64,000 nucleotides of DNA. Source: Sclerodactyla briareus. Its lineage: Eukaryota; Echinodermata; Holothuroidea; Dendrochirotida; Sclerodactylidae. Below the pieces are notes generated by a model. The model was not told the DNA's origin. It ran no database searches and saw only the letters and a list, made by a program, of their open reading frames with translations. The stretch covers positions 62,001 through 126,000 of the forward strand of contig JAODTK010000334.1 of assembly GCA_026419785.1 (NCBI GenBank). Direction: 5' to 3'. Each line of letters begins with the position of its first letter. Position 1 is the stretch's first letter. Positions 1-64,000 of this stretch are shown in pieces. A program made the translations under genes and the position numbers.

Positions 1-309
1 ATCTCCACCATACCATCTGCTTGACACCTGAAGATTTCCACTCCAGTGTCACCTCTAACAGTCCAATACATCAACCGAATGAGCATACTTGGCACAACAC
101 ATGTCTGCTCTATCGGAAAATCATGGATGGCTAGAACGTAACATATCCAATCACAGGAGCAAACTTATTGTTGTGATTCCATTCGCACCATGTCAAAATT
201 TGGACATAGATTAACTTTGTCCCTACAAAAGTGGAAGTCATCTACATCTAAGCGTGAATTTTCATGGTGGTGCATTTAATTTTGAGAACGTGAATTATCT
301 GAAGAAACT

Positions 310-1030
310 AGAAGCCAAAAGGCGTAGTCATTCGTTGACTTCTTTCTGATAACCTATAGACCAGCCACAGGACAAACGGGAGATTGTACGAGCTCATTAT
401 GGGCAAAATCAACGTCTGACAAATTTCACAATTTTCTCAACCAAACCAACAGGATTCTGTTACCCGTCTGACTAGAAAGCTGACACACTAATGCGACCTT
501 TTCAGACTTTGACTTCTGGTGACCTCAGATGGACTTTGACCTGACCCCCAAAAAACAATAGGGCTCATGTACGCATCATGGGAAACAAACATACCAAGTA
601 TTACTTCTTCAATTCCAGTGGACAGATATTGACTTTTTCTCATTTCTGCCTATTTTAAAAATTTCACCCACACCTGAAACACAAACGATAGGGTTCCTGT
701 ACCTCCCCCATAAAAAAAACTAACACAAAAATTTCAACTTGATCAGAACCAAAACCATTCTGGACTTATCGTGTTACAAGGTTTTAGACTTTGGACCTCT
801 GGTGACCTCAGTGCCTCCTGACCTGACCCCAAAACAATAGGGTTCATGTATCATATGGAGAGACACATACCAAGTATGAGACTTCATCATTCCAGGGGTG
901 GGGAAGAGTTATCGTGTTTACAAGCTGGGCATCACATATGCAAACCACATACACACACACACACCACACACAACACACTTTCTACACACACTGTTTATGA
1001 CGCCTAGATTCCTCGACTTTGTCAAAGAAA
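310..1030 (+). repeat. Dispersed repeat family C, two modules
   Basis: Two successive copies share TTTTAGACTTTGGACCTCTG-like text, a TGACCTGACC run, AACAATAGGGTTCATGTA, then CATACCAAGTATGA and a pyrimidine-rich stretch. The same order appears at 6,583-6,985, 41,975-42,165 and, inverted, at 46,620-46,775. No coding content is recognised. A (CA)n-like stretch lies at 945-975. Confidence 0.7.
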
Positions 1031-2293
1031 AAAAGAAAGAATTATGCAATTTCAATTGGGTCAGAAATCGCGAACTTCCTTGGTACTTGGATGATGGTGA
1101 CCCCTTTCACAAATGAGATTAACATGTCACCACTGATAGCTAAAATGTTGGGATATACAATCATGAATGCTGATGAGTTGATTGGTGTTTTCTGGTTCAG
1201 ATACGTGTTACCCCTCCAATTTAAGACAAACACACACTCACAGCTTTTTCCAGTTGTGAGGCACACGTTCCCTTTATTCCAGCGCTAATGTGAAGGCACC
1301 GTGCAAGATGGCAATAGGTTCCTTTTTATTGTCCTTTCTTCCTTTTCTACTGTTCCTTTCTATTAATGTGTTATTACAATGATACCAACATGCCACTGAA
1401 TCAATTGGAATGCAGTACATGTCGTAATATGTAGGACAAGAACATTCAGTCACCTCTAATGGTGGGGGGAGGAGCGGATAACTCAGTTCATCAGAGCTAC
1501 AGACTGCAAAACCAATGATTGCGAATTCCGAGCGCTTTGGAAGCCAAAGGGCTCCAAAAGAAATGGTCAAGATGCATCAAGCTGGTGATTGCAACCCTGC
1601 CAACTGTCCCCCTCCAGCACCCTGTTTTTGGACACAAATTACACCCAGTGATACCCTAGGATGCAGTGAAGTGAGTTGGTCATGAGCGACTGTAGTCTTC
1701 ATCTCCGGACCTACATTCAGCTTAGTACATTTTGGCTGTGTTTCTGAGACATGTTTTCAACACATATGGCAACAAACCAGATATCTGTCCCCTAACTGTT
1801 CAGAAGGTAAAAAGCCCCTTGATATAAGTTGTCTCTCCACCATACTTCGCTCATTAACCTTCTGATATCGAACTGCAGCACCTACAGCCTCCTTCCAGCA
1901 TTGGGGATCCTGACCATTCTTCCTACTCCACCGCTCATGTACAGAACCATAACCAAAATGATATGACCATCGTTGCAAAGGTTAAGGCAACAGGAACCAT
2001 TTTCTAACGTTTTCGTTGCAACCTGCTCGGAAATTAAAACCCGAGCACACAGAGTGTAGGGCCTCCCCTCAACCAAATAATTGTGAAACAAATGTTCTAA
2101 ACTGTGATCCCCAGTATGGCCTTGATGGGTCAGCTTTTTCCAGGCCAAGTATGGCAGAATGAACAACACAACTGTTACAAGTGGTGTCGTAGTGTCCGTG
2201 ATGTAGTGGGAGGGGGGGGAGTGGTATTTGCCTGGAGACCACTGAAACACTGGCAATACCAATTGATGAAAACTAGATAAATATTGAGTTATT
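1031..2293 (-). other. UFL1 3' flank, possible 3' UTR
   Basis: No other gene is recognised here. On the minus strand AATAAA words lie at 1,325-1,330 and 1,273-1,278, about 970-1,020 bp past the UFL1 stop. They are possible poly(A) signals for UFL1, but such words are common by chance. Confidence 0.3.
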
Positions 2294-2522
2294 TCATTCT
2301 GAGCTGACTGAGGATGTCTTCTTGACCAGGGCGACATCCTTGACCATGGGTAGGAGTTCCTCCAGTTGATATTTGACTTCAGTGACCGGGTTCTCCGCCC
2401 CTGCCTCGCCCTTCTCCCTGTCGATGGAGATCTGTTTCTGGACCAGCCCAAGGTACTGCATCAGGAGGTTGTGCTGGTCCTTGTTATGTGGTTTCCAGGA
2501 ATGATACCACCTGGGGACCAAC
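2294..2522 (-). CDS. UFL1: UFL1 exon 19 (C terminus and stop)
   Basis: The acceptor TTCCCTGTCCAG precedes PQVVSFLET, then after one frame change [20 protein letters not shown] and, further on, [26 protein letters not shown] and a stop at 2,294-2,296. Human has PQIIAFLNS, EDQHALLVKYQGLVVKQL, LQELSSSIKDLVLKSRKSS, VTEE-stop. The conserved SSV-acidic tail fixes the gene's end. Confidence 0.95.
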
Positions 2523-5500
2523 CTGGACAGGGAAAAAAGAGAGAGAGAAATGAGGACTCGGTTATATTAACGTTCCATTCTGCCTCTAGTTTATTTCATG
2601 TCTCCTTTCCAGCCACCAAGCTACCAATACCGCAGTAATCTATTGAAGACAGAAATCTGTTGAATTGATAGTATCAAGTCAAAATTTGTAATATCGTGGA
2701 ATGGGTCTGGTGGTGAATGAATATATTTGTTACAGCCGGATGGATTTTCTCCAAAATGATTTGAGTGCTGTAATTTTGACTGAAGTTTTCCTTGTAGATG
2801 CAGTATCAAAAGATGGCGTTCATTTTCAATATCATTGATGATTATTTTCTCTGATATTTCAAGGAATGAAAGATATCCAAAACCAAGGTCCAACCGGTTC
2901 ATAGGCAGAGTGATGTCCAACAACATTAGGGGAATAATAGATGATGCTGTTTGCCTGATATTAGAAGATTGCTTCAAAACGTACACATATGAAAATATAT
3001 TGTGTCACAAACCCCATGGAATACCTTTTCGTGTAATATCTGTTTGCATGATATTACTGGGTAAATAACTGGATTGTTATAGCAGAATTATTGCATACAT
3101 AGTATAGTGTGAGACACCTACTGATAATTAATTGTACGGAGCTGAAGGGTTTTTTTCTTGTCAAGTCAGTTGCCAATTGCTACCAGAAGATAATTACCCT
3201 TCAACTCGGAAAAAACATACATGTTGAAATGTCTTTGAGATGTAAGAGACACAATGGCCTCCTCTTATTAACAACAAGCAAGGGACACTCTGCAGGCTAC
3301 TGTTGCATGATCATGGAACACTGCAGGCTACTGTGTATGATCAAGGAACACTGCAGGTAGACTGTTGTAGGGTCATTGTTCGGTGTTGTAATATACAGGT
3401 AATGAATTCTTATGATGTAGTATGGTGGGCCAATTAGGGTTACCAGTTGAGTTATCCAGCGTATTGTTATCAGATTATCAATTTTCGGAAGTGGGACACA
3501 CATACACACACACGCATGCAAGCACACACATACACACACACACACGACAATGTGATCGCTAAGTCCTTCCTGAACTTTGTTCAGGCCAGACAAAAATTGC
3601 TCACGAAAGAATTTCTCATCCCACTGATAGCAATTATTCACACTTCACACATTTCAATGAAGAAAATGCTCAGTTTGAGGGTCAAGGTGGTTCAAGTAGT
3701 CAAGGTGGTTCGTGGATTGGATTATTTGTGAGCATCAAAGTGAAACCGTTCAAGAAGCTTCACAAAGTGTTTGAAACAGTGCTGCCTATTAGTTCTGGTA
3801 TAAACAGGTAGCACGTTAACATCAGTAGCCTTCGCCATAGTGAGCTTCACTGGTTATGGATGAAAAATTGCATCGTATTCAAGTTGATGATACTCACATT
3901 TGAGTCACTTGATGGACTCGCCCCAGTACACCTCACGACCTACTCTCAGCGACACACAGGAACAAATCACTGCTGTCATCCGTCAACAGCATCAGCTGTT
4001 GCTTATTTTTTTAGACATTTTCAGACTATATTGAACACATCTTAGTATTATAATTGAATACTTACTTGCCGGGAGCATTTAGCATGCTCTGAGTCAACTT
4101 CTGGCATGCATCATGCAGTGAGGTGTAGGGCCATGGCTGGGTCCGTCTCACTCTTCAGCTGGGCACCAGAGCCTGCTTGTGGTTAAATACTAAAGGCCTG
4201 CAAAGAAGAGGACACCACCAATACTGTTGATAGGGACTATGTCAACCGTGATTGATAGAAGCTGCTAATGCAGACGATATGGGAGAGCCATTTCTGAACA
4301 ATAGAGGGGGCTTTTCCTAAGTAAGACACAAGATAACCTCTGCAGGGCTTAGTTTAACAAATCCCTCAGAATATAATCATCTTATAATTAAAAGTGACAT
4401 CGGGTAAGCACGAACCAGCACATGGGCATTAGGAACATATTAATATGGGTCAATAAACATTGTGCCCAAGTTTGATCTACATCCATCAGAGAATATCCCT
4501 TTGTGGCCAAGAGGTATTCCACACAGTGTGTCCATTTAATGATCTTTGACTGTGACCTTCACAGGGTCAAAGATGTCCCAAAGGTCAATGAACCATTTTG
4601 GTCAACACTCATCAAAGAATGACTGTTTGAGGGTCCAGTAGCTGCCTTTTTTACAGATGTTACTGTTTTAACAAACTCTAACCGGCCTATATGACAATTG
4701 CAAATCCAAAATCTGTGAACAAGCTGAAAGAAGCATCATTCAAGGACATTATGACACAGTTTTAAGAGAATCTAATGTACTTTCTAGAGGGAGATACATT
4801 TGAAATTCTAACAACATAATAGCCTATATTGCCCATTTTAATTATCGCCAAGTCAAACTTGTCCATTAATCAATGAACATTGTGGCCAAATTTGGTCGCC
4901 ATTCATCAAATAATGACCGTTTGAGGCCAAAAAGGCAATTGCTGACAACAGACCGAGACAGAAGATAGCTAGATAGATCGATAGATTTCATTCTCACAAC
5001 AGCATAGCTGGTTTGAGCTAAAAATTCTGAAATAGAATTTTTCAAGCTCTTTATTTACATTTCTGGGGGCAACATCACACCATTCTTCCCAGTGTTCTCT
5101 GATTTGGAGAGATTTAGCCACTTCTGTTCCGGAAAACGGGAGAATAGGCAATTCCAATTCTGGAGAGACAGACAGAAAGACAAGAGAATAGACAGGAATA
5201 TCCTCCTCTTCAATTGCCTCATTTGACAGCCTCTGGAATTGTTTGCTTGTGTGCCACCCACTAATGTGAATGACACAGTTCAGAAGAAATTCAGAGAGAC
5301 AGATTGGAGACAGTTCTGGTTCAAGCATCGTTATCGGCAGACTTGGCTTTTGAGGTAAATTCTCCAGTACTGTGATGTTAACTGGGCACAGAATGTCAGT
5401 AGTGAAAGCAGCAAAATGAGTTCACAATAGTCAAGTAAATTCTCAAGTAAGGCTCACATTAACTGAAACCATGTTGCTTATTAACTTCTGCATTTACTGC

Positions 5501-8500
5501 ATACCAAGAAGCCTTTTCCTGGTTACAATTGTGTCAACAGTCACAGGGGTCACTGACAGTTGATGTTGCACGAAGACAGTCCAGAACAATGTTTCAAAAC
5601 TCCCTGACGTAAATTACATATTCTATCTGCCAAAGAATTTTACAAATGTTCCTCCATGATTAACAATAACAACAAAGTATAACATGGGAAATATTAGTTC
5701 AGTTCTTGAAAAGGAGTGACAGTTGAAAATAGGCTGTGATGATAGAACTATGTGGAAAATCTCATCTAACCCCCCCCCTTCCCCCCTTAATATGTGGAAA
5801 TATGTGATGTTCGTTTGACATGACGAGGTCTGCATAAACTAGTAGGTTGTGTATAGTGTGTAGTCTAGTGAATAATAGAAACCACCGATCGTGCAACCAG
5901 GCAAGATACTTTTTGTGGTTCTCCTAATTGCTAATTGCAGAGGAACTTTCAATCAAGTAGCCAGCATTAACTGGATGACTTTCAAGCAGGTCAAATAACA
6001 GCTGTTTATCAGCATTGATGATATTTGATGAACAAACTCCCAAAAGTACTTGACAGAAGTTTCAACAGAATCATCACAAACTCCAAATGTTCTGAAAAAT
6101 GGAGTAGAAGTCACTTGACCATTTGAACAAAATGGCCCATATTGAGCATTGGTCAATGATAATATTGACCAAAAATTCATGATCATCTGATTTATTCTGT
6201 GATAGTAGAAGCTGCTTGACTGTATATACCATTGAACACTAATGATACTGACTTTTCATGCACATTTGATTTCAACTCTAGGAGCAGAAGCCACTTGACC
6301 ATTTGAACAAAATGGCCAAAACTGACCCTGAGATGACACATGCTGGGGTGACCAACCTTTCTTTTTTCTTATCCAGTTTCCTCAGCATGACGTCACATAT
6401 ATCTGACCGGCAGCAGTCTTCAAGGATATTGTGGAAGTCACTGAGATCCTGAAAAAATAGTGAAAGGCCCAATGTTAAAACCCTGAAGATTCTATTTTCT
6501 GGAGAAATGAGGAGTGAAATGAAAAGTAAATATTTCTCATGCTTGGTTCAGATTGGTTAAATATGCAAGGGAGCGAGCATTACCAACCAGAAAGCCAAAA
6601 GGCTTAGTAATTCCTTGACTATTTTTGACAACCTATAGCCAGACACAAGGACAAATGGGAGATTGTACCAGCTCATTATGGGCAACATAACGTCTGAGAA
6701 ATTTCCCATTTTTCCAACCCAACCAATAGGGCCTCCTATACTCTTGACAAGAAAGCTACACACTGAAATTAAAGATTTTCAGACTTTGACCTCTGGTAAC
6801 CTAAGATGACCTTTGACCTGACCCCAAAACAATAGGGCTCATGTACTCATCATGAGGAACTCACATACCGACTATGAACTTCATCCATCCAGGTGGGGTC
6901 AAGTAATCATTTTCACAAGCTGGGCATCACACATACACACACATGACTGCATAGATCCTCTGACTTCGTCGAGGAATAAAAAAGACATGGTTCTGCGACC
7001 CAAGTTGTAACCTCTTGATTTCAGCTTTATTTTCTTTGGATGCGGGCTGGCACTCTGCCTCTCTCTTTTTTCTCTCTATGGGATACCTGCTGAACAAAGG
7101 ATTGAATCAATGCAAAGTACAACATGGGTTGGGAAACTGAATACTACACTTAAAGCGGAAGAATCCCTAGGATATCAGTAACACTTTGCAAGCAAACATT
7201 CCGGTTTGAATTCCAGCGATCACCAGACATTTTACCTAGTGGCTGTACTTGGACAGTTGCGAGATGTTGCAGGGTCTTGTCTTCTCTTGATGGTTCAGCT
7301 GTAATGCAGTGGACTTTCTGGAGTTATTGGGGTTTGACATGGGATATTTGGAAGTCCTCTCGGTCGATGTGACTATGAATCTTTGGCTCTTCCAAGTTCT
7401 GAGAAAGTGGTCGGATCCTGGAGTTCACTGATCATCCTCTTGGAAGCAGGTTGGTCCTGGAAATAGTTACACCCCTGCCTCAGTATCATCTGAACCCCAG
7501 CCAAGGAGAGAAGGCTATTATCGCCAGTGCTCTCACTACGATCATACAGGATCCTCGGTGACCCTTACTTGGCTCCCTGAACCCATAGAAATCAAATCAA
7601 ATGTTAGCTGCAAATCCTTCAGGTACTTGTAAAAGATCATGGCCTTTTGACAAAACCTTCATTGTGAAGGAGAGGGGGGGGGTAATCATATGTCGATGCA
7701 ACCATGTCAGTTGCCTACCACTTGTTTTATCCTGCTCCGGATTCTCATGGCCAGCAAGAAGGCATTTTTTTTCAAAATCTTTGGTGTGACTGACCTGCAC
7801 AGCGAGGCAACTCTCACAATGGCAGAAGGTCCCAGTTCTAGGTGTTTATGGTATTGACCTTACTAGCCGTTCAAACACCACCCCACACAGCTGCAATCAG
7901 CCGTCCCCCAACACTTGATCATACAGTTGCTATGAGTTTTTTTGGCAGGCATAATGTATCAGTCTTTTCAATCTCTCACAAATTGAAGAATACCACACAG
8001 GTTCCAAATTGCTTCTGTTCCTTTTTTGTTCTTCTCTGTCAGGCGAGGAAAATATGGTAGTTGTTCTGAGCATGGTACGGACAAATTTTAATCTTCCCTG
8101 CCGAATCAGACTTCCATACAGATTCTGACATTACAGGTATGATGGGGTGGCCAGATTGCAAATGGTAGGAATTACCAGAATGGGACTGATAGGCTAGACA
8201 GAGGCACTGTGCTAGTATATTATGAGCAGAGGAGCAAAGTTGACCTCAAAATTCTCAACTACACAGTAGTTCCAAATTTGAGCATACTCACTTTACCGTT
8301 GATGGCACTATTTAATTTTGTTAGTGGTCCTCTTGATTGATCAGGCAATTTGGAGAGAATCTTGGCCCTGACCTGCAATAGAGAATAGAGAAATATTGAC
8401 TTTATAGGACTAAATGAAAAGTATTTTTAGAATTAGGAAAAAACCCAACCTATTAGTTTCCACCAATGGCATTCCTTCCAGCTAATCAGTATCAACAGTC

Positions 8501-11500
8501 TTTTATCAAGAACAGAACAAATTGTTGGATTTGAGGTTCAAACCAGAGCGAGAGTTCACTGATTTACTTACAGAGTAGTATACCCTGACGATGACTGGGG
8601 AATTCTATATTATGGAGCGGGTGGATTCTTTGAAGCTTTATCTCTTTGCCGAAACAGCTGGGAGGGAGTGGGGAGAATGCTCGCCTCAGATGTTGCTTCC
8701 ATTGTGACGGGCTGGGCTAGCACTGGCTTGGGGATCACAAAGCATGCGAGACAAAGTTTGGATGTGGATACTGCATATTCATATAGTTAGGGTGTTGAGG
8801 CTAGGAGATAGGATAGATAGGATGAGGATAATCGGAGCCTTCAAAGTCTATTTATATGGCTGTCTGGAGAGGGAGGGGGATTATATAAGGAGGCATATCC
8901 TGAGTAGGCCTTGGCTATCACTCGCACCGTGATGGTTAGGTTGACATTCAGGACTATTGTCAATAAGAGTACTGCCTCCGCTGTTCACACGGCACGAGAC
9001 ATGAACTGTATTCATGAAGACCTGCAGCCTAAGTGTTGAGGTGTAGGGTTTTTATATGTCCCTCTTTCACCTGTGCTCAGTTTAAAGAAAATGTTACATC
9101 ATCAACCTGCAGACAGGGGGATGGAGCAGAATACTTACAGAAAGGTATTAGAGAGGGCTCTGGGGAGGGGCAGTTGGCTCACCTCTGGTGTCACGTCCTT
9201 TGACTCTGAGTGGGCCAACATCTGTTCGGTGGCTATAGAGCTGAAGAGGCTGTTTGTGATATCAGTGCAGAGAGTCTTCAGGAGGTACTTGTTCAGTTGG
9301 CTAGTACATCTTCATCTGAAGATCGAGAAGAAGAAGATCTTCAGCTAAAGCACCTAATTACTACCCCTATATCTCAGAGTAAATGAATATGAGGCACTCT
9401 TGACAATGGCGATGAACCAATCATTTTTCTGCGAACAGTCTACCTGCAAAGTTATCTCAGCCTCTAGAATGCCTTGGTGACAGGTTTGATGTCATTGCCA
9501 CTCAGAACTAGGGAGTTGGCATATTGAATGCAGCAACAAATGAAAGGCAACAGACTTCGAGAGCTACCTCTGGTAAAAAATGGCAAAAAATGAAGGCAAA
9601 ATTCGTGTTTACATTGATTGTACAATAGAATACTGTCCGGTCCCAGGGGCATTTGAAATCGATACAAATATCATCACAATTGAAATGTTGTGAGAAGCCT
9701 TTTGGCTGTGATGCCATGGAAATGGGTCTGTCCAAATATTGACAAAAAAAGATTGCCTCTCCAAGCCTGGGTCACATAAACGTGACTCAACCCGGGGGAG
9801 AACTCCCAGCTGAATAGCACCTGCCGACATTTCAAAACATGAAACTGGGAACACAGTATCTAGGTGATAACATACAGTCAGGTATATGTAAAGAGAATAT
9901 TACACCTAGCACACAGGTCCTCATTTTATAACAGCTCTCCCTAAAAAAAAAAATAAGTCATGTTGCTAGGTAAACTGGGACAACTAGCAACTAGAGTGGG
10001 ATAGATACACTAATTGCATAGGAGGGGTAACGAACACACAGGGTTTTTTGCTTTCTCTTATGTGCATGCCCTTGTGTATATGATTTAACTGAACGTACGT
10101 GGAAGTATTTGAAGAAGGAAAAGCTACTGATGAGCAGTTCTACACCCGCCAAAAAAAAACACATCATCAACAGGTACGCAGATAAAACTTGAACACACAC
10201 CAATGAATCTGTATATTGTATTCATTTGAAACAGTGACATTCTTAGTTGTATCTGCCAAATGACAGAAATGACCTAAAGTGGAAGAGTGATTTTTTTTTA
10301 TGGGGGCAAAGACGGGCAAAGTTTAAACCAGACGAGACCCGTTTGAGAAAGAATTGGAAGAGCTATGAAAGAGTAGTGAGAGACAACTTGTTGAGTATAG
10401 ACTTCCAGGGCTGAAGGTTGTATGCAAAGCATTCCAAAGGCTGGAGGTTCTGACGACGATTGAGGAGGAACGAGCAGGCTGCAGGAATGCGAACGTATAT
10501 CGGTGTATGCTGACCTGGCCAGACAGGTTACGGGATGGGAGATGAAGGGGGGAGGCATGATAGGAAGCTCAGCTCGGAGGAGCAATGCCCCAAGACAGGA
10601 GCGATCGATAGGAAAGGGAGAGAGAGCTGCGACATCCGATGCGACACATCTACGGTGTGCAAGACTTAGCAGAGAGAAGTCAGAGAGTCATCTTCAATAA
10701 GTTCTGATAGGTGGACTGAATCTTATCAACGATTTCAACGACTGTCGGAGGGGCTCCTTCCTAAACATGGAGCAGTACTCCAGCGGGGGTGAATGTGTTC
10801 TTTAACGAGCTGCAACAGATGGAACCAAGATCAAAGTAGTTCTGTGAGCGAAAGGAAACCCCTAGTTTTTAGGAAGCATGATGGCAATATTGCAATAATC
10901 CATGATGAAGCAGTATCAGTGCAAATGGCTGAATTGTTCCTCAAGTTTGGTCCTAAATTTGTGGTTCTGTTGGGGCAGGGGACCTCTTTGGGACAATGGG
11001 TTTCAGTTGGTACACTGTGAGCACGACATCAGACCACAATACTATGCCCTCCATAACATGAGAAGTGGTCAGATGCTGGAGTTCAATCATCCTCGGTCCA
11101 AATGGGGATTCAGAGTTGGATTGGTTCAACACTGCCTCGAGATAACTAAGCACTAGCCCAAAGAGGAGGCGAATTGTCATCGGTGCTCATCCCGACCCCC
11201 AGTTCCTTGACCCATAGCAATCAAATCCAACCTTAGCCCATTCTACTGCCCAAAACGCTTGAGGAGTTATGTCGATTCTCCCATGTGCTAGGAAGCCACA
11301 AACATACACATGGCAGGGTAGCACTGTTATCTCTGGGAAGCGGTACTTCAATATACTTGAAGGACCCTACCAGAAAACTGATGGATTCCCTTTCAAAGAG
11401 CTTGACATTGGTCCAGAGGGTGTTGGACTCTGTACTGGACATCCTCGTGGGTCTTTCTCCTCTCGGCTGCAGAGGAACCCCCAGACATCACCATGAAAGC

Positions 11501-11922
11501 CTCCTTAGCAGTCTCTTGGTACTTTCGGCAGTGGGGTAGAAAAAACGACCACCAGTTACATGAGTCCAGAATTATTCCATAGAAAGAAGTGCAATTTGAA
11601 TGTGGTACCGGATATTAGCAACAAGGCCGACCCAAGCCTAAAGCCTATAAATGGAGGGAATCAAGTGAGAAAGCCTATTATTGGAGAAAATAATGCACTG
11701 GGGCCATTCTCGGACCAAAGCCAGAGACCTCCAGGCTTAATAGAGAGGAGTGTTTTGCATGTACTTGTTTCTTTGCTCGGATGTTTTTTCACTTGGTAAT
11801 CACCATGACCAAGTTGAAGGGAGGCGTAAACATTGTTTTAATGAGGACATGCATCAGCAATCTTCCTGCTTGCTGCAACTCACCAATGGAATTTCTTACG
11901 TTCTGGATCCGTAAAATGTGTA

Positions 11923-11968
<46 letters not shown>

Positions 11969-14900
11969 TTCGAGTGGGAAGCAGTACAAACCGCTCCACC
12001 ATCAAGAGGATTCACAGGAACTTCCACACAACTAGTGAAATATGCATACATTCTGAATATCAAAATGCATTCATAACTCTCACCATGCAGCAAGTTGGGA
12101 GCCACCTTGTTCAGTTGGACATCATATATAGCACTCACGTCGTTAATAATAGGGAGAGCAATATAAACTTTGTAACAAAAATTACCTAAAAAAATCTTCT
12201 GCCAGCTCTGTATGTAGCTCTTCTGGCAATCCTGGCAGCTTTGACCGGAGTATCTCCTCAATCTGTCGCAGGGTGAAACTCGCAGCTCTGAGCTCTTGCT
12301 GCTGCTCCGGCCGCCTCCTGAGAGGAATCAACAGAACTGAAATTAGGTGGTGCTCGGTGTGAACCCATACCAACTATATTGCCATGAAGTTGTGAGTTCG
12401 GGAACCCACCATGAAAAAATTGAATGCAGGCTTTGCTCTGGAATCTATTGTTGCCTAACTGCATACCTGAAGGCTCGTTGTCCATGTCTACATCAGCGTC
12501 TCGGTTGCGACCCTTCTTGACCTTCTTCCTTTTGACCTCTCGCTTGTACCTCCTCCTCCTGATCTGGAACTTCCACCTCCACCTATAAAGATTTAACAAA
12601 AATAAAAATTCTCCACAAAAGTGTGGCTGGGTATGCACAGAGGTAAAGTGTTGGTGCTTGATATGGGGAGGCATTGTTGTCTGGTAGCAGCTAGCGATAA
12701 GGCAACAGCAGGCAACATCTGTCAAATGTCACAATGAGAAAACATCTCGATGCAATCCTATATAGAATACAGCATATTGTCACTATGAGGTCAATAAAAT
12801 GTCACAATGCAATTCCATATAGATTCCAATATTACTTGCGTCCACTATAAGTCTATGGAAATCATTCCTTGTGATAGTTTTTTTTTTTTTTCTGTTATGT
12901 GTACAAACGATACTACATTTTAATGCTAGTGTTAAATTCCATGAGAGTCTTATAATGGGGAGGAGAGTAAACTGAATACATTGTAGGACCCCATGTCTTT
13001 ATACAACATTCTGTTACACAGGTATTGTACTCTTCCAAGTTGTGAGTTGAGGATCTCAGCATGCATCGTGCACAATATAAGAAAGAAACTAATAATGCCA
13101 AAAGTAAGATAAGGTACTAAACACCCTAATAATTTTCTATGTATTCAACTGTTCCTAATGTTTGAAAACCTCTACATTACTAATGCTCATTTTTTCTCTC
13201 CGAAGGAATAAACATGTTAATCAATCATAGTGGACCTCACTCAGAATGGACTGATTCTCAGGGAGGAATAAACAGTCAAATTTGTTGGAGAAAAGAGAAC
13301 TTACTGGGTTGTTACTACTTTCTGTTGTGGAAGTCATATCGGGCAATTTTCCCAAAAACCCTTACCTGGTTTTCGTGTCTACGAGTTCCGAGGTTCCGTC
13401 TCATACTTACTAATCCCCTCTATTCAGGCTATAGTCACATTCTGGCGAATTCTTCCACTTCCAATCTGGCCACTCCCATCATCCTCTCTGTCGCCAGATC
13501 TGTAGAGCGCATTCTGAATTTTGCAGGCGCGGTTTCCTGAAGTGGGGATGAAGGGAGGGTGACCAGTATGAGACGGAACTCGTAGACGCGTAGACCCGAA
13601 AACCAGGTAATTGTTTTTGGGAGTCTAACTTCTTTCCATCATTCCATCTTCATACTTACCAATGCCCCAGTCTTGACACAGCCGTCTGGCGCAGGCCCTT
13701 GACCGCTGTGGGTTTAGCACATTCGGCGAAAAGTCTCCGTGTGGAGTGCGTGTTTTGCGTAGATGGCAGAACCCTGATGGCGTTATCTCCCAGCCGCTGT
13801 CTTCATTCTGGCCACTAGAGGACACCTCGAAACAAGCTGTGGAGGTGCCACTCCTCTGATTGTTGTGAAGCTCGGGCTTTTCGTGAATCCCGAAGGAGCA
13901 TGGTTATCCTAATTCTTAGCCTGGGGCCAGCCTGGCCTTCACGGACCGGGGCAGAGCACCTGGGTGATATTAACCATTGTTCAGAAGTTCCGACAGTCTA
14001 GATTTGACCTATGAACCTTTACTCTCGTCACATTCACCATGCTGCGGTCCTCGAGGACCGTGGATATCGTCCCAATAACTGTTAAGAAAATTTCGTCCGG
14101 GCAATGGTTCGTAGCTGTCTTTAGCCCGGAAGATGGATCGGTAACAATCGGACCTATCATTGTCAACGGTGGTCTGGTTTATTAAAGGGCATGTAGGCAC
14201 CTTCAATGAGCATAAGCGTACTGTCACCAGGTACGTGTCCTTCTCTTCTCATGAGGCTCCGAGGCAGCCTCAATGATGAATTCGGATGGCGCCTCCGCCA
14301 ATGCTGCTAATATCTGTGGTTAGGGACCATGATGGGCAAGCGTGGAAGATTCCGCGTCACAAGCGTGTGATGATTTGGCTGTCAAAACCCTTGTGCACGC
14401 TGAACAGAGCCTGACCGGATAGTTTTAAATAGCCACCTTCGTCTTATGGAAAAACATAATGAAAAAAGAAGTAACTTGACCTATGGTCGTTTCCCAAGAT
14501 TGCAAGCTTTGCAGCTGCCCATTGTCTTACGTTTTGACAACTGTGGCATCGTAAGTGGCGATGGTTGAACGTCGCCAGGCTCGTTGTGCATATTTCGCTG
14601 CCTCGTGTCAACCCTTTCTGTCGCAGAGGTGAACTTGAATTCCATGCAGTGAGGCTGTCGCACACATCGTCGGCTTGCCGTGGCACGACAGCATTCGTGG
14701 GGGAAGACCCCATTGGGTTGACCACCATGAGGTTTCATTAGCAGGCGGAAACCAAGGCTGGTTTGGCCAAAAGCAGCTATGAGGGTCATCTGCCGTCCCG
14801 TACTGGCGTTAGTCCCGGATGTTGAAATAATCCGTTGATCCGGCTATTGGCGGGAAGGCCGTAACCGTACCCCCATCCCAGATTACGCGACGGCGTCCGT

Positions 14901-17900
14901 CCTCCCGGCTTTCTGACTGAAGTTGCGAGTGTACTAAACCTTGGAGTCTGTTGTTGAGTTCGACGCCAACCAGTCTAACGAGTCGCATACCGCCAGTAGA
15001 TCCCCTGATTTAGGTCATCGCGGAGACCGGGATCCTCCTTCCCGGTTGACATGTCATCGTCGTCGTTTTGTCTGTTCTGGCCAACACTGACTTGATGAGG
15101 AGCATCACCATCTTTCCTGCGCCCTCGAGGTGGTCCGTTGTCAAGGTTACCCTGGTATGTTGACCTTTAATGGGCCCACCCCTTGTCAAATTACATTTCT
15201 GTGTCAACCATCATGGAACGGTTCGAAGGCGACACCAGTGGCGACGATCGACGATAAGTTGTCTAACATGGGCAGTCGTATCTCGCGCAAGAGCTTGGCA
15301 TCTTGTGTAATCTGCATCTGCCCAGAAGGGAAACTAGATGAGAGTATGGCTTGTGTATAGAGCAACTCACTGGTGTGAAATGTGGATTCTCTACTAAGAA
15401 AAACGGCCCTCACAGAGGTCGGAATTTGCACCCGATATCGTTTGCACTGATTTGGGGTTAGAGTCGACTTTTCTCTCTGTTGAACACCCGACCCTAGACT
15501 CATGTAACAGTTGGATGTGTGCGAGAGTGTCTGCTTGGACTGCCTGTATCGACAGTGCCATTATCTCCAGTCTCCAGTAGGCCTATACTCTGACCCCTTG
15601 AAGACAGCAGGAGGTGGTCAGGCCAGGTACTCTGATGAAACATTCAGTAGTGGCAGAAGGCCGTAGGGCAGCGCCCTAAACTTGCAGTCAAGTCCGTCAA
15701 GGATTCCATGCTGATTGATCTGCCTGACAAGATCTGTTGAACGGATTTAGATTCGTAATGCCTCCATGCACCTCCTTTCTTGGAGTCAGGAATAACCGAG
15801 ACTGGAACTTTTGGAGGCAGTTTCTAAAGGCGCGCGTGGTTTTACGGCTGCCCTTTTCTGGAGAGTGCTGCCAGTTCCTCTTCGCAAGACAAGTGGTTTT
15901 TTATCGTTGTCTCTTGGTACGGGCATTACTCCGCCTGTACTACTCCAAGTACCCCAGCTCCTGGGTTGCTGTCTACCAGTTTTGGCGCATATAGCGATCT
16001 GTCCACCCCCCAGTGATGGGTGAACCCGTAGGGTGGTTCTCCTGACTGGCGGATTTGCAAGCCAAATCCGACCTACATTGGCAGGTCCCACGAGGGCTTT
16101 AATCAACCAGTAAAGGAGCCTGTGGCTTAAAGTCAGGTTGTCGGGGCGTTCGACCGAAAACCACGTCCTTCCTGGGTGACCCCCGACATTACCCCAGTCA
16201 TGTCTCACGAACATCCGGATTAGGTTCCGCAGCCGCGACAATATCGCGCTTCATCACCTGGGTATTGCAACAGAGCCCAACCAGTAAATAACTTTCATGG
16301 ATTTGACACTTCCACAGACCCCGGCTGGCAGTTGTTCCAGGCTTTGTTAGTTGAAGCATTTCCATGGCTCCAGGGCTGCCATTGGAGTATTCTGATCTCC
16401 GTCCGGAAGGTTTTTTTTTTGATTTTTTTTTGTAATGCTTCCTGGCTCGCCGCCTGCATATTCCCTCCCCGGGGCCTGCCGCGGAGCTTTCCATAGTTTG
16501 TTTGCTCGCGAAACAAAATCCCTGCCCCAGGTCTTCCAGACTCATGCCCGTCGGCCATCACGCGAGTCGGTTTTATGGAAAAAAAAAAAAAAACCAATCA
16601 CACTTCCCCAATGTGGTTACAGAAACCACCAGAAGTTGGGAGAAGTCGGCGGTAAGAACCTAAAGGTTCCGCGAACTTCCCTAAATTATCCAGTAATTTC
16701 CACCGGAAAATTGCTACACACGCAATAAAACAAATGTATGGAAAGAATCCCTGCCCCAGGTCTCAGGTCATCCAGACTCTTATGCCGTGCCGCCCTTACG
16801 CTAGTCGTTTTTATGGAAAAAAAAAAACCTATCACACTTCCCCAATGTGGTTACAGAAACCACCAGAAGTTGGGGAGAAATTGGCGGTAAGAACCCAAAG
16901 GTTCCGCGAACTTCCCTAAATCATCCAATAATTTTCCACCGGAAAATTGCTACACACGCAATAAAACAAATGTATGGAAAAAAAAAAATTGCTCCTATAC
17001 TGGAATAATGGACGGAAAATGTCCATGAATTTCCCGGACAAAGAAAGGCACTGTTCATAGGACAATGCAAAAATACATCGGTATACACGAGTAACCTAAA
17101 TATAGGGTACGGTACCAGCTCAATGGCTAGAACAAACGAACCGGGTGGTACGGACGCCTAGGGACCACGGAAACCCCGGGAACCCAGCGAGGGTAAGAAA
17201 TAACAGGGTCGGGAACTCCGGACATCCCCGGAAGAGTCCCTAGAGTCTCCAAGTTATCCCACAGAAAAGGAAATCAATTGGCCATACAACCTGGAATTTT
17301 TCTCAGCCAAAAAAGATGAAAAAGGGCAGGAAAACAACATCTAGACCAAATTCAATCCTAGTACGGGACCTAAACGATCAAGGTCGTAATCGGTCCCAAG
17401 GCCGGTTCTGACGAACCTAGAATATTCCCCAAAAACACATGTCCGCTACGATATATAGCCTACAAGTAAAGAGGGAAAAGGCTGTTAAAAGCAAACAACC
17501 CACTCGTAACCTAAGTACACAACACCAACCAAGGCTAGTGCAAAAGTACGAAACGACTGCCACAACAGACCAGGCTACTACAGCCGAACAACAACCGGCC
17601 TAAATCATAACACTAGGAGTTTCGTATATGACATCGTGTTAGGGCTCTTGGCTAACACGAATTGCGTCACAGGCAAGCCAAAATACAAGGATAATTTTCA
17701 CTATTGAAAAAGAAAATAATACCAATCCTCCCATGAGAATAAGATCTTGACTTGATAATTCTTCGGACCTTCGTGGTTTCGGAAGCCTGTAGAGCACATT
17801 ATGGTGCTAAACTCCAGGTTTTAAACTTTGCCAAAATGCGACTGTATCAGATGATTCTGGCCGATAGAGAGGCGTTGAGTGCCAGATTGGAGTGGTAGAT

Positions 17901-20900
17901 TCCCAGATGTGCTAATAGTCTAGATAGAGGGGGCATTATGTAAGGTTATTGGGGCAAAAAAAAAAAACCGGGGGAACCCGAGGACGAAGTAGACTGCACA
18001 ATAACGCAGAAGATACTTCAAAGTGTTCCTGACTTTTCGCAATGGTATGTTGTATGCAGCAGGTTTTGGCCAATCAGGTTCAGATTTTCTCCCTCTTCTA
18101 TACGAATTGATTCTTACTTCATTCTTGCAATTCCTCCTAAGCTGTGGAACAGTCTGGTACTGGAATCCTTGAAGCCGAGCAGACTAGCGCTACGATATTA
18201 TTGGAATTCTGAAGGCAACTCAAATACCTAATTTTTTAACCTCACTATCATATTTTTCGGTTTTTCTTACTTGCTGCTTTTTTCCTCCTTTCTTCTTCTT
18301 GCCGCGCTGCCCTCGCTCCGCTGATGCTGTCAACAGGCCCCCTTGTCTTTCTTGATGAAGAATCCTTGTGTAGTAGGGCATCCTTAGGATCAGGAAAGTG
18401 AGGGCAACATAAAATAGCAGTATGGACAAATCCATTTCTATGCTTCTTCCCATTTCCGGCATCCACAAACCAACTTTCAATCGTTTTGATGTGGCTCTGG
18501 TTGTTGATTCATAAAATAAGGTGACAGTAGGAGGCATGGCAATCACTTCACGATTTTTGCCTAAATCCCCTGTGTGTATGAAGACTGACAGTGTATGGCC
18601 GGGCAGAAGAATGGCAATGTATATCATCGCGCTTTGCGCGTAAACATTCTGATTTGAATTCCAGCTTGCAGGTGTTGTCCCTGGGTGCTGTACTTGCAGT
18701 TGCGATGGTGAGGCTTTGATCTTCCTTCATGTTCCGCTGTAATGCAGTGGCACTTCGCGGGATTACTGGTGTCCTGTTAATGGCAATAAGTATCTCTGGT
18801 CATCTGTGAGCAGTCACATTGAACTAGAACATATGCCCTCCAGGTTCCGAGAAAGTGCCCGGGTCCCTGGAGCTCACTGATCATCCTTTGGGAGAGGATG
18901 TAAATATGGTCCCGGAGCATCCAACAATTAATACACCAGGTTCCTTGGTGATCTTACTTGCTTCCGGACCTATAATTTAAATATAATTCATACTAAACCA
19001 TTATTATGACTATCTATATGACTTGAACTGTAAAAGACCGTTTCACTTTAAAAGTACCCTTCGTGGGCAAAATGCCATACAGCACCAGAGACGGATCTAG
19101 AATTCCTTTTAGCCTTGCTGCCTTCTCCTTCATGACTGGCTCCAGTGTCCATACACTCCTCCATGAAAGCCTTGCTGCAGACGATGGTATCGTTGTAAGA
19201 CCCTTCAGTCCAGCCGCCCTTGGCTTCAGGATGTGCTGGACACTGGTTCACGTCGAACTGGAGAGAGATGACGGCAACATGGGCTGGAGGGGTGGGGGGG
19301 TGGGAATCAGAGAGAGAGTGAGTAAAAGTCTAACAGCTAATTTCTAGTCAGTACGTCCTCTTCAGTCATTAGGACTTGTGATTCCTTTAGAAGGCAATCA
19401 TCTATAGTTTGTTAGGACATGAAAATCTCAAAACTAATGCACCAATAATGCTGTAGCTCAACCATAACGGGAGCACCAGGGGTGATGTTAGCTCAAATCA
19501 TCTATTAGCAATTAATTAATCACAGATGAAATGACCTTTGGGGGGCTGAAAATGACACCAAGGTGACCTGTTAAATTGAGCACCCTATAGGCTAAAATTT
19601 AATTACTGATAATGGCTGCATTTTATGATTGTCAAATGCAATCTGCAGGATAAACATTTTGACCCTGCAAAGAACCTTTCGAATAAAATAACCCCTAAGC
19701 GACCACTTACCCAACATTCCAGGACACCACATATGTGTGAAGCTCAAAATTATGCTTGTCCACCTTTTTACCACATAGTTTGTCATTCCGAGAAAATCTA
19801 ATGCTCTTTGCACCATCACAATGGCTGGCTTGTTATGCTAACAGAAGCGTACTGTGTGAATGAAGTCACTTGGCATGCTTGTTAATTAGAACATTGACTT
19901 GTGGAGCCAGCACCTGCATACACTGCACATTGTACCAACCCCAATGACTGAAATCAGGGCTCAAATATCATGTCATCTGATCACCAAAATTATGAAATTG
20001 TGACAGAATTTCACAGTTTCCCCGTGCTTCTATTAGATGCAAAATCGGAAAATCAAGAAGTTGGTCAAAAACGCAGATGCACTTTCACTAGGACATGAGC
20101 TCCAATTGAAATGAATATGGCATACACAAATTTTCCAAATGCGGTTTGGGAACTTTTCGGGACCAACTTGCTTTTTGGGGACAGACTTCAATTTTCATTT
20201 CACCAAATTTTGTGAGCCATTTCTCTGTGTTGACCAACAGCCATATTCGTCGATCAGTATTGTCTCATGGATCAATAAACGTTGTGTCCAAGTTTGGTCA
20301 ACATCGGTCAAGAGAGGAACGAACAGTAGGCAGGCATAAAAGCATGTAGGTAGGCAGACAGACAGATAAATGTGGTGGATCACAATAGCTCAATCTGCAG
20401 AGCTCAATTGATCTGATTTCGATTTGATTTTGATGCCAAACCTACCACTGGCGGACAAAAGCAGAAAGGAGCACCTACAGAGAGGACTACACAGCTCCTT
20501 GATTTGACAGGATCGAGAATTATCCCCACTATTTTTAACAGTTGTCTACGTGGGAGTTGTCCAGGTGAGGGTCGTCTGAATTATTCCTGGTGGAAGTTAG
20601 CTTGGATTAATCTGGAGGGTGTTGCCTGGGTAGGAGCAAGGGCGGCGATCATGGGGGGATGGGGGGACAGCATCCCCCCAAATTTGGGTTGGGGGGGACG
20701 CAATGCAATTGTCCCCCCCAATAGTGAGGTCCCGACCTGCTATTTCGTTACACCTGTATCCGACTATCCCGCAGGAACCATGTTTAAACAACTGCATGAT
20801 GACCTAAAGATCAAGTTGAGTGAATTCTTTCACGCTCCTTTTTCGAAATTTCTTTTGCGCGCGGGTATTTCATGTCTCGTAATGTCAAGACATAATGATT

Positions 20901-23900
20901 GCCTTCCTGCAGAACAGATGTATGTAACCTCAACAAAAAAATGCCGAAATCAAATCATCTGGTTGTTCTATTATCATGAAAAAGGGTTCTCCGCCAATCC
21001 TATCGTTCCATAAGACTGGCTTCACCAGCTTAGTGTGTCTCTCCCTTATTGGACGTTGTCAAAGAAATCGTCATCTTGAGGTGAAGGGGGTTGAGACGAC
21101 GGAGTAGGTCTACCACCTGGCGGGATCTGTGAGTTTTTATTTATGTATGGTGCTACCACTTGTTGAAATTGAGTGCACTGTGGCACATATACTATCACTA
21201 TGAGGGCTTACGGTGCGGCATCGAAAATGCAGCCGGGGAACGCTACAAATTGCGTTGTTAAAAAGACATGATTCCAAATCGGAAGAAAGTCTGTCCAAAA
21301 GTGAAGTCAAAATATTTGCTGAATGTTTTTGATTAATGCCCAAATAGTGTAAACTTGTTGTCTTTGAAGTGAAGAATGTTGGGGTGACGGGGCTAAGTCT
21401 ACACACCTGGCAGGACCTGTGATTTGTTTTGGCAAAATATGGTCTATCTGCAAATTTAAAATAGAGTATACGGCGATCAATTAATGGGTGCGACCCTTTT
21501 TTTTTAAACACTAAGGGGACAGGACACGGTGTGGGGGGAAACCCATAAAATAGCCATCGAAGATTCGGCCAGGAAACACCACAATTTCGTGCAAAAGATG
21601 ATGAAATTTTTGGGCAGGTTATATGCAAAGATTGCCTGTCTTTTGGATTGAATGTCGAAGTGTAAAATTTCGCGCGCGTCTCGCGCTTAGTTGCGGTTTT
21701 ACTTCTGTGTTATACTCATTTGGCCACTCTCGGCTCCAAGTAGAAATTCCCTCCCCTGCGCCTGTGGTCCGCCAAGATATGGAAACGTGGGCCGTAATCT
21801 TCCTAAACTCAGGCCTGCCCTATCATAAGTGATACGTCAGAGAGGGGTCAGTGCAATTCGGATCGTTGGTCAATTGGATCCTGCAGAATCTCGCGCTTCG
21901 CGCGATCGTAGTGGTGGTGGCATTGTCCATTCGATGTCCTTCTTACTGAAACCTCACTTGCCGCGTTATCCGAAGTCACACACCCACACGCGAAACCTTG
22001 ACATGGATCCTTAAGGCGATTAAGTTTTCGGAGAAGCGCACTTCCCTGAAATAAACAATTGTTTCAATGTTAGGAATGCTGCTTGACTGTCCCATAAGGC
22101 ATGGGAAAGTGCCGCTTTCCTGCAATCTAGGGGAGTCTGTCAAACGAAAAATTTCCTTGTACGCCCGCGCCAACCTGTGGTGGCGCTCTTCTTAGATGGT
22201 ATTTCACGGTCCGTCAACAACCGCCAACACAAATCGCCGCCAGTGGGTAGGAGACGTCTGAAGGGAAGTGTATGGTGGGTCGTGTCCGAGTGAATACCAT
22301 TTTTGGGGGTGGGCAGGTTAGTCCACAAGTCCATGTGAAAGTTGTTTATGGGTGGAAGTTAAGAGGAAGGTTATAGTGTGAGGTGAGTCATCCTGGTGGA
22401 AGTTTTTACTTCGCGAATTCTTCACAGGTACATGAATAATGCAATACCTCTTTGGTGGTACCTCAAGTGGGGACTTGAGGTAAACCATACTCAGATGGCA
22501 ACTTGCAAATTGCCTACCCATCATTCGTCCTGCTCCAATCTGGCGAGCGCCCAGCAAGGAAGGCAACAGGGTACCATTTCCAAAACAAGAGCACCATGGT
22601 GCGTAGCTCAAACTCAAATAAATGCTCATAATAATTTACTTCAGAATGATCAACAAGGGAGCCTTAACGTTTACGGGACTAATATGTGAGGGTTTGATTG
22701 CTTAGTTCTTTTGAACTATCCTCGATGTGGTCAATGATGGTTAGGTCAGCACCTCAGACTCATAAACACCTGAGTTTATAAAAACTAGTTAAGATGAATG
22801 GAAATAACAAGCCTGAGGGGTTGAAATGAAGTAAAACTCTGCAAAATTGGTTTATAGCTACATGCTATAATAATAGTGATTCAGGCCTATGCTGGTCAGC
22901 TAGGGTTCTGCCCCAAGACTATACCATTTAAAAAAGGTAGCATACAGTATTTAGAGGCTGTTGCAGGAAAGGTTATTATTGACAGTTTGGTCCATATAAG
23001 TGACCTTGAATGACCTTCTATGACATAACGGTTTTTATTGAAAAATGTTACCCTGATCAGAGGCGCAGCATATCCGAAAATTTCAGCCATTATCACACAC
23101 AGTCACTAGAATTGATTGCAGAAAGAAGAAAATGTTAATATTTGGGAGTTTCTTGACCTCGAAATGAACCTTTGATGGACATCATGACGGTTTGTATGAA
23201 AAATGCTTTGCCTCAATGGGATGCACCAAGCCCAAACAGCATTATGTAATCAGTTACACATGCCCTATGCTATCGCCCAAAGGTATTAAAATCACCTTTG
23301 GCCCCTTGTAACTTGAAGAGAAAGTGTCATACGAAGCAGAGTGGTTTCGTCTATTGTAGCAGATAAAGAAACTATCCACATATCCAAAAAATTTGCAGTT
23401 TGATTCTTTGCCACTGTAAACTCTAAAAGAAAGCACATTTCTGAGGACTTGACCTTTGTTTTGACATCGTCTTTTGATGTGTTTTATCCACTGAAACTAA
23501 AAATTACCATGACCAATCGCACGAAGAACCCTAACCCTGCATCTCATTCCATTGTACTGGCATTTAACAAAATTCGAAAAAATTGCGGAATTTATAATTT
23601 ATCAAATTTCAGCTTAATTGGACCTTGAGTAACCTTTGCACTGTTGTTAAATTAATCAGTATCAAAGGTGTAACATCTCCACCAAGATTCAAGAGGATTC
23701 AACCAACATTAAAACCGCATAAATTTATGCAAATTAGACTAGGTAAATGTCGGAATTATTAACATGAAATGACCTTCGGTGACCTCGTCCCTACTGAAAA
23801 ATTTATTGGGATTATCGATAAACCATCTCCACAGAGAGAGTAGTAGTTGGGGGGGTTCGTCAAATCCAACGAACTTCAAAAATATCGCAAGACAAGAGAA

Positions 23901-26900
23901 ATTATGGCAAATTAGACTAATGGATAGCATATATCATGCCAGGAACTAATCAGTTTGTGTCCTTCCATATTGTATATACTTTCCGCACGGCATCACCAAA
24001 TGCATCTACCGATCAAGAGCTACCTTGTACACAAGCTCTTGGGTCAATTTTCATTAAATAGTGCAAATTATCAAATGAGTAGGGTCTTTCGGGACGAAAA
24101 GGTGGATGCCATCGGCAATATTCACGGCGCACGTCCACAAAAAGGTCCCAGCATGATGGCCTTCCCGGTTCAGAAGATATCGAACCACACATACGGGACA
24201 GACGGACAGACAGACGGACAGACACACACACAACAAAGTGACCACAACTAGGTCTCTCTTGAACAAAGTTTAGGCGGAGACAAAAAAATGTTTAAAAAAT
24301 AAGTCTTTAAAAAGCCTGTGACAATTTTTTGGGCCTCAAATACAATGATGGCCTTCTTATTAGGTGGCTTGTATCGAGAATCTTCGAGCGTTCTATGGTT
24401 AGAACAGGGTCACACAGTATTGCATTAGCGCCGGTCTCATGGATGGATATTAGGAGTATGTTGGTTATATGTAAGGCAGGCGGAGGCCCCAAACATCCAG
24501 CCGTGGTGGCCGAAAAAACATCCGGGGTTACAGGTTAGCTGAATGGCTACTTGGCTGAACTTGACTGAAACGGTTGTTGCTAAACTGTAGAAAGCAGTAG
24601 GTTGAAAACTCAAGGCATCCAAACCCAAAGAAATAGTTGGGCCAATTGCCCTTGGCCTGAGGCCTATTTACTCGTTCCTCAACAGAAGACTGAATATTCT
24701 CAATGTAAAAAATGTCTGTTATGTGGAAGTGTGTGTAACACACTGAATACACAGTCAGTCATTGAAGAATTAAGGTACTGACTACTTTAGTTTAACGTTA
24801 CCAGTTTCTAATGTAGCCCAAATTTAGCCAAGGCCAGGCTTAACTATAGGGCCCAAAGTAAAATAAATGAACATATTGACCGTCCATCCCGCTATTTCGG
24901 GGAAATTTAGACATTTGATATTTGTAAACTTCACTTGTCAGAAAGATGTGTCAAGAGGTACAAGGCGACCACCCCCAAAGTCCCACCTGGTTGCACGATC
25001 ACTAGTTTTTCTATAGTCACATGGCAAACATTACAAGGCATTCCATGTCTCGCTCCATATTTTGTATTAGCATTTAATCGGAAACGCTTAATGAACAGTG
25101 AACAATTTCAAATTCACTAGAACTGGTGACCATGTCTACCGAAGAGTACAGCTTTTGGGGAAAAATATGATGAAAATTGTCTGACTTATGCAAATTAAAC
25201 ACAAATTAAACTTTCATGACCATTTTGTAAGTTCATATTATATATGGCAGTGGACCAATGGTGGAACACAAATTTAATTGGAATCTTACCAACTTGAACA
25301 TTACATGAATGAAGGCAAATTATAACGCACACAATGCATAACACCCAGTGACTTCAAGTCAAGTAAAAAAAATGGAAATGAAGGTAATAGCCAGTCACCA
25401 ACACATCAAGCTTCAGAAAATCTAAAACTTGAAATTTGGAAGAACTATGCAAAATAATAACTACATGGAATAACTTCCAGTCTCATTCAAAAGTTGGAAG
25501 GTAAGGATAAGCCATACCTACAAAGTTTTACATGGAAATAGGGGCAAACTTAGCAATACGCATTATTTAAATTATGCAAATTAGACAGTATGTTGAATTA
25601 CCTCCAATGACCCAGAGAATCCTGATAAAAATTGAAAACTGAAGGTAAAACTACCCACAAGGTTTTCATTAAAATCCAACGAAACTTCATTGATTTTCAT
25701 AAATTTAAGCAATTAAACACCATTAATGACTCCATTGACCCTGACTCTCTGTTAAATAATTTCAAGGACGGGATTTAGACCATACTCACTGTCAAGTTGT
25801 GTGAAATTTCACATAAATTATGAAAATTAGACAGCTTACTTAGCATTTTTTTTACGCTGTAAATTTAATCATTTCACATCGACTCACTTCACCCATTGTG
25901 CCAAACCAAGTCAACTGCAGTTAAGGTTCATATGTAATCTTGCTAACAAGCTTAACAATTTGGATATTATAAAATAGGGCCAAATACCCTCCTTTTAGTG
26001 AAGTTTTGAGCTAAGAATAGTAAGTTGTGTCCACCAACCCGATATTACATAAAAAATGTCGTCAGAATTGCATCCACAGTTTCAGAGAAATCCTGCTAAA
26101 AGAACAGTTTGTCAGTTAAGGCGAAACAAAAACGGCATTATTTGCATACTGTAATGTGTACTCAAGTGTAATGGCTTATTTAATTAGTGTTACACAGTTG
26201 TCAGGATTGAGCCTAGGGTAGAGGAGATTCAATTGCCAGATGTCATCACAAATCTTGTACGACATCTAAACCTACCATAACCTTTCACCCCACTCCCAAT
26301 CCCTGACCCCACCCCTAATACCAATCTCAACAGCCTCCTTCTTAGCCCAAGTGTCTCCTGACTCTTCAATGAAGTGCATTGCAAACACTGCTACACGTAG
26401 TTACACTGAAACAGTGGGTACATGCAAAGGGGATTACTGCTACACCATGCCATACTGTTCCGGCTTCCATCCCATAGTACGTGACTGTCCCTGAAAAGGC
26501 AACCTTCAACGGCAACATTTTTCGGGGCCATAGATAGTGAATGTTCTTCCAGGCAAACTTGTGTTTGTGTGAATTAATGAGAAAATAAAAATGGTAATTT
26601 CCACTGGCTCTATTAATTCCACAAGGTCGCCAGCAGTAGGCCTAAGCTACTTAGGACCCAACTTGCTATGAGTTTGTACAGGGACCCAACTTAGCCTAGA
26701 TCAGAAAAGTGAATATCTGAAGACACCTCGCAAATAACAGATTACGATCTTTTGTGAAATGGTGTTTGTATCAACCATCTACATTGCCTGTTTCATTATC
26801 TGATGATTTTCAAATGTTTTCAGAGTCCAGATTTTAACGTTATCGTAGCTATGCTACATTACTGTGCTGTAGTAATCGTAATATTTAGGCACTAGTATTT

Positions 26901-29900
26901 AACAGTATTATATAGGCTTACACGTTCAACGCTACGAAGTACGAAACCCTCCGCCTAAAACCTTCGCTGACAAATTGCTCCAAAATCCTTGGTTTCAAGA
27001 ATCTATTGCTCCCGATCTTCCATGAAAATTCTGAATTATCTCTAAAATATTTATCTCTGTAATACACATTCACTATTAGAGAGCTTCCAGGATTATTCCG
27101 TGGAACGAGAAATATCAAGGTCACTTTCGAGTGGGACTGGCTGAGCGAATCGCTCGCTCCGGACGTGTACGTACGCGGTATTGCATGCCAGTATGGTGCG
27201 TCTTTCGAAGTGGTGACTTTGGTAATTACAAATGGAGTGAATACAAACCGTAAGTACTTTCAAAGGTTATGTGACGCAATAACAATCCCCCCGGTTTTGT
27301 AGTCTACTGGGAGATGGTATATACGAGGTCTGAAAGAACGCGCCATACAGTACAGCTAGATTGCGAGGTCAGATCTCACTGACAGCTAGATTGCGAGGTC
27401 AGATCTCCGAGTTTATTATGGGAGAAATGGAAAGGATCATGGAAATATGTCAACTTTTCCATGGAATCAATCTTAAACTACCTAAGATACATGACATGTA
27501 AATTTTGTGAACATGTCATGAAGAAGCACTATTTGAGAAAACATTAGAATGCAAATTGAGAACAGTCCAATCCTCTTCATAGCAGGAAATGCATTCGTAG
27601 ATTGAAAAACAAAATAGCCCATTATTCCTATTAATACTTTGACCTTGACCTTCACAAGGTCAAAGTTGTCCCAGGGGTCAATGACATTGTTTCCAAGTTC
27701 GGTCCACATTCATCAAAGTATGACTGTTTAGAGGCCTATGATATTTCTTTTCACCAGATTTACTGTTTTAACTCTGATGGCATGATATGACGTTCCATCG
27801 AAAATCTGTGTACAATCTGAAAGGAGCGCTACCCAACGAACATTATGACAGCGCTACCCAACGAACATTATGACTGAGTTTCAAGACAATCTAAAGGTTT
27901 TTGTAGGAGAAGATACATTTGTAAGTGTGAACAAAATGGCCAATTGGGATAATTTAATGAGCTTTGACCTTGACCTTCCAAGGTCAGAAATGTCCTAGTG
28001 GTCAATGATCATCATGTTCAATTTTGGTCAACATCAATCAAAGATTGATCAATTGGCAGCCTAAAAGGGCAATTGCGGGAACCAAAAGTCAATTGTGGAC
28101 ACACAGGAATTAGTAGATAGAATGAATGGCGGATCACAAATCTCACCAGCATAGCTGGTTTGAGCTAAAAATTCATATGACCTGACCAGGATGCGAACTC
28201 GGATCACCCAGATGGGAGGCCGGCGCTCTGCTCCCAACCACTCGGGTATCCAGTCACTGAAAAAGAAGCACCTACCCGACGTCCACCCAGCTCCCTGATC
28301 GGTCTGCTCATCCACCATGGCTTCAACCTGCTCCTGAAGGAAGGGGCCAACAGAGGCAGCCTGGAGGTGGAGGAACTTTGCCTCCTTGAACCGACGCTTG
28401 ATGTACCCCTTGGGGTCACTGACTCCAAGCCTGGATAAGGTATCATACTCTGATAGAAGATAGTAGAGAATATGCATGAATTTGGTTTTGGTGCAATGAA
28501 TATAATAATAATTATCATTATAATTTTCTGATATTAATACTTTCCTGCATGTATTGGCTAAAAAGTTCAAGATCATGTTCAAATTGCCATTGAAACTCTC
28601 CATCACTTTCCCATCTCTTTTTACAAGATTTTAAGGAATATCTGAGATTTGGTTGTGTTTTCTCTTGAGTAGTCTGTATAGTAAACAATGAGACCTGTGC
28701 ACAACCTGAAAATTGGAAAACCGGAATGCATTGTTGTTGCTGACTGTTCTATGGTGACATAATGTGTAGTCACATTTGGGCTTTCGTATACATGCATACA
28801 GTACAGTACTACTACTATTGAGTATGTACTGTATGATGACATCATCAATCTTAAATCACATCTGAGACCAGGTTCCCTCCTATTTATCCCCCAATTTCTA
28901 CTGAAGAGTGGCTTGAATTATCACTAATTCTTATAGGTCTCATGCCATACCTAAAATGGATTCAACACAACTGGACAGATTGGTGAATCTGTGAACTAGA
29001 TACCCTTATATTGAAATGTGCCCTCCACCCATGTACCATTGATCTGGCAATAACATAACAGAGTTGGCCACCCCATTGCTCTTCTCATTTCACCAGACTC
29101 ATTGAGCATCATCCTATTGTTTTCAGCCTATGACCTACAGCTTTCATCTATAGTGAAGAGGACTATCTTTTCCATTACCCAGACCTGTTGTACAGTAAGC
29201 AAACACATTGGTGTCACGAGGGATATTTATGGGGGGTGGGGGGGGGTCAAGAGACATGATTTGCACCCCAGAGGCTGAACCATCACCTGATTTTTGACAT
29301 CATTCTCTATGTAATTGATAGCTCACCCTACTCCATGTGGCAGCTATACAATTTTTAATTCACTTCCTTTCACATATGCCCTGATTGTGTCTTTACTTTT
29401 ATTTATTCATTTTTATCAAGATAAAAATCCTGCGTACCTTAATGTGGTGCCCCTGCTGTGGTAGTGTGGGGCAGCTGCCCCTCTCGACCCCCCCCCCTGT
29501 GACCCCACTGAGCAAACCAACTGTCTGCTACAATGCGTTTTACTCTAGTGAAAACCAACGTGAAAAACCTGGATAATAGAGGGCGCCCCAATGTTGACTC
29601 TGACAGCCTTCAGGGAAATGTCCAGGATTGGTATTTTAAATGAAGTAGTTGCTCAGTATAGAGTTACCACAACAGCTGATTGTGTTTTAGATGGGTACGA
29701 TAGCTGACAAACATAAAACATATGCGCAATACTCGTCACCTACCAAGGTAACCATTCTGTGTGTAGAATGAGTCCACCCAGTTGTTCTGGGTCTTGGAGA
29801 ATATCTCTGGGATGAAGGACGCCTTGTCCTGCCGACCGCCGATGATGTCCCCATTCAGACGGCCAGAGTTGACAAGTTTCTCGAGGACACCTGGGAGAGT

Positions 29901-32900
29901 GTGAACAACACAGGTATAGGTGTAGTTCTCTCAGATTGGGTTTTGCGCATAGGTCTCTATTCAAGATAATTTGCATGTTCAATCATTATGACAGATGGTG
30001 GATGCCTTAGACCAATTCCACAGTTATAGGTCCTTGGCAGTATACTGTAAACTAGGGGACCTTTGCTCAACAAATTGATAAGCTAGTCACATCTATTTAG
30101 GTCAGAAATGTTAGAAAATTCAATGATGTAAAGAACAAAGCATCGCCGTACCCGTATGTTTATTAGTAGAAACCATCTCAAAGTTGAGTTAGGTAAGTTA
30201 CCAAGACAGCACCAGCGGACAAGTGCTCCTCCCCCCCCCCCCCCCCCTCCCTCCCCTGTAATGTAGTAACTAAGATGGGATGTGAGCCCTCAGTCTCCTG
30301 GACTTCCTGTCGCGGGAACATAACCCCCCTCCTCCCTCTCCCCAAATGGAAAATGTTAGGCCCCCTGTCAAGAAATCTGGGCAATGTAAGTTACCAAAAT
30401 CATACTGTATTTGAGTTGATGCAGAGAAGAAATTGGAAGGTGAAAATTTCATATGATATCCAAAACATAACAGGCTCTTCCCTTGTGCAGGCAAAGTATA
30501 TGTTCTGGACATTTCTTATCTCACACCCAAAAAGTTTTCACTACTTCATATACGTTGAATATGTGAAATAGATTTGTAAATACGGTTTGAGTGAAACACT
30601 TCAACATTAATTGCCAGTCAGCTTCTGTTCTGTCAAAATTCACAAAAACTTCTGTGTGGTCGCTAATATGAACAAAACCTATTTACCATAATAAAGGTTA
30701 CAGGTACTTACTGTAAAAGACCTTCTCTGGGAACTTATACTTGTTTAGGATTGTCTGCACTGTGTTGGTCTGCAAAATGATAAGTTGAGTCGAGAGCTTG
30801 AAACCTATATTCAACATGTTTCTTTCAATGATTTAATGCTACTTCAGAAATGAAGCATCAGTTGTTACAAGTTGGTTTTAAGTTTCGGAATTATGATAGT
30901 TCAAACAAACACAACTACACCGATAGTATTCGTCTGCATCCATCATGTCTAATATTCTAACCCTCACTTTGAAGAAATTGTACTGACTTATTGGTCTCTA
31001 TGACCATGGGGGGGCTTCTAAATTTTCGTTCTATCAGGGACATTTTGTGATCAAGGGGAAATGCTTGAAGGAACCCCCGACAGTACCTGGCGACGGAACA
31101 CCAAGAGGGGTCGCCCTCTACCTTTGAATTTTAAAAAATATGAGAAGACGGCTAGATGCAAAATGGAAGTCGTATTCAGGCACCAAGAGGGGTCCCCCTC
31201 TTTTGAACTCTCAGAAGGTGGCTAGATGCAAAATTGGGCGAGAGCATTATTCACCACACAAAATGAAATCCCCTATCACTGTACCTCGTAATGGCACTGA
31301 AGACACCACCGGACTTTGGCTGGTCCTCTCTATAAAGGCCTGTGTGAAGATGACGTCTCTGTTGTAAGGGTCGATCTGTCCCTCGATGATCCCACCGATT
31401 CTGCCCTGGATAGCCTTGGAAAAGTTGTGTGAGGGAATGAATAGGCTATGATGTAACCTAACCTATCTAAATAATGCGTGTATGTGTCTGGCATCATTGA
31501 GGTTAAAACATTCACAAGAAGTCAAAAAGAAAACTGAAAGTCAAAGCATTGCAGTTCTAAGCATGAAATAAGTGAAATCTTTGACGCTCATACGATAAAA
31601 AAGATGTTTCGATGTGGGAGGTAGAAACAATCATCAATCAGAGTAGCAGTCTGTGTATAGCAAAGTAGATATGAAGGAATAGAAATTGATAACCTCTTAA
31701 TATTAACTCCTTGAGTCTACCCCATTACTGCATGGTATGGCTTAGTTGATATAACTCTGTAATATACCTGAGTCTACCCCATTACTGAGTGGTATGGCTC
31801 TGTTGATATAACTCTGTAATATACCTTGAGTCTACCCCATTACTGAGTGGTATGGCTCTGTTGATATAACTCTGTAATATACCTTGAGTCTCCCCATTAC
31901 TGAGTGGTATGGCTCTGTTGATATAACTCTGTAATATACCTTGAGTCTACCCCATTACTGAGTGGTATGGCTCTGTTGATATAACTCTGTAATATACATT
32001 GAGTCTACCCCATTACTGAGTGGTATAGTTCAGTTGATATAACTCTGTAATATACCTTGAGTCTCCCCATACTGAGTGGTATGGCTCAGTTGATATAACT
32101 CTGTAATATACCTTGAGTCTACCCCATTACTGAGTGGTATGGCTCAGTTGATATACCTCTGTAATATACCTTGAGTCTACCCCATTACTGAGCGGTATGG
32201 CTCAGTTGATATACCTCTGTAATATACATTGAGTCTACCCCATTACTGAGTGGTATGGCTCTGTTGATATAACTCTGTAATATACCTTGAGTCTACCCCA
32301 TTACTGAGTGTATAGTTCAGTTGATATAACTCTGTAATATACTTGAGTCTACCCCATTACTGAGTGGTATGGCTCTGTTGATATAACTCTGTAATATACC
32401 TCGAGTCTACCCCATTACTGAGTGGTATGGCTCAGTTGATATACCTCTGTAATATACCTTGAGTCTACCCCATTACTGAGTGGTATGGCTCAGTTGATAT
32501 ACCTCTGTAATATACCTTGAGTCTACCCCATTACTGAGTGGTATGGCTCAGTTGATATAACTCTGTAATATACCTGAGTCTACCCATTATGAGTGGTATA
32601 GTTCAGTTGATATAACTCTGTAATATACCTTGAGTCTACCCCATTACTGAGTGGTATGGCTCAGTTGATTATAACTCTGATCATATACCTGAGTCTACCC
32701 CATTACTGAGTGGTATGGCTCAGTTGATATACCTCTGTAATATACCTGAGTCTACCCCATTACTGAGTGGTTATGGCTCAGTTGATATAACTCTGTAATA
32801 TACCTTGAGTCTACCCAATTACTGAGTGGTATGGCTCAGTTGATATAACTCTGTAATATACTTGAGTCTACCCCATTACTGCATGGTATGGCTTAGTTGA

Positions 32901-34501
32901 TATACCTCTGTAATATACCTTGAGTCTACCCCATTACTGAGTGGTATGGCTCAGTTGATATAACTCTGTAATATACCTTGAGTCTACCCCATTACTGAGT
33001 GGTATGGCTCAGTTGATTACCTCTGTAACTATACCTCCAGTCTACCCCATTACTGAGTGGTATGGCTCAGTTGATATACCTCTGTAATATACCTTGAGTC
33101 TACCCCATTACTGAGTGGTATGGCTCTGTTGATATAACTCTGTAATATACTTGAGTCTACCCCCCATTATTGAGTGGTATGGGCTCGGGACAGTGTCGGC
33201 TCGCTTACCACCCGTGAGATCAGGTCCAAATCAAATTGGTGGCCATACCAGATTACTCTACCAAATATCGAATAGTACCTGTTTGCCAGTCTCTGGGCCA
33301 CTCAGCAAGAGGGATTGGAGCAGGGACAAGCGAGGGGTAGGCAATCTGCAAGTTCCATTCGTGCCGATTTTTACCACCCTCCCAAGATAGGTAGTGAGGA
33401 CTACAGGGGAATTGCATCGCCTAAATTCTAAAGGTTGTATATTCCCAAGGTCCAATGTCCTCTCTGCTCAAGGTTGTCATTTTGTTTTTTTCGTGCGGGA
33501 TATAATGTTACAATTCACAAATATAGGGGTCAGAAACCCATTATCATGTCAAGAATGGACTCTCCCTTTGGACTGAGCCACAGCCATTGGACCTGCCAGC
33601 ACACCACACTCATCCATCAGTAAATGGAATGTCGGCATTCTGACTTCTCTAAATACACCCTTGACAATACCATCTGTTGGCCGCCAGGCTGGCGATGCAC
33701 TGCACCATGAACATTGTCCGTAAGTTTCAATTTTACCTGGGTGAGGAAATCGGGCGGGAGTAATAGACAGGGTAGCTCCGGTTATCGACACATGACCCTT
33801 TGACTGAGCTGGTCGTTGACTCCCTCCGCCAGCTGGTCCAAGTATGTGCTAAGCGAGACGGAGATAGGAACAGACGGGAAAAACATGCGACAGGACCGCA
33901 CACAGGTTATAGCCTGGGTTATCACTGGGTTCCTACATGTACCTAAACTGGAATACCCTAGCATGGTGTGAGTCCAATCAGTATCTTGAGTCGATCAGTT
34001 GCTTATAACTGATTTTAGCAGTGCGTGCAGGCACACATGAATGGGGTGTGAACGTGTAGAAAGGCTCATCTAACTGGGTTTCATTTTTCGAAGTATGTTT
34101 TCTCTTTACTAGAAGAATGCCAAATTTTAAGAATCTTCTTAATGCACAGGTTATTTTCAAGAAAGATATTTCACTGATTTTTCTCCTCAGTTTTTGATTT
34201 TGTGAAAAAAAAATTTTCATTAGATATATATCTTTTTGTAATCAAATGAACATAGAATTAGTGTGATCAGTATAGGAAGTCAAGAGCCTCGGGAGTCACA
34301 GGAGTCAACTTAAGTTCATGGTCTCTGTATTTGTCTCTTACCTTAGATATTTGATCCATGACAGCCTTAAAGTTCTTGTTCCTCAAATCATGGTTTTAAA
34401 ATAATCCTAAATGGCCATTGAGGGTTTTTTTTAGGGGTTTGTGGTGAGGCATGAGGGAGCCTGCTTCCGATTCCCTCATAAAATTAGCTGTCACATCCCC
34501 C

Positions 34502-34537
<36 letters not shown>

Positions 34538-37500
34538 ACCCACCGCTCACCTTTTCATCCAGCAGAGAGGGAAACTTTGAAAAAAATGTCTGGATTCTGG
34601 AATGGAATTTTCGAATCCCCCCCCCCTCTCGTTTCCCGACCAGAGTTTGGTTACACGCCTGGATGGCAGTATTCACTATCATAATTAATAATATATTTGA
34701 AGTATCACTATTATCTATCTCACTTGTTGGGGAATTGCCACTGAAAATGGTGTACCAACAGGACTATTTGAAACCATGATATATGCATATTACTTATTTT
34801 ATAATTTTCCACTTACCATTGGGTGAGCTGCCATGGGAATATTTGTACCCAAGACTATTTGAAATCATGATATATGCATATTACTTATTATATATTTCAC
34901 CTAATTAGTTCGAGCTGCAACTGAAAATTTGTACCAGAGACTCACTCATTGATCAGCTGCCCAGGACCAGAAAACCACAGTGGTAGGCACTCTCGGTAAT
35001 TCTACCGCCTTTCTCAATGTAGGTCACTCAACTGCCAAAATCTAAACAGGTGGAAAAGGACGAGAAAAATACACTTAGGATTTCCTGAGAAATTGACTCT
35101 CAGATATATAGTGGTAGAGTGAGAGAACAGCTTAGATTATAACAATATATAGGCAAAAAATGAAAACAAATAACATTCAAAACTGAGAACTATCACTGCC
35201 CTTCCTGACTATCAACAGGGCGGTCAAAGCTACAAAACAGTCAGGTTTTGCATAAAAACATTGGAGGCTGGCTACCCTGGAATCAGCAATTCGGCCTTCA
35301 GATCAGGCAATTCTATATCAAAATATTTGAGAGAGGGGGAGGGGTGATAGGCGACCCAGTTTCAGACTATTATCACTCAGGGCGAGTCCCAACACTCTGT
35401 CCATTGTTGGTACCATGTGTGATGGTACACATGTTTAGTTACCATATGTTAGTACCATGTGGTGGCAGTTGGCACCATATGGTTGGCACCATGTGGTCCA
35501 TACAATGTGTTGGCACCATGTGGTTGGTACCATGTGTTTAGTCAATGCTTCGGTACCATGTGGTTGTCGGGTGAAAGCAGGTAGGACACACTGATCCATT
35601 TTTTTCAGGTCAAGAGTGGCGATTTCAATTTTTTTCAGAAGGGGGAGGCATGACCATGCTTTGAAAACAGTTACAGACTGTCATTCCTGCCCGGATACAT
35701 GCAATTTCAGCCGATGCGACCACTTCACACCGAGCCAACATGTTAACATCTGTTAGATTCCATAACTGTACTACTGATTTCATAAGCTCCACTATTCAAA
35801 TATTCCCATACCACTGATATTAAAACTGTTGCACTACCGGAGCAAAAAGTTATATGGAACATCGACTCACATTCTGCAAGCCACCAAACCACTCTACTGT
35901 AACATGAAAACAAAGAGTGGCCAGGTAATGTTTCATGCCATACCAATCTCTTCGTGTAAGGGAAATAGGGAATACACAGCACAACCTTAATTGTATCCGA
36001 TAAAAGGGAGGGACGTCCAGGGCCTATATCCTGCCACTTGAGGTTTCGAGGAATTATGCAGAAATAGCAGAATATGACTGAAAAGTTCAGATACAAACAA
36101 TCACTGCTTCTCACAGCGCAGGATACCTTCAAAGTACGGTAGTAAATTGAAACAACGTTCTCCGATGTCTCATTTTTAGAATAGGGCTATGAAATAGCCT
36201 CTACCATCGTGACAATAGGTTGCATGACCTTCGTACTTCAATAGCCGTCCATAGGTAAACATGTTAGTCTACAGGATCATACACAATCAATGCAAGAAAA
36301 GGGACCCAAGAAGGTCACATGGAAATTGGTGAAGGGACTAGAAATTATTTTTCGCCTTTTTCACTACCATTACTCATATTATGCAGAAGGCTGTTTCCAA
36401 TTATATGGGTCAGAAATTGGTAATTTCCTTACATTTGTGTATCTCCGTTTCGATTCAAACAACTTGAAAAATAGGTGCGTAACCTACTTGTACAATCAAG
36501 CTCATCTCTAATCTCCTTGGCTAGGTGCGCTGGTGTCACATACTCCTTCCCATCCAAGGGTGTAGATCATTCTAATCTTCTCTCCTCGATCAGTGAGAAC
36601 AATTTCAATGCAGTTCCTCTTGAACCTTAAAACCAAGAAAAACAAAAAGAATAGCAGGTGAGTGAAGAGGTCACACAAAATAACAATGAACAGGAATGGC
36701 GGGAACACTAAACAACATTGTTAGACTATAAACACAAGGCTATGAATGGGCAGTTAGTTGCCAAAGCTTGAGTAACACCCGGAAGGATCACTGCGAGCTT
36801 TCCACAAAAAGGCAAAGGACAAGACATCTGTATCACTGTGACAAACATGACATCATGATTAAATCTAATTCATAAAGGTATTGCTAGATGACAATTAGGC
36901 AATCAAGCTGCATCCAACAGAGTTGACACAGTTATTAGATCTACGTGGGAGCTTACGAGCCTTTGAAACTCCCTGCTCTGGTCATTCTATGCTGATCTGA
37001 TCTGAACTCCATTAGTATCTCAACTTTTGCCATTTTTTCCCCTGATAACCTCTCTTTAGGGAGGGGGAGAGGGGCATTTGCATCTTGGGAGAGGACCTAA
37101 GGGGGTAAAGGGGACAGGGTGACCCTTTTTTTCAGATAATTAATTATTGATTCAATAAAGATCCCTCATTATTAGGTGAAGTAGAATAGTAGAATGCCCA
37201 AGAAAGAGAATAAAAGAAATTTCCATTTGTGAATTAGAGAACGGAGTTGATTGATATACAGCACTCTACACTACGTCAATAGTAAAACTAAAAATAAATA
37301 GATAACAAGAATAAAGTTTGCTAGCATAGGAAACTAAGAATCTTGTTCCAAAGCTCAAGAACAGATACCATGAATTGTGCCAAAACCCCAGACACATATG
37401 AGTAGGGATCCCCATTGATTTCTTATAGCCCATTGAGTGCTAAACACAAAGTGCCCTATGAAATGAGTTCCAGTTGCCTTATACCTCGGATAGGGTGTGA

Positions 37501-38871
37501 GTCATTGTCAAAGGTGGTGGGTTCATACGATACGTGTAGTCTACACTGATGCGCCCCAATCACTGAAATGACTTACAAATTCCTCGCAAAGTGACTCACT
37601 AGTACTGAGTGTAGGCCAGCGTCGAATAGGCCAAGTAAAAAAAAAAAAAATAGTTTCTCGTACTAACTTTGCTGAAAGTTAGGGCATTAGGGGCCTTTTT
37701 TTTTTTTTTGTTTTTTTGCCTCATACAGTGCCCAGAATCCCATATTTCGCACTGTATTCGCGCGCGTAACAGCAGTTCTGGAAATGATCATGAGTCTTCT
37801 TTTTTTTTTTCCTTTTTTTCCCTGAGGTTATAACCCCCCTAATGGCCACAAAGTCCATCCCACAAATGTTCCTTACGTAGTTGCATGCATCAGTAGTAAG
37901 CTTTTTCCTTTAACATATTTTAAGAAGTAGCAGTGAGTTGTCAAAAAAAAAAAATTGCCAATTATCCAAAAAGCCGTGCGGGCCGGGGAAAGAACCTGCT
38001 TTTTTTTTTTTACTTGGCCTAATACTGCAATACCAAATTTTTGTTGACTTCCCGATTTTGCCTATGATTGCGCATACACACACACACATAGGTTCACATT
38101 GTCCACCAGTTTGTTCTTTCTGATTGAAGTCCGATTTTTCAAAACACAAATCAAGCAATCAATTTGTTTTTTTTTTTTTTTTTTTTTTTTGGCTTCAATA
38201 TGCCATCCATGGAGGCCTAGCCTTCACATTTTACCATGGTATGCTGTGTTTCGGAGGTTGGAAAAACTGCCCTCATTTGAGTTAGAAAAATTGGAATTTC
38301 AATCCCTAATTCTGCAAATTTTTATGTGCAGTAGAATGACAAAAAGCAATAACAGGATTTGGTGGCTATGCACACACAAATGAGTGAAGTATTGTGATTT
38401 CTCCTGCTTGCTCCCTGACTGCTAACACAAAGTGCCCCTATGAAATGAGTTTCGCACTTGCCTATATTGGTAGCCTATGTGACATTTGCAAGTTTGTAGC
38501 AATAATACTTCACAACTGTTGGGCCTGCAGCCCTGCACCCAGTACGAAATTACCTCCACTGATCGATGCCTACATTTACAGTTCCAGTTCACAGCCAAAC
38601 GAGAACGTTATGCAGCTGGATAGGACAACGTTATACCGAGCTGACTAGGGCTAGTGTACATATGGCGAGCATTGCCAAGAACCAGATGAGGCCCTTTGCC
38701 AAAAAAAACTGCACATGCTTTGTGGGGGTGGAATATAGCATCGATACACATATCATACGGCATTCCAAATACTTTAGATAATTATGTTTGTGACGTCCTG
38801 AACGTAAGCTGCGCCCGTTTTGAAATCTGCTGCCAGCCGCTTCACCTCTTCCCAATCACTGCTGTGCCCAT
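2294..38871 (-). CDS. UFL1: UFL1, E3 UFM1-protein ligase 1 (split gene, 18 exons located)
   Basis: UFL1 transfers the ubiquitin-like protein UFM1 to substrates, notably ribosomal protein uL24/RPL26 at the ER. It works as a scaffold-type E3 with DDRGK1 and CDK5RAP3 and has no catalytic cysteine. Eighteen minus-strand exons match human UFL1 in order: the N-terminal [12 protein letters not shown], then [87 protein letters not shown], the basic Gly/Lys linker, [31 protein letters not shown], and the C-terminal [14 protein letters not shown] ending in SVSSE-stop. Summed exons give about 2.3 kb, against 794 codons in human. The gene spans 36.6 kb. Many exons change reading frame internally while keeping splice sites, so the locus reads as a real gene with indel errors or as a recently decayed copy. 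One short exon is missing. Identity is very sure; integrity is not. Confidence 0.93.
3292..3357. repeat. Short tandem duplication (CACTGCAGG-type)
   Basis: A unit of about 32 bp containing TGCAGGCTACTG, then ATGATCA and GGAACACTGCAGG, is repeated about twice. It lies in the last UFL1 intron. Confidence 0.6.
3499..3544. repeat. (CA)n microsatellite
   Basis: An interrupted CACACA tract in the last UFL1 intron. It explains the open frames rich in His-Thr and Val-Cys there. Confidence 0.9.
3830..4010 (+). mobile_element. LINE tail fragment (CR1/L2-like ORF2 end)
   Basis: The plus strand reads [31 protein letters not shown]. This matches the common C-terminal motif of CR1/L2-group reverse-transcriptase proteins: LHWLPV, then RIVFK, LLLTF and HGLAPxYL. 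Only the end of ORF2 is present, and what follows has diverged. It lies opposite and next to UFL1 exon 18, within the intron. Confidence 0.75.
4066..4197 (-). CDS. UFL1: UFL1 exon 18
   Basis: The acceptor CTTCTTTGCAG precedes LVFNHKQAL, then in a second frame [16 protein letters not shown], and finally [11 protein letters not shown]. Human has [27 protein letters not shown] and HTMLHAPGR. The donor is GTAAGT. Two frame changes are needed. Confidence 0.9.
4430..5045 (+). repeat. Dispersed repeat family D, copy 1
   Basis: It contains TTGACTGTGACCTTCACAGG, GTCAAAGATGTCCCAAAGGT, a CATCAAAGAATGACTGTTTG word, and ends with a (GATA)n-like stretch and AGCATAGCTGGTTTGAGC. The same order and the same end occur at 27,620-28,180, with a weaker partial copy at 20,085-20,400. 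No protein is recognised. Confidence 0.7.
5046..6356. other. UFL1 intron, mostly unassigned
   Basis: No gene is recognised. A word of about 32 bp starting AGAAGTCACTTGACC occurs at 6,108-6,139 and again, with small changes, at 6,284-6,318. A minus-strand open frame at 4,969-5,328 shows no family motif. Confidence 0.4.
6357..6448 (-). CDS. UFL1: UFL1 exon 17
   Basis: The acceptor TTTTTTCAG precedes [31 protein letters not shown]. Human has [29 protein letters not shown]. The donor is GTTGGT, which is weak but in place. No frame change is seen inside the exon. Confidence 0.93.
6583..6985 (+). repeat. Dispersed repeat family C, copy 2
   Basis: It runs parallel to 310-620: AAGCCAAAAGGCTTAGTAAT, GGGAGATTGTACCAGCTCAT, AACAATAGGGCTCATGTACT and a short CA-rich end. 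It is diverged from copy 1 by many substitutions and small indels. Confidence 0.75.
7185..7775 (+). repeat. Composite repeat A+B, copy 1
   Basis: Part A (7,185-7,600) contains GTAATGCAGTGG, GAGAAAGTGGTCGGATCCTG, GAGTTCACTGATCATCCT and TACTTGGCTCCCTGAACCCA. Part B (7,600-7,775) contains GCTGCAAATCC, TTGCCTACCACTTGTTTTAT and GCAAGAAGGCA. The same A-then-B order occurs at 52,440-53,130. A alone recurs at 10,990-11,225 and 18,625-18,985, and B alone at 22,420-22,575. Confidence 0.7.
7776..9182. other. UFL1 introns around exon 16
   Basis: Apart from the UFL1 exon at 8,297-8,372 I see no gene, RNA or repeat that I can name. Confidence 0.4.
8297..8372 (-). CDS. UFL1: UFL1 exon 16
   Basis: The acceptor TATTGCAG precedes [25 protein letters not shown]. 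Human has [20 protein letters not shown], HNSLN. The donor is GTAAAG. The body is open, but the phase at the downstream junction does not fit exon 17 exactly, suggesting a small indel. Confidence 0.93.
9183..9315 (-). CDS. UFL1: UFL1 exon 15
   Basis: The acceptor is a CTTCTT-rich tract ending CAG. The exon reads [40 protein letters not shown]. Human has [40 protein letters not shown]. The donor is GTGAGC. The first few codons are in another frame. This is in the C-terminal domain. Confidence 0.95.
9316..10989. other. UFL1 intron, unassigned
   Basis: No exon, RNA or named repeat is recognised. Short open frames here lack family motifs. A-rich runs occur near 9,941 and 10,152. Confidence 0.4.
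10990..11225 (+). repeat. Repeat A, partial copy
   Basis: It contains TATGCCCTCCATAACATGAG, GAAGTGGTCAGATGCTGGAG and TTGGTTCAACACTGCCTCGA, and ends near CCTTGACCCATAGCAATC. These are in the same order as in 7,185-7,600 and 52,440-52,775. UFL1 exon 14 begins about 150 bp further on. Confidence 0.6.
11371..11536 (-). CDS. UFL1: UFL1 exon 14 (right edge approximate)
   Basis: One frame reads [20 protein letters not shown] and RRKTHEDVQ; a second reads [20 protein letters not shown]. Human has [30 protein letters not shown] and SNLYNNIRLFEKGMKFF. The donor is GTAGGG. The acceptor is not clean: a T-rich tract ends near 11,540, but the AG is unclear. Confidence 0.87.
11920..11967. repeat. (TG)n microsatellite
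   Basis: A GTGTGT tract of about 45 bp between UFL1 exons 13 and 14. Open frames of repeated Cys-Val and Thr-His here are artefacts of it. Confidence 0.95.
12186..12317 (-). CDS. UFL1: UFL1 exon 13
   Basis: The acceptor CCTCTCAG opens the exon. The main frame reads [31 protein letters not shown], matching human [32 protein letters not shown]. The start of the exon fits [11 protein letters not shown] in a different frame, so one frame change is likely near ELRAAS. The donor is GTAATT. Confidence 0.93.
12467..12582 (-). CDS. UFL1: UFL1 exon 12 (Gly-rich and Lys-rich linker)
   Basis: In frame from exon 11 it reads [12 protein letters not shown]. After one frame change it reads [27 protein letters not shown]. 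Human has [31 protein letters not shown]. The low-complexity, basic-then-acidic linker is typical of UFL1. The acceptor is TTTATAG and the donor GTATGC. Confidence 0.88.
12583..13344. other. UFL1 intron, unassigned
   Basis: Nothing recognised except a T run near 12,879-12,891. Confidence 0.4.
13345..13622. mobile_element. Fold-back / MITE-like element with ~55-bp inverted repeats
   Basis: The left arm (13,349-13,405) reads CCCAAAAAC, ACCTGGTTTTCGTGTCTACG, AGTTCCG, TTCCGTCTCATACT. The reverse complement of the right arm (13,566-13,622) gives the same words in the same order. The loop is about 160 bp without coding sense. This structure is typical of non-autonomous DNA elements. No target-site duplication could be fixed. 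Confidence 0.7.
13850..17960 (-). mobile_element. Atypical GC-richer block, possible old retroelement
   Basis: Base composition is richer in GC and CpG than the surrounding intron, and several medium-length minus-strand open stretches lie in a row. One near 15,200-15,320 reads [13 protein letters not shown] and AFEPFHD, a faint echo of Gag regions in BEL/Pao-type elements. No reverse transcriptase is recognised and no long terminal repeats were established. If it is a retroelement it is broken and looks old. Family and ends are guesses. Confidence 0.22.
16511..16989. repeat. Tandem duplication, unit ~235 bp
   Basis: Two adjacent copies share CCCTGCCCCAGGTCT, GGTTTTATGGAAAAAAAA, CACACTTCCCCAATGTGGTT, ACAGAAACCACCAGAAGTTG, AGGTTCCGCGAACTTCCCTA and CAATAAAACAAATGTATGGA. 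They differ by scattered substitutions and small indels. The duplication lies inside the atypical block. Confidence 0.88.
18271..18382 (-). CDS. UFL1: UFL1 exon 11 (charged linker)
   Basis: The acceptor CTGATCCTAAG precedes [20 protein letters not shown] and [17 protein letters not shown], matching human LESVSTSKKDKKDERRRKA. The donor is GTAAGA. The exon ends on one base of a codon that joins with the next exon's GT to give Ser, followed by a Gly run; the phase fits. Confidence 0.88.
18625..18985 (+). repeat. Repeat A, copy
   Basis: It contains TTTGAATTCCAGC, GTAATGCAGTGGCACTT, GTGAGCAGTCACATTGAACT, CCAGGTTCCGAGAAAGTG, GGAGCTCACTGATCATCCTT and TTACTTGCTTCCGGACC. It aligns in order with 7,185-7,600 and 52,440-52,775. 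Confidence 0.75.
19086..19283 (-). CDS. UFL1: UFL1 exon 10 (edges approximate)
   Basis: Segments in successive frames read [19 protein letters not shown], then [17 protein letters not shown] and [18 protein letters not shown]. Human has [37 protein letters not shown] and ELMHQKAEKEMKNNP. The acceptor is probably CTCCAG before 19,283. The donor after ATCCGTCTCTG is weak, so the left edge is uncertain. Three or four frame changes make this the most damaged exon. Confidence 0.8.
19284..20084. other. UFL1 intron, unassigned
   Basis: No gene or named repeat is recognised. Confidence 0.4.
20085..20400 (+). repeat. Repeat D-like, partial copy
   Basis: It contains ATGGATCAATAAACGTTGTG, TCCAAGTTTGGTCAACATCG and a CAGACAGACAGATAAA end before a GGATCACAA word. 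This resembles the ends of 4,430-5,045 and 27,620-28,180. Confidence 0.45.
20640..20735. repeat. G-run / C-run imperfect palindromes
   Basis: Runs of six to seven G and C alternate around CCCCAAATTTGGGTTGGG, so the stretch can fold on itself. The 169-codon open frame spanning it looks accidental. Confidence 0.6.
21035..21430. repeat. Local duplication (~335 bp apart)
   Basis: Two stretches share TTGAGGTGAAG or TTGAAGTGAAG, a GACGGGG/GACGGAG word, TAGGTCTACCACCTGGC or AAGTCTACACACCTGGC, and GGACCTGTGATTTG or GGATCTGTGAGTTT. They are diverged direct repeats. Confidence 0.5.
22420..22575 (+). repeat. Repeat B, solitary copy
   Basis: It contains TTGGTGGTACCTCAAG, CAGATGGCAACTTGCAAATT, GCCTACCCATCATTCGTCCT and GGCGAGC, and ends GGAAGGCAACA. 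It matches 52,975-53,130 well and 7,600-7,775 more weakly. Confidence 0.65.
22950..25850. repeat. Degenerate repeat field marked by GCAAATTAGAC
   Basis: The word GCAAATTAGAC or a close variant recurs near 23,728, 23,908, 25,186, 25,578, 25,712 and 25,825. It is usually near TGACCTT words, GAAAAATTT-type text and AAATCCAACGAAACTTC. The spacing is often about 180-195 bp but is shorter at the end. It looks like an old tandem family that has drifted. No exon of UFL1 lies in it. Confidence 0.45.
24188..24235. repeat. GACAGACG / CA simple repeat
   Basis: A GGACAGACAGACGG-type tract followed by CACACACA. Such tracts commonly end small dispersed repeats in marine invertebrate genomes. Confidence 0.8.
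25851..27619. other. UFL1 intron, unassigned
   Basis: No gene is recognised. A perfect tandem doubling of about 30 bp (ACAGCTAGATTGCGAGGTCA onward) lies at 27,352-27,408. Confidence 0.45.
27620..28180 (+). repeat. Dispersed repeat family D, copy 2
   Basis: It contains TTGACCTTGACCTTCACAAG, CATCAAAGTATGACTGTTTA, a second TTGACCTTGACCTTCCAAGG, and ends with AGCATAGCTGGTTTGAGC plus TAAAAATTC, as in 4,430-5,045. A 27-bp doubling (CGCTACCCAACGAACATTAT) lies at 27,826-27,876. Confidence 0.7.
28182..28252 (-). mobile_element. tRNA-derived SINE head
   Basis: Read on the minus strand, the segment has a box-A-like CCCGAGTGGTTGGGAG near 28,229-28,246 and a box-B-like GAGTTCGCATCCT near 28,188-28,200, at tRNA spacing. 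It resembles a Leu/Ser-type tRNA but is imperfect. It abuts the end of repeat D on the opposite strand and the donor of UFL1 exon 9. Confidence 0.65.
28276..28449 (-). CDS. UFL1: UFL1 exon 9
   Basis: The acceptor TATCAG leads into [20 protein letters not shown] and [20 protein letters not shown], then [13 protein letters not shown]. This matches human [20 protein letters not shown] and following residues. Near the end the frame must shift once to read WVDVG before donor GTAGGT (human TWVDIAP). A tRNA-like SINE head lies just beyond the donor. Confidence 0.93.
28450..29743. other. UFL1 intron, unassigned
   Basis: Nothing recognised apart from G and C runs near 29,234 and 29,490. Confidence 0.4.
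29744..29890 (-). CDS. UFL1: UFL1 exon 8
   Basis: The 147-bp exon reads without interruption: [40 protein letters not shown] and FYTQNGYL. Human has [20 protein letters not shown], then [20 protein letters not shown]. The acceptor is CTCCCAG and the donor GTAGGT. It is the best conserved exon and the strongest single proof of identity. Confidence 0.97.
30231..30252. repeat. Poly(C) tract
   Basis: A C run of nearly 20 bases. Similar tracts lie at 34,504-34,539 and 46,800-46,845. Confidence 0.9.
30712..30769 (-). CDS. UFL1: UFL1 exon 7
   Basis: A 58-bp exon with acceptor TTTTGCAG and donor GTAAGT reads [19 protein letters not shown]. Human UFL1 has TAVNSLISKYGFQEQLLYS. No frame change is seen. 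Confidence 0.93.
31285..31414 (-). CDS. UFL1: UFL1 exon 6
   Basis: The acceptor TTTTCCAAG precedes [30 protein letters not shown] and, after one frame change, GVFSAIT. Human UFL1 has [28 protein letters not shown] and GLFSAIT here. The donor is GTACAG after ACGAG. This belongs to the winged-helix-rich N-terminal half. Confidence 0.93.
31709..33183. repeat. 58-bp minisatellite, about 25 copies
   Basis: The unit begins TTGAGTCTACCCCATTACTG, continues AGTGGTATGGCTCAGTTGAT and ends ATAACTCTGTAATATACC. Two common variants alternate: CTCTGTTGATATAAC and CTCAGTTGATATACC. A rarer GCATGGTATGGCTTAG variant occurs in the first unit and again near 32,880. Units differ by many one-base gains and losses. 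The array lies in the UFL1 intron between exons 5 and 6. Confidence 0.97.
33184..33736. other. UFL1 intron, unassigned
   Basis: Nothing recognised between the minisatellite and exon 5. Confidence 0.4.
33737..33848 (-). CDS. UFL1: UFL1 exon 5
   Basis: The acceptor CGCTTAG is followed by [16 protein letters not shown], matching human NYLDRLAEEVNDKLQE. GHVSIT follows in a second frame (human GQVTIS), then LPPDFLTQ in a third (human LPGNFLTQ). The donor is GTAAAA after the CAG of the last Q. The exon is clearly UFL1 but carries two frame changes. Confidence 0.9.
34504..34539. repeat. Poly(C) tract
   Basis: A C run of more than 30 bases, broken only at its 3' edge, in the intron between UFL1 exons 4 and 5. 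Confidence 0.95.
34946..35031 (-). CDS. UFL1: UFL1 exon 4 (approximate start)
   Basis: The end of the exon reads LVLGQLINE in partly shifted frames and matches human QLVLGQLIDE; before it, DLH and IEK match the human DLIHIENR region. The donor GTGAGT follows AATGA. The split codon joined to the next exon gives D followed by TYLDQLAE, which supports this junction. The acceptor is taken as the CAG before 35,031, but an upstream TTTAG is also possible. Frame changes occur inside the exon. Confidence 0.75.
35404..35572. repeat. Degenerate GGTACCATGTG short tandem repeat
   Basis: The word TTGGTACCATGTGG or a variant (TTGGCACCATGTGG, TTAGTACCATGTGG) recurs about ten times in 170 bp at 13-20 bp spacing. 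It makes the open frame here read repeated Gly-Thr-Met-Trp and similar. Confidence 0.8.
35573..36487. other. UFL1 intron, expected to hold the unseen exon 3
   Basis: The family's GGRVNIVDLQQ segment should lie between exons 2 and 4 (35,032-36,487). I read this interval and found no convincing match or other gene. Confidence 0.4.
36488..36625 (-). CDS. UFL1: UFL1 exon 2
   Basis: The acceptor is a T-rich tract ending TTTTAAG. The exon then reads RNCIEIVLT, and later, in other frames, IEERRLE, MIYTL and [19 protein letters not shown]. These match human ERNCIEIVNKLIAQ, VVHTL and DGKEYITPAQISKEMRDEL in the partial winged-helix region that pairs with DDRGK1. At least two single-base frame changes are needed within 138 bp. 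The donor is GTAGGT at 36,487-36,482. Confidence 0.85.
36626..38803. other. UFL1 intron 1
   Basis: It is rich in A and T runs. AATAGGCCAAGTAAAAAAAA at 37,626-37,650 is repeated inverted at 37,999-38,024, about 350 bp apart, a possible small inverted-repeat element. The word ACACAAAGTGCCC followed by TATGAAATGAGTT occurs at both 37,445 and 38,425. A T run of about 25 bases lies at 38,166-38,190. Confidence 0.45.
38804..38871 (-). CDS. UFL1: UFL1 exon 1 (start codon, N-terminal helix)
   Basis: The ATG at 38,869-38,871 is followed within a few codons by [13 protein letters not shown], matching the human start MADAWEEIRRLAADF. This segment is the N-terminal helix of UFL1. The ATG and the DWEEV stretch are in different frames, so one base appears lost or gained just after the start. 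A second change follows DF, where FQRAQ would be expected. The donor is probably the GT at 38,803-38,802, but this edge is approximate. No other ATG fits the family's N terminus. Confidence 0.75.
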
Positions 38872-39235
38872 GTTTACCCGATTTGCGCTAGTGTAGGCGA
38901 CTTTAAACGATGACATAAGCAACGCTTATTCTTTGGATAAAAGTGTTCTATGTAGTGAATTCCAGCACTATAAAAACAATAGAATGAATTTCAAACAAAA
39001 TAAATCACTAGTTATTTGTTCTATTTACGCGTACGTCCTTTTTCCTACTTCTTCTGGTAGATCATATCCCACTTTTATTTTTAATGAATAAGAGTGGTAT
39101 CACTAAACTTCTAATGTTGATTGCGAAATCACAACAAGTGCCAGGCTTCTCAATTCATGCCGTGGTACATGTCTTTCTTCATGCTGTCAAAACTTGAACT
39201 TTCAAGTCATTAATATCCATCCCCGCAACACTGTA
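38872..39235 (-). other. Upstream flank of UFL1
   Basis: This is where the UFL1 promoter would be expected. I see no TATA box or clear CpG island and make no site call. Confidence 0.3.
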
Positions 39236-40145
39236 CGTGGTCGGGATATTATGGTTTTGGCCGTGTGCCCGCCGTCCTCGCCGCCGCCGCCCCGCCGCGC
39301 CGCCACCGCCGCCGCCGCCGCCGCCCCTCCGGAAACTTTAGGCGTTAGCGCTCTCATTCTTTACCAATTTACTCGATTGACCCAAAACTTGTACAGCTCT
39401 CCTTCCCCCTGCGCTCGATCTTCGTCCTTTCTTCTGTGTGTTTTCCCCTCCAATACACAGGACCAGGGCCGTTGCTGCGGCGTGCTTCACAGGGGTGTAG
39501 GGGGCACACGAGTGTACGAAAATGGACGAGTATGAGCGGCATCGTATATTTGTTGCCACCATTTTCGGTTTTTTTCGCAAAAATGTTCAGTCGTGCGAGT
39601 TACAACGAACGTGGTGGTTGTGGTGTTGTTGGAGCCCGAAACATGGTGACATTGGCAAGGGCATCCGAGGTCAAGTTTGCATTTTTTTTTGCGGCCAGTA
39701 GCCTAATTATAGCAGAATTTATTGAGATTTCAAACCCCATTGGATTTTCATGAACTTGGTTGATAGGGGCCAAACTATCAGTGCCGATGATTTTCCTAAT
39801 GTGGCCGAGGATCCACTGGAGGTTCACTCTGGCAATGACTAATTTGGCATGATATTGGCCTCAATGGGAGCCATTAGGCAAATTTATAACTTCGTTTGCT
39901 TCTCACGGAACTTGGTGAGTAGACCTTCAAACAGTCCCTATAAATTTAGTCAATTGCATGAAATCACGAAGTTCATTATGTTATTTAATTGTTACATATT
40001 CTTTAGCATAATAGAATTATTACGCAATTTATTTTCTCAACTTTTGGATTTTTGACGAAACATTGTGAATAGACCTACTAACAGTCCTGATAAATTTATT
40101 CCATAGCATCAAATCACTGAGGGTAAATTTGTGGTAACTAATTGG
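39236..40145 (+). repeat. Repeat E+F, copy 1
   Basis: Part E (39,236-39,420) has GGATATTATGGTTTTGGCCG, a CCG-rich tract (39,279-39,330), GGAAACTTTAGGCGTTAG and a CAAAACTTGTAC-like end. Part F (about 39,700-40,145) has modules around CATGAACTTGGTTGATAGG. The same E-then-F order is at 55,080-56,850. Confidence 0.55.
39279..39330. repeat. (CCG)n tract
   Basis: GCCGCCGCCG-type repeat inside repeat E. It gives the poly-Ala/Pro open frames here. Confidence 0.9.
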
Positions 40146-40149
40146 GCAT

Positions 40150-41665
40150 ATTAGTTGTCCTGATCATCAAAATGATGATTTAATACTTTTTCGCAATAAC
40201 ATTGACAGTTCATTGGATGCATATGCTTCTAGGATGATGCCTCACAGAGTGTAAACCATTTTCATAAAAAAAACCGCCATGTCATTGAAGGTCCTTAAAG
40301 GTCCTTCGGGGTCAAAAACTGATTTTATACTTTTTTCGGCAATATCACTGGGTGTGGTTTTCATCATAAGCAAAATGCCTCCTAGAGTGGATGTAGCCAC
40401 ATGGAGAGTACACTTCTATAAAACTGTTCATATCATTAAGGTCATTCGGGGTCCACTTATGGGTCAAAACCTGTTTTGGGCTATAATCGGAGATTGAATA
40501 TCTGCGAAGGCTGGATGGTTCACTCTTGGGATATAATTGTGACCTCCCATGTGTGTGACCTCTGACCTGAATTTGACCTCTGTCGGGTGGTCAATGTGGT
40601 TAAAGGTCGAATCTTGATAAATGTGCTTATTTAGGAGTTACGGCAAAAAAAGAGTAGAAACTGGTTATTTTGGATATGTGATAGAGCTTTTGTGTGCTTT
40701 ATGGAGGGCACAACTCCCGCTTTTCCATCGGACACTTACTTTGGGTAGTTACAAGGGGTCAAAGTTCATTTTTTCACCTTTTTCGAATAACATTTGGACA
40801 ATTGGGTTTTCATTGGCAAGCATATGCTTTCTAGAGTGGATGGCATCACATGGAGTGTAACAATTTTCATACAAACCGCCATGTCTTGAAGGTCATTAAA
40901 GGTCACTTAGGGTCAAAAACTGATTTTATTACTTTTTTCGGCAATAGCACGGGTGTGTTCATCAGAATGCAAAATGCCCTAGGAGTGGATGTATCACATG
41001 GAGAGTAACAAACCTCATAAAAACTGTCATACAGAAGGTCATTCGGGGTCACTAACTCAGGGGTCAAAAACTGGTTTTTGTAAGTCGGAAAGGAATATCT
41101 GCGAAGGCTGGATGGTTCACCATTGGATATAATTGTTGAACCTGCATGTGTGTGACCCTCTGACCTGAATTTGACCCTGTCGGGTGGTCCTGTGGGTGAA
41201 GGTCGAATTTGAATAAAGGTGCTTATTTAAGGAGTACGGGGCAAAAACAATAGCAACTGGTTAATTTTGGATATGTGATTGAGCTTGTGTGATTATGGAG
41301 AGAAAACAACTCCCGCTTCTATCGAACACTACTTCTGTTTATTACAAGGGGTCAAAAGTCATTTTATACCTTTTTCGCAATAACTTGGACATGTTCATCA
41401 GAATCAAAAATGCTCCTAGGGTTGATGTATCACATGGAGAGTAACAAACCTCATAAAAACTGTCATATCATTAACGGTAATTCGAGGTCACTTAGGGGTC
41501 AACAACGTTTTCTTGGCTATACTCGGAGCATTGAATATCTTCGAAGGCTGATGGTTTCACCATTGTGATAAAGGTTGACCTGCCATGTGTGGTGACCTCT
41601 GCTTAATTTGACCTCTGTCGGGTGGCCCTGGGTTAAGGTCGAATCTTGAATAATGTGCTTATTTA
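40150..41665 (+). repeat. Tandem repeat, unit ~560-590 bp, about 2.5 copies
   Basis: Each unit has ACCGCCATGTC or AAAACTGTCAT, GGTCAAAAACTGATTTTAT, TTTTTCGGCAAT, AGAGTGGATGTA, TCACATGGAGAGTA, TATCTGCGAAGGCTGGATGG, TGACCTGAATTTGACC, GTCGGGTGGTC, GTGCTTATTTA and CAACTCCCGCTT. Copies begin near 40,270 and 40,860, with a third, partial one near 41,400. They differ by many single-base indels. Confidence 0.85.
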
Positions 41666-41974
41666 GGGACGCAATTTGTCCGGGGCTGTAGGGGGTCCTC
41701 ATCATTAGCACGTGCCTTATGGTAATGCCCCATTTACATCTACGTTGTCGCTTCACAAGTCTATAAATGTCTTCTTTCCACGAATATTGCCGGTTTCATG
41801 TTCACCAAATTTCTGGAATAAGAGATGCTGGGATATATACGTCTGGCGGTTTACCCGCCCGACACTTTCTAGTTTTTGGCTGATCCGCTTTGTCCAAATA
41901 TCAATTCAAAGGTAACCACCCCCCAGTATTAACAGAATAATATTGATGCATTTACCGGGAATATGGAGCACTGA

Positions 41975-42165
41975 ACGAAGAAAGCCAGAAGGCCTATCGT
42001 GATTCAATTACTGCTTTGATGTTCATTGTCATGCCCTGAGGCTGAGTCTGAGATGACCTTCGCTCTGACCCAAAACAGTCTGGGCCGTATACGTGCGCCA
42101 CATACTAGGTTTTATCCACCCAGGTGGGGTCGAGTCATCGTATTCACAAACCATATGTTGTTCCG
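41975..42165 (+). repeat. Dispersed repeat family C, copy 3 (partial)
   Basis: AAAGCCAGAAGGCCTATCGT, GAGATGACCTTCGCTCTGAC, CAAAACAGTCTGG and ATCCACCCAGGTGGGGTCGA follow the order of 6,583-6,985. Confidence 0.55.
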
Positions 42166-42499
42166 ACAACTTGTGCAAGCACACCCAAATCTTAAATCCG
42201 TGAAAAAATCTGGTCCTTATGTGAAGAGCCCAAAACGGACTCATTTGGCATTCTCCCCTAAAATCAATAGCAAATTCAAATTTGACTTCTTGCAAAGGCT
42301 AATATTCCGTGCCGCAGTTTAGGTCAGGCGTGTTTTACCTGTGAGGAAGATTCCTCATCGACCCCACCGTGTCCGGGCAGGTGTATCCTGCTATTCCTGA
42401 CATTAATTGGCCTCTGAAAACAGTGTTAGGGATTAGCACTTTTCTCAACACTATTTTGAACCACCTTTAAAACGCGGTTATATGGCAAGCCGTTTACTT

Positions 42500-43230
42500 T
42501 TTTTTTGATCGGCATTTAGAGATATCTACAATATTTTGAAGATATCTTCAAATAAATGTGAATCTCATAGGGCAGATATCATCAAATCAATTGAAGATAT
42601 CTTAATTATTGAGACATCTCCAAATATTTACTGATCTCCGAATTATTGAAGATATCAACTAAAAAATTGAAGTTATCTTTAAATAATTAGAGTTATCAAC
42701 AATTCATTTGAGGATATCTTCAATATTTTTGAAGATATAATAATGATTCACAGATATCTTCAAACGATTGTAATATCCACAATATTTGAGATATCTGCAA
42801 ATGTTTGTCAGATATCAACAATTAAATAGTGATATCAGCAAATGTTCAAGATATCCGCCTAAAAATCATTTGAAGATATCGACAATCTATTGGTTGATAT
42901 CTACAATTGAATTGTGGATGTCATTAATGATATCTGCAACTTAAATCTTGATATCTACAATTCTAAATTTAGATATCTACAATTCCATTTGTAGCTATCG
43001 TCATAATCAATATAGATATCATCTATTGAATAGTTGATAATTTCAAATAAATGAGTTTGAAGATATCTTCATTCATTGCAATATGCTACAATTCATTGCA
43101 ATATCTTTCAAACTGAAATAAAAAGCCAAAACGGCGCGCTCTGATGCTCTCCTGGTTCTATTTGTAGATATCTTCAATGCATTTGAAGATATCATCAAAT
43201 GAATTGAAGATATTTGCAATAGTGTAGATA
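42500..43230. repeat. GATATC palindrome array, left arm
   Basis: More than a dozen GATATC hexamers or one-base variants, joined by spacers such as TTCAAATAATTGAA that are themselves near-palindromes. Spacing between hexamers is often 20-21 bp. A terminus-like AATAAAAAGCCAAAACGGCG lies near 43,115, and GATTAAAACTAAAACTGCG follows at 43,240. Confidence 0.9.
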
Positions 43231-43235
43231 TCTCC

Positions 43236-44640
43236 AAATGCTGATTAAAACTAAAACTGCGCTTGTGCTGTTTCGTCCACGTTGGTTACACCACGCGCCA
43301 GTGCAACTGTGTATACTCAGTTCACGTGAACGGTATTACCGTCATTGCTACTGTGCACACCTCGTACTAGACCTCGGCACATCCTCGTTATATCGTCATA
43401 TCGCCATTATCGCGATTGCATATATTGGCGGCTGGATAATGTAGTTGGCCGCAAACATGGCGGTATACACAGGTGCAGCTGTTCTCACATCGCATTTTAC
43501 GGGTTTTCAGTCACGGTTTGAAGCATCGTATAGGCAAAACGCTGCAACCTTGACGAAGTTAAGCTGAGTCCCAACAAACGCCCAAAAAATGTTACAAGAA
43601 TTTCTAATTCAATTAGAGAGGAACAATACAACGATCTCGTTCCTTGTTCTCACGGCTAAATTCCGTCCAACAGAGGCTGACATCAGAGATGAGTAGTAAT
43701 CAGACGGAAGCCACAACGATATTTTGAATTCCATTTTTCTCCTGTTTTTCATTTCCGATTACCATTAGAGCTTCTAGTACTCTACCAGCCTAGCAGGACA
43801 GCGTGAAACTAGGCAAAACAAGCTTGTCGTTCGTTGTTGATTGGTTCAGCTGGGCTCCGTGGTCTAAGCTTGCGAGATTGACAGACTTCTTTCCTTTTCC
43901 GTTATTATGGCGCGGATCGCCTAGGTCCGAAATGGAGTTTGGTGTACGGTCGAGTGACTGGTCAGAAACTCCAGCTATTTATTTCATTGATCCGTCGGAA
44001 GCGCAAGGCCGGGAATGCCAGACTTTCATGTCGCGGTGCATAGAGAATGTGAAGAAAGTACAATCCAATGTTATAATTTCCCCTAATAATTTTATTCATA
44101 GGCGTTTGAGAATACTTAATGAGAAGAATACCAGTGAATTCTTTCACCATTTGACTGTTTTACAACTGATATGAATGTTCTCAAGTTTCATCATGTGGAC
44201 GATCTCGGATGATGTGGGTCCTACCAAGGATTTACCTTACAATGGGCCCTGCCCGGGTACGGTACGGTACGGAGTACGGTACAGTAGCGCGCGCACGTAC
44301 GGTACGTAGCCTACGTATGTGTGCTAACACGAATAGCTCGATGGCATGAGCCCGGGCCACGGTGCTATATTACACACGCGGGCCAGGCGTACCGTATTGT
44401 AAATTATTTTTCTTCCATGAGGTTGTGGGCCTGAAGAACCAATTGTTGATATCCCTATGTCATTCGATAATCTAAGATTCTTTTTAGGGCCAATTTAAAC
44501 GCTTTAATTGCAGCCGAATATAACGGTAATCTTCTGGTAGATAACAATGGAAGATAATTTCTTCCCAAAAATTTAACACATTATTATTTAACGGAGTCCC
44601 TAACCAGGAAGGCTTCCCACAATACCCAGGCATGCGCGGT
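43236..44640. other. CpG-richer core between the GATATC arms
   Basis: This segment lacks GATATC words and is richer in CpG. It has a start-like AAACATGGCGG at 43,453-43,463, a plus-strand open frame at 43,803-44,174 (123 codons; MEFGVRSSDWSETPAIYF is its clearest part) and a cluster of GGTACGGTACGG-type palindromes at 44,255-44,320. I recognise no protein. It could be element cargo or the 5' end of a neighbouring gene. Confidence 0.35.
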
Positions 44641-44649
44641 CGCAAGCCC

Positions 44650-45640
44650 TATTTGGTGATATCTTCAAATAATTGTTGATATCACAAATGCTATAGGGTG
44701 AAACGCCTGCCAGTATTGTTTGTAGATATCCACAATTATTTGCAGATATCTACATTTGAATTTGCTGATATTCCCAATTATTTGAAGATATCCTCAATTG
44801 ATTGGCTGATATCATCAAATATTTGGAGAGTCCACAACTTGTGGAGATATCTTCAAATATTGAGATATCCCGCAAATCATTTGAAGTATCTCTACTTTTT
44901 GAAGAGTATCTCCAAATGCCTGACTAAAAACAAAACGTCTGCGAATTTTTTGATATCAACAATTCAATTATGCATTGTAGATATCTACAAACAAATTTGA
45001 AGATATTCCAATTAAATAGTAGATTTCAAAAATGTTAATTAATTGATCTCAATAATTCAACATATCCGGTTCTCATTGTAGAATATCATGTCGAATTGCG
45101 ATATCACCAAAGAATTGTAATGTCTGTATAGATTTGTAGATATCCACGATTAAAATTGTAGATATCAACAAAGGAACGCACGTATTTGTATCTAACAATT
45201 TTCAAATGTAATATCAGCAAATGGGATTGCGGATATCCTCATTCCTCTGTGGATATCTCCAAATATTTGAAGATATCAATATTGATTTAGTGATATCTTC
45301 AAATAATTGTAGATATCATCCAATAATTACTGAGATCTTCAATTATTCGAAGATATCTGTAAATCAATTATGAATCTCAATATTTTGAGATATCCACAGA
45401 GGACTTGAGGATATCCACCAATATCCATGGCTGATTTACATTTGAATTGTAGATATCAATACGTGCTTTACTTTGTTGATATCTACAATTTACTTTCAAC
45501 AAATGAATTAAGGATACTTCAAGAAATTGAAGATATTTTCAATCATTGGGGATATCTTCAATGATTTGCAGAGAACTTCAAATGTTTGAAGATATCTGCA
45601 AATAATTGTGGATATCTCCAACTACCGAATAAAAAGTAAA
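44650..45640. repeat. GATATC palindrome array, right arm
   Basis: About thirty GATATC or near variants, such as TTGTAGATATCAACAA and TTGAAGATATCTTCAA, in an AT-rich background. A terminus-like GACTAAAAACAAAACG is at 44,924 and ATAAAAAGTAAAACGGCTTA ends the arm at 45,648. Confidence 0.9.
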
Positions 45641-45791
45641 ACGGCTTACCATACTGGTTATCTCTATACGTTTAACAATTAAAGCACAACATGTTTTATA
45701 AAGTTGACATCATATTTAGCATATAACCGCATTTTACAAGATGTTGAAAGTAGTGTTTAAAAGTGTTAATTTCATAACTCTGTTTTAGAGT

Positions 45792-46619
45792 CATGGAATC
45801 ACTCTTGTTGGCGTAACCAAATCCGCGAAGTACCAAAAAACTTTGATGGAGCCCTGCGACTGCCCACTGCTATAGAATTGCTGCCCTGAACACCCCTTCC
45901 TGTATTATTTTTGAAAGACCCTAACCCCTGATGAATTTTGCATCCATATCCCTGGATTTTGTGGCCATTTCCCCATCTTCCAAACGTTTGTCTTAACAGA
46001 GGGATCAGAAGCGACATGATAATGTTTTTCATGTATTCTGGCTATCTTTGCACCCGTCATAATCTATTCCCCTTAGCCATGACTCAGCCACCTGAGAGCA
46101 TGCCATGCCCTTCAAACTAGGAAAGGCCAGAGTTCATTCAAACAACTGTCAAAACCTTATTTTGTGGAAAGCTGTATCGAACGTCGAAATTATTTACCCT
46201 CATCTGTTTGTGAAGGGCACCCCTTTTTAAATAGCTCAAGTCTAAATTGGACAAGCATTTGACTAATCATGCATGCTTCTACAATTACAGGCAGCGGCGT
46301 CGTGCCCATTAGGGCCCGGGTCACCCCCCCCCCCCCCAATTTTGTCAGAGGTGTCATAAAAATGTTGTCATAATTCACATTGAAAAGGTATTCTCGAAAT
46401 CGAAAAGTAGACTATATAGTCAATGTTCTTTGAAGATCGTTGCGGATTAACCCCATACACCTCAGCTTAAAAATATATCAAGATTAGTAATGCCATTGCC
46501 TTCGAATATGTTCGTGGTCCTGAGCTTCAGCGCTTGAGACTTGGTATTAAAGTATTACATGACGAAACAAATATCCAACAACATAAATGATCTCGAATAT
46601 GAACCGATATGTCTTAGGT
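45792..46619. other. Unassigned
   Basis: No gene is recognised. A C run lies near 46,324-46,338. Confidence 0.4.
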
Positions 46620-46775
46620 AGAATTTAGCCTGCTAACACAATAACTCGATCCACTTGGATGGATGGGCTCATACTTGGTATGTTATTTCCCCATGATGAG
46701 TACATGATTCCTTCTGAGTCAAGTCATCTGAGGTCGAAAGAGGTCAAGTCTGAAAATTCCTTAACACGATCAGGC
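46620..46775 (-). repeat. Dispersed repeat family C, inverted copy
   Basis: Reverse-complemented it reads TTTTCAGACTTGACCTC, AGATGACTTGACTCAG, AATCATGTACTCATCATGGG and CATACCAAGTATGAGCCC, as in the other copies. Confidence 0.65.
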
Positions 46776-46799
46776 GCGGTTCTACGAGGGGAGCTTTGA

Positions 46800-46862
46800 G
46801 GGCTCAAGCCCCCCCCCCCAGAATGTGCTCAAGCCCCCCCCCCCCCCAAAAAAAAAAAAAAA
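46800..46862. repeat. Duplicated poly(C) / poly(A) tract
   Basis: GCTCAAGCCCCCCCCC occurs twice in a row, followed by a long A run. Confidence 0.85.
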
Positions 46863-47311
46863 CACCCGAGGTTGTTGACATTTTTATGTTGAATATGCGT
46901 ATTCAAGTTTGAATATTGAACTAACATAAGCGTCATGCCTCCTTCCACACCCCTGGGCCTACCCAATTTCCCGCAGGTCACATATGTACAGTAAGTGGTG
47001 ACAACTGTCAATTCAAGTCGACAACCACGCTTCGCCCATATAATTCCGTACCGTGCGTACACACGTAGCACAGTGTTGGTGGTTACAAAGCAGCGTTCTT
47101 TAAGTCTTGCGTGAGAATTGCTTCCTATCAGCTGAAAAAAGGTCTGGAAGCTGAAGTTTGTGAAATACTATGCAAAAAAGTATATATCTACTACACAATC
47201 TGTGCAAATATTCCACGACCAGGATGGACGATATCCTACAAAAATGCAAATCCGACAAACCTCATATTTCGCCTAATTAGGGTAAGCTTTAATTAGACAG
47301 ATATATATCAA

Positions 47312-47764
47312 ATGACCTCAATTCGTAAGGAACTTTCCTGCTTTCCTATTCATGCCCGGCTTGAATACAAAATCCTTATTCTTGTTTCTCGGGCTCTAAA
47401 ATGTGGCACACCGGCCTATCCTACGAGATGTCCTCGATCGTCACGCCAGTACGAGGCCTCTCGGTCGTCACAACAAACCCAGAGAGCCTCTTCAGCTCCC
47501 CGTCTCGGGAATGGAGACTTTCGGCGGCCGTAGCTTCCAGTACTCCGCGCTTCGTCTGTGGAACGCCATTCCAGGGGACCTCAGATCTATGAACTCTCTG
47601 GATGCCTTCACACGCGGACTTAAAAACTCATCTGTTTCCTGTAATTATTGATTCGCCTGTATATCTATGGGATTTTTTTGTGTATTTTTCTTCACCCGTA
47701 AAGCGCTATGAGCAGCTTTAGGCTGGATTCTGTGCTATATAAGATTATCTATTATATTATTATG

Positions 47765-47765
<1 letters not shown>
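47312..47765 (+). mobile_element. LINE tail (CR1/L2-like) with 3' end
   Basis: The translation shows PIHARLEYKILILVSRALKC, GTPAY, then in other frames FQYSALRLWNAIPGDLRSMN and SLDAFTRGLK before a stop near 47,650. This is the usual ORF2 end: LHWLP, IxYKIL, the LWNxLP motif, then SLDxFKxxLK. The tail GCTATGAGCAGC, GCTATATAAGATTAT runs into (ATT)n. It carries two frame changes and is truncated at the 5' side. Confidence 0.88.
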
Positions 47766-47795
<30 letters not shown>

Positions 47796-47809
47796 TATTA
47801 TTATTATTA

Positions 47810-47844
<35 letters not shown>

Positions 47845-47862
47845 TATTATTATTATCATTCT
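47745..47862. repeat. (ATT)n microsatellite
   Basis: About 110 bp of TTATTATTA with single-base slips, directly after the LINE 3' end. Confidence 0.95.
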
Positions 47863-49451
47863 CGGTAAATGACCTCCAGCTAACAAAAATTACATGGAAC
47901 TAAACATATCCACGAATTGCTGTTCAAGTCCAGCGAATTGATTTTTTCAAAAAATGTTTAGGAATTGAACACTTTAGAACGCATTAAATGTCAATAATTT
48001 TGTCAATAATTATGTTTTTTGCCATATGCTAACATCATGCGAAACTTTCATTCAGTCGAAATACAGAGATATATGGGAATTCTAAATAAATAGCAATATA
48101 GATATAGGTCATTCGTTCCATGACCGATACCAGCACATGTCTTAGTGTACGAAATGTTTTGACAAAAAAACATTGATAACCACCACACACAACAATACCA
48201 AATAGGTTTTAGAGTTTAGACATTAATGCGAACACTGCGAAATAATGATATTTGATAGTAGAAGTTATGTAATCATATTATCTGATACCATATTTGGAAC
48301 AAAGTCCAAATTTGCGTCCAAATTGTTGTTGACGTCTTCGAATAAACACGCCTGTATCGCTGTCTTGACACCCAATCTTGCGTGCGAACGCTGCGCAACC
48401 TATTGATATTAAAAGAATTTGCTGATGTGTTTTCACTGGTCACAACCCGCCGAATGCGGTCGCGATGCGAGGCTGATGTCCCAAAACTGCCCATACACCC
48501 GATTTGGATGCGACGCCGGGGTTGCCGCCATCATTTTCTTTTTTAATTTGACTTTTAAAAACAGGGGCGTGTCAAGATTCAATGATGTAGTTCTTGCTAT
48601 ACACGGTCGATAAGTAAACCATATCAACTGACCAGTGGAAATTTGCTTCTGACAATTTTAAAACGATCCAGTAACTCAAATTGAACTACGATCCCAAATT
48701 TTTAATTATTTACCGGTCATTTTGCTATGAGCGTCGTTGTCTATGCTATGCTCATTCCTATTTTAGAGGTAGCCCCGAATTTAAAATGAGTAGATTAAAA
48801 TTATTTCAACGAATTGTAATTACCTTCCGAGCCCGCGGTGCTAGATGCTTTGCTCCTAGCTTGTCAGCGGCGCCTGTTGGCGTTCTCCTTTGTGGACTCA
48901 GAAGAAGTTCAAAACATCGACCCAATTGTCTATAGGCAAGGCCACTTACACCCGTTTCAGCAAACATACACTCCCGGCACAAGTCTTCTGGTCTTCAACT
49001 TTGACGCGAATAGTTTAATGTTGTTTGCGAACCCTCGACTTATATCCCATTTCCTCTACCACACGAGCTTTATCGCCGTCGGCGCTGCGTGCAACCGGAA
49101 CAATAACTCTCTAAGGAGATCCCTTTAATATGAAACGGATAAGAAATTTCTGAGGGATAATTTATTGGATGTTCTGACTCTATTTGCTTAGAAACCCTCC
49201 GAGTAATCTTTTCCATTCAAGAGTCCGGCTCCGTTGGCAAAACTTGGCATTACTGAATGTCCTATCATTTGTGGTCTGCACACTAGGACAATGTACACAG
49301 GCGCGGATGTTACCCCACGCGAGTTCGGGAAATAGGCTAAGGCACTAGATTAGATTTTTAGAAGATGTTGGCTGATCGAGAAATTTGTCACGTTTTTCTG
49401 TGTACAAACATATTTAACGTATGAAACCCGTAGGCGAGCGAGGCACTATGC
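47863..49451. other. Unassigned
   Basis: No gene, RNA or named repeat is recognised. Open frames of up to 96 codons show no family motif. Confidence 0.4.
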
Positions 49452-50775
49452 ACCAGCCGTGCCGGATTTAAGTCAATGGCCTAGGGGCACATGCCCAGGG
49501 GCCCCCACAAAAATGGGCCCCCCACAAATTTCATAATCGTATTTTAAGAGGTATGTTTACGACGAAATTCAGCCTATTTAGACTGCTGGAAGGTTTGTAA
49601 GCATTCCTCCTTCCACATAGGCCATAAGCGCAGGACCCTGTTCGATGGCCTGATGGGCTTCCTTGCTTTCATGGTATTAATGTACAGGACTGTCGCAGCC
49701 CGTTATATGACAATGCACAGCATGAGTGTCGTAGCAGTATCTTCAGGCCTAAGTACTGATGTCACCATCTGGCAGCATGGGTACATTGCAAACAAGGACA
49801 TTCCCGATCTATTGGCAGGAGTGACGCAGGTTGCTAGCCGGACGCGCTGATGTCGGTAGCTTTATCTTTTCTGAGAAACAGTCGTATAGTTTGAGTCTAA
49901 TACACAGGGACACGGGCAAGGGGAAGAGTCCAGCCAAACACTGTTTCGAGTAAACTGTATATGACAATCGGTGAAAATCAATGTGGCCGTGCCTTTAATG
50001 CGTCAATCGTGTCCCTAATGCATAAACTTACGACACGCGGTGGTAATGTAGAGCAGATGCAGTTAAACGCACTCTATTCCGGGTTCTCTCAGTTTCAGCG
50101 GCGTTGCAGGCACTGGCTGAAGATCTGATCATACACCCAGAGCGAGTACGAAGCAAATGGGCGCTTTGAGAAACTTCTTCTAGAAGCACTGGCATCTACA
50201 CGTTTTCTGGCAAGAGACTCTGAAACAGTACTCATGCACATTAGAATCTTGCGGGAGACGCAACTAGACCTCAACGCAACAGTTGCAGCTATGGCTTTCT
50301 CTACAAAAAGTTCGTTGAGGAGCGACAGAGTTTTTTTGGCACATACGGGCATCAGGTGCTAAATTGTCAGGCACGCCACACTACGCACAACCTCGGAGCG
50401 GCATGAGGAATGTTCGACTCACTCCCTAATTACTGTCATGGAGCTGTCCTTATCCCATCGAAGAGTTCCTGTGGAAAACTCCTTCCAGTGGTTGAGAATT
50501 TATTAGCTCACTAAAGCAGCGATGGTCAGCGTCTGAAGAGATCGCATTGATTTTCGGTTTCCCCTAGGGCAGTTGGGCTCATTCACACGATTCGACGATT
50601 AATCACTTATTTTGTATAGTTCCCATGTATGTGTGCGGAAGGGGAGGTGCGGGGAAAACGGGGGGGGGGTGGCACAACCGGTTATTCAGTCCATGGAATT
50701 TTGTCATAGACTACAGTCGGGGGGCCCCCGCTGAGCCTGTGCCCAGGGCCCCACAGAGGTACATCCGCCCTGCAG
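49452..50775. mobile_element. Possible DNA transposon (hAT-like ends)
   Basis: The left end has CAGCCGTGCCGGATTTAAG, then GGGGCACATGCCCAGGGGCC and C runs. The right end, reverse-complemented, has CAGGGCGGATGTACC, GGGGCCCTGGGCACAGG and GGGGGCCCC. Ends of the type CAG-GCGGATTTA followed by GGGCCC runs are common in hAT-group elements. The interior of about 1.3 kb has a few coding-like stretches, none recognised. No target-site duplication was found. Confidence 0.4.
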
Positions 50776-50904
50776 CCAGCAGTACTGTGGCTAGTGGAAT
50801 ACGCCTAACAAATTCGACAGTTGAACGAGCAAATCGACACCAAAAAAAAAAGAAACAAAGGTTACAAAATACTGCCCAGATAATTCTCCGAACTCAGTTT
50901 TTAA

Positions 50905-51290
50905 TATTCATGATTCAATTTCTGATATCGATAATTCAATTGTTTCTATTTGTGATTTCAGCATTCATTTGTGATATCCACAATTCACTGTTTGATATCT
51001 AGAATTCAAATTTTCAGATTCAAAATGTTTTTGTGATATCCGAAAGGAATTGTTGATATCCCAATTAGAATGTTTAATATAAAAAAAAAATTATTTCGTG
51101 ATATCAGAGAATATTCATTCTTGATATCCGAAAGTTATTTCAGATATCTGAATTAGAATTTTCGCGATATTTTCTTAATGCATTTTGGATATCCAATTTT
51201 TATTATTGATATCCTCAAATCCAGTTCGATTTCAGATATCCAAAATTAACTTGAGATATTCGCAATTCTGGAAAAATGTTCAAACGGCTT
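50905..51290. repeat. GATATC array, third copy
   Basis: GATATC words with AATT-centred spacers, ending in CAAACGGCTTTCCATACG, the same end word as ACGGCTTACCATAC at 45,651. The outer 75-bp inverted repeats of the 42.4-kb element are not seen here, so it is partial or a shorter relative. Confidence 0.8.
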
Positions 51291-51552
51291 TCCATACGCG
51301 TCCGTTGTAGTTGTATGTTCTTCTCTAAAACGAAATAAAATATAAGAAAATATAGATTGATGGTTTCATGACGCTTCTCTCGAAGCATCCGAATATTGGC
51401 TTTCTATTCTCTAATTTTGGGAGCAAGCAGCAAACAATTCCAAAAGCAGTGTTTCCTTGGTTGCTCACATAATCACATTGCTCTCTTTTTCTTCTTTTCA
51501 CTGCTCAGAATGAGGGAAGATTTCAGTTCTTGATTAATAAACCATTTCGCGA

Positions 51553-51655
51553 AGCTCAGGGGCCGGAGGGCGGTTAGCACACCAAATGATTAGAGCGTCG
51601 GCCTTCACCCGAGAGAAGCCCGGGCGGGTCATACAAAGTCATAAAAAATGGTACC
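51553..51655 (+). mobile_element. tRNA-derived SINE
   Basis: It contains GGCGGTTAGCACACC and TTAGAGCGTCGGCCTTCACC, then CCCGGGCGGGTCATACAAAG and AAAAAATGGTACC. The tRNA-like head with a box-A-type word and a weak box B, followed by GGGTCATAC and AAAATGGTAC, is typical of a SINE family I associate with echinoderm-like genomes. Confidence 0.7.
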
Positions 51656-52439
51656 TAGGGAAGAATTTCACAACAAACGTTTTTTTTTGTTTTTTTTGGC
51701 TCAATTATTCTTTTCTTCATTATATATAACGTACCCACTAAAGTAGGCGTAATTATGGAACCCTCTTATCATGCCGTATACCGTCCATGACGTATGTACG
51801 TGGGCGTGTTTTTATATATATTTTTAATGGAGAAGAAAACATAGAAGAAAGAAGAATGTTACCAATCCTCACAGATTTCCACAGGAGTACAGGAGACAGG
51901 ACAATAAGGGACACGAAAGCGAAGTTTCACAGTTTGTTTTACAATAATTCCGAAACACCGGAACAAATGAAGAAAAATGTGAGTTACCTGTCATATAAAA
52001 CCATTACTCACCGAATTCCTCCTTTAAAAAACATCAAAGAGATGCACGCTTGTTGGTGTGATGATGAAGCACGTGTTGGAGTGTAATATATACTTATTGG
52101 GCGTCAATAAACTATGTGTAAAAGGATGTAATCGTACGGCCGCAATCAGTGAATCAGTTTAAGCTATGGAAGTGACGAGTAATAAAATTGCCTGTAGTAC
52201 CACGGCAAGTCAGAGTGACTCAAAGTTGTTTTATGCTGAAAAATACGTTTTGGGCATGCACCGTTCGAAAACCTTGGACCCCAAAGCTGTTGGGCTATCG
52301 GATTGGACCACGGGGCGGAAGAATGGTTTAGAGGTGTTAAACATTCAGGATTCGAATTACAGCAGTCACGGGACGTTTCTCCCTATGTAACTTCTTTTGC
52401 AGATTCGATGGGCGACGTCTTGGGCTTCACATCATGGTG
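51656..52439. other. Unassigned
   Basis: Plus-strand open frames at 51,787-52,086 (99 codons) and 52,166-52,390 (74 codons) have no motif I recognise. They may be chance. Confidence 0.35.
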
Positions 52440-53130
52440 CCAATGTTATGAAGTATGAGTAGTGTTTGGACGCAACAAGTCTCAGCCGGTCTCCTGTGAG
52501 CAGTCACGTGGAACTGGAACTTCTGCTTCCTCCAGGTTCCGAGAAAGTGGTCAGGTGGTCGAACCCTGGAGTTCACTGAGTCCTTTCGGAGGGGACATGA
52601 AAAGGCTGTCCCAGGAGCGAGTTGGGATTGGTTACACCCCTACCTCGATGTCATCATCTGAGCATGGCGAGAAGAGAAGCAGGAGGCGAGTATCGACGGT
52701 GTTAATCCGCGATTCAATACGGACCCACGGTTCCTTGATAGGTCTTACTTGGCTTCCTGAACCCATCGAATGCGCAATTAAAATCACCTCCATGCGTTAC
52801 GTAATAGCGTAAATAGTACACGCGCCCACGCATATGCGCACGGTGAATTACAAGCTCAATTCTTTTTCAGGGTTTATCGCACTTCGTGATTTTTATGGTA
52901 TACTTACCAGCAGAGGATCGAACCTATTCAAGGCCCAGCGAGGGTGCAGGACCTGGATACTGCGCCCTTTTGTCAGCTGCGAATCCTTTACCAGGTACAC
53001 GGCATAAAGCAATGCATCTATGGCGGTATCTTAATGTGGGGGTGGTTGTTATCACACTCAGACGGCAACTTGCAAATTGCCTACACCTATTTTGTCCCTG
53101 CTGAGCGACTAGCGAGAAGGCAACATAATA
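52440..53130 (+). repeat. Composite repeat A+B, copy 2
   Basis: Part A (52,440-52,775) has GTGAGCAGTCACGTGGAACT, CCAGGTTCCGAGAAAGTGGT, CCTGGAGTTCACTGA and TTACTTGGCTTCCTGAACCC. After about 200 bp, part B (52,975-53,130) has GCTGCGAATCC, GACGGCAACTTGCAAATTGC and GCGAGAAGGCAACA. The order matches 7,185-7,775. Confidence 0.75.
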
Positions 53131-53189
53131 TGTAGCCTATCGTTTTTAGCTGCGGATAACCATCTCTTACAAGTCATTATATCTCTCAG

Positions 53190-53262
53190 TCCGTTCGTTT
53201 GTTTGTTAGTTCATTCGTTCGTTCGACCGTTCATCCGTTCTGTTCGTTCACTCATCTTCTAA
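53190..53262. repeat. (GTTC)n-like simple repeat
   Basis: Imperfect GTTCGTTCGTTTG repeats. Confidence 0.8.
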
Positions 53263-53774
53263 ACCGTACATGCAATCAGGTAGAAACTTAATTGATGGGT
53301 GGGTGGATGAAGCATTCCACTGGCAAGGCTGAGTTACTTTTTTGTTCGCATATGAAATTAGATTTTAATTAATCCAAATAATTAACCCAACTAGTCTTCC
53401 CACAGCCTTTCCAATTGAGCTCTCTGTGAGAGAGGGTTTTTCACACTACTCCCTATCTCTGCGGAGCATGCGGCAGCTAGAAGGGGACTGTTCAATTTTT
53501 TTTCGTACGGGCACTGATTGGTGGAATGAATGGAGGCAATAGGAGGACTCACAGGGAGTTCCAAGAACTGCTACAGGCCTAGGAGTGAGTTGTGCTGGGT
53601 ACACATAAAAGTTGTGCTGGGTACATATAGCAAATATATAGTTCAAAAGTATTCCAAGGTGATGGTCAATTAAATGTGAACATACAATAAATGTAGAATG
53701 GTGAAAAACATGCAGTGTATTCGCCAAAGGAACTCCCTTCCGAAATACCAAGACGTTCCGACTTGCGCTTGTTA

Positions 53775-53865
53775 GGCTTTAGTATGACCCGACCGAGATT
53801 CGACCCACGTTCTTCCTAGTGAAGGACCGACGCTCTACCAATTGTGGCCAACCACTCGATGTTAG
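53775..53865 (-). mobile_element. tRNA-derived SINE
   Basis: On the minus strand: ATCGAGTGGTTGGCCAC, TTGGTAGAGCGTCGGTCCTT, GTGGGTCGAATCTCGGTCGG and GTCATACTAAAG. The box-A-like TTGGTAGAGCG and box-B-like GGGTCGAATCTC are clear. It shares the GTCATAC tail word with the SINE at 51,553. Confidence 0.8.
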
Positions 53866-55079
53866 TATCAATAGTATTCAGGAAAGGCTTATCTGACGCT
53901 GGCGCATCTAACTGTACGGGCAAGTGAGGTTAAGAATATACAATCTAAAAAAACGGGGAAACTTGTTGAATGGCAAAACAATGGTGCCAAATTATGGGAC
54001 GGCCGTATGTTGATGCCAGAACATGTTGTAGAATATTAAACGTAACACTGGAATTTCTCATTCAACAGGGCCAGTCACACCAGGCTTCAAATTATGACCA
54101 CTTGCCGCTGTATCTGCTGCAAACGGGATGTTCTGAATGGGCAAAGAAGGGGCAGACAGCTGTGGGGCTTCAGGGGGTTCAAAACCTGTCAGGAGCACTG
54201 GCAAGTCGGAGATCGAATTGAGAATCTTGCGGAGATTTTGGCTGAAAATTACTTAGTTTGAGGTTTAGATTTCGTCGATTGTGCTCGGTTGGTGCCACGC
54301 CGCATCTTACGTACGGTGGGACATATGGAAATTTAGCTTAGGTATAGGATTCTAGGAGGAAGAATAAATTTGAATGAGAGGAAGGTCATAATTATCTAAC
54401 GGCTCATGTGGACCTTGAATCCTCCATGAGTGATAATTCAGTGAAATGCTTTTGGACGTGATTCGGCCTAATTGCCGCATTGATACACGTCGTTAATTTT
54501 GCCCATTCGTTGCTCGACGTGCCAGTTTGGAATAGACCTATATAATATATATTTCTTCAATCTTTTGAACTTTGACGCTTATAGTGTTCTTACGACCGAT
54601 GCGTCATCCACCATTCTGCACCTGTTTCCGCTTGTAGGCACGAACGCCACAATGGTAAGCGGTCCGTCCTAATAATATAATAAGTAGGGGACACAGCCAT
54701 ATCTCCGAACCGACCATTCAACGTACTCCAGACGACGGAACGTGTGTGAAATATCAGCATCATGGCAGCGACTTTACATTCTGCCATGTACAAGAAGGGT
54801 GTGAACGTTTAAAAGAGCAATGGAACATAGAGTAGCATTTCCGTGGCTGCAAGTAGGCAAGTGTAACCCAAAAACAGTTGTTGATTCAATGCCATAATAC
54901 ATGGGCAGTTCTAGGATCCTGGCCCATATTCTGCTTCCTAGAGAAGCAAGAAGTATGTAGTGAAGACATGCAATACTGAAGGCTGAAATTCCTGGTTTTT
55001 TCTCAACATGTTGTCCACGAAGTCGTCAGCAATTTCTCACTCGCATTCTCCGCCCTATCATTTTGGGTAATATATCCCC
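53866..55079. other. Unassigned
   Basis: No gene or named repeat is recognised. Confidence 0.4.
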
Positions 55080-56850
55080 ACTTCGAGAATATTATAGTTT
55101 TGGCCATCGTCAGTCTTCCGCCGCCGCGTCTCGACGGAGATTTTCGTTATTTTCAGTATTAACGCAATAACTCTCTAAACGCAATGTCCAATTGGACACA
55201 AACTTTGCACACATGTCGACCTTACAAAATCTCGGATGAGTTCCAAATTGGGCGCAGTCGCCATCCACTCTGGCGGCGCGGCCCTATTGGCTTTCAAAAC
55301 GACACTAAATGATAGGGTTTGTGACAAATAACTCCGCCAGGGCTCTTGTAGGATCCTTATGAAACTCTGCACACATGATTGCGTAATGGAAATCGGAAAG
55401 GTCGAAAAGTGCGCGTCAGGGCCGACCGCTCCGACAGCGGCCCATCGGATTCTTTTTGCGAAACTCCATTTTTCACTGATTGGGCGTTTTTGCAGATGGC
55501 GATCGTTTTTTAAAGTGCCAAACTTTTGTTTTGGCCCCTACGACCCGCCTACAGATTTTGCGCGAAGATAGTTTTTCCAGACTTTGACATTTTACCAGTC
55601 AGGAGTTGGCATAGTGCTCCAGGCCACTCTAAAGATACCATCTTTTCAGCTTGTCGTGATAAGTGATCATTCAGGAAGAGTTAAAGAGGCTATTCTACCA
55701 TCTTAGTCTATCTTCGTCAGCTCCTGTCTCAGCTTCGTAAGCCGATGGCGGGCCGGTTCGTGGGTGACACCTGGCCTCGGAAATTCTGTAGAGGCTAAAA
55801 CATACATAGCCAATCAAAGCCAAGTTTTCTTCAAAGGGGAAGACGAAGATGAGGTATGTAGATAGGCTTGATTTGTTCAGAGCCTGCGTGATAGATGCTT
55901 CACCAGGACAACCATGCGGATACATTTCCATTACGTGGCGATCTGAGTGGTATCTGCATGGAACTAATAATTATATTCACCCGCGACACGAGTAGTGTCC
56001 CGGGATGATTATGGTTTTCGGTGTGTGTAGCGCCGCCGGTCCCAGGTTCGCCGCCACCGGAAATTTAGGCGTCAGCCCAATAACTCATTAACGCTTTATC
56101 CGACTGATATGAAAACTTTGTGCACCTTGTTCCGTCGAGGCGTGTCCGACCCCTGTGATGACCCATGACATTCATCCTCATTCCTCCGGTTCCTGGGTTG
56201 CCCTTCACATTCATCCAGGAGATAGTCCTGTCATTTGCTTGATACCATCATCAATCGTAATCTTGGTCTGCCCCCGTTCCGTGTCTTCCATCGCCCATCC
56301 CCACCATTATTGTTTTATCCAGGGAGTCTGCTCGCATGTGTGCAACGAAGTAGTATTAGTTAAGCTGCTGTCTCAAGATTAGTGCATCAGTGTGAGTGAT
56401 GGATTTATTTCCGGCCAAAACTGAAACTTTCGTTCTATGTGCAGTCCAAGGGGTTCTTAGAAACCTTGTTCTCTTTGTGAAATCTCGTTTGAGTCCGAAA
56501 GTGGGCATCACTGCCAATGCCAGCGCTGGGGGACGCTAATTTGCAAATTCTCAAGTTAGTCGGATTTGCACGAAACTTGGTGGGTAGGGATTATAACTGA
56601 TCCCGAAAAATGTGGGAGTCATGTCAAGGTCGTAGAGGTAAATTTGCAAATTTATGCAATTTCTCCAAACTTCGTCAGATTGAACCGAAACTTGGTGGAT
56701 GTGGGAGCCGGACATTTGTTCCTGACGAAGTTAAGGTCATTCAAGCTTCGTGATCAATTTTGCAATAATTTATGTGACTTTGTTTGTAACTTTCAGGGAT
56801 TACAACAAAAAACTTGGTGGATGAGGGTTATCTTGGTTTCTGACCAAAAT
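55080..56850 (+). repeat. Repeat E (two copies) and F
   Basis: E copies near 55,085 and 55,995 share ATTATGGTTTTGG/CGG-type text, CGCCGCC, TTTAGGCGTCAG, GCAATAACTC and AACTTTGCACACATG. F (56,530-56,850) has modules of GCACGAAACTTGGTGGGTAG and CCGAAACTTGGTGGATG with AATTTGCAAATT. The order matches 39,236-40,145. Confidence 0.55.
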
Positions 56851-58954
56851 GGAGGCTTCATGGGCGTGTTAGATTACTTCTTCCCATCAGATGCTCTATT
56901 AAAGCGGGATATAATCGTGAGCGGTTCAACACGCATTTACACATGCCCAGTACGAGTTGCTCCATGCCAAAAAAACCTAAGGATGCCTTATTGTTAAAAC
57001 TTATGGGTACACATTTCTGGGGAATAACTGGTAATGGGTATTACATTTGGGAGTTAGAGCATTATCGGAGAGCTTGGTATAAGGTCGAGGCTGATTCAGG
57101 CCAACAAGCAATACCAATCAAATGAGCATTATTGGAGCATTTCCTTCAACGGTAGCCTTCCTAATGAGCTACATCATGGACTAGGACCCGCCTCGGTCCT
57201 GGAGTTGCATCCTCGGACTGGAGAGAGAGAGATGCCTCGGCCCTCATCTTGGCCTCGAACGGGGTTGCCAATAGGACTTGGCCTTGGGAAGTAGAGACCT
57301 CGACTGAAACACTGACCAATATCGCGCCTGTAGTAAGAGATGCGGATTCATGCTGTGTATCCAGATTTTTCGTACCAGAATTTAAATGCTTCATTGCGGG
57401 GTGGTCAGATCGGTCGAGTTATGGGTGATTTGACATATATGTACGATAGTGTACGTTATGTAGGAAGGACCTATCCGCTGTCTCCAACAAAACTACCTGT
57501 CATCGCTGGGTTGGAGAAAAGGTTCGAATATGAGGGGGCATACATGTCATGACTCCCTCGTGACTCGCATCTTGTTATATTAAGTTGTGAACATCATTTG
57601 ACGAGGATTCCATCCCATGCTACTAACGCGGACAGGGAGTTAATGGCATTATGTAGAGTGACTATTAGTTATAATAGTTTATAACATTTGACCATTTTAC
57701 TGCATCCCATAATTTAATCCCCACCGAAGTTTGGCCCCTCCCCAACTCTTCAAGTGGGGTAAAGGCCTGCCTCTTCCACGATGCCTTTCGTGTCTTCTGG
57801 AGGTCAATTCATTTGCTTAATAATACGGAAGAATAGTTTTCACTGTAGCTTCTGTAGAATCGTTGAAGACTGTTTGGTGGTGATAGGATGCCTCCCCTAG
57901 AGGGAATGCATCCTCTCCCTAATGATAAGGGTTTCTATTCCTCTCATAAATCATATTTTGTGATGTGTAAGAACGAACTTAAATCATTATATCATTAAAT
58001 CTTTTTCTTAGGGTTAAAGCCACCAATCAAAATTTGGGGAGTTTCTCACGTGAAAGTAAATGTTACGCCTGACTTCCATTGTCAGCCGCAAAACTCATTG
58101 GAGTTATAACAAACAGAACTAAATCAGCTTTGGGGTTGTGATTTCTTTCTAAATGTAACTGTAAGTAATTAAAAGACAAGCTACAATTTTTTTTACTGGT
58201 GCGCAACAATGAAAAGTTTGTTCATCCCTGTAGGTGACTCCACAGCAAAGATTATAGCGTAGGCCTAGACTGATGTAGGCTTTCAACTGGTCACTCATTT
58301 GACTGACGTGCCAACAACCTACATCCGTTTTTCCACAATGGCCAGTGATGTAACAACATTATGGCCCGTAACAACCTATGCAAGTACAAGCCGAGCCATT
58401 CTTTACTCAAACTTCATAGTCTACTGACCAAACATTACAATAATAGTCCTGAGTAAGGCTTCGCGAATGAGATTGGCTGGATATTGTTTCGGGCCTATTT
58501 TATCCTTGCGGCGACTGTGTAACCTTAATTTGTAGATTTTTGTAAATGTGAATTTTTATGTCGCCAGGCTTGCTGCAAGCTGAGGGCCTAACGTTAGGCA
58601 TAACCTAAGCCTAAGGCTCGGAGCCTCCTTCAGCCTACTTTGTCAGGTAACCACCGGAAATCTAACGCCTACAAATATACATTACCTATACTCTTTTACC
58701 CCCATCTTCATAAGTCCGAGAACTTTCAAGAAAATGCAAGTCACGTTCGTGACGCGTTCGGTATTGTAACGCTATGTCTTGTATGCCTTCGACCTCCTGC
58801 ACGTAACATACCACAAGCGCAGTCATGCTGCATAGCATGCGCCCACGTCCGATGTGCGTGCACGCATTTTTTTACGTAACGACTGTGGCAAGTCGGGGCA
58901 ATTTGTGCTGTCCTTTACCCTTTCCCCGTTCTTCAAACGTCTTCGAACATGTCC
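56851..58954. other. Unassigned
   Basis: No gene is recognised. A plus-strand open frame at 57,340-57,552 has no family motif. Confidence 0.35.
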
Positions 58955-59035
58955 GACTTGTGTTGTTGTTGTTATTGATTATTGTTATTGATTGTTGTGT
59001 TATTGTTATTGTTTCTTGTTGTTGTTGTTTTCGTC
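58955..59035. repeat. (GTT)n / (ATT)n microsatellite
   Basis: TTGTTGTTGTTATT-type tract with slips. Confidence 0.9.
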
Positions 59036-59599
59036 AATTGACCTCGGGTCATTGGTTATGACGTCAGAACGATTACGACGCCCGAAAATAATCCGGGTCA
59101 TAGGTTATAATGACTTTAGAACGATTACGTAATCGCCCGAAAATCCTCACTTTCGGCCCCCAAATACCCGCGCCTGCCGAAATATTTCATGATTTCTTAG
59201 TCCCTTCAAAATATGCAGGTATTCAATGCTTTCAACGCCATCAGGGCGGCTATAACGAAGATAATTGGCGTTTCAAACCCTTAAACCGTCGATCGGCTAC
59301 GAAACGGTATAAGTGTTTCCATCAAGCTTCGTGTGTGTTGCCACCGCCTTACGGTGGATTTCTGGGAACTTTTGCGTCTAGCCGTCTGTATTATGCTAAC
59401 TCCCTACTATATGGTTTCCTGCTATCCAACTAAACAGGTAACGAATAATCAGCATCAGCAGCTCGAATCGTCCCGTAGGGCAGGGAAATTCACGCCCGTG
59501 ACACCTATTCTCTCGCCGTGACCGCTGCACGGCTGACTGTACACCATAAGCGTATAATTTTATAGATACTTGTTTCTAGTTTTCCGGGCCTCTCAAGCT

Positions 59600-59957
59600 G
59601 GTCGCCCTACTATTTGACAGCATGTTGTGCGAAAGCAGTACAAACAGGCCAAATCGCACGCAATACAAGTTCCAACTCAAAGTTCCCACATCTCGAACTA
59701 GGACTTTTGGGTACAGAGTTTTTCCATGCAGTGTTCTGCACCTCCGCTTTGGAACTCGCTCCCCACTGATCTCAGACTCTTGGATTCCCTCGATCGATTC
59801 CAGGGGTTTTCTAAAGACCTTTCTTTTTTCTCAGTTAGGTAACTTTTTTGCTTCTATCTAATGTTTCTTATTCTTGATTGATTGTTTTACGTCCACGTAA
59901 CGCTTGAGCGCCACTGGTTGGATACGCGCTATATAAATAGATTATTATTATTAGGAT
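59600..59957 (+). mobile_element. LINE tail (CR1/L2-like) with 3' end
   Basis: It reads FQLKVPTSRTRTFGYRVF, then in another frame LWNSLPTDLR, then RFQGFLKTFLF. This is the ORF2 end with the LWNSLP motif. The tail GTAACGCTTGAGCGC, ATACGCGCTATATAAATAGA runs into ATTATTATTA. Truncated at the 5' side and shifted in frame. Confidence 0.85.
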
Positions 59958-60582
59958 TACACATTGTACTTTAATTCAACGAGAATCCCCCTGTTGGCGA
60001 CTGCCGGAATTTGGGAGGTCGACCACAGACAAAAAAGAGACTGGAATGTCATATACAGTTCACATTTAGTCATCCAAAATGATTTTATTTCATGACTGTA
60101 TTCGTCACTAAAGCATGCAACATATGATAAAATATCAACTTTGTTATACGCATGTAAAAAGAAGACATTCTGTATGCGTCAATTACTCTCGAATGAAGTA
60201 TATATCAATATGTTTTTCAGCAAATAGTCCGATGTCATCATTCGGAATTTCTCAAACAACGCTTATTATTTTTTTCTCTAACAGTTCGAGACATATATTC
60301 CTAGTTTATGAACAAAAAAATAAGGTGCAAAATTTACAAAATAGTTACAGGAGAATCATTATTCAGCCTAAACGTTCTCAGCCAACTCTTCATATAACAG
60401 CAATATGAAAATATAGACTATCCTTTTGATCTCTGAACATGTCTAAAGATATCACAACCAGTGTTGGGAATTTCAACTCTGCGCGGAACATCATCATTTA
60501 CTGACGAATTACCAAAATAACTTAGGAACGTATAAAAAGATACATTAACGACAACTTGCGACGCACACTACGGAAGTACCAT

Positions 60583-61425
60583 AAGCCGGTTTCCATGCCC
60601 GCGGTCGGGCGGGCGGGCCAGCGTCTAAAATCGCTCATCGTTATTTCAATGGAGCCGTTTCCATGCCCGGCGCGGGCGTTTTCATCGAAATCGGTTCAAT
60701 TTAACGTTTTTTCCGCCCGCCCTCGTGTCCGCTGTGGTATTTCGCAATCAATTCCCAGGGGATTTCCCTGCAATCTTACCGGCTTGAAGCCGGATAATGG
60801 GGAGTAAAGGACAATTTTATGTTTAAATTATGTTCCAAACAACATTCATAACTGTTTCAACACTAGGGATGAGATATCATACAGATTGTGTCTTCTTCAC
60901 GGCCAGACAACCTATTTGAACAACATTATTTGCATGTTAACCGATATGTTCAAGTATTGCTAATAATCTCCAAAACATTATGTGAAGTTTTAATAGTGGT
61001 CCGTAATTGTTGACATTCAGAACAATGGTTTTCAGAAAAGAAACACCGGTGTTTAGGTTAAACACTAGTAATGCGTCTCGGTGTTTGAAAACAACGACAA
61101 CAACTACAACGAGACAACGACAACACGACAACAACAAGACAACGACAAGCAGCGACAACAACAACAAACAACAACATAACAATAGTGACCATAATAACAA
61201 TATAATAATAATAACAATATTCTAATAGTTAGGCTACACATCGGGTTTATATGGCGCATATACACCTAAACTGAGAAGAGGTGCGTGACACCAGAAAACG
61301 CCCGCCCGCCCGCCCGGCCCCCCGGGGGTGCATGGAAACGAGTCTTCCAAAACGCCCGCCCGCCCGTTCGTCCGCCCTCCCGCCCGCCCGCCCGCCCGCC
61401 CGCGTGCCTGGAACGCAGCTTAGCT
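60583..61425. mobile_element. Non-autonomous DNA element with CGGG-rich inverted ends
   Basis: The left end reads TAAGCCGGTTTCCATGCCCG, CGGGCGGGCGGGC, then GCCGTTTCCATGCCCGG. The right end, reverse-complemented, reads TAAGCTGCGTTCCAGGCACG, CGGGCGGGCGGGCGG, then CGTTTCCATGCACCC. The matching order shows inverted repeats of more than 100 bp. The interior is AT-rich with a (CAA)n tract and no protein. Harbinger/ISL2EU-type elements can have such ends, but the family is not proven. Confidence 0.7.
61088..61200. repeat. (CAA)n-type microsatellite
   Basis: ACAACAACGACAAC-type tract inside the inverted-repeat element. Confidence 0.9.
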
Positions 61426-64000
61426 GCAACTTGGCTATTTGTCAGCTAAGTGTTTGCGCAGTGTAAGCAGCAAAATATGAGTAGGCCTACATATATTTCT
61501 CAGACGCGTAAGTATTTACATGCGGTACGATTGAACGTTTGCCAACGCGTACGAAAATATGTCACTCGCGCATTCCCGCAACGATATTCGTGATCGACTA
61601 TAAGTTCGAATTTGTTTTCTCCAATATCCTTAAGTGGATAATACTCTTACGCCCACATTTAGTCTATCTTGTCCATCGATTTACTGGGATAAGGAACTTC
61701 ACTGGAATGCTCGAACATATACATTCTCTCACTGACTCCCCAGCCTCGACGCAAAGCTAAGAAAACATATAATTATTAATAAACTGTAGAAAAAAACTGC
61801 AACACAAGCACTAAATATTTTTCTCCTGGACTAGAATCGAATGGAAGTATTATTGTAGGCTGTACAATGGTTTAGGACGTACCAGGAACAATTGTGTTAA
61901 TAATTTATGCAAACGACTAGATGGCGGAGAATATGCTTCCATAAAGTATATATACTTTATATAGACTTGGTTACCGTTCCACTGCACTCCTTCGGAAATA
62001 AGTTAACCACCCTATTCCTCATATTTTAAAAGAGGCCATGTCGGTTCGCAACCGCATCACCCCGGCAATTAATGATGGTGTTCGTTTATCACCGATACGT
62101 CACGACACAAGAATCGTTTCCACGGTAATGTTCATACTTATCTCACATTACATACTATCATCGCATATATCTTAGCGATGTTCAACCGCACTTGGACGAA
62201 CTCTTTTATGTTGTATCAAGTGCTAACGTACGTCGCCGTCGTATTTCCACCAGATTAGATGTGTACCGATTTAATAATTGTATTACATTTCCACATGTTC
62301 GGTTACCTTCCTCAGGCGATATATTTCACGAATTTTGTGTAGTGATTGACGGGTATGGCAGAGGTAACTCATCTAATTCTTATAAATGATGTCCAATCTC
62401 TAACACGAGGTGATGATTCAACAATTGAACTTGAACCACCCGTTAACCTGACTTTATATTGCATTTCCACATGCCTGATTTCATCATGCATTCGGAATTA
62501 GTTTGTTCCCAATTCCCGATAATGACGCCATTTTCGTCTCAGCCTCGTCCTCGTTCACTCCGTTTTAGGTACCATTCCAAGGCTGATATCCCCTCCTATC
62601 CCTCTATACGTTTTTCACCACCCTGCAGCCTGTCAGTCACGAGTCGGTACAGTGGGGTGGGTCCTCGATATTCGTGGCTATATATAGGATCTCCGACATC
62701 CACCACAGTACAACTATCACTCGATTCCAATTACCCACGATGTCGAGTTTGTCCTTCGGCGCATGGGAATAAGTTGGCTTCTCCCTACACCGCTATGCGA
62801 ACATAGCTAAGACTCTTGACGAATTTCCATATGGGGTGCGAATACACAGATAATACAGCTAGCCTGATTCGGGCGGATCAGATTATCGGCAGGTGAGCAC
62901 CCGGCTTAATTAGACAGGGGCAACGTCCGCGCTGATCTTCATTCCAGCGCCATGGATACACGTTTACGTAGCCAGTTATCGCCGTAGTTTCATTACAAGC
63001 CGTTTAAACAGACGGTTGGAGATGGGGAACCAGGTTCGGTTTAATTGGGCGAGGTCTGATCGGCGGTAATGTTCATTGAGCTATAGCTACATGATGCGTA
63101 CACAGGGCCCACGTGTGCGTCCCTCGAGTACGCGTTTTCCTGGTAGATTACTCGAGGCCAGGTCGCTTTTGTCGGCGTGCCCTCTTGGGTGAGCCGAGGA
63201 TGGGATTGTGACGGTCGATCCATGGGACAACCGTCGCGTGTTGCAGAACCCGACGACACCAAAGTTTGTTACAGAGCCGGAAAAATTGGCAGAAGCGGAG
63301 ACCGGTGATCTGTGGACAGATGAGCCCGGTTGAAGGGGTTCGTCGACGGTGAGACGGGGGGTGCTCTGTGGCCAGACGGGGGTGAACTGAGTACACGATG
63401 AGGAGGAAGATGGAACGAGGTAGTGGCGCGTTGGAGTGGGACCAGTTCTCGTTTGACATTGACCCTGTAGATGCTGATGTCGATGAGATATCAGGTTGTA
63501 TCATGTTGAAAGAATAAAAGGGCAATTGCTTCTTGGTGCATTTTGAGGGCTTGGAAGCGTGATCAAACGCAAATTGCAATCTCCTAGCAGGGACTGATAC
63601 TCATATGTGACGGTTAGAAGTACAAGTGGGTTCTCGCCCGCTAGTCTCGCATCGTGTTTCGCGACCAGTGGTTGTCTCTGTACACTGCTTAGCTGAGGAT
63701 ATTTGATGACTTTGGCTCGTCAGTGGCATATAATGACACATGAATTGAAGCTACAAAAGGCTGTAATTTGGAAGGTACTAAGAATTTTTCATCTATAAAT
63801 GTTCCTGTAAACCCTCTACCCAAGAATGTCTGACAAATATATTGGTGAAATCAATGAGTTTATGCACACCAATAATCTCCAGGAGGCACGATAGGGTATA
63901 CAGGAGGGTCAGGACAACATGAGCGTCCTCTTCTCCTAGAGTAGAATTGTTCCATTATAAACCAGATATTGAATGCTATTTCTATGTTTTCTCTTATCCA
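61426..64000. other. Unassigned, CpG-richer right end
   Basis: Open frames of up to 143 codons lie on both strands (62,459-62,806 plus; 63,148-63,579 minus). None shows a motif I recognise, and they overlap or lie near each other without splice logic. A real exon here cannot be excluded. Confidence 0.35.

Follow-up and report, generated by a model that had tools for sequence, protein, structure and literature searches.

Fold-back-type arms are already known from DNA transposons outside the IS3EU superfamily, as the accessible parts of four papers document (PMC4079207, PMC3169594, PMC6446971, PMC3688188). In Galileo, according to the available text of PMC3688188, the THAP domain of the transposase binds sites within the repeats of the long TIRs. 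For IS3EU, the available portions of two papers state that TA..TA termini are found in all complete families, whose target-site duplications (TSDs) are usually 6 bp long (PMC10045372), and that in rust fungi the families combine TSDs of 6 bp with TIRs of over 30 bp and ends of the form TAYGG..CCRTA (PMC12730594).

In this work we have analysed a stretch of 64,000 nucleotides from Sclerodactyla briareus, which we call the window, and have compared a large inverted-repeat feature within it, at 42412-45790, with the genome (319 Mb in 3171 contigs). A sequence-only reading had taken this feature for one element whose layout has no named parallel among transposons. Such parallels do exist, since composite, repetitive fold-back TIRs have been published for Tetris, Tm1 and Galileo, to judge from the portions of that literature available to us, and the feature is more than one element. 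It is a nested pair, an outer MITE and an inner GATATC transposon, and the two belong to separate families. We are quite confident of the explanation as a whole, namely that a MITE was present and that a 3.17-kb palindrome-armed, non-autonomous transposon of the IS3EU type was inserted into it.

Two nested elements in the window

The outer inverted repeat pairs 42412-42501 with 45700-45790 at a local alignment score of 41, which none of 1000 dinucleotide-shuffled pairs reached (mean 14.1, maximum 25.5); by blastn the match runs from 42412-42484 to 45790-45720, with 78% identity over 74 columns. The outer repeats of about 75 bp which had been noticed in the sequence-only reading are thus well above chance. 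Inside them an inverted pair containing AAGCCGTTTTACTTTTT starts at 42481 and ends at 45653. Its arms hold 21 (left) and 26 (right) exact GATATC sites in the window copy, and 48 of the 73 GATATC in the whole window fall within 42400-45800. The core between the arms has a CpG observed/expected ratio of 0.93-1.23 in 500-base windows, compared with 0.68 for the whole window. The inner pair, the GATATC-rich arms and the CpG-richer core were therefore all correctly described. The longest listed reading frame anywhere in the window is at most 189 aa, and Rfam and tRNA searches gave no match. The parts of the locus, together with a second GATATC element further along the window, are as follows.

42412-42480, no strand: left piece of the outer MITE, TIR CTCTGAAAACAGTG..ACGCGGTTA; matches the MITE copies L002-L008, which are without a GATATC array
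42475-42480, plus strand: presumed 6-bp TSD of the inner element, left copy CGGTTA; one C/T difference (in a CpG) from the right copy
42481-45653, plus strand: the inner element as a whole, TATGG...CCATA, with 3173 bp and no coding capacity; from the end-to-end alignment of eight full-length copies including the window's
42481-42509, plus strand: left terminal repeat TATGGCAAGCCGTTTACTTTTT..; inverted match to the right end, absent from the 40 sites of the end pattern, to which the window contributes its right end alone
42514-43110, no strand: main GATATC block of the left arm, built of units TTGnnGATATCnnCAA
43114-43139, plus strand: the terminal motif again, as the internal copy AATAAAAAGCCAAAACGGC, which closes the left main block
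43156-43236, no strand: left arm, short second GATATC block
43237-43262, plus strand: a further internal copy of this motif, where arm and core meet
43245-44648, plus strand: core, CpG-rich, non-coding, common to the family
44650-44914, no strand: right arm, inner GATATC blocks
44914-44939, plus strand: internal copy of the terminal motif in the right arm
44948-45624, no strand: right arm, main GATATC block
45625-45653, minus strand: right terminal repeat TATGGTAAGCCGTTTTACTTTTTATTCGG; one mismatch to the end pattern
45655-45660, plus strand: presumed TSD, right copy TGGTTA; an extra C (45654) stands between the element end and the TSD
45655-45790, no strand: right part of the outer MITE, including its spacer and the second inverted repeat; together with the left piece it can be aligned to insert-free MITE copies
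50904-51296, no strand: second, diverged GATATC element; its right end, ..AAACGGCTTTCCATA, lies at 51296, and no left end was recognised

When the outer left end was searched in the genome, eight matches besides the window were found, at seven loci (L002-L008). We read all seven, about 3 kb each, and they contain either no GATATC or a single one per locus. The outer family consists of short palindromic MITEs, mostly of 150-200 bp, with ends CACTCTAAAAACAG.., and by eye TA stands on both sides in four of the seven copies (L003, L005, L007 and L008); the window's own copy has no flanking TA. The TA flanks, as a target site, together with the CAC.. end, the two features on which we judge this, point to a Tc1/mariner-like MITE. 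The family shares its length and palindromic form with such MITEs as well, and differs in having no linked transposase.

Both inverted-repeat pairs of the locus are centred alike, which favours a single composite fold-back transposon with double inverted repeats, its MITE ends and GATATC element moving together. Several observations stand against this. A query with a MITE copy gave 24 matches at 20 candidate loci, and when these were compared by coordinates, the window alone coincided with a place found for the GATATC family; on contig C2954, which has both, the MITE is separated by 57 kb from a core match of 65 bp. The fetched GATATC-armed copies elsewhere sit in other flanks. Finally, once the inner element is removed, the left and right pieces of the window's MITE can be aligned with other MITEs across the insertion point. 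Because MITEs occur elsewhere without arms, arms occur elsewhere in other flanks and the MITE is continuous once its pieces are joined, we conclude that the GATATC element inserted into the MITE. The single composite element was rejected on the MITE loci without arms and on the joined-flank alignment, and we consider it extremely improbable. Other elements described as having a double inverted repeat likewise deserve a check for nesting first.

Copies, core and arms of the inner family

The inner right end gave 109 genome matches at 98 candidate places, 40 of which were scored, and we fetched twenty regions, none longer than 9.9 kb, for copies of the family. Allowing up to three mismatches, a 29-bp end pattern is found at 40 sites in the genome and its reversed control at none; TATGG is present at most of the ends that we read. 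The proposal to look for the ends elsewhere in the genome was thus borne out for the outer and the inner element alike. Eight copies, those of the window (WIN), L039, L041, L042, L048, L050, L051 and L058, are full-length (3.0-3.4 kb) and collinear from end to end, with a mean pairwise identity of 0.65-0.88 per 150-column block. Shorter copies were excluded from this alignment, as were L047 and L053, whose cores hold other sequence.

The core had been thought unique. We found 34 candidate loci for it in the genome, the window counted, and for this reason regard it as a feature of the family; in six of the full-length copies (L039, L041, L042, L048, L050 and L051) it is preserved over nearly its full length at 78-84% identity. 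Six other fetched copies (L040, L045, L049, L052, L055 and L056) have one core junction in common, from about 43819 to about 44242, and are about 2.3 kb long in the four that were measured. Still shorter forms have 1.6-1.8 kb (L043, L046) or 219 bp (L044). The copies with shorter cores are deletion derivatives of the shared family core. There are also two short relatives, L059 and L060 (426 and 167 bp), which share the ends and whose GATATC units differ somewhat in sequence. The core looks non-coding: the longest stop-to-stop frame has 106 codons in the consensus and 126 codons in the window copy, and the latter matched no Pfam family with an E value of up to 1. A captured gene or other cargo was ruled out, as the core is family-wide, lacks a Pfam match and has consensus frames of at most 106 codons. 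Hence, where a new fold-back or TIR family or a carrier of cargo had been suggested, the former holds for the inner element and the latter does not, the core being shared with the deletion derivatives.

The second element listed above had escaped the sequence-only reading. It is marked by a cluster of 11 GATATC at 50924-51240 and belongs to a second subfamily with 21 candidate loci in the genome, the window's counted; several of the matches end at 51296-51300.

The unit of the arms, TTGnnGATATCnnCAA, is a 16-bp palindrome phased every 20-21 bp. The eight-copy consensus contains 67 GATATC, and from one site to the next the spacing is 20 or 21 bp in 50 of 66 cases. Its two arms are mutually inverted (70% over 793 columns) and each is also self-complementary; the DNA fold of the left arm scores -171, compared with -69.5 for shuffles (sd 5, n=30). 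The inner element thus has the long inverted arms of short tandem repeats by which fold-back elements are recognized. The end motif AATGCCGAATAAAAAGTAAAACGGC recurs internally at the borders of the GATATC blocks, which shows the arms to be modular.

Could such arrays be neutral minisatellites, a slippage by-product of a palindromic seed which binds nothing? Their size does vary, from 41 to 67 exact GATATC per copy among the eight full-length ones, and at 47 sites of the window copy we detected no covariation next to GATATC; selection for hairpins within the units, which we had considered, was dropped for the latter reason. The signal of constraint is weak as well. In 207 gap-free site windows, GATATC columns diverge from the consensus less often than their flanks (70/1242 vs 373/4140, p 0.0001). 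Taken base by base, the differences between site and flank are not significant for A (22/414 vs 93/1151, p 0.08) or T (21/414 vs 86/1116, p 0.09), and the divergence is numerically lower too for G (13/207 vs 40/290) and C (14/207 vs 37/341). These figures are suggestive of possible selection on the GATATC site. On the other side, TTG and CAA stand at a fixed distance and are mostly kept over the 67 consensus units, while the positions adjacent to GATATC vary; the phase of 20-21 bp is kept, and GATATC arrays are retained in the short relatives and in the second subfamily. Neutral arrays are a real if somewhat doubtful possibility, and we think that the palindromes are probably repeated protein-binding sites, by analogy with Galileo.

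Target-site duplications and superfamily

We counted TSDs at both ends of 24 copies (22 single loci and two split loci), with the ends set at TATGG/CCATA. L049 and L053-L057 were left out, one of their ends being unclear or beyond the fetched piece, as were 10 of 17 short loci, which have no facing pair of ends; three of the seven short-locus pairs that were kept (L068, L079 and L081) have a weak second end. With TATGG preferred over GTATGG with the flanks in view, and with several TSD lengths tried, a 6-bp TSD is exact in four of the 24 copies (L051 CGGCCG, L052 CGGGCG, L059 TGCCCG and L071 CGGGAG) and in 2 of 552 mispaired flanks; allowing one mismatch, the numbers are 7/24 and 23/552. The target is GC-rich and CGG[C/G]CG-like. 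At 7 bp, one copy is exact and two agree within one mismatch (1/552 and 6/552 in mispaired flanks), and at 8, 9 and 10 bp none of the 24 does either. A 4-bp TSD with a GTATGG end, taken from 15 copies (0.57 vs 0.34 mispaired), had been replaced by 6 bp and TATGG after more copies were included. We put down to age the lack of a 6-bp TSD, at up to one mismatch, in 17 of the 24 copies. The window's copy is not among the seven within one mismatch because of the extra base at its right end; by eye, duplicated words lie 1-4 bases off the end in the window's copy, L040, L043 and L050. Of what had been named as support for a mobile element, variable cores are found in that their lengths differ, and TSDs are found in some copies only.

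To which superfamily does the inner family belong? Its TATGG..CCATA ends fit both TA..TA and the TAYGG..CCRTA of rust fungi, its inverted consensus arms exceed the 30 bp stated for the TIRs of the rust-fungus families, and its 6-bp TSDs are exact in 4/24 copies and absent, within one mismatch, from the 17 mentioned. Because these ends and TSDs agree with the published marks, an IS3EU-like family is the most likely one. We found no transposase gene in any inner-family copy that we read, and no autonomous partner among the places located in the genome. The rva_4 family (PF24764), which we take to cover the integrase-like transposases of IS3EU, has five matches on four contigs, all of them without any TIR site that we found. 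Two candidates for an autonomous copy were discarded: beyond the candidate element end at L065 (C1764) the DNA matches only itself in the genome, and the 4.4-kb insert of the L057 copy contains, counting from start codons, no frame longer than 125 aa. The exact TIR does not occur in viral contigs. As no IS3EU transposase was found, we keep the superfamily assignment below certainty and file the element as non-autonomous; most likely it is a fold-back-type, IS3EU-like family that would be moved by a transposase acting in trans.

The inner family might instead belong to another superfamily with other TSDs, for example to MULE/Rehavkus-like or P/Galileo-like fold-back elements. Its architecture resembles that of Galileo, Tm1 and Rehavkus, and a few copies suggest longer duplications: L048 has an exact 7-bp match, L060 one of 6/7, and L040 and L043 show similarity over 8-9 bp if the ends are shifted (8/9 for L043 in the shifted register). 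Against this stand the clear excess at 6 bp over the 24 copies, with none at 8, 9 or 10 bp, and the fit of TATGG..CCATA to the published IS3EU ends. The 9-bp TSDs (8-11 bp) of the Mutator/Rehavkus or Tm1 type are not seen in the 24 copies with the ends at TATGG/CCATA. Members of the P superfamily have a THAP transposase and make TSDs of 7-8 bp, lengths which are exact here in a single copy and in none, respectively, and no transposase was found. We regard another superfamily as improbable and retain the IS3EU-like assignment.

Proposed history and comparison with known systems

We propose that a MITE of 150-200 bp, with TA flanks, would have inserted at this place, and that the 3.17-kb non-autonomous DNA transposon would later have entered it, duplicating 6 bp of a GC-rich target. 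Cut and paste of the inner element would be carried out in trans by an IS3EU-type DDE transposase. More tentatively, the palindromes might be sites, repeated along the arms, for a DNA-binding protein that acts as a dimer, the domain of the transposase itself being the likeliest candidate; once bound, they would mark the ends of the element, as in Galileo. The length of the arms would change through slippage and unequal exchange. Perhaps, in a lineage of the IS3EU kind, the ends have become long platforms with a regular phase, on which as many as about 67 palindromic sites would follow one another at two helical turns and a dimeric protein would assemble on a single face of the DNA. The arms would then show a transposase of weak specificity where the element ends, and would also recruit or titrate it, and in this way copies without a gene would outcompete the autonomous one. 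We regard this extension as speculative and rather unlikely. The phase of 20-21 bp and the fixed TTGnnGATATCnnCAA unit make a prediction which can be tested with one purified domain.

The likeness to IS3EU (IS3EU/GingerRoot) lies in the ends, the 6-bp TSDs and the TIR of over 30 bp; the differences are the missing transposase in the copies read and the long palindrome-array arms, which go unmentioned in the accessible parts of PMC10045372 and PMC12730594. Nor did we meet a palindrome-array IS3EU family in the available portions of the IS3EU/GingerRoot and fold-back literature. If the IS3EU assignment is true, fold-back elements with repeated internal sites arose in another superfamily besides P and Mutator, and arrays of binding sites would be a recurrent solution and not a quirk.

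Among described fold-back systems, Tetris (PMC4079207) and Tm1 (PMC3169594) have, in the parts of these papers at hand, composite TIRs that contain tandem repeats, and occur in forms that are rearranged or resemble MITEs. They differ from the inner family in that the repeats of Tetris are about 220 bp long, and that Tm1, whose repeats measure 13-15 bp, makes 9-bp TSDs and has a Phantom/Mutator-like transposase. Rehavkus, a MULE outgroup, shares long TIRs and a minisatellite within the element, and is set apart by its 9-bp TSD, the position of the minisatellite before the 3' TIR and a PHD-finger transposase (accessible text of PMC6446971). In mechanism, the inner element appears most like Galileo of Drosophila, a member of the P superfamily. 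Both are fold-back-like, with long, internally repetitive TIRs, and those of Galileo are described, in the text available, as holding several THAP binding sites; the inner element would differ in its superfamily and in that its putative sites are a 16-bp palindrome in a phase of 20-21 bp.

A second GATATC subfamily in the window

Besides the main GATATC family, represented in the window by the 3.17-kb inner element, there is a second, diverged element rich in the same motif:

window 50904-51296, diverged GATATC element with 11 GATATC sites and the terminus ..AAACGGCTTTCCATA

Candidate loci for this element number 21 in the genome, the window locus counted, and it therefore represents a second GATATC subfamily.

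Nesting, flanks and target words of the family copies

Two of the genome regions fetched for copies of the main family contain the following arrangements (coordinates local to each region):

L057 (contig C440), 2101-8548, family copy whose core holds a 4.4-kb insert
L042 (contig C2809), 2071-7802, two consecutive family copies with almost identical right flanks

The beginning of another family copy was seen within the L057 core, at 8310. In this region one copy is apparently nested in another of the same family, and the paired copies of L042, with their near-identical right flanks, form a pattern as after a segmental duplication. Two further copies, L048 (3669-6780) and L056 (5160-7484), have flanks that resemble each other, GTAGTACGGCC.. 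to the left and ..CAGTC to the right, which can be read either as a duplicated segment or as insertion into a repeat.

It was also observed that the duplicated target words lie 1-4 bases off the element end rather than abutting it at the right end in the window (45654) and in the copies of L040, L043 and L050.

Other repeats and a reading frame resembling a reverse transcriptase

The window also carries the following repeats:

343-850, 6622-6880 and 46650-46712, dispersed repeat with distances of about 6 kb and 40-46 kb between copies, inverted at 46650-46712
13350-13622, inverted repeat of 58 bp with 83% complementarity and a separation of 157 bp
16528-16980, 236-bp unit, 1.9 copies at 90%
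31709-33182, tandem repeat of a 58-bp unit, about 25.6 copies, 93% matches, higher-order period 288 bp
40356-41667, three diverged direct repeats, spacing 440-600 bp

The inverted repeat at 13350-13622 could be a small MITE. Lastly, the reading frame at window 47400-47648, for which a Pfam search at E up to 1 returned zero matches, looks by eye like the C terminus of non-LTR reverse transcriptases.
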